From positions 1 to 22,254 of the IMG/VR virus record IMGVR_UViG_3300010300_000127: a DNA stretch of 22,254 bases. One strand, 5' to 3'. The position numbers and the translations under genes are program-made. Position 1 is the first letter of the stretch, and every line of letters starts with the position of its first letter. The DNA is from a virus. The notes under the pieces are model-generated. The model did not search any database. It saw only the letters and a program-made list of their open reading frames with translations, and was not told where the DNA came from. Shown piece after piece: positions 1-22,254 of this stretch.

Positions 1-133
1 CCTCCTCTATCTCAAGTACGTCATCCGTCCACTCAGTCAGGCAACGCTTCATCCACTCATCGGGATGAGAATTTACTTTCACGACCATCTTGACAGTAAC
101 TTCTGCTGTCATGATCTCGTTTGCTTTTTCCAT
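1..133 (-). CDS. Small hypothetical protein, cut by left edge
   Basis: The reading frame opens at 133 and runs off the left edge, so only the first 44 residues are visible (MEKANEIMTAEV, then KVNSHPDEWMKRCLTEW). ATG 133 is chosen because CGGAG lies six bases upstream, in the same leader arrangement as its neighbours. It is the last visible member of the leftward array and is preceded on its strand by a repeat copy at 166-196. The visible part is charged, with no signal peptide or membrane segment. I do not recognise the family. Confidence 0.65.
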   Translation of the reverse strand, partial: MEKANEIMTAEVTVKMVVKVNSHPDEWMKRCLTEWTDDVLEIEE

Positions 134-165
134 AGTTAGCTCCGTGTTTGAGAAGTGCTGTTGCC

Positions 166-196
166 ATTGAACAGTTTGACATTCCAACTACGTTGA
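166..196 (-). repeat. Array repeat, copy for the gene at 133
   Basis: A 31-bp copy of the array repeat. Read on the minus strand it is TCAACGTAGTTGGAA, two variable bases, then (C)CAAACTGTTCA. This copy has TG as the variable bases and TC in place of CC. It lies 33 bp upstream of the start codon and here follows a hairpin (200-242), not a stop codon. Confidence 0.85.
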
Positions 197-199
197 AAG

Positions 200-242
200 G
201 GACGACCCAATGACTTGCACATTGGTGTGGCTACTGTCGTCC
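200..242 (-). other. Two-part hairpin 3' of the small gene at 249-437
   Basis: On the minus strand the bases after the stop of the 249-437 gene fold into a perfect outer 7-bp stem (GGACGAC with GTCGTCC), a 10-nt bulge on the 5' side, a perfect inner 6-bp stem (CCAATG with CATTGG) and a 7-nt loop. CTTTCAACGTAG of the repeat follows directly. There is no T-run, so it does not look like an intrinsic terminator. The layout matches the tRNA-like element at 1156-1197, but the loop here (TGCAAGT) is not a T-loop. Confidence 0.55.
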
Positions 243-248
243 AGTTAT

Positions 249-437
249 TTACTCTTGTTCCCAAGAGTAAAGCTTTCGGGATCTCATCTTGACTCCACCA
301 AGGGAATCAATCTCTACCGTTGAGACTCTCCCGTAGGCTTTCTTGCTGAGAACATAAGTCCCATAAATGTAGTCATTGATTTTGTATCCCACCGCAAGGT
401 GAAGATTTACTTCATGATCTTGAACATTTACTCCCAT
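249..437 (-). CDS. Small hypothetical protein (62 aa)
   Basis: The 62-residue product starts MGVNVQDHEVNLHLAVGYKI and is predicted soluble, with alternating hydrophobic and polar residues suggesting a small beta-rich fold (LHLAVGYKINDYIYGTYVLS). ATG 437 is chosen over the longer frame that runs back into the repeat because CGGAG sits five bases upstream, as in the sister genes. It is the second-last gene visible in the leftward array. Its stop (TAA) lies outside the repeat, unlike several neighbours, with a two-part hairpin between stop and repeat. I do not recognise a family. Confidence 0.6.
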   Translation of the reverse strand: MGVNVQDHEVNLHLAVGYKINDYIYGTYVLSKKAYGRVSTVEIDSLGGVKMRSRKLYSWEQE

Positions 438-471
438 GATCGCTCCGTTGTGAAGGTGAAGTGTTGACAGT

Positions 472-502
472 AATGAACAGCTTGACATTCCAACTACGTT
501 GA
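472..502 (-). repeat. Array repeat, copy for the gene at 437
   Basis: Copy of the 31-bp element with variable bases TG and a C in place of A (AAGCTGTTCA). The TAG stop of the gene ending at 494 lies inside it. It begins 34 bp upstream of the next start codon, the leader being short and without an obvious stem-loop. Confidence 0.85.
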
Positions 503-757
503 AAGGACAACACAGTGGTGTCGAGAACCAGCAAGATGGCTACCGCAGCAATCGCATGACCGCGAAGAAAAGTCATGGTCCTTGTCTGAATCTCCGCAGG
601 CTACATAGCCTTCAACTGAATCAAGACCATCGTTTATCTCTTTGGTTCTTTGATCTTCAGTAGAAGGATCAATCGCCAGACCAGAGTAGTCTCCGTTGGC
701 AATCACCATCAGACAGTCAACGCAGACCATGAACTCGTCATCAAGAATATCTACCAT
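494..757 (-). CDS. Small cysteine-rich, probably zinc-binding protein (87 aa)
   Basis: The protein starts MVDILDDEFMVCVDCLMV. An N-terminal CVDC pair at about residues 12-15 is followed by ANGDYSG, an acidic middle, and a C-terminal SCDCCGSHLAGSRHHC motif. Small proteins with an N-terminal CxxC and a C-terminal CDCCGSxLxGxRH are common in phages and are likely zinc-binding, of unknown function. ATG 757 is chosen because CGGAG lies six bases upstream; the longer frame from 793 reads through the leader. It ends Ser-Thr-stop, encoded by the repeat itself. The gene at 2346-2633 is a diverged relative with the same two cysteine clusters. Confidence 0.75.
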   Translation of the reverse strand: MVDILDDEFMVCVDCLMVIANGDYSGLAIDPSTEDQRTKEINDGLDSVEGYVACGDSDKDHDFSSRSCDCCGSHLAGSRHHCVVLST

Positions 758-790
758 TGTTAGCTCCGTATTAGAAAGTGATAAGACAGA

Positions 791-810
791 CACTACCCCG
801 CAGGGTAGCG
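791..810 (-). promoter_or_regulatory. Leader stem-loop before the gene at 757
   Basis: CTACCC and GGGTAG pair around a TGCG loop on the minus strand, extendable by G-U pairs to about 8 bp. It lies between the repeat and the ribosome site. No T-run follows, so it is less terminator-like than the stem-loops at 1671-1704 or 2660-2702. Confidence 0.55.
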
Positions 811-823
811 TTTACTTGCCACT

Positions 824-854
824 GTTAAACGGTTTGGACTTCCAACTACGTTGA
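824..854 (-). repeat. Array repeat, copy for the gene at 757
   Basis: Copy with variable bases GT and a slightly altered 3' part (AAACCGTTTAAC). It contains the TAG stop of the gene ending at 846, giving that gene a Ser-Thr C-terminus. Confidence 0.85.
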
Positions 855-1073
855 GGCATGTCGTCGGTGGTAGGAATCAAAGGCTTGCAAAGCCTTCTCG
901 ATCTGCTCCACCGTCCAGTCATGACCCCATAGTCCAGTCCTATCCATCATCTCAACGAGATGCTTCGCAAACCTTGCTTTGCCGGAGTTATCATTGGTGT
1001 AATCACCAAAGTGAATCCGCTCTGCGTCATCCCAGTTATTGGCATAAACAAGGTTTGCAACAACATTCAGCAT
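846..1073 (-). CDS. Small hypothetical protein (75 aa)
   Basis: The product starts MLNVVANLVYANNWDDAERI and ends in a likely amphipathic helix, WTVEQIEKALQAFDSYHRRH, followed by Ala-Ser-Thr. It is soluble, with no membrane segment. ATG 1073 is chosen because TTTTGGAGAATACTG lies directly before it, the same ribosome-site context used by the genes at 2265 and 2633. The longer frame starting at 1193 only translates the repeat. The stop codon lies within the repeat at 824-854. I do not recognise the family. Confidence 0.6.
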   Translation of the reverse strand: MLNVVANLVYANNWDDAERIHFGDYTNDNSGKARFAKHLVEMMDRTGLWGHDWTVEQIEKALQAFDSYHRRHAST

Positions 1074-1104
1074 CAGTATTCTCCAAAAGGGTGAAAAGGT
1101 TGTT

Positions 1105-1116
1105 GCCGTTGTCGGC
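1105..1116 (-). promoter_or_regulatory. Short leader stem-loop before the gene at 1073
   Basis: GCCG and CGGC pair around a four-base loop between repeat and start codon, followed on the minus strand by AACAACCTTTTC. It is the weakest stem in the array. Confidence 0.35.
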
Positions 1117-1121
1117 TCAGT

Positions 1122-1152
1122 AATGAACAGTTTTGGTTTCCAACTACGTTGA
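1122..1152 (-). repeat. Array repeat, copy for the gene at 1073
   Basis: Copy with AC as variable bases and an extra A (CCAAAACTGTTCA). It follows the tRNA-like hairpin at 1156-1197, not a stop codon. Confidence 0.85.
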
Positions 1153-1155
1153 AAG

Positions 1156-1197
1156 GACGGTGGCAGGGAATCGAACCCTGCTAAACCACTCACCGTC
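1156..1197 (-). other. tRNA-like minihelix (acceptor plus T-arm, no anticodon arm)
   Basis: On the minus strand GACGGTG pairs perfectly with CACCGTC (7 bp, acceptor-like). Inside it GCAGGG pairs with CCCTGC around the loop TTCGATT, which fits the tRNA T-loop consensus. The D- and anticodon arms are replaced by nine bases (AGTGGTTTA). No CCA is encoded. It sits between the stop of the 1205-1642 gene and the repeat. It could be a decayed tRNA 3' half, a recombination or attachment relic, or an RNA 3'-end processing signal. The pairing is directly visible; the role is unknown. Confidence 0.5.
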
Positions 1198-1204
1198 AGA
1201 TAGA

Positions 1205-1642
1205 TCAGGAGAACATATCAAGCAATTCCTTGCTTACCTTTTCATTAGCAGCCTTGACATCCGGCTTCGACTGCTTGACTGTCTTCTTTGGAGTATCCTT
1301 CTTTGCAGCAGGTTTTGCTGGTTTCTTGGACTTCAAAGAGACAATCTTGGATCTCTTCTTTGGCTCCGCTTTGGTCTCTCCGTTGACCACTTTGCCGTCT
1401 TGGAACAAGACTCCCTTCTCAGCAGCATCCTCCACTTCGTCCATCATTGTCTGAATCTTGTCAGCATTTTCGATGAACAAGTTAGCCAGATCTGCTATTC
1501 TACCAGTCGTCAAGACGACTTCCTTCCGTCCAGCCTTGACCTTCAAAGCAGGGATTACATTCCCCTTGCTCCCTTTGGGAGCGAAGGTGATTGGTTCGAT
1601 GCTTACGGTTTCCTCAGAGATAACTTCGTTTGTAAATTTCAT
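1205..1642 (-). CDS. Hypothetical protein with Lys/Ala/Pro-rich tail (145 aa)
   Basis: The N-terminal part (MKFTNEVISEETVSIEPITF, to about residue 85) looks like a small mixed fold ending in a helix (IADLANLFIENADKIQTMMD). From about residue 90 to 135 it becomes very basic, with repeated KK, PAK and PKK motifs, then ends KELLDMFS. Such tails resemble histone-H1-like or nucleic-acid-binding tails, so DNA or RNA binding is plausible but unproven. ATG 1642 is chosen with CGGAG 11 bases upstream; GGAGACACC here can pair with flanking bases (ATCGG with CCGAT), which might hide the ribosome site. The longer frame from 1819 reads through the repeat and is not real. Confidence 0.65.
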   Translation of the reverse strand: MKFTNEVISEETVSIEPITFAPKGSKGNVIPALKVKAGRKEVVLTTGRIADLANLFIENADKIQTMMDEVEDAAEKGVLFQDGKVVNGETKAEPKKRSKIVSLKSKKPAKPAAKKDTPKKTVKQSKPDVKAANEKVSKELLDMFS

Positions 1643-1670
1643 AGTATCGGTGTCTCCGATTAGAGAAAGT

Positions 1671-1704
1671 AAAAAGTGAGCCAGCCAACCACTGACCGGC
1701 TCAC
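1671..1704 (-). terminator. Leader stem-loop with T-run before the gene at 1642
   Basis: GTGAGCC and GGCTCAC pair perfectly (inner bases extend the stem with G-U pairs), followed on the minus strand by TTTTTACTTT. It looks like an intrinsic terminator but sits between the repeat and the gene it leads. It either ends upstream transcripts or attenuates the downstream gene. Confidence 0.65.
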
Positions 1705-1705
1705 C

Positions 1706-1736
1706 AATGAACAGTTCGGGGTTCCAACTACGTTGA
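1706..1736 (-). repeat. Array repeat, copy for the gene at 1642
   Basis: Copy with CC as variable bases and a G in place of A (CCGAACTGTTCA). The TAG of the frameshifted gene at 1740-1878 lies just outside it, separated from the TCAACGTAG core by CCT. Confidence 0.85.
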
Positions 1737-1739
1737 AGG

Positions 1740-1878
1740 CTAAAGCTTGACTGCCACAACGCAGGGATCATATCCCTCAAGACATTCTTTGAACTCATCT
1801 TTGCCAAAGAACTCAACACACTCAGCCTTCGTCCACTTGTAAGTGGTTCCAGACTCCAAAAAAGTTACTTCGTACATC
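1740..1878 (-). pseudogene. Small gene (about 45 aa) interrupted by a one-base frameshift
   Basis: ATG 1878 has an excellent array-type ribosome site (TTTTGGAGAGACTG). The frame reads MYEVTF and then meets a run of seven T on the minus strand (1858-1864). As written it stops after 18 codons. If one T is skipped, the frame continues as LESGTTYKWTKAECVEFF and then GKDEFKECLEGYDPCVVAVKL to a TAG at 1740-1742, next to the following repeat, exactly where an array gene should end. This could be an assembly error in a homopolymer, a recent mutation, or slippage on the T-run. I do not recognise the product. Confidence 0.55.
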
Positions 1879-1902
1879 AGTCTCTCCAAAAGAGTTAAAG
1901 GT

Positions 1903-1945
1903 AAAACGATTAGACTGCCTCACCGCAGCGAGGCAGCTTGAATCG
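1903..1945 (-). terminator. Leader stem-loop with T-run before the gene at 1878
   Basis: An inner GC-rich stem (CTGCC with GGCAG, extendable inward) sits inside an outer GATT/AATC pairing and is followed on the minus strand by GTTTTACC. The outer flanks (GTGAGCCGATT and GTCTAATCGTTTTAC) match those of the stem-loop at 2660-2702, while the inner stem differs in sequence yet still pairs. Confidence 0.6.
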
Positions 1946-1952
1946 GCTCACC

Positions 1953-1983
1953 AATGAACAGTTTGGACTTCCAACTACGTTGA
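1953..1983 (-). repeat. Array repeat, copy for the gene at 1878
   Basis: Copy with variable bases GT. It contains the TAG stop of the gene ending at 1975, giving the C-terminus Ser-Thr. Confidence 0.88.
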
Positions 1984-2265
1984 CTGGCTCAGCGAGTCTT
2001 GCCAAAGCTCATGAGCATCAAAGACTTCGGTACATCTAGTGACAAGCTGACCAAAAGAGCTTTCACCATATCCCATGACCGTTGTCATTCTGATCAGCTT
2101 GTAGCTGACATCGACGAAGTTTACTTCGCACCATTTGGCAAATTCAGTCAGCCATTGTTGTGGCAAAGCAAAATCAAAAGATTCTTCCAGCTCTTGAAAG
2201 AGTTCTTGTTTGGTTGGGTTGATTTCTTCCAACTCAGGAATAGTTAGATCATTGAATCTTCTCAT
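1975..2265 (-). CDS. Small hypothetical protein (96 aa)
   Basis: The product starts MRRFNDLTIPELEEINPTKQ and is acidic and probably mostly helical (ELFQELEESFDF, WLTEFAKWCEVNF). It has no cysteine cluster or membrane segment. ATG 2265 is chosen because TTTGGAGAATACTG precedes it, identical to the context of the 1073 start. The longer frame from 2316 is translated leader. It ends SQST, with the last two residues and the stop supplied by the repeat. No family recognised. Confidence 0.65.
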   Translation of the reverse strand: MRRFNDLTIPELEEINPTKQELFQELEESFDFALPQQWLTEFAKWCEVNFVDVSYKLIRMTTVMGYGESSFGQLVTRCTEVFDAHELWQDSLSQST

Positions 2266-2287
2266 CAGTATTCTCCAAAGGTTTGTG

Positions 2288-2316
2288 AAAAACTTGCTGC
2301 CGTCAGTCGGCAACAA
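2288..2316 (-). terminator. Leader stem-loop with T-run before the gene at 2265
   Basis: On the minus strand TTGTTGCCG pairs with CGGCAGCAA (9 bp, one G-U) around a five-base loop, followed by GTTTTTC. Good intrinsic-terminator shape. The 5' arm overlaps the last two bases of the repeat. Confidence 0.65.
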
Positions 2317-2345
2317 TGAACAGTTTGGGGTTCCAACTACGTTGA
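2315..2345 (-). repeat. Array repeat, copy for the gene at 2265
   Basis: Copy matching the consensus with CC as variable bases. The upstream gene stops (TAG at 2346-2348) immediately before it. Confidence 0.88.
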
Positions 2346-2633
2346 CTACCGAAGAATTGCAGTCGGCATGACGAAGTGGTGACGGTATCCTGCCTCACCA
2401 GCCCCACAACAATGACATGGTTCATCTTCGACATACTCCCAGTCTCGATCTTCGTCACCTAATTCTAGGTGACTGCTGTATTCGATCTCCATATTTTCAA
2501 TATTCTCATCAACCATGATGATCCTATCATCCAATTCTTTAGATTCTCCATACTTCGCTTCAAGATCTTCCCATTCATTGACAGCTATTTCATAACAGTC
2601 ATGACAGAAGTGAAGGTGTAAAGGTGTTTCCAT
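2346..2633 (-). CDS. Small cysteine/histidine-rich, probably zinc-binding protein (95 aa)
   Basis: The product starts METPLHLHFCHDCYEIAVNE. A CHDC pair near residues 10-13 and a C-terminal CHCCGAGEAGYRHHF match the two clusters of the array gene at 494-757 (CVDC and CDCCGSHLAGSRHHC), so the two are diverged relatives. The middle is strongly acidic. Zinc binding is inferred from the paired clusters; the function is unknown. ATG 2633 is preceded by CTTTGGAGAATACCG, a clear ribosome site. It ends AILR just before the repeat, without borrowing its stop codon. Confidence 0.75.
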   Translation of the reverse strand: METPLHLHFCHDCYEIAVNEWEDLEAKYGESKELDDRIIMVDENIENMEIEYSSHLELGDEDRDWEYVEDEPCHCCGAGEAGYRHHFVMPTAILR

Positions 2634-2659
2634 CGGTATTCTCCAAAGGTTTGAACAGT

Positions 2660-2702
2660 AAAACGATTAGACCCCACCACCGAAGTGGTGGAGTTTCAAT
2701 CG
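2660..2702 (-). terminator. Leader stem-loop with TTCG loop and T-run before the gene at 2633
   Basis: On the minus strand CTCCACCAC pairs with GTGGTGGGG (one mispair tolerated as T-G) around a TTCG tetraloop, inside an outer CGATT/AATCG pairing, followed by TTTTAC. It is the best terminator shape in the array. Confidence 0.7.
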
Positions 2703-2709
2703 GCTCACT

Positions 2710-2741
2710 ATTGAACAGTTTGGGGTTCCAACTTTAGTTGA
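2710..2741 (-). repeat. Array repeat, copy for the gene at 2633 (variant 5' end)
   Basis: The only copy with an altered 5' end: TCAACTAAAGTTGGAA instead of TCAACGTAGTTGGAA. The stop borrowed by the upstream gene is therefore TAA, not TAG, and its last codons are Val-Asn. The CCCCAAACTGTTCA part is intact. Confidence 0.85.
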
Positions 2742-3048
2742 CAGCTAGTGCTTCGAACTCACGAACCCTGTTCTTGACTTCTGCTTCGAACATTTCTCCG
2801 ATGGTGTCGTACTTCGACTCATCAATGAGGTAAAAAGCTTCGATGCAGATAGATCTCATCTCTCGATACATCTCCTTTCTTTCCTCTGAATCGTAGTGGT
2901 TTCCATCCAAGATCTCATCGCAGAAGACTTCATGCTGAATCCAGTCTGGAAGACTCCAATCCAAGGCTCCGAAGTCCTTCGAAAACATTTGTTTTCGGAC
3001 AGTGTTTGACTTGTCAAAAGACCCAACAAATTTAGCAACATTACTCAT
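2734..3048 (-). CDS. Hypothetical protein (104 aa), first gene of the leftward array
   Basis: The product starts MSNVAKFVGSFDKSNTVRKQ and continues with aromatic-rich, acidic sequence (LDWSLPDWIQHEVF) and a likely helical C-terminal half (ERKEMYREMRSICIEAFYLI). It is soluble and carries no motif I recognise. ATG 3048 is chosen because ACGGAG lies seven bases upstream. A longer frame reaching 3138 translates the repeat. It is the first gene after the terminator at 3212-3245, so its repeat copy (3100-3130) has no array gene in front of it, which indicates that the repeat belongs to the gene downstream of it. Confidence 0.65.
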   Translation of the reverse strand: MSNVAKFVGSFDKSNTVRKQMFSKDFGALDWSLPDWIQHEVFCDEILDGNHYDSEERKEMYREMRSICIEAFYLIDESKYDTIGEMFEAEVKNRVREFEALAVN

Positions 3049-3072
3049 CAGTAACTCCGTTATGTAGAAGAT

Positions 3073-3094
3073 GACCAACCAACGTCGATTGGCC
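3073..3094 (-). promoter_or_regulatory. Leader stem-loop before the gene at 3048
   Basis: GGCCAA and TTGGTC-type bases pair around about ten bases on the minus strand, between repeat and ribosome site. No T-run follows. Confidence 0.4.
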
Positions 3095-3099
3095 TCGAT

Positions 3100-3130
3100 A
3101 GTGAACAGTTTGGGATTCCAACTACGTTGA
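3100..3130 (-). repeat. Array repeat, first copy of the array
   Basis: Copy with variable bases TC, one base different at the 3' end. It is preceded by the three direct repeats at 3134-3202 and the terminator at 3212-3245, not by a gene. Confidence 0.88.
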
Positions 3131-3133
3131 GGT

Positions 3134-3202
3134 CTCACGCACCGAACGCGGGATCACCAACCAATCACCCACCGAACGCAGGAATCACGCACCGAACGCA
3201 GG
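3134..3202. repeat. Three short direct repeats before the array
   Basis: TCACGCACCGAACGCGGG at 3134-3151, TCACCCACCGAACGCAGG at 3165-3182 and TCACGCACCGAACGCAGG at 3185-3202 are near-identical 18-mers with starts 31 and 20 bp apart. They lie between the terminator and the first array repeat. A protein-binding cluster or an activator site for the array is possible. No open frame of interest crosses them. Confidence 0.75.
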
Positions 3203-3211
3203 CGCGAAGAC

Positions 3212-3245
3212 AAAAAAAGGCTACCCTCCGTAGGAGAGCAGCCTT
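3212..3245 (-). terminator. Strong intrinsic terminator of the 208-aa gene
   Basis: On the minus strand AAGGCTGCTCTCC pairs with GGAGGGTAGCCTT (two G-U pairs) around a short loop and is followed by TTTTTTT. It lies 25 bp after the stop of the 3270-3896 gene. Confidence 0.88.
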
Positions 3246-3269
3246 GAAGTTTACCGTTAAACCGTAGGT

Positions 3270-3896
3270 TTACTTTGCAGCATCCATCAGCAACCCTGAA
3301 AGGGTTAGTCGAGTCTTCAACGTTTCAACGTTGTAGTAGAAGGTTGATTGCTTGACCTTGGAAAGCTTCGCTTTCTCGGTATTTGCCAATTCAGGGTATT
3401 GGCAAAAAGCATGGATAACCTTTCTAAGGTTCTTTTGTCGAGGACCACAAAGCGTAAGCTTTACTAGCTGCTTCTCAAATGCTTCAGCATTTTCAGCAGG
3501 GTCAACCTCCGGTTGTTCATTCTGTGGGACTTTGTCCCAAAACTTGTCAGTTCCGTATCGAGAAGCCTCGATACCCTTGGTTGGATTGATGGCTTCGCCA
3601 ACGTCCCAACCACTTACCCTTCGCCGAAAGGCGAGAAGCTGGAATTGCTCTTTCCATTCCGTAGGAATGTCTCCAGTCTCCACCATGGCTTTGCCAAGCT
3701 GCTTCACTGACTCCTCCGTGGCTTCAAGAAGAGCCATCGCACAGTCAGAGAGCCAAGCCTCCAACCGACTGTTCTTCTTCGAAGAACCCCTCAAGCCTTG
3801 ACTCCACTCTTTCAGAGTGTCTTCCAGCCCCAAGCCTCCGGCTTGAACACCATCCCAGATCTTGGCAATCATCTTGCTTTGCAAATCGCTACTCAT
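3270..3896 (-). CDS. Hypothetical protein, possible regulator (208 aa)
   Basis: The product starts MSSDLQSKMIAKIWDGVQAG. The first 90 residues are helical and amphipathic. The C-terminal 45 residues (around KLSKVKQSTFYYNVETLKTR) resemble a helix-turn-helix with a recognition helix followed by a short helix, so DNA binding is plausible but weakly supported. ATG 3896 is chosen because TACGGAGAAAAGCG precedes it; the longer frame from 3956 lacks a ribosome site. It is transcribed leftward from the palindrome-rich region and ends at a strong terminator, so it is a single-gene unit separate from the array. Its position next to the divergent control region would suit an early regulator. I do not recognise a family. 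Confidence 0.6.
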   Translation of the reverse strand: MSSDLQSKMIAKIWDGVQAGGLGLEDTLKEWSQGLRGSSKKNSRLEAWLSDCAMALLEATEESVKQLGKAMVETGDIPTEWKEQFQLLAFRRRVSGWDVGEAINPTKGIEASRYGTDKFWDKVPQNEQPEVDPAENAEAFEKQLVKLTLCGPRQKNLRKVIHAFCQYPELANTEKAKLSKVKQSTFYYNVETLKTRLTLSGLLMDAAK

Positions 3897-3922
3897 CGCT
3901 TTTCTCCGTAGGAGGTTGTGGT

Positions 3923-4063
3923 GCCGATCAACTGCTGTCGGCTTCATGAGCAGCAAGCTGCTTTCGTGCCTGTCTGCGCATATGCGTATAGATCTAGCAA
4001 GCTAGATCGGCGGGGCTAACTGCGGTCGGACTTTTCCGGCAAAACTCCTTACGAAGTAAGGAG
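3923..4063. repeat. Cluster of five inverted repeats
   Basis: Visible palindromes: GCCGA/TCGGC (3923-3942), AGCAGC-AA-GCTGCT (3949-3962), CGCATATGCG (3977-3986), GATCTAG-CAAG-CTAGATC (3991-4008) and CTCCTTAC-GAA-GTAAGGAG (4045-4063). The last is followed on the minus strand by TTTT and could attenuate leftward transcription. Such density within 141 bp is typical of an origin or a multi-site operator. Confidence 0.65.
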
Positions 4064-4403
4064 ATGGGGGCCGAAGGGGGTGGCCGCTCCCCACATGTAC
4101 CCACCCCTATATGTACATTCCACTCTGAGTTTTTGAACGACCCTAGTGCCAAATGGCCTGAGAGGCTCGTACACGCATTTAGCAGCCGAGATGACATCTG
4201 ACACCCGTAATCCATCCAAGAGCGTCACAGAGGCTCCTAGACGCCCTGAGAGCGACATTACGGTTTCCGCCTCAAATCCTATTGCAATCCATTAGAGAGT
4301 GGTGGTAGACTGCGGATCTCTTGCTATTAGCTCCAGCGAGAGGAAGTGAGCCCTTCCAGTGTCTTGCGTGTTCTTCCGGTAATCGAAAAAGTCTGAAGAG
4401 TAC

Positions 4404-4437
4404 CTCCATAAAAAAGCACTGGGAGGGTTTTTTTGTA
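4404..4437 (+). terminator. Weak possible terminator
   Basis: CCTCC and GGAGG pair across a 14-base loop and are followed by GTTTTTTT. The stem is short and no rightward gene lies upstream, so it may be chance or may end a small RNA. Confidence 0.3.
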
Positions 4438-4496
4438 CAAACCGAGGACTTTAGTCCCCAGACGTATTGACTTTAGTCCCCACATGCCTGTACAAA
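4434..4496 (+). promoter_or_regulatory. Paired direct repeats and candidate promoter of the early block
   Basis: TGTACAAA occurs at 4434-4441 and 4489-4496, and between them GACTTTAGTCCCCA occurs at 4447-4460 and 4469-4482. TTGACT (4467-4472) and TACAAA (4491-4496), 18 bp apart, could be a sigma-70 type promoter whose elements overlap the second repeat pair. This suggests an operator-controlled promoter for the gene at 4547. A second TTGACA at 4501 lacks a good -10. Confidence 0.45.
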
Positions 4497-4546
4497 TGCG
4501 TTGACATTGCTTTTTCTGCAATGATTCACGGGCTGAAGGAGATAGC

Positions 4547-5050
4547 GTGGATCGTATTGTTAGGATGCGAAATGCGATTCTCCGGGGGAAGTGCTTCATA
4601 ATGAGGGATGAAGCTGCGGTCTTTGAGGTATTCTCAAGGATCAGACGCTATACAGTGATGGAACACAGATCTTCTATTAGTTGGTACAGGGGAAAGTCTG
4701 TATCACATCTGCGTTTCGACTACAGCGGCAGCGATTTCTTATCAAGGATGGGCGTAGGGGTTCAGGAGCAGTTTGCATTGGCGACTGTTTGCAAGGATCT
4801 ACTTCTTCTTGTTGAGCTTTGTGTGCTAGGTACGGACGGACACATCTACGAGAGCAATGAGTGCAGGTCATCATCTCTCCGTGAGCTTCCGTTGCCTGAG
4901 GAGATTTCTGCTAAGTGCATTGAGATTCGGGCTAATAAGCCATTGAGTAGCTTTGCTGATAGCTGGATTGGGTTTGATGGATCAAGTATTAGAGAATGGA
5001 GAACCACTGACATGCAGGAGGACTTCGATGTTGGTTTTGAGCAGGAGTGA
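4547..5050 (+). CDS. Hypothetical protein (167 aa), GTG start
   Basis: The product starts MDRIVRMRNAILRGKCFIMR. It is a soluble mixed-composition protein with a central helix-rich stretch (FALATVCKDLLLLVELCVLG) and an acidic C-terminus (MQEDFDVGFEQE). I see no catalytic or metal-binding motif. The start is GTG at 4547, supported by AAGGAG six bases upstream; no better ATG is present. It is the first gene of the rightward early block and overlaps the CsrA-like gene that starts at 5028, suggesting coupled translation. No family recognised. Confidence 0.65.
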   Translation: MDRIVRMRNAILRGKCFIMRDEAAVFEVFSRIRRYTVMEHRSSISWYRGKSVSHLRFDYSGSDFLSRMGVGVQEQFALATVCKDLLLLVELCVLGTDGHIYESNECRSSSLRELPLPEEISAKCIEIRANKPLSSFADSWIGFDGSSIREWRTTDMQEDFDVGFEQE

Positions 5051-5267
5051 TGGAGAGGGTTTATTGTTCCGATTGCCGGATGGTACGGAGTTTCAGGTGT
5101 TTGTAGAGGCGGGTCACACTCGTAGCACCTACCGATTATTGGTAGATGCGCCGAGAAAGATCGCTGTGAGTAGGATTTCTCCTCGTGGAAGAATCCAATG
5201 CTCGAACCCGAACACGAAAAGAAAGGGGAACGGGGGATGGAGAACGCAGAATACCACGCGCACTTAG
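5028..5267 (+). CDS. csrA-like: CsrA-like RNA-binding translational regulator (79 aa)
   Basis: The product begins MLVLSRSDGEGLLFRLPDG, matching the CsrA/RsmA first strand (MLxLxR, then GE), and continues YRLLVDAPRKIAVSR, matching the APKxxxVxR end of the CsrA core. L4 and R6 and the C-terminal R49 correspond to the residues CsrA uses to grip GGA motifs in RNA (Leu4 and Arg44 of the E. coli protein). CsrA dimers bind ribosome sites and block or stabilise mRNAs. About 30 residues after the core form a basic tail that overlaps the next gene by 31 bp. ATG 5028 has a perfect AGGAGG six bases upstream. Identification rests on motif recognition; the tail is atypical. Confidence 0.78.
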   Translation: MLVLSRSDGEGLLFRLPDGTEFQVFVEAGHTRSTYRLLVDAPRKIAVSRISPRGRIQCSNPNTKRKGNGGWRTQNTTRT

Positions 5268-6082
5268 CGAATGGGGCGAGCATGTTGAAGGTTGCCGACT
5301 CGGACTGGTGGCTATTCAACGAAATGTTCAGGAAGAAGACGATACCGCCAGCGGATTTGTCTGGAAAACCGCAGGTAGTTGTGGGAGACGCTTGTCATCA
5401 GATCCTCCTTGAGGGGAAAGATCCAGATGAAGTGGTGGCTTTCTACCCTGAGTGGTGCAAGAAGAGCAACGGATCTATCAATCCGAAGCCAGCACAGGAG
5501 TTCAGGGAGCAGATGAAGCTTGAGGGGAAGTCAGTCGTGAAGGACGAGGACTTCAAACGGATCATCCAGATCTGCAATTCATTCAATCGCGACCCGATTG
5601 GGAGGCTTATAGGTCAGGAGGATGTGATTTGCGAGCGACCGATCTTCTGGACAGACACTCAGACGGGTGTCGATTGCAAGTGCAAGCCTGACTTCATGCG
5701 TGTTGGTCCAACGATTGAGTGTTACGACCTGAAGATTAGCGAGAACCCTGAGCCAAAAGCTTGGGCTCGCATAGCGAGAAGGTTGAAATACTACATACAG
5801 GTGGCTCATTACACGAATGGTCTGGTGCATTTGTACCAGCGACCCGTGAAGTTCACCTTTGTGGTGGTGGAGTCTAGGGCTCCGCATCGGATAACGCAGT
5901 TCCAGTTTGATGAAATATCAATGGAACGCGCGAATGAGAGTTATGTAAAGCTACTGAGTGAGCTTGCTAGGAGGATTGAGAAGGACGATTGGTCTGCTGG
6001 GTGGGAGTCTAAGAAGAACACCCTGACGATTGAGCCTTGGGATTTAGATTTATCAGAGGAACTGGAGGGATTTGATGAATAA
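5237..6082 (+). CDS. RecE-like PD-(D/E)xK exonuclease (281 aa)
   Basis: The N-terminus (MENAEYHAHLANGASMLKVA, then DSDWWLFNEMF) resembles the opening of exonuclease VIII/RecE-type nucleases. A nuclease core follows: CKPDF with Asp152, then ECYDLKIS with Asp164 and Lys166 (the D...DxK metal site), and a later YYIQVAHY segment corresponding to the QxxxY motif of this fold. Such enzymes chew 5' strands to create tails for annealing in phage recombination. ATG 5237 is chosen (AGGGGA upstream; the domain begins directly after it), but 5198 is also possible. It overlaps the CsrA-like gene upstream and the small companion gene downstream. Confidence 0.75.
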   Translation: MENAEYHAHLANGASMLKVADSDWWLFNEMFRKKTIPPADLSGKPQVVVGDACHQILLEGKDPDEVVAFYPEWCKKSNGSINPKPAQEFREQMKLEGKSVVKDEDFKRIIQICNSFNRDPIGRLIGQEDVICERPIFWTDTQTGVDCKCKPDFMRVGPTIECYDLKISENPEPKAWARIARRLKYYIQVAHYTNGLVHLYQRPVKFTFVVVESRAPHRITQFQFDEISMERANESYVKLLSELARRIEKDDWSAGWESKKNTLTIEPWDLDLSEELEGFDE

Positions 6083-6434
6083 GCAAAAGCCAAAGGGAGA
6101 GGTTTTTGAAGGAAGAAGCGGCGAGATGAAGGAAAGTCCTTGGCTCGCCAGTGAGGATTTGCTTGGAGTTGGCGATCAGAAGGTAAAGATACTTCGTTGC
6201 CACAGGTACAAGGACGTAGAGTTCGACGGAGGTCGCAAGGAGGAGACCGTTTACGCTCTTGAGTTTGAGGGGAAGAAGAAACAGTTGGTGCTAAACAGCA
6301 CGAACCGAAAGTCTTTAGTGAATCTTTTTGGTGGCAACGTCAAAGATTGGTGCGATCAAGAGGTAACGCTTTGGGTGGACCAGAATGTTCGGTTCGCCGG
6401 TAAGAGAGTATGTGGAATTAGGATCAAGAAGTAA
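6075..6434 (+). CDS. Conserved phage protein next to the exonuclease (119 aa)
   Basis: The product starts MNKQKPKGEVFEGRSGEMKE. The C-terminal half (LVLNSTNRKSLVNLFGG, VKDWCDQEVTLWVDQ, VCGIRIKK) follows a pattern I know from small proteins found beside phage recombination genes: LNxTN, a WxGxxITL-type strand and GxRVxx at the end. No enzymatic motif is present; a small beta-rich accessory or nucleic-acid-binding role is possible. ATG 6075 is preceded by GGAGGG four bases upstream and overlaps the exonuclease stop by eight bases. The alternative TTG at 6072 is less likely. Confidence 0.7.
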   Translation: MNKQKPKGEVFEGRSGEMKESPWLASEDLLGVGDQKVKILRCHRYKDVEFDGGRKEETVYALEFEGKKKQLVLNSTNRKSLVNLFGGNVKDWCDQEVTLWVDQNVRFAGKRVCGIRIKK

Positions 6435-6443
6435 GGATATACG

Positions 6444-7055
6444 ATGACTGAAATATCAAGCGACATGCAGAAACTTGTTAGGTGCGAAGAGATTGTGGAC
6501 AAAGGTGTCAGGAATATGCTCGATGCGGCGGAAGCATTGAAGGAGATACGCGACAACAGGCTTTACAGGGAGAGAGGCTACAGTTCATTCGATCAGTATT
6601 TGGCAGACGAGTGGGGCTTTGGCAGATCCTATATCAACAAGATCATCAAAAGCTCTGAGACGAGAAAGCGTCTGGGTACTTTAGTCCCCGACTTGGATTC
6701 GTCATCTCTTGCTGAGACTGCGTTGAGAGAGTTGAACAATGTTCCCGACGAGCATTTAGAAGATATTATCGACATGGCTTCGATGACAGCGAAGACTGAG
6801 GGGAAACGTCTTACTGCTAGGGCTATCAAGGATGCGAGAATCTTGTCTTCTCCTGAGAACTCGGATGTTCCTGATGAGTCTCCTAGCAGTGGCGCATCGG
6901 AACCCAATCCGTATGACCTTCCCCAAGACAAGCTAGACCAGAGTAGGCGGATTGCCTTGAAGAGCGTGGATGCCCTCCGCAGGCATTTGAACTTTCTCGG
7001 CATCAATGGTTACGAAAAGACTTTAGTAAAGGTAAGGGGGGAACTGGATATATGA
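6444..7055 (+). CDS. ParB-like / HTH protein of phage replication regions (203 aa)
   Basis: The first 120 residues match a pattern common in phage and plasmid proteins: EALKEIRDNRLYRERGYSSF, QYLADEWGFGRSYINKII and LAETALRELNNVPDE, then TARAIKDA. The W-G-F/x-R-S-x-I/A-Y/N motif is the helix-turn-helix region of ParB-like and related DNA-binding proteins. The C-terminal part is low-complexity (NSDVPDESPSSGASEPNPYD) followed by a helical end. A DNA-binding or regulatory role is inferred. ATG 6444 has AAGGA seven bases upstream. Its coding sequence contains ACTTTAGTCCCC (6678-6689), also found twice in the control region at 4449-4481. Confidence 0.65.
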   Translation: MTEISSDMQKLVRCEEIVDKGVRNMLDAAEALKEIRDNRLYRERGYSSFDQYLADEWGFGRSYINKIIKSSETRKRLGTLVPDLDSSSLAETALRELNNVPDEHLEDIIDMASMTAKTEGKRLTARAIKDARILSSPENSDVPDESPSSGASEPNPYDLPQDKLDQSRRIALKSVDALRRHLNFLGINGYEKTLVKVRGELDI

Positions 7056-8614
7056 AGGCATGGAAGCATCAGGACCGGATTCATGATGACTGTAGGACAC
7101 TAGCGAAGAAGGGGGTTAAGTCTTGGGTTGTGAACAGCCCATGTGGTAGCGGAAAGACTTTCATGATGACGAGGATCATTCTGGGTTTGATTGCGAATGG
7201 ACTGCGAGTAGCGATCTACAGCGTGAGAATCCAGAACACTTTTCAGATCATGCAGTCTTTGGAGAAGGCTGGCATCAAGTATGGGGTAGTGGCTGCTTCG
7301 TTTCCCGGAAGCAAAGATCTGGATGCGATGGTTCAGGTATGTAGCTTGCAGACTGTGGCTAGAAGATCGGGTGCAATACCTGAAGCGGATTACATCATCA
7401 TTGATGAAGCACACCAGCAGGTCAGCAAGCAGGCAGAAGAGATCTTCGGCGCGTATGACAAATCGGGTTCAACACGAATAGGCTACACAGCGACTCCGGT
7501 TGGATGTGGCAATTTGTATAAATCAGTGGTCTCGCCTCCGAGCTTCAAGGAATTGATAGCTTGCAATGCACACTTGCCGGCTAGGGTGTTTGTTCCTGAG
7601 TCACCTGCTTGCGTTGTCAAAGATGATAGAAGCTCACTGAAGACAAACAGCAACGGAGACATAAGCTCAAAGCTTGATGCAGCGATCAATGCCGTGACAA
7701 GCGTCTATGGCAACGTGTACAAGGAGTGGAAGCGTCTCAACCCTGAGGCACTACCTGCTGTATTGTTCGCGCCGGATGTGAAGTCATCTATTGGCTACGT
7801 CCATCGTTTTCGTCAGCAGGGAGTTCGTTGTGCTTCGATTGATGGCGAAAGAGTTGTCATGTGTCGCGCTGACTTCAGTGGTGTCGATGAATACGACAGT
7901 ACTGTAGATGCAAGGCAGGAAGTCATTGAAGGATCTAAAGACGGAACCTTCAAGATTGTTTGCAACAGATTTGTCCTAAGGGAGTCAGTGGATATGCCTT
8001 GGCTATATCATTGTATTGTTTGCAGTACGATGACAGGGCTTAGCACTTACCTGCAATCTGTTGGTCGTGTGTTGCGTTACTGGCCTCACTATGACCATGT
8101 GATTATCCAAGACCATTCAGGCAGTACCGATCTTCATGGGTTTCCTTTTGAAGATAGGGAGTGGACACTGGGCGACACGAATCGTACTATGGCTAAGAAG
8201 CTCAGGCAGCAGAGACAGAAGGCATCGGGGACTGGGGATGAACCGATCATCTGTCCGAAGTGTTCTGCCGCAAGATTGAGCGGCAGCAAGTGTTGGTCAT
8301 GCGGACACATGCACAGCCGTTCAGTCCGACTAATTAGAGAGTTGGATGGAACACTTACTGAGCGGAAGGTTGGAAGGATCAACAAGCAGAAGAAGTCTAA
8401 GAAAGACTTCGAAAGTATTCTTCGTTCAATGCTCTACAGGTTCAAGAACAGTTCAAGTGGAACTGGAACCGTAAGGCAGGCATACGCTTTAGCAGAGCGT
8501 CAGGCGAGGATAAATGGAGTTGATCCTTACAAGGTTCACAACGTCTCTTTGCCAAGAGAAGCCGGTGACTGGAACAAGTCAGTTAAAGACTTTTACAAGG
8601 GCAAACGGATATGA
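7052..8614 (+). CDS. SF2 DEAH-type helicase with C-terminal zinc ribbon (520 aa)
   Basis: Clear superfamily 2 motifs: PCGSGKT (Walker A, residues 30-36), IIIDEAHQQ (DEAH, 118-121), GYTATP (motif III, 144-149) and QSVGRVLR (motif VI, 335-342). A four-cysteine ribbon, CPKC then CWSCGH, lies at about 400-420, with basic sequence after it. It would couple ATP hydrolysis to DNA or RNA unwinding or translocation, probably in phage replication or recombination. ATG 7052 overlaps the upstream stop as ATGA, and the gene ends by an ATGA-type overlap with the next. The added zinc ribbon suggests nucleic-acid targeting. Confidence 0.85.
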   Translation: MKAWKHQDRIHDDCRTLAKKGVKSWVVNSPCGSGKTFMMTRIILGLIANGLRVAIYSVRIQNTFQIMQSLEKAGIKYGVVAASFPGSKDLDAMVQVCSLQTVARRSGAIPEADYIIIDEAHQQVSKQAEEIFGAYDKSGSTRIGYTATPVGCGNLYKSVVSPPSFKELIACNAHLPARVFVPESPACVVKDDRSSLKTNSNGDISSKLDAAINAVTSVYGNVYKEWKRLNPEALPAVLFAPDVKSSIGYVHRFRQQGVRCASIDGERVVMCRADFSGVDEYDSTVDARQEVIEGSKDGTFKIVCNRFVLRESVDMPWLYHCIVCSTMTGLSTYLQSVGRVLRYWPHYDHVIIQDHSGSTDLHGFPFEDREWTLGDTNRTMAKKLRQQRQKASGTGDEPIICPKCSAARLSGSKCWSCGHMHSRSVRLIRELDGTLTERKVGRINKQKKSKKDFESILRSMLYRFKNSSSGTGTVRQAYALAERQARINGVDPYKVHNVSLPREAGDWNKSVKDFYKGKRI

Positions 8615-8946
8615 GTGAGGTAAACAAAGAAGAGATATTCAATTCCATACGGAATGCACAGTCTCTTCATGTGTTAAAGTTTCTCGGTGATGTGCTGAAG
8701 CTACACAAGCTTTATAAGTTTCCATACACCGATGACGAAGAGTTCATGCAGTCATGCAGAGATGAGTATTCATTTAATTACAAGGCTTTAGCTAAACAGG
8801 AGAACGAGCTTGAAGTACGACAACAACAACAGCGGCGCATTGTTCAAGAACCAGAAGAAGGACACGGACAAGCACCCGGACTACACGGGGGTAGCGACAG
8901 TGGACGGAAAGGAGTACAGGATCTCTTCTTGGATCAAGAAGAGTAA
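8611..8946 (+). CDS. Hypothetical protein with long out-of-frame overlap (111 aa)
   Basis: It starts MSEVNKEEIFNSIRNAQSLH at an ATGA overlap with the helicase stop. The first 68 residues look like an ordinary helical protein (ending AKQENELEV). From residue 69 the frame enters the next gene (8810-9043) in a different register, giving low-complexity QQQQ and G/D-rich sequence. The functional part is probably the N-terminal 70 residues; the stop codon appears only at 8946. No family recognised. Confidence 0.55.
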   Translation: MSEVNKEEIFNSIRNAQSLHVLKFLGDVLKLHKLYKFPYTDDEEFMQSCRDEYSFNYKALAKQENELEVRQQQQRRIVQEPEEGHGQAPGLHGGSDSGRKGVQDLFLDQEE

Positions 8947-9043
8947 GTCTGGTACTACTTTCATGAGCATTGCTTTTACGGAGTCAGAGAACCCTCCAGC
9001 AGCTCAGACAACAACGGTGTCAGAGGAAGACGCACCATTCTAA
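8810..9043 (+). CDS. Conserved small phage protein of the FKN-HPDYTG family (77 aa), TTG start
   Basis: The product MKYDNNNSGALFKNQKK then HPDYTGVATVDGKEYRISSW and SGTTFMSIAF matches a widespread phage/bacterial small-protein pattern (LFKN-KK-HPDYTG-dGkeY-isxWiKxxKsGxxFxSixF). The function is unknown; a small beta-sheet fold is likely. The start is TTG 8810, supported by AGGAG seven bases upstream and by the family match beginning right there. It ends with an acidic tail (SEEDAPF), a tail type typical of single-strand DNA-binding or replication-interacting proteins, so such a role is possible. The gene overlaps the end of the 8611 frame by 137 bp. Confidence 0.75.
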   Translation: MKYDNNNSGALFKNQKKDTDKHPDYTGVATVDGKEYRISSWIKKSKSGTTFMSIAFTESENPPAAQTTTVSEEDAPF

Positions 9044-9275
9044 AGATCTTCTCCTGTGAGCGGCTGGTGCAGCCTCAAGGGTGTTCGATTCGCCCTCGCT
9101 CACATTGGGTATTGGAGGCGAGCCCATTGTAAATCGCCGGGTGGAAGTTCATAGCGTCCACCCCGTTGTGTCTGGCTCCGAAGGAGGAGGTTAGAGGCTC
9201 AGCGACTCCCTGCGAGGTGAACCGGTCACCTGCGCATAGCGGAGCGTTGTGCCTTCACCAAAGGAGGAAATTATT
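9044..9275 (+). ncRNA. Structured, GGA-rich non-coding region
   Basis: No plausible gene lies here, yet the stretch folds into many hairpins: the tRNA-like element (9056-9103), a stem around TTGGAGG (9106-9126), GGGTGGA/TCCACCC (9139-9163), CTCC/GGAG (9176-9186), AGGTGA/TCACCT (9215-9231) and a 7-bp stem with loop GGAGC (9234-9252). GGA occurs at about six places, two of them in hairpin loops, and AAGGAGG (9261-9267) serves the next gene. Hairpin-loop GGA motifs are the signature of CsrA-binding RNAs. Whether this is a separate RNA, a leader or a sponge for the phage CsrA is inference; no terminator is evident at the 3' end. Confidence 0.45.
9056..9103 (+). other. tRNA-like minihelix with T-loop, no anticodon arm
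   Basis: GTGAGCG pairs perfectly with CGCTCAC (7-bp acceptor-like stem). Inside are a small hairpin GCTG-GTG-CAGC and a 6-bp arm AGGGTG/CGCCCT (one G-U) closing the loop TTCGATT, the same T-loop as at 1156-1197. A tRNA of normal length is impossible (48 nt, no anticodon arm, no CCA). It may recruit tRNA-binding enzymes or be a tRNA relic. Confidence 0.5.
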
Positions 9276-9698
9276 ATGAAGAGGGTTAAGTATATGCAGG
9301 ATGCAAAGCTTTATAGTCTTGAGCTTGTGTTGCTAGGAATGGTGTTAGCTCAGGATGGAGACAGGGATGAGATACTATCTCACATTGATGAGAAGGAGCT
9401 TTTCTCCGAACGGGTTGGAAAGTGCATCAAGGCAGTGCGAACGAGAGACTCAGGTGATGTGGCCGCCGCGCGGAAAGCGTTTGAGGGCATGGGTCTGAAG
9501 GTAGACGACAGCGTTAGGGATGAATTGATAGCGAGAGTCAAGGTGACAAACGCAAGGCGAAAACTACAAAGGAGTTTATTTGATGTCAGTGTTTCACCGA
9601 ATGGGGACATCGAGTCTGCGGTCGATTCAGTTAATGAAATGGCTGACAAGTACAAAGAAACAAAGAGGAAGTACGAAAAGCAAAAGCCAATCAATTAA
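9276..9698 (+). CDS. DnaB N-terminal-domain-like protein (140 aa)
   Basis: Residues 10-60 (AKLYSLELVLLGMVLAQDGD, then HIDEKELFSERVGKCIKAVR) resemble the N-terminal helical domain of DnaB-type replicative helicases (LLGxxLxD...FxxxxHxxIFxxI). No Walker A or ATPase core follows; the rest is a basic, coiled helical tail ending KRKYEKQKPIN. It might be a helicase loader/partner or a detached N-domain that binds primase or the host helicase. ATG 9276 has a perfect AAGGAGG eight bases upstream. Moderate confidence in the resemblance, low in function. Confidence 0.5.
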   Translation: MKRVKYMQDAKLYSLELVLLGMVLAQDGDRDEILSHIDEKELFSERVGKCIKAVRTRDSGDVAAARKAFEGMGLKVDDSVRDELIARVKVTNARRKLQRSLFDVSVSPNGDIESAVDSVNEMADKYKETKRKYEKQKPIN

Positions 9699-9708
9699 GG
9701 AGGCACCT

Positions 9709-9930
9709 TTGAACAGGCAAGCAAGACTTCATTCAGAAGACCTAAATCTTTTCAGTGAGTGGGTGAGCATGGGCGAGTTGACACATTCTGATGCAGCCGT
9801 CCGGTTAGCGCAGATCAATGGATTCTCAGGTATTGTTGAGACACGGGACGAAGATAGTAGTACAATCTTCAAGCACTTAGTCGAGCCAGTTACAGAGTAC
9901 AGGGTCACTTCTTACAGGGGAGATAGCTGA
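9709..9930 (+). CDS. Small hypothetical protein (73 aa), TTG start
   Basis: The start is TTG 9709 with AAGGAGG five bases upstream, the best initiation signal in the neighbourhood; the longer frame from 9580 overlaps the upstream gene in another register. The product (NRQARLHSEDLNLFSEWVSM, THSDAAVRLAQINGFSGI) contains a segment like a short helix-turn-helix, but evidence for DNA binding is thin. It ends SYRGDS and its stop overlaps the next start (TGATG). No family recognised. Confidence 0.6.
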   Translation: MNRQARLHSEDLNLFSEWVSMGELTHSDAAVRLAQINGFSGIVETRDEDSSTIFKHLVEPVTEYRVTSYRGDS

Positions 9931-10196
9931 TGTCTTTGATCTTGTTGTTTCTTTCTATATGGGGCGATGCTTGTTCCGATCAGGAGCGGTGTCAGCGAGA
10001 AGCAAACTTCATGGCTAAGAATCATTTCTATGGTCACGCCGGAAACACGATTGGTCGTTTCGAAGGAGTTGGTTGGGGGAGGACTAATAGTCCCCGAACC
10101 TGCGTACCTGAAAAGTCAAAGGGCTATGAGCCTACAGGTGACGCAACAGCTACATCAGAGGACGGTATAACATTTAGAGTCCGCAGTTGGAGATAG
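9930..10196 (+). CDS. Small, possibly exported protein (88 aa)
   Basis: The N-terminus MSLILLFLSIWGDACSDQER is a short hydrophobic stretch that may be a signal peptide, although it lacks the usual basic residues. The remainder (CQREANFMAKNHFYGHAGNT, FEGVGWGRT) is polar with several Gly and four Cys in total (C15, C21, C58 and others nearby). A secreted or cell-envelope function is possible. ATG 9930 overlaps the preceding TGA and AGGGGAG lies upstream. No family assigned. Confidence 0.55.
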   Translation: MSLILLFLSIWGDACSDQERCQREANFMAKNHFYGHAGNTIGRFEGVGWGRTNSPRTCVPEKSKGYEPTGDATATSEDGITFRVRSWR

Positions 10197-10224
10197 CGGG
10201 TAGCCTTACATAAAGGAGCATCAG

Positions 10225-10545
10225 ATGACTCACCCGAACAAAGTCAAAGGCAACACTTACGAGCGAGAGCTTGTCAATCAAGCTAAGGACTTGGGAATGG
10301 AGGCTAAACGTGCTTGGGCATCTGATGGAAGATCTCTTGGTATGCACGAAGAGGTAGACCTTGTAGTTGCTGAAAAGAAGATTCAAGCCAAGAGAAGAAA
10401 GAAGCTGTTGAAGGGATTGCAAGATATGATCGGTATGCTTGAACACACTGATGCAGTTGTGTTCAGGGAGGACGGTGGTAAGAGCCATGTCCTTATTAGT
10501 TGGTCAGATTACTTGGGTTTCCTTTCAGATGAGCAAACCACTTAG
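10225..10545 (+). CDS. Hjc/VRR-type Holliday-junction resolvase-like nuclease (106 aa)
   Basis: The product begins MTHPNKVKGNTYERELVNQA, then AKRAWASDGRSLGMHEEVDL and KIQAKRRKK. A conserved Glu in YERE, the Asp of EVDL and the QAK triad (in place of ExK) form the PD-(D/E)xK metal site of small archaeal Hjc-like resolvases. RAWxSDGRSLG is typical of that family. It would cleave branched DNA before packaging or after recombination, which fits the exonuclease and helicase upstream. ATG 10225 has AAAGGAG seven to eight bases upstream. The last 17 bp overlap the next gene. Confidence 0.75.
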   Translation: MTHPNKVKGNTYERELVNQAKDLGMEAKRAWASDGRSLGMHEEVDLVVAEKKIQAKRRKKLLKGLQDMIGMLEHTDAVVFREDGGKSHVLISWSDYLGFLSDEQTT

Positions 10546-10795
10546 CAGGGAGTTTCTTTTGTCTCGCGGATATTGCTGCGGGATGGGTTGTGCTAACTGC
10601 CCTTATGGAGATGAGATCGTGAAGAATGGAAAGGGCGATTCTTTTCGCCCAGTAAATCGCGAAAGGTTTGAAACAAATTATGAAGAAATCGACTGGGGAC
10701 GCGAGGGCAATAGCAAGGGTCGTCCGGTCGGTTATCGAGACGTTTCGTCGGAGAGGGTGGAGCGTAAAGACCCACCGAAGCCCGAAGAGCCTTAG
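10529..10795 (+). CDS. DUF5522-like cysteine-motif protein (88 aa)
   Basis: The N-terminus REFLLSRGYCCGMGCANCPY matches the small FLxxRGYCCGxxCxxCPY family (DUF5522), with four cysteines likely binding a metal; the role is unknown. ATG 10529 is chosen because the motif starts right after it, although the ribosome site is weak, so translation is probably coupled to the overlapping resolvase. The domain ends by about residue 35; the rest (GDSFRPVNRERFETN onward) is charged and overlaps the next gene in another frame. Confidence 0.72.
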   Translation: MSKPLSREFLLSRGYCCGMGCANCPYGDEIVKNGKGDSFRPVNRERFETNYEEIDWGREGNSKGRPVGYRDVSSERVERKDPPKPEEP

Positions 10796-10982
10796 TCGAT
10801 ACGTCAAAGCAGAAAAGGGTAGGCGAAGGATAGTGATTAGGGTAAGCGACCATCCTCCTAACCCTACCTGCGATTCGGACATCAACCTGAACCCAAGGTT
10901 CTATCAGCAGAAGAAACTGGCTGACATGCTTGATAGGAAGAAGAAAAAGAACAGGCTGCCAAGGAACAGATCATCCAGATGA
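10680..10982 (+). CDS. Small basic phage protein with SRYV...RISDH-type motif (100 aa)
   Basis: The product MKKSTGDARAIARVVRSVIE, then SLSRYVKAEKGRRRIVIRVS-DHPPNP contains a pattern (SxYV, then a basic strand, R-I/V-SDH) seen in small phage proteins of unknown role. The C-terminus is Lys/Arg-rich and could bind nucleic acid. ATG 10680 is chosen, but TTG 10668 is an alternative; both have poor ribosome sites. It overlaps the DUF5522-like gene by 116 bp and runs convergently into the leftward gene ending at 10971. Confidence 0.55.
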   Translation: MKKSTGDARAIARVVRSVIETFRRRGWSVKTHRSPKSLSRYVKAEKGRRRIVIRVSDHPPNPTCDSDINLNPRFYQQKKLADMLDRKKKKNRLPRNRSSR

Positions 10983-11252
10983 CTTGGTGATGTTCAGGTG
11001 TTCACACTCCATTAGAGCTTTGGCTATTTCGGTGGCAGTCTGTTCGACAAACTCTTCGCTGAAGCATTGGAAGTTTGCAGCGTGAAGCATCTCATGAATA
11101 TAGGTATCGAGAAAGTTCTTGGTGGAAAGATCAGTTCTTACTCTGATCGAGCTATTCTTGTCGTTGCAGGTTCCCCACGTTTTCTTCGGCATATCCTTGC
11201 GAACGGTGTACGTTACGTTCCATATCTTTCCGTTGAACTTTACCTTGCTCAC
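10971..11252 (-). CDS. HExxH small metallopeptidase-like protein (93 aa)
   Basis: Near the middle TYIHEMLHAANFQCF carries HEMLH, the HExxH zinc-peptidase signature, followed by EEFVEQTATEIAKALME, whose Glu could be the third ligand as in SprT-like and related small zincins. The N-terminus (KVKFNGKIWNVTYTVRKDMP) forms short strands before the helix, as in these folds. The substrate is unknown. ATG 11252 overlaps the end of the phosphoesterase gene upstream, so the two are translationally coupled. Confidence 0.7.
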   Translation of the reverse strand: MSKVKFNGKIWNVTYTVRKDMPKKTWGTCNDKNSSIRVRTDLSTKNFLDTYIHEMLHAANFQCFSEEFVEQTATEIAKALMECEHLNITKSSG

Positions 11253-11929
11253 TTTTTGATCCTCATCGGCTCAAATATAGCTTGCTCACCGTCAATGATG
11301 ACAGCGCATCCGAGTACAGGTTTAGCAGCGAAACGCTTACCGTATGACATGGCACCTGCTTCGTGGTCTACACCACATCCAGTCTGGCAGCCGAAGATGG
11401 TCCCACGCTTATTTCGGAACCATTCCACACCTCCTTGCGAATGATGGTGACCTTGAATCAGGGAAGCAAATTCTTGTTTCGCCGATGTGAGAGCAGCCAT
11501 TCTTCCACCACGACCTTTGTCTCCGTGACGGTAGATGCAACCATCTATGATTAGGTCGGAGTATCGTTCATAGATCTTCCACCGTCCGGTCTTCCATATT
11601 TTTCCGGGCTTGCTTAGGAAAGACTCTGGCACACCGACGACCTCCAGTTGACGCTGGGGTAGGCAGTCATGGTTTCCGAGAAGCCAGTGCGCATAAGGGA
11701 AGCGAGAAGTAAGTTCAGCAATCTGCTCGCAGGCTTTTTGGTATTCTGCTAATGGGTCTCTAAGTCCTGCTGCCTTGGTGTGAAAAGACATCGCACAGTT
11801 GTCGGCAACATCTCCTATCATTACCGTCTTGTTTGTCTTGTATTTCTCGGCAACCTTCTCCAGAAAGTTGGGGTAATCCCGTAACATTACAGGTGCGTGA
11901 CAATCTCCCACCGCGAGAACACGAGCCAT
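11249..11929 (-). CDS. Calcineurin-like metallophosphoesterase (226 aa)
   Basis: All blocks of the family are visible in order: GDCHAP (Asp9, His11), GDVAD (Asp40), GNHD (Asn86, His87), YRHGDK (His135) and QGHHHS (His161, His163). They bind two metals and hydrolyse phosphoesters; possible substrates are nucleotides, DNA ends or phosphoproteins. Residues 45-80 include a helical insert. ATG 11929 lies four bases after the stop of the HTH gene, making a three-gene leftward unit (HTH, phosphoesterase, peptidase-like). The unit sits between early and late blocks and may be an accessory (moron-like) insertion. Confidence 0.85.
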   Translation of the reverse strand: MARVLAVGDCHAPVMLRDYPNFLEKVAEKYKTNKTVMIGDVADNCAMSFHTKAAGLRDPLAEYQKACEQIAELTSRFPYAHWLLGNHDCLPQRQLEVVGVPESFLSKPGKIWKTGRWKIYERYSDLIIDGCIYRHGDKGRGGRMAALTSAKQEFASLIQGHHHSQGGVEWFRNKRGTIFGCQTGCGVDHEAGAMSYGKRFAAKPVLGCAVIIDGEQAIFEPMRIKK

Positions 11930-11933
11930 CGTC

Positions 11934-12176
11934 TTACTCCTCAGACGAGTCTTGTTTTCTCAGGAAGTCTATAGTCCAGCTAACACTGGACATCCTCCTG
12001 CTCCCAATCTTTTTCGTTTTAAGCTTTACTCTTCCTTGAGGTGTTGATACACCGAAAAGGTACCAGTTGCGAACAGTGCTTCTTGGTACATCTACGATGC
12101 CTTGCTTCCTGAGTTCGATGCGCAAATCTGTGATTGGCATCAAGGCTTTCGATTCCCTTGGTAACTCAGAAGTCAT
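11934..12176 (-). CDS. Small helix-turn-helix protein resembling a planctomycete family (80 aa)
   Basis: The product MTSELPRESKALMPITDLRI then LRKQGIVDVPRSTVRNWYLF and VKLKTKKIGSRRMSSVSWTI fits a MerR/excisionase-like helix-turn-helix with a wing (VxLxxxxIGxRRxxS). Similar short proteins (DUF1580-like) are, from memory, typical of planctomycetes. A DNA-binding role such as excisionase or repressor is likely. ATG 12176 is chosen because GGGGGAT lies about ten bases upstream; TTG 12212 is a longer alternative. It is first in the leftward three-gene unit and faces the late block across a short shared control region, so it may regulate either. Confidence 0.65.
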   Translation of the reverse strand: MTSELPRESKALMPITDLRIELRKQGIVDVPRSTVRNWYLFGVSTPQGRVKLKTKKIGSRRMSSVSWTIDFLRKQDSSEE

Positions 12177-12250
12177 CAAATCATTATCCCCCAATAGTGT
12201 TTTCTCGTCCAATCTTGGCCGAGATGTTTAGTTTAGAGTTGAACCAGTTT

Positions 12251-12306
12251 ATGTGCATCAGAAGATTTATTGAAACAAAACTTCCCAAAACCCTTCTGGT
12301 GCATAT
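12251..12306 (+). promoter_or_regulatory. 14-bp stem-loop just before the scaffold-like gene
   Basis: ATGTGCATCAGAAG (12251-12264) pairs over all 14 positions (two G-U) with CTTCTGGTGCATAT (12293-12306), leaving a 28-base A-rich loop and ending two bases before the start codon at 12309. No Shine-Dalgarno is seen. It may control translation, or at DNA level be an operator shared with the divergent HTH gene. Confidence 0.6.
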
Positions 12307-12308
12307 CA

Positions 12309-13403
12309 ATGTCTGACTCTGTTGAACAAAACGATGCAGAGCATGAAGCAATCGAGGAAGCTGGACTTGAGCTGGACGCTCAGGATAGTCACAGCGATGA
12401 CGATCAATACACTGACGACTCCGCTTCTCCCCCTTTGGCGGAGTCCTCCCGTGAGGACCAAGGCGGCATGGAGGCTGCCGAAGTCCAATCCGATGGCTGG
12501 CAGAATGCTTTGCAAGAAGCTGGCTTTCAGTCATTTGATGACGTTGACTATGCGGTAAGAGCTTTAGTTGACGCTAACAAACAGAGAGATCAGCAGATCT
12601 CAATGTATGCGGATCAGCTTAAATTCTATCAGGAACAGATGCGGAACCGCGACCTAGCACCGCAAGTTTCTCCTGAACCAGAGCCAGTAAATCAAGAAAC
12701 TGACCCAATCGACTCATTGATTGATGGATGGCAAGACCCTTCTTGGGCTCACCAGTACATTGAAATCGACGAGGAAGGAAACCGAGTAATCTCAGATCAT
12801 GCGGATGAGGAAACTCGTCAGCGGATCATGGAGATGGATCGCGGCCTTCGCAAGTGGCAGGAGGTTCTGCAAGACCCTCGGCAGCTAGCAAACGCTATTG
12901 ATCGTCGTGTTGAGCGAATGATCCAAGATAAGTTTGAAGCTAGTTACACTCAGAAGCAGACTCAGGCGACTGAGCAAGCAACGGTAGATTCATTTGTGAA
13001 TAACAACGCAGATTGGTTGTACCAAAGAGATCCTGCTACTGGTCAGTACATAGTTGACCCAGTTACTAACAATTATGTCTACAGTGATTCCGGCGTGAAA
13101 TTCACGCAGCACATGGATAGCTTGAGGGCTAAAGGTGTTAGCTCGATCAAAGATCAGATCGAGATGGCATCAATGATGATGGGAGGCGCAACACCTCAGC
13201 AATCACAGCCTGCACAGCAGCAGTCAACTCAACAGACTATTGATGAACAACGCAAGGCAATGAGAGGAAGGACGAATAACACGAGAACGAGACAAACCAG
13301 TTTTAATGGAGTAAGTCCAGATAGTGGGTCTGGAGTTACTGGTGAACAACAGCTTTCATTTGGCGAGATGACACTCGCTGCCATGAAGGAAGGCGTAGAG
13401 TAA
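12309..13403 (+). CDS. Probable capsid scaffolding protein (364 aa)
   Basis: It lies directly before the major capsid gene, as scaffolds usually do. The product starts MSDSVEQNDAEHEAIEEAGL and is acidic for its first 80 residues. It has a helical middle with coiled-coil potential (LVDANKQRDQQISMYADQLK, LRKWQEVLQDPRQLANAIDR) and a Q/T-rich basic C-terminal stretch (QQSQPAQQQSTQQTIDEQRK), the classical layout of a scaffold with a capsid-binding C-terminus. No protease motif is seen. The start is uncertain: ATG 12309 lacks a ribosome site and lies at the base of a stem-loop; TTG 12270 is in frame upstream. Confidence 0.72.
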   Translation: MSDSVEQNDAEHEAIEEAGLELDAQDSHSDDDQYTDDSASPPLAESSREDQGGMEAAEVQSDGWQNALQEAGFQSFDDVDYAVRALVDANKQRDQQISMYADQLKFYQEQMRNRDLAPQVSPEPEPVNQETDPIDSLIDGWQDPSWAHQYIEIDEEGNRVISDHADEETRQRIMEMDRGLRKWQEVLQDPRQLANAIDRRVERMIQDKFEASYTQKQTQATEQATVDSFVNNNADWLYQRDPATGQYIVDPVTNNYVYSDSGVKFTQHMDSLRAKGVSSIKDQIEMASMMMGGATPQQSQPAQQQSTQQTIDEQRKAMRGRTNNTRTRQTSFNGVSPDSGSGVTGEQQLSFGEMTLAAMKEGVE

Positions 13404-13427
13404 TTTCTTTTTTTTAGGAGAACAGTC

Positions 13428-14579
13428 ATGCCAAGTGGCTATCAGAATTTCGATCGCTTTTCGTGGGCGCGCTCGCTGCACACCACGATGCCGAAGCTCC
13501 TCAAAGAGGTTGAGGACACTGCAAAGAAAAACTTCCAGATTATGGCTCTGCTAGAGTCTGCTGGACGTATTTCGACAGGACATGGAGGAGAGGGTATTCA
13601 ATGGCCTATCCGTTACCGTATGCACAAAGCTCAGGCTGCTGACGGAACAAACTCCCGTAACTTTAGCCCAACGAACTTGTTCAAGACGGCTTCGCTTGAT
13701 TACCGCGGTTATGAAGTAACCGACTCGATCAAGCGTCGAGAGATGGAAAAGAACAAGGGCGAAGCAGCAGTCATCAATGTATTGAATGGATTTGCTGAGC
13801 GACTGAAGGAATCACTTCTTCAAGAGCTTGGTCCTCAGTTCTATGTGGACGGCGAAGCAGCAGACAACGACCGTTTCTGGCATGGCTTCAAAACCCTTGC
13901 ACGAACCAACGGTCAGGTCATCAACAAAACCTCTGGTGCATCACAAGCTGTAGTTAGCGGCAACGAGCCAAACTACGTTGCTGCTCCAAGTGGAACCTAC
14001 GGTAACCTTTCCTGTGAGCTTGGCTACTACGGTGGCTCTCAAGAGTCTGGTGCTTGGCCTGAGAATACTCAGGATGCCCAGTACGACTTCTGGTCCCCCC
14101 TTGTAGTGGTACGCGATAGTACCTCTTGGTCGGGCAGTAGTGATGGCGAAAAGCTTGAGAAGGCTTTGCGTTACGGTATCACTCACGCTCAGCGTAACAG
14201 CACTATCGACGGTCAAATCACCAACGTGTTTATGGACCGTGGTTTGTTTATCGACCTCAAGAACCACAACGATGGTCGCCAAACAATCGAAGTTAAAATG
14301 GCTCCCGGCTCTTTGACTGAGCTTGGATTCTTGAATGTATTCCGATTCGACGGCATTGAGCTTTCGTTTGAGAATGCTGTTCCTGCTGGATATGCCTTCG
14401 GCATCAATCTTGCTTGCATGGAGCTGATGGGATTGACCGATAATCTGTTCGAAGATGAAGGTGGCCCTCAGTACGACATCAACACCCAGTCGATGAATGC
14501 AGTGGTAAGTACCTTGAGTAACATCAAGTACAAGTCACCACGAAACTTTGTCGTTTGGAAACCAAGCTCTGAAGTTTAA
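13428..14579 (+). CDS. Major capsid protein (383 aa)
   Basis: Its position after the scaffold-like gene and before a decoration-like gene, its length, and its composition (mixed alpha/beta, for example HGGEGIQWPIRYRMHKAQAA, FKTASLDYRGYEVTDSIKRR, FFNAF-type hydrophobic stretches) fit HK97-fold capsid proteins. SIKRREMEKNKGEAAVIN resembles the long spine helix. TFADR-type motifs are not obvious, so the assignment rests mainly on context. ATG 13428 is preceded by AGGAGA seven bases upstream behind an U-rich run (TTTCTTTTTTTT), consistent with very high translation. No cleavage site for a prohead protease is evident. Confidence 0.8.
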   Translation: MPSGYQNFDRFSWARSLHTTMPKLLKEVEDTAKKNFQIMALLESAGRISTGHGGEGIQWPIRYRMHKAQAADGTNSRNFSPTNLFKTASLDYRGYEVTDSIKRREMEKNKGEAAVINVLNGFAERLKESLLQELGPQFYVDGEAADNDRFWHGFKTLARTNGQVINKTSGASQAVVSGNEPNYVAAPSGTYGNLSCELGYYGGSQESGAWPENTQDAQYDFWSPLVVVRDSTSWSGSSDGEKLEKALRYGITHAQRNSTIDGQITNVFMDRGLFIDLKNHNDGRQTIEVKMAPGSLTELGFLNVFRFDGIELSFENAVPAGYAFGINLACMELMGLTDNLFEDEGGPQYDINTQSMNAVVSTLSNIKYKSPRNFVVWKPSSEV

Positions 14580-14604
14580 TCGTCAAGTTAAAGGAGAATA
14601 AATC

Positions 14605-15174
14605 ATGTTAGATAGCGTGCCAGATTTTGGCCTTGGCGATACGATCCGAGGCAAGAACGACGACAACGTGGAGATTAACCTCTCCCTCGATGGTCGAGAG
14701 TACACTTTTCCAATTACAGAAGAAGTTGCGTCCGCAGCAGGTTTTGACGCGCGTACTGTGGGGCGGCGAATCACTGCTCGCATTATGCGTAACAAGTCAG
14801 GCGATGTGTTGAACAAGTGCCGAATCGTTGCAGTTGATGTTGCTAACGGTTATGGAGGTCTTGGACATGCGACAGGCGAAGCTTCTGCTAACACTCGTTA
14901 CGCATTGGTAGTTGACCCTTCGCTGTCAGGAACCGTTGCTGATGGCGACTTGTTTTATGCAATCGTCAAAGGACCAGCAAAAGTTCAGCAGCCTTCTTCC
15001 GCACCAGCCGCACTAGCCGTTGGAGACGTTATCAAAGCTGCTGATGATGGCCGAGTTGCTGAAGCTGCTATTGGTACTGATGGTGGACGAATCCTCGGAA
15101 CTGTTTTGAGAGATTACGACCCCGGAACTGCTGATGGTTTTGTCGAGGTTGACCTAGCCCCTGACGCTGTATAA
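14605..15174 (+). CDS. Probable capsid decoration protein (189 aa)
   Basis: It follows the capsid gene and precedes the terminator. The product starts MLDSVPDFGLGDTIRGKNDD. Its C-terminal half (ALAVGDVIKAADDGRVAEAA, then GGRILGTVLRDYDPGTADGF) has the V/G-D-V-x-x...G-x-x-x-G-x-x-L pattern of small beta-barrel head-decoration or stabilising proteins. The N-terminal 70 residues form a separate basic and strand-rich part. It would coat or cement the capsid shell. ATG 14605 has AAAGGAG nine bases upstream. Confidence 0.62.
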   Translation: MLDSVPDFGLGDTIRGKNDDNVEINLSLDGREYTFPITEEVASAAGFDARTVGRRITARIMRNKSGDVLNKCRIVAVDVANGYGGLGHATGEASANTRYALVVDPSLSGTVADGDLFYAIVKGPAKVQQPSSAPAALAVGDVIKAADDGRVAEAAIGTDGGRILGTVLRDYDPGTADGFVEVDLAPDAV

Positions 15175-15200
15175 GACTCGTCTTCTAGGATGGATATTGA

Positions 15201-15236
15201 AGCGGACGAGCCGCATATGGTTCGTTCGCTTTTTTT
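15201..15236 (+). terminator. Strong intrinsic terminator between capsid and packaging genes
   Basis: AGCGGACGAGCC pairs over 12 positions (two G-U) with GGTTCGTTCGCT around a six-base loop and is followed by TTTTTT. It lies 26 bp after the decoration-like gene and ten bases before the next start codon. Confidence 0.88.
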
Positions 15237-15245
15237 ATTAGCAAT

Positions 15246-15851
15246 ATGTTTTCACCAGAGCCAGAGCCGGTAGATCCAATCGAAGCTGCTTCACCAGCGG
15301 TGGGGGAGAAGTTCTGCACCCACTGTGGTCATAAGAAGATCCTTGATGCTTTCCATAAGGATGAGACCAAGGAGGATGGCAGGAGAGATGTTTGCAAGGA
15401 TTGCCGATCACTAATCAATGAACAGAAAAAACAGGACAGCTTAGACGCTAGGCTGAGAGAACTAGAGAAAGAAGGACTTGAGTCACTAGGTAATCTTTCT
15501 TCTGGAGGAAGCTTCGACCCTCACATCAATGAAGTGTTCGAAGCGATGATGAAACCTTTCGGTGGAGTGAACGGGTGGGCAAAGCATTTGTTTGCTACTT
15601 ACCTAGCATGTGATCCGGGTTCTCAGAAAAGAGTTAAGATACATGACATGATGATGCAGCTAGCAGGCAAAGTCACAAAGCTTGGTCTAGCAGAGCGTCA
15701 GTTAGATATGATGGAGGAAAAAGATTTATTGCAGGTGATGAGGCAGCACATCATCGAGTATCAGGAAGGTAACAAGTTGCCTCCGACAGCAATACCAACT
15801 TTTGACGACACAGTGATTGATGTCTCATCAGTAGAGGAAACGGATGAGTGA
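15246..15851 (+). CDS. Probable terminase small subunit with N-terminal zinc ribbon (201 aa)
   Basis: It sits directly before and overlaps the large terminase gene. Residues 22-55 form a zinc-ribbon-like KFCTHCGHKKILDAF...VCKDC motif, which small subunits do not normally carry but which suits DNA recognition. The C-terminal part is helical (GWAKHLFATYLACDPGSQKR, MMMQLAGKVTKLGLAERQLD) and ends acidic, consistent with oligomerising and recruiting the large subunit. ATG 15246 has no ribosome site and follows the terminator T-run by ten bases, so it may be read by terminator read-through. No alternative start fits better. Confidence 0.62.
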   Translation: MFSPEPEPVDPIEAASPAVGEKFCTHCGHKKILDAFHKDETKEDGRRDVCKDCRSLINEQKKQDSLDARLRELEKEGLESLGNLSSGGSFDPHINEVFEAMMKPFGGVNGWAKHLFATYLACDPGSQKRVKIHDMMMQLAGKVTKLGLAERQLDMMEEKDLLQVMRQHIIEYQEGNKLPPTAIPTFDDTVIDVSSVEETDE

Positions 15852-17592
15852 AATACCAGAGGTTCCTGACAAGCTTCCTCATGACCTTGGCGTAAGTTCA
15901 TATGCTAAGAAGAAGGCTCTGCGTGTAGCAAATGAGATAGCAAGCCGTAGGATAGAGGCTCTTAATCTTTACGTTCCTCAGCCAACACAAGATGATTTCC
16001 ACCGATGCAAAACCGCTGAGTGTATGCTGATGGGTGGTAACCGTGGTGGCAAGAGTTTGGCAGCTTTTATTGAAGACGCTCGTGCATTATTAGGTAGAGA
16101 TCCTCATGGAAAATATCCACAGAAAGACGGAACGCTCGCAATCGTTGCCTATAAAGAATGGCACATCGGAAATGTCGTGTACCCCTACCTCTTCAAAGCA
16201 GGAGCCTTCAAGATCATCCGCGACTCCGAGACGGGTTTGTGGAGGGTGTACCGACCTTGGGTGCCTCAGGACAGGGTGCGTAAGGCGGAAGCGAAGCCAG
16301 CCCCGCCGTTGATACCTCCCCGTATGGTTGAAAAGATTGTCTGGAAGGACAGAGCCAAAAACATATTTAGCAATGTGTATCTGAAGACAGGATGGGAAAT
16401 CAAAGCATTTTCAAGTAGATCTAAGCCAGAGCAAGGTTTCCAAGCCGACCTAATACACATCGACGAAGACATCCTTGATCCGTCTTGGTACGAAGAAGCC
16501 GCAGGTCGTTTGATCGACAGGAACGGTAGACTCATCTGGTCTGCTTTGCCTCATGACGAGAACGATGCGATGGCTCGTTTTGCTGAGAGAGCAGAGACTC
16601 AACAGGAGAATCATGAGAGGGGAGGTAAAGAGCCTACGACAAAAGTCTATCGCATCTCGATGGAATCCAACCCGTACTTGCCTGAAGAAGCTAAGAAAGC
16701 TGCGGTGGCAGGATGGAAGTCTATGGGAGAGGACATTTATAGAAAGCGTGCGTTGGGTGAGTTAGTCACGGACTCAGTTCTTATGTACCCAATGTGGAGG
16801 TACGGCGTACACAGTGTGAACAAGTATTCAGGGATGCTTGGTGGCGAGGTAGATCAATACCTGAAAAACAACACTGTTCCAGAGCATTGGTGTAGAAGGC
16901 TTGCTGTTGACCCCGGTCATGACACGGGTGCAGCGATACTTATTGCAACACCACCCAGCGAGAAGTTCCACCTAGTGTTTGGTGAGCTGTACATACACCA
17001 GTGTACGGCATCAATAATCGCTGAGCAGTTAAAGAGAGCCACTCTTGGTGTATGGTTTCAGTCATTTATCATCGACGCTCACGGGGGTAATCTGACTTCG
17101 ATTGATACAGGGATCTCCCCAAGAGAGGCATACGAAAGAGAAATGCTAGACAGAGATGTCAGGTGTGTTGAAACACAGCACAGGTTCATTCCCGGATGTT
17201 CAGTGATTGCCTACAGGGAGGAGATACTTCGGGGTATGCTATCGGTAGGTGCTTCTGGTAATCCAGCCATTCTTGTTGACTTTGACGCTTGTCCAAATCT
17301 GGACAGAGAGATGAAGAGGTTCAGGAAGAAAAAGGTGAACGGTAGCGTTATCGACACGGGCAACAGAAGAACTAATACTCACGCTATTGAGTGTCTTGAG
17401 TATCTCGCGGCATACTTAAATGACGCATCCAAGACATACATAAAGCCCAAGGGGAGGAGGCTCGCTCTCACTCCGGGTCAGCAGAGAGTTAGAGCTTTCA
17501 GGCAGAGACAGAAACAGAGGCAGGAAGCCGCTAATCCGTTTGGTGTGACAAGCACCATAATCCTCGGACCACAGGGTACGATTGATGGCTAA
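15844..17592 (+). CDS. Terminase large subunit (582 aa)
   Basis: The ATPase is shown by GGNRGGKS (Walker A-type, residues 62-69), HIDEDI (Walker B, about 200-205) and a coupling region SALPHDENDA. The C-terminal RNase-H-like nuclease is shown by AVDPGHDTGAAIL (first Asp), IIDAHGG and later acidic residues. It pumps DNA into the prohead and cuts the genome. ATG 15844 has GAGG upstream and overlaps the small-subunit stop by eight bases. The length is typical. Confidence 0.9.
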   Translation: MSEIPEVPDKLPHDLGVSSYAKKKALRVANEIASRRIEALNLYVPQPTQDDFHRCKTAECMLMGGNRGGKSLAAFIEDARALLGRDPHGKYPQKDGTLAIVAYKEWHIGNVVYPYLFKAGAFKIIRDSETGLWRVYRPWVPQDRVRKAEAKPAPPLIPPRMVEKIVWKDRAKNIFSNVYLKTGWEIKAFSSRSKPEQGFQADLIHIDEDILDPSWYEEAAGRLIDRNGRLIWSALPHDENDAMARFAERAETQQENHERGGKEPTTKVYRISMESNPYLPEEAKKAAVAGWKSMGEDIYRKRALGELVTDSVLMYPMWRYGVHSVNKYSGMLGGEVDQYLKNNTVPEHWCRRLAVDPGHDTGAAILIATPPSEKFHLVFGELYIHQCTASIIAEQLKRATLGVWFQSFIIDAHGGNLTSIDTGISPREAYEREMLDRDVRCVETQHRFIPGCSVIAYREEILRGMLSVGASGNPAILVDFDACPNLDREMKRFRKKKVNGSVIDTGNRRTNTHAIECLEYLAAYLNDASKTYIKPKGRRLALTPGQQRVRAFRQRQKQRQEAANPFGVTSTIILGPQGTIDG

Positions 17593-17965
17593 AAAGTCAG
17601 TTAGAAAAGCAGTAGAAGAGAAACTGGACGTAGTTGAAGAACCAGTGGAAAATAAGGTATCGACACCTCAGGAATGGCAAATGCCTAAGCCTAAGCGTGG
17701 TGACATGGTACTTTTTTATCCCAGATCAGTTATTTCTGAATCTAATTCAGAGGTGGCGTTTGTGACAAATGTACACAACAAATCACTGAAAGTAGTTGTC
17801 GGTGTGCAAGGTCACGATGATGTTTACCACAAAGATGACCCGAGGATTGAAAGAAACCCTGACCTGAAGATTGAGATTCCCGGAGTCTGGGACTTCATGG
17901 AATCAAAGAGCCTCAGGGATCGGGTAATAGAACTAGAAGAAAGAGTCGCCAAACTGGAAGGCTAA
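17585..17965 (+). CDS. Hypothetical protein between terminase and portal (126 aa)
   Basis: The product starts MAKKSVRKAVEEKLDVVEEP, a charged N-terminal tail, followed by a probable small beta-domain (KRGDMVLFYPRSVISESNSE, SLKVVVGVQGHDDVYH) and a C-terminal helix (LRDRVIELEERVAKLEG) with coiled-coil character. It may be a structural or adaptor protein because of its place between terminase and portal; no family is recognised. ATG 17585 is chosen over TTG 17582, with AGGG nine bases upstream. It overlaps the terminase end by eight bases. Confidence 0.6.
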   Translation: MAKKSVRKAVEEKLDVVEEPVENKVSTPQEWQMPKPKRGDMVLFYPRSVISESNSEVAFVTNVHNKSLKVVVGVQGHDDVYHKDDPRIERNPDLKIEIPGVWDFMESKSLRDRVIELEERVAKLEG

Positions 17966-17971
17966 TCTAGC

Positions 17972-20023
17972 ATGGATGAATACCCATCACCTACCGGAAC
18001 CAAGAAGTATCCATTGTCTCCACTGGTTGACAGGTGGAAGCGGGTGTTCTCCGCAGCGAAGAAGGACAAGAAGAAGAAGTTCGATGTGTACGCTGATGAA
18101 GCGATGAGCTTCTTCGACGGACCAGTCAATCACATGTGGTCTTCTATTCGTGGGCAAAACAAAGGAAGCGGGCATGATGGCTTCCTTGCGCCGGATGTTC
18201 AGCTTCCTCAGTTTGAGATGAGCGTCAATCGCTTGTTCGAAGCTGTCAGTATGTTCGGTCCTGTCTTGTATCATCAGAATCCGGTGATCGCTGTAAGCCC
18301 TAGAGAAAACCCGAATGTAAGCATAGAGACGTTTTATGCTGGCAACATTCAGGCAACCCAGTTGTTGTCTATGGCACCAGCCGTCGAACAGGGTGTGGTT
18401 ACAGATCCTTTCATAATCCAGTCAGTCCAGCAGTTGTACCAGCAGTACAATCAGGCGGTCGATCAAGACGAAAAGTCATCTACTATAGATGGTGATCATG
18501 CGTACATCTTAGAGTCGATAAGTAACTACATCCAACAAGAGGGTGCTAAGCAAGACGAAGCTAGGCTAGCCATCACCGAAGCAATCATCACAGGCTTAGG
18601 TCTTCTGGAAGTGAAGGTAGAGCAGCCGCCAGCAGGTGGACCGAAGATAGCTAGGAGTAGATATAGGTCTAACAGGGACTTGCTTGTGGACCCAGATGCT
18701 AAGTATTGGAAGGACTGCACTTGGATTGCACTGCGATCCTGCGAGCCAGCAAATGTTGTCGAAGAGAAGTTTGGTCTTAGGCCGGGTTCGCTCAAGGGCA
18801 AGTACGCGAGAATGAGTGCAGCATCCGATGCCAGCAGCAGGAAGCGAAATGGAGATGGAAGCTATGCTGGAGTCACCCATGATCTAATTGAGTATTGGGA
18901 GGTCTACTCGAAGAACGGTGCTGGTCAAAACATAAAGCTAGCCGAGAAAGACAAGAGGATCGGAGGTCTCGATGCGCTAGGTGATTTTGTTTATCTAGCG
19001 ATTTGCGAGCAGTGTCCTTACCCATTGAACATGTCGCCTGACGTTCTAGCTTCGGGTGATTTAGATCTAATACTACAGAAGACCTCTTGGGAAGTTCCCT
19101 TCTGGGACGACTACATGAGTGACGGTGGTTGGCCTATTTGTCGCCTTAGCTTCTATAACAAGCCCGGTGAGATTTGGCCTATGAGCATGGTCAAGCCATG
19201 TATTGGAGAGCTTAAATTTGTGAACTGGTGCATGAGCTTCATAGCTGACAAGGTTGCGGCTGGCAGCAAGATCTATGTAGGTGTCATGAAAGAGGCTGGT
19301 GAAAATATCAGGAGCCAGCTAACAGGAGGTAAAGGTCCATTTAGCATTATTGATCTTGAAAGAATTTCTGGTAGGAGCCTCAACGAGACAATTAGTTTTC
19401 TGCAAGCTCCTAACTTCTCTATTGACATTTGGCAGATGGTTTCAGAGGTCAACAATCAAATTGACAAGCGGTTGGGATTGACCGAATTGATGTACGGGCA
19501 AAGTGGCAGGCAGATGAGAAGTGCTGCCGAGGCCCAGTACAGGCAGCAGAATATAAACATCAGACCTGACGATATGGCTTCCCGCGTTGAGGACTGGTTA
19601 AGTCTCACCGCGACTAGAGAGATTCAGGCAATGCGATACACAGCATCGTCTGAAGACTTGGTTCCTATTATTGGTCAGACAGCGGCTAGAGTTTTCGAAG
19701 AGCAAATACTGACTGATGATGTGACAAGGATCACAAGAGATTTCAGGTATAGGGTTGAAGCTGGTACGGCAAGGAAGCCTAACAAGGATACGCAGATTGC
19801 TCAGCTAACGGACATAGGTCAGTACATACTTCCAGTGATTCAGCAAGCGATGATGTCGGGCGTCACAAGGCCGTACAACGCTTACATGAATGCACTGGGT
19901 AGAGCGATGGATATTGAAATTGATGAGTTCTTGCTGGGGGATGAAGAGCGTCAACTTCTTCTCCAGATGAACGCACCTCCTGAACCACAGCAACAAGAGG
20001 AATCGGATGATGATGTCGCCTGA
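17972..20023 (+). CDS. Portal protein (683 aa)
   Basis: The large size, place after terminase and sequence pattern fit a phage portal: an N-terminal region with RWKRVFSAAKKDKKKKFDVY, a middle strand/helix domain (SRYRSNRDLLVDPDAKYWKD) and the typical stretch LTELMYGQSGRQMRSAAEAQ, then RVEDWLSLTATREIQAMRYT, like the stem/wing helices of podovirus-type portals. It ends with an acidic tail PEPQQQEESDDDVA. It forms the dodecameric DNA channel. ATG 17972 has GGAAGG farther upstream than usual. Its end overlaps the next gene. Confidence 0.85.
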   Translation: MDEYPSPTGTKKYPLSPLVDRWKRVFSAAKKDKKKKFDVYADEAMSFFDGPVNHMWSSIRGQNKGSGHDGFLAPDVQLPQFEMSVNRLFEAVSMFGPVLYHQNPVIAVSPRENPNVSIETFYAGNIQATQLLSMAPAVEQGVVTDPFIIQSVQQLYQQYNQAVDQDEKSSTIDGDHAYILESISNYIQQEGAKQDEARLAITEAIITGLGLLEVKVEQPPAGGPKIARSRYRSNRDLLVDPDAKYWKDCTWIALRSCEPANVVEEKFGLRPGSLKGKYARMSAASDASSRKRNGDGSYAGVTHDLIEYWEVYSKNGAGQNIKLAEKDKRIGGLDALGDFVYLAICEQCPYPLNMSPDVLASGDLDLILQKTSWEVPFWDDYMSDGGWPICRLSFYNKPGEIWPMSMVKPCIGELKFVNWCMSFIADKVAAGSKIYVGVMKEAGENIRSQLTGGKGPFSIIDLERISGRSLNETISFLQAPNFSIDIWQMVSEVNNQIDKRLGLTELMYGQSGRQMRSAAEAQYRQQNINIRPDDMASRVEDWLSLTATREIQAMRYTASSEDLVPIIGQTAARVFEEQILTDDVTRITRDFRYRVEAGTARKPNKDTQIAQLTDIGQYILPVIQQAMMSGVTRPYNAYMNALGRAMDIEIDEFLLGDEERQLLLQMNAPPEPQQQEESDDDVA

Positions 20024-20567
20024 TAGGATTGCAATCATTGAGGCTGAGATGGACTCCACAGGTCTTCGTGAAGTCTATGACCGGCTGATAGCATCGGGCA
20101 ACAGTCCGAATATGGCGGCAATGCTCGCTTCACAGCAGGCACCCGGCGTATGGAATACCGAAGCGAACTTTACCAAACGTGAGAACGAGAGGATGAGTTC
20201 TATGGGTTCAGATAGGGTTGAAGACATAGTTAAAATTGCTCGTCGCGCAGGGATCAACACTCAGGGAAAAACATACAACGGTTCTCTTGGTAAGTACGAC
20301 GATCCTTCGGCTTGGGTTTCGGGTAAAGACGATGTTCGCGCGGCAGCCATTGCTAAAGGAATGAATATTGACGGCATGGTAAAGGTCGATGGCTACCGTG
20401 GTCCTAAGAAGAAAAAGCGTCTGGCTGATGACATTGTTGACGACCTAGAGCGAAACGCTCGCAGCAAAAATGCCAAGTTGGACGAAAGCTGCAAGAAAAG
20501 CGATAATGCAAGGAAGGATCTGAGAAAACAGATCATCGACAAACACGGGTCAAAGAAGAAGGATTAG
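20007..20567 (+). CDS. Hypothetical protein after portal (186 aa)
   Basis: The product starts MMMSPDRIAIIEAEMDSTGL. A central block (GKTYNGSLGKYDDPSAWVSG then KDDVRAAAIAKGMNIDGMVK) looks like a compact domain; the C-terminal 60 residues are highly charged (KKKKRLADDIVDDLERNARS). I have seen similar GKY-DPxAWV-DV blocks in phage and planctomycete proteins but cannot name a function. ATG 20007 has GAGG six bases upstream; ATG 20010 and 20013 are also possible. It overlaps the portal by 17 bp. Confidence 0.58.
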   Translation: MMMSPDRIAIIEAEMDSTGLREVYDRLIASGNSPNMAAMLASQQAPGVWNTEANFTKRENERMSSMGSDRVEDIVKIARRAGINTQGKTYNGSLGKYDDPSAWVSGKDDVRAAAIAKGMNIDGMVKVDGYRGPKKKKRLADDIVDDLERNARSKNAKLDESCKKSDNARKDLRKQIIDKHGSKKKD

Positions 20568-20569
20568 AG

Positions 20570-20800
20570 ATGCCAAGCCAAGACAAAGGCGCATACAAGC
20601 GAAAAGCGAGCCCGTCATCTAAAAAGACTGAATCCAAAGTCAATGAAGCGGGCAACTATACCAAGCCAAAGATGCGCAAGCGGATGTTTGAACGTATCAA
20701 AGCTGGTGGTAAAGGCGGCAAGCCCGGACAGTGGTCTGCGCGGAAAGCACAGATGCTAGCTCTCGCTTACAAGAAAGCGGGTGGAGGCTACATAGACTGA
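20570..20800 (+). CDS. Small basic phage protein of the YTKPxMRKRxFERIKAG family (76 aa)
   Basis: The core YTKPKMRKRMFERIKAGGKG, then GKPGQWSARKAQMLALAYKK, matches a widespread family of short, very basic proteins seen in phages and large viruses. DNA binding or virion packaging is likely, but no function is established that I can cite. ATG 20570 lies two bases after the previous stop, within a block of small basic genes. Its stop overlaps the next start (TGATG). Confidence 0.7.
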   Translation: MPSQDKGAYKRKASPSSKKTESKVNEAGNYTKPKMRKRMFERIKAGGKGGKPGQWSARKAQMLALAYKKAGGGYID

Positions 20801-21048
20801 TGGCAAAGCTTGAATCGCAGAGAAGCCTAGAGAAATGGACATCAGAAAAGTGGCGAACCAGCGATGGAAAGAAAGCCATACGGAAGGGTGGTACGGTTAG
20901 GTACCTTCCTGAGAAAGCATGGAAGTCTTTGACTCCCGCTCAAAGAAAAGCCACTAACGACAAGAAGAAGGAAGAGTCGAAGAAGGGCAAGCAATTCGTA
21001 CAGAACACACCGGCAGCAAAGAAGGCTTCAAAGAAGGCTAGGTCATGA
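20800..21048 (+). CDS. Small basic DUF5872-like protein (82 aa)
   Basis: The product has the W-T-x-x-x-W-R-T...G...RYLPxxAWxxLTPxxxxATxxKKxxxxKKGKQFV pattern (KWTSEKWRTSDGKKAIRKGG, RYLPEKAWKSLTPAQRKATN, GKQFVQNTP) known from DUF5872-type proteins of phages and giant viruses. The C-terminus is Lys-rich and probably binds DNA. ATG 20800 overlaps the previous TGA, with GGAGG 12 bases upstream. Its stop overlaps the next ATG. Confidence 0.7.
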   Translation: MAKLESQRSLEKWTSEKWRTSDGKKAIRKGGTVRYLPEKAWKSLTPAQRKATNDKKKEESKKGKQFVQNTPAAKKASKKARS

Positions 21049-21326
21049 TCGTAAGCAGTAGAGATAAACGAAGAGCCAGACGGATTGCCGCTGAAAAGTG
21101 GAACATGGTGAACAAGGATTATCTCGACATGCCAGCGAGTCGGAGAGCAGTGTACGCGAAGAGATTTGCAGAAGAAGAGATACTTGCCGGTAGAGCTGCT
21201 ATCGGCAAGGGCGAAGGGTTCCGTTCGGTTTTCACAACATTGATCCTACACATCATGATCAAGATCGCTATCAAGCTGATCGACCGATGGTTGGAAGAAA
21301 AACTGTTTTCAGTACCAGAGGAATAA
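21045..21326 (+). CDS. Small protein with hydrophobic C-terminal helix (93 aa)
   Basis: The product starts MIVSSRDKRRARRIAAEKWN, a basic helix, followed by another basic helical stretch and a hydrophobic or amphipathic helix near the end (FTTLILHIMIKIAIKLIDRW). This could be membrane-associated. ATG 21045 overlaps the stop before it by ATGA. It ends one base before the next start region. No family recognised. Confidence 0.55.
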   Translation: MIVSSRDKRRARRIAAEKWNMVNKDYLDMPASRRAVYAKRFAEEEILAGRAAIGKGEGFRSVFTTLILHIMIKIAIKLIDRWLEEKLFSVPEE

Positions 21327-21327
21327 C

Positions 21328-22077
21328 GTGAAAGCAATCAAGGACAACAAGGCTTTTCAAACGATAGTAGGCGCAGGAACCCTGTACTTACTTTTCATTC
21401 TTTGGAGAGATGGCTGGATCAGTTGGATACTTGGTGACAGATCACCAGAGGAGGGCTATAGCAATTCACAGTTGTGGATCGCTATAGGCAGTGCTTTGCT
21501 TTCGTTCGTTCAGTTAGTTGGTATGATTACTATAGGCTGTGTGAGTGGGTTACTTCCTCACGTTGGCAGCCTAGTAGAGTTCGCATCAGAGAAAATAAAA
21601 GAGGGGGTCAAGCACGCGAAGTCTTGGTTGGCTGAAAACAGCAAAAAGCCGCAAGACGGACAGTGGGACTGGCGACCCCTCGCAGCAATAATCCTGTCTT
21701 ATACCCTTTGGTCTGGTGGGCAGTTATCAACAATCTGGGATTCAATCAAGGGCTTGATACCAGATGTGATCAGCACAGAAGTTGAGCGACCGACCTCGGC
21801 TATATTTTTTATTGATGACGACACGGTAAGCCAGAACCAGAGAGCAATAGCAACCAGCCTTTTGGTCAATGATCTGCTGGACTCCAAGGGAGTGGAGAGG
21901 CGGATGATGTCTACAGATCAATCTGCTGGAAGCTCTGAGCCTTGGATGTCTACCTTGGTGGACATATCTCCAGATGACAAGAGCAGCTTGGTCCTTTATT
22001 ACGACGAAGGCAAAGCTAGCGTATTAGATATGCCCAACTCCGTAGATCAGATTAGGGAGTTGGTAAGTGCTTGGTAG
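21328..22077 (+). CDS. Membrane protein with thioredoxin-like C-terminal domain (249 aa), GTG start
   Basis: Three hydrophobic segments are visible: about residues 10-32 (AFQTIVGAGTLYLLFILWRD), 48-75 (LWIAIGSALLSFVQLVGMIT) and 115-135 (PLAAIILSYTLWSGGQLSTI). The soluble end (AIFFIDDDTVSQNQRAIATS, then SSLVLYYDEGKASVLDMPNS) has strand-helix-strand order like thioredoxin-fold or small sensor domains but no CxxC. It could be a tail, lysis-related or host-envelope protein. GTG 21328 has GAGG seven bases upstream and directly follows the previous stop. Confidence 0.6.
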   Translation: MKAIKDNKAFQTIVGAGTLYLLFILWRDGWISWILGDRSPEEGYSNSQLWIAIGSALLSFVQLVGMITIGCVSGLLPHVGSLVEFASEKIKEGVKHAKSWLAENSKKPQDGQWDWRPLAAIILSYTLWSGGQLSTIWDSIKGLIPDVISTEVERPTSAIFFIDDDTVSQNQRAIATSLLVNDLLDSKGVERRMMSTDQSAGSSEPWMSTLVDISPDDKSSLVLYYDEGKASVLDMPNSVDQIRELVSAW

Positions 22078-22254
22078 GTATCGGGGCTATGCGCTCAGAG
22101 ATTACGAATCTGTTCCCGAGTTCTCTGCATTTCCAGAGTTCGACGGGGAGCGTCTGCCACGATCTCAATGGAAAGAGCGGATCGACTATCTGAACTCGAT
22201 TGGTTCTCAGCCAGTTCATTTCCACAAGCGATTCTGCAAGATCAAGAACCAGAG
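22067..22254 (+). CDS. Truncated protein, possible C1-type peptidase
   Basis: GTG 22067 with GGGAG eight bases upstream opens a frame overlapping the previous gene by 11 bp. It runs off the right edge after 62 codons (LGRYRGYALRDYESVPEFSA, then FDGERLPRSQWKERID and HFHKRFCKIKNQ). The end, FCKIKNQ, could correspond to the V/I-K-N-Q stretch that precedes the catalytic Cys in papain-like (C1) peptidases, but the catalytic residue itself would lie beyond the window. The assignment is tentative. Confidence 0.45.
   Translation, partial: MLGRYRGYALRDYESVPEFSAFPEFDGERLPRSQWKERIDYLNSIGSQPVHFHKRFCKIKNQ

Follow-up and report, generated by a model that had tools for sequence, protein, structure and literature searches.

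The window, as the whole analysed stretch is called here, comprises 22,254 nt of the virus IMGVR_UViG_3300010300_000127, which is also represented by a second contig (L009). Gene and motif searches on this virus covered the window and L009, about half of the genome, together with relatives. The terminase of this phage group had 0 matches among 50,697 named phage records, a host search with the terminase alignment across 84,980 genomes found none, and no leftward extension of the contig end was found. Phage genes are mostly tiny, uncharacterised and found in clusters, and only rarely is it known how these arrays are activated. Here, nine small leftward genes each have exactly one copy of a 29-nt repeat ahead of them (Table 1), as the earlier note had claimed; strand and order are the same in 9/9 genes, the leftmost being cut by the window edge. 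Each junction runs from the upstream stop codon through the repeat, a hairpin leader (in most units) and a Shine-Dalgarno sequence to the ATG, with an SD-like GGAG and an ATG in all array genes, and at four junctions the upstream gene's stop codon lies inside the repeat. The genes are mutually unrelated save one pair. Homologues of array gene 7 occur in Microbacterium, Pseudomonas, Serratia and Acinetobacter phages, and a search for direct repeats around them in two phages found nothing comparable. Similar small-gene arrays in relatives are without this repeat.

Table 1 Features of the small-gene array and its upstream region, listed in the direction of the leftward genes.
Feature	Coordinates	Strand	Details
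Gene upstream of array	3270..3896	-	208 aa, no family
Intrinsic terminator upstream of array	3217..3245	-	13 pairs, then TTTTTGTCTT
Terminator to first repeat	3131..3216	-	86 bp, zero TA dinucleotides
Repeat copy 1	3102..3130	-	First in array, after terminator; exact match to TCAACGTAGTTGGAA-N3-CAAACTGTTCA
Leader hairpin after copy 1	3073..3094	-	Weak z
Array gene 1	2734..3048	-	104 aa, no known family
Repeat copy 2	2712..2741	-	30-nt variant; contains the TAA that ends gene 2734-3048
Leader hairpin after copy 2	2655..2711	-	From first base past repeat; z -4.0
Array gene 2	2346..2633	-	95 aa, CxxC...CxCCGxxxAGxRHH protein; paralogue of gene 494-757 (blastp 2e-08)
Repeat copy 3	2317..2345	-	Pattern match
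Leader hairpin after copy 3	2294..2316	-	Terminator-like, from first base past repeat; z -3.6
Array gene 3	1975..2265	-	96 aa, no known family
Repeat copy 4	1955..1983	-	Pattern match; contains the TAG that ends gene 1975-2265
Leader hairpin after copy 4	1900..1952	-	z -4.2
Array gene 4	1740..1877	-	45 aa, no known family
Repeat copy 5	1708..1736	-	Pattern match
Leader hairpin after copy 5	1675..1705	-	Terminator-like (CTTTTTAC); z -4.6
Array gene 5	1205..1642	-	145 aa, Lys-rich tail, no known family
tRNA-like minihelix	1155..1197	-	Gene 5 stop to repeat copy 6; 7 bp acceptor + 6 bp T-arm, loop TTCGATT, linker AGTGGTTTA
Repeat copy 6	1124..1152	-	Pattern match
Leader hairpin after copy 6	1105..1116	-	Small; z -2.2
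Array gene 6	846..1073	-	75 aa, no known family
Repeat copy 7	826..854	-	Pattern match; contains the TAG that ends gene 846-1073
Leader hairpin after copy 7	777..823	-	Terminator-like core; z -2.2
Array gene 7	494..757	-	87 aa, phrog_3034-like Cys-rich protein
Repeat copy 8	474..502	-	Pattern match; contains the TAG that ends gene 494-757
Array gene 8	249..437	-	62 aa, no known family
tRNA-like minihelix	199..242	-	Gene 8 stop to repeat copy 9; 7+6 bp, loop TGCAAGT, linker AGTAGCCACA
Repeat copy 9	168..196	-	Pattern match
Array gene 9	2..133	-	Partial, runs off window

All nine copies of the repeat, TCAACGTAGTTGGAA-N3-CAAACTGTTCA, lie on the minus strand. With up to three mismatches, the pattern with its 3-nt spacer matches eight minus-strand sites in the window and none in shuffled sequence, and the ninth, variant copy carries a 1-nt insertion (TCAACTAAAGTTGGAACCCCAAACTGTTCA). 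Pairwise identity averages 0.89 within the repeat versus 0.28 and 0.34 in the flanks, and the conserved stretch is confined to ~29-35 nt. The information content of ~43 bits compares with the 12.4 bits needed for marking eight sites in 22 kb. The nine copies that had been described are therefore real, although the 31-bp version given for them begins 2 nt lower than the true starts and the two free bases placed within it are in fact three, since a pattern with a 2-nt spacer has no matches. The palindrome reported within the repeat (TTGG-4-CCAA) is present but perfect in only 5/9 copies. A weight-matrix search detected no further copies in the rest of the window, in L009 or in relatives, the repeat was absent from the sequence collections scanned, and no relative carrying it was found; a loose pattern hit one viral contig (L046) at a single site by chance, and that contig has no second copy.

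Leader hairpins begin 0-2 nt past the repeat in units 826, 1708, 1955, 2317 and 2712 and ~7 nt past it in units 1124 and 3102, while leaders 474 and 168 have none. For all leaders combined, Stouffer z is ~-7.5, with leader 168 mis-set at 12 nt in that calculation. Three of the leaders score as terminators between the repeat and the start codon (1705-1675, 2316-2294 and 811-790). Rfam covariance models gave no match across the whole window at E up to 1, the minihelices included.

Two of the nine junctions also hold a tRNA-like minihelix, in which an acceptor stem is joined to a T-arm with a T-loop and a 9-12 nt linker stands in place of the D-stem and anticodon arm, so that the fold is not a cloverleaf. 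ARAGORN called no tRNA at these sites. The minihelix recurs with covarying stems in relatives, in Microbacterium phages (in phage Fork around 1168-1206) and on another contig, usually 6-10 nt past a stop codon. In all, 14 copies were listed, and these elements appear to be an undescribed RNA family common to unrelated phages.

The repeat belongs to the downstream gene, as the earlier note held, an assignment well supported by its presence in constant order and strand at 9/9 genes and by the first copy, which follows an intrinsic terminator. Between that terminator and the first copy no TANNNT -10 box is possible, because this interval contains no TA dinucleotide. A tool scan for sigma-70-like sites found none coinciding with any copy, bearing out the view that the repeat lacks a convincing -35/-10 pair, and the best match in 3049-3250 was no better than background. 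TTGACT-18-TACAAA and TTGACA-like sites precede the rightward genes. Inspection of the repeat by eye revealed no sigma-54 or ECF-type boxes with correct spacing.

Searches for the proposed phage polymerase or sigma factor came back empty: the T7-type polymerase family PF00940 had no match in the window, L009 (~half of the genome) or relatives (the T7 control matches), and Sigma70_r2 (PF04542) had none in the sequenced ~half of the virus or in relatives (controls match in 10/14 genomes). The 208-aa gene upstream of the array is a candidate regulator by position only; no relatives of it were found, and the AlphaFold model of its product is uninformative (pLDDT 42).

With moderate confidence, we read the repeat as a promoter-like DNA element, either a start site or an obligatory activator site for a factor other than host sigma-70. 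The promoter or activator role that had been suggested for it thus stands as the most likely reading, while the polymerase or sigma gene expected to accompany it does not appear in the sequenced part. Transcription would be started afresh at the repeat ahead of each small gene, and the transcript would begin near the repeat's 3' end and therefore open with a hairpin in most units. Such a hairpin should shield the 5' end, with the SD and ATG coming next. One phage-directed factor could turn on all nine accessory genes together, and genes could be gained or lost as repeat-leader-gene units. This reading is supported by the single copy per gene, the conservation confined to the repeat, the first copy after the terminator, the 86 bp that cannot hold a -10 box, the excess information and the hairpins just past the repeat. 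Counting against it are the missing polymerase or sigma match in the ~half of the genome sequenced, the hairpin-less leaders 474 and 168, the small-gene arrays of relatives that do without the repeat, and conservation of the repeat's 3' part, where a transcribed leader would be expected. A 43-bit element ahead of each of nine genes provides an easily testable handle on the control of such arrays.

RNA-level models stay alive because of the leader hairpins, the stop codons inside the repeat and the tRNA-like elements at two junctions, features that had no place in the earlier note's account. The main rival to the promoter-like reading, possible but on balance doubtful, is that the repeat works as RNA: read-through transcripts would carry it in each leader, where it would bind a protein or the polymerase and either gate the hairpin (antitermination or attenuation) or mark a processing site, giving each gene its own RNA gate. 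In its favour, the three terminator-like leaders lie between repeat and start codon, the repeat itself can pair as UAGUUGG-AAYN-CC(A)AACUG (95% of cells paired), and the tRNA-like RNAs located between the stop and the repeat at two junctions suggest that transcripts may cross junctions. However, the repeat hairpin shows no covariation, its 5' arm hardly varying, and neither the covariation test nor its shuffle control was informative; a leader hairpin is missing from two units, and the interval from terminator to first repeat offers no possible -10 box for supplying such a transcript. A RAT-type antiterminator was rejected, as the repeat does not overlap a terminator stem. Sequestration of the SD by the repeat's CCAAA is feasible in TTTGGAG units only and is not general, because CGGAG units cannot form it.

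It is improbable that the repeat serves as an operator, or as a stoperator-like site, at which a phage repressor would shut down each array gene separately during lysogeny. A long asymmetric site in a single orientation at gene junctions, partly palindromic in 5/9 copies, would suit such a role, but all known copies fall within one array and the known sequence outside it has none, one copy per gene ahead of the SD exceeds what silencing requires, the repeats show no enrichment for the mycobacteriophage stoperator consensus (five matches to the 13-bp L5 consensus with <=2 mismatches, none at a repeat), and no repressor was identified in the sequenced part of the virus. We give slightly less weight still to the idea that the repeat serves mainly as a recombination seam, whose copies stay identical through gene conversion and PeSL-like cassette swapping and play no direct role in expression. 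Near-identical repeats separating unrelated genes, information far above need and the stop codons that four upstream genes borrow from the repeat would all fit a seam; the strict position ahead of SD and ATG in every gene would not, and variant copy 2 retains CAAC and AGTTGG yet gains its own stop, which suggests selection on sequence. An integron attC site was rejected by eye, the repeat lacking the core GTTRRRY and RYYYAAC.

tRNA-like folds are familiar from the tRNA punctuation of organelle transcripts and from the tRNA-like domains of tmRNA. The minihelices resemble these in placing tRNA-like folds between genes and in having D-loop and T-loop-like parts but no complete cloverleaf; however, they are only ~43 nt long, have no anticodon arm and no CCA, and occur in phage small-gene arrays. 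We tentatively propose, as a rather unlikely generalisation, that small-gene arrays of diverse phages carry a two-part punctuation, junction by junction, in which the minihelix defines or processes the upstream 3' end and a lineage-specific repeat plus hairpin gates or starts the next gene. Each accessory gene would then be controlled individually by RNA-level marks outside the known promoter and terminator types, and the minihelices, if they are processing or stability signals, would represent a general rule for the ends of phage small-gene messages.

Promoters of T7-type single-subunit RNA polymerases are many near-identical ~23-bp sites in a single orientation and, as Schneider and Stormo are said to have noted, hold information in excess of need. 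The repeat, at 29 nt, shares the near-identity, the single orientation and the excess information, but has no T7 promoter sequence, no GGG start and no accompanying PF00940 protein in the available sequence. L5-type mycobacteriophage stoperators are short asymmetric 13-bp sites spread over the genome; they likewise lie at gene junctions, oriented with transcription, whereas the repeat is 29 bp long and confined to one array. The extended start-associated sequences (ESAS) of Cluster K mycobacteriophages span 46-47 bp, contain SigA-like -35/-10 hexamers along with inverted repeats of 15-17 bp, adjoin a 13-bp SAS at the start codon and are thought to contain promoters (PMC3203893, PMC11373665). 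Like the repeat, they are conserved, asymmetric and uniformly oriented, lie directly ahead of numerous small genes that are unrelated to one another, and in part contain inverted repeats. In contrast, no SigA-like hexamers 17-18 bp apart were found at any repeat, a search for the SAS (GGGATAGGAGCCC) gave one 2-mismatch match, inside a gene and at chance level, and a separate hairpin leader follows the repeat. In T4-like phages, PeSL (promoter early stem-loops) are promoter and stem-loop modules thought to drive cassette shuffling (Arbiol 2010 and Comeau 2014, as cited in PMC4503421). Their location at small accessory gene junctions is shared with the repeat and its hairpin. In PeSL the terminator stem-loop comes ahead of an early promoter of host type. 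In the array, the stem-loop instead comes after the repeat in all units that have a hairpin, and a sigma-70 box is missing.

The 29-nt repeat preceding each of the nine small leftward genes is best read, as a single explanation, as a promoter-like element, an idea of the earlier note that is not proven. The pattern TCAACGTAGTTGGAA-N3-CAAACTGTTCA matches eight times in the window, always on the minus strand, and never in shuffled sequence; a ninth copy is a variant (see table). Mean pairwise identity among the eight copies is 0.89 within the repeat versus 0.28 upstream and 0.34 downstream, with weak conservation continuing past its end to about position 40, and the 29 positions hold approximately 43 bits of information versus the 12.4 needed. 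The array is real and was well described in the earlier note, apart from a position offset and the spacer: two free bases match nowhere and three give the eight matches. The further copies it proposed looking for were found neither in the remaining window, nor in L009 (a second contig of the same virus), nor in relatives, and exact and relaxed patterns retrieved no real copy from viral and genome collections. Among documented systems, the ESAS of Cluster K mycobacteriophages (PMC3203893, PMC11373665) come closest, although the sequence differs, the repeat is without -35/-10 hexamers and the hairpin leader is its own.

Every junction, read on the minus strand, has the order stop codon, repeat, leader, SD and ATG (133-131 for the leftmost gene). 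The upstream stop lies inside the repeat at four junctions (genes 494, 846 and 1975 end on a TAG at repeat positions 7-9, gene 2734 on the TAA of the variant copy), 0-3 nt before it at two and 52 nt before it at two others, while the first copy lies 139 nt past the previous gene and that gene's terminator. Leaders are 50-78 nt long and form hairpins in seven units. These are far stronger than shuffles after copies 1708 (z -4.6), 1955 (z -4.2), 2712 (z -4.0) and 2317 (z -3.6), moderate after 826 and 1124, and weak after 3102; no hairpin was found after 474 (fold versus shuffles) or 168 (full-leader fold), and a z pooled over all leaders is approximate. In units 826, 1708, 1955, 2317 and 2712 the hairpin begins 0-2 nt after the repeat, with a sequence that varies by unit, and such a 5'-terminal hairpin fits a transcription start near the repeat end.

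The terminator ahead of the first copy has 13 pairs and a T tract, and the 86 bp separating them contain zero TA dinucleotides, so that no -10 box is possible there; no sigma-70 match rises above background within 3049-3250. This leaves the first gene three options: a start at the repeat, a start within the leader, or read-through of the terminator. TTGACA-like sites are present before rightward genes. The polymerase or sigma gene that the earlier note suggested seeking is missing from the available records, where PF00940 (polymerase) and PF04542 (sigma) have no match; in T7 and cellular controls they do match. Alternatively, the repeat may play a gating role as RNA, since intrinsic-terminator scoring picks out three of the leader hairpins; a hairpin within the repeat itself is possible, but shows no covariation. 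Small genes of relatives G003 and G008 are preceded by hairpin or pyrimidine-tract (CTGTTTCTGTTTT) leaders without the repeat, which makes the repeat lineage-specific and the leader style older. Between the terminator and the first repeat (window 3131-3216, minus) lie three imperfect GCGTTCGGTGCGTGA copies.

The two junctions with 52-nt gaps each contain a 43-44 nt RNA-like element, here termed a minihelix, in which a 7-bp stem and a linker of 9-10 nt are followed by a 6-bp stem with a 7-nt T-loop, the whole stacking as the upper half of a tRNA does. In a comparison of three copies, both partners have changed at 9 of 13 pairs and 97% of cells are still paired; minihelix 199-242 has exactly the linker and loop of an element in G008 whose stem differs. 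Searches with a covariance model and with a simple descriptor found minihelices in G003, G007, G008 and Microbacterium phages Fork, Yuma and StevieWelch, with six copies in another contig (G010). The descriptor gave 16 matches, including Fork's terminal copy and one within a Fork tRNA gene, versus 0 in reversed sequence. In small-gene arrays of phages, minihelices closely follow stop codons (9 of the 14 listed copies begin 6-10 nt past the stop), and their covariation is strong. GG linkers occur with UUC loops and AG linkers with UGC loops, a pattern absent from the descriptor definition, as if the tRNA contacts G18-U55 and G19-C56 were retained. Neither ARAGORN nor Rfam detected the minihelix, and no description was found in the literature searched; as a guess, it may serve as a processing or 3'-end mark.

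Coordinates of the variant repeat copy, minihelices and pyrimidine tracts
Feature	Location	Strand	Description
Ninth repeat copy	2712	minus	middle altered (TCAACTAAAGTTGG)
Minihelix	window 1155-1197 and 199-242	minus	acceptor and T-arm with T-loop, no anticodon arm
Minihelix	L043:1577-1619, L043:2349; L054:6443
Minihelix	L056:430, 818, 1602, 2148, 2662, 3279
CTGTTTCTGTTT pyrimidine tract	G008 L043:1620, 2390, 3368, 4698; G003 L038:680, 1032		just upstream of small-gene SD, replacing the repeat

The window is an entire viral contig of 22,254 bases, encoding RecE/exonuclease VIII-like, helicase, metallophosphoesterase, major head, terminase and portal-like adaptor proteins, the terminase being named from position and relatives, with no PHROG match. 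L009 is 99.99% identical over 15,982 bases and prolongs the window rightward. The terminase had no match among 50,697 phage records and no confirmed relative among 84,980 prokaryote genomes, and relatives are metagenomic viral contigs only. Two of these reach 48 and 55 kb, so about half of the genome may be unseen. Array genes 494-757 and 2346-2633 (minus) encode small Cys-rich proteins (CxxC...CDCCGxxLAGxRHH) that are diverged paralogues of each other, the former with homologues in Microbacterium phages, at two places per record.

Adjacent palindromes (TGCGCATATGCGTA and GATCTAGCAAGCTAGATC; 3975-4010) upstream of leftward gene 3270-3896 look operator-like. The first rightward gene is preceded, at 4394-4510 (plus), by a terminator-like hairpin with a seven-T run and then by TTGACT-18-TACAAA and TTGACA sites. 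As GC skew changes sign near 4000, this region may harbour an origin or the main divergent control region. In relative G003 (L038:3255-3600), tandem repeats of 10-11 bp (TCGGAAAGTTA, TTTTGTCAGG) form two iteron-like blocks that adjoin a tyrosine recombinase-like gene.
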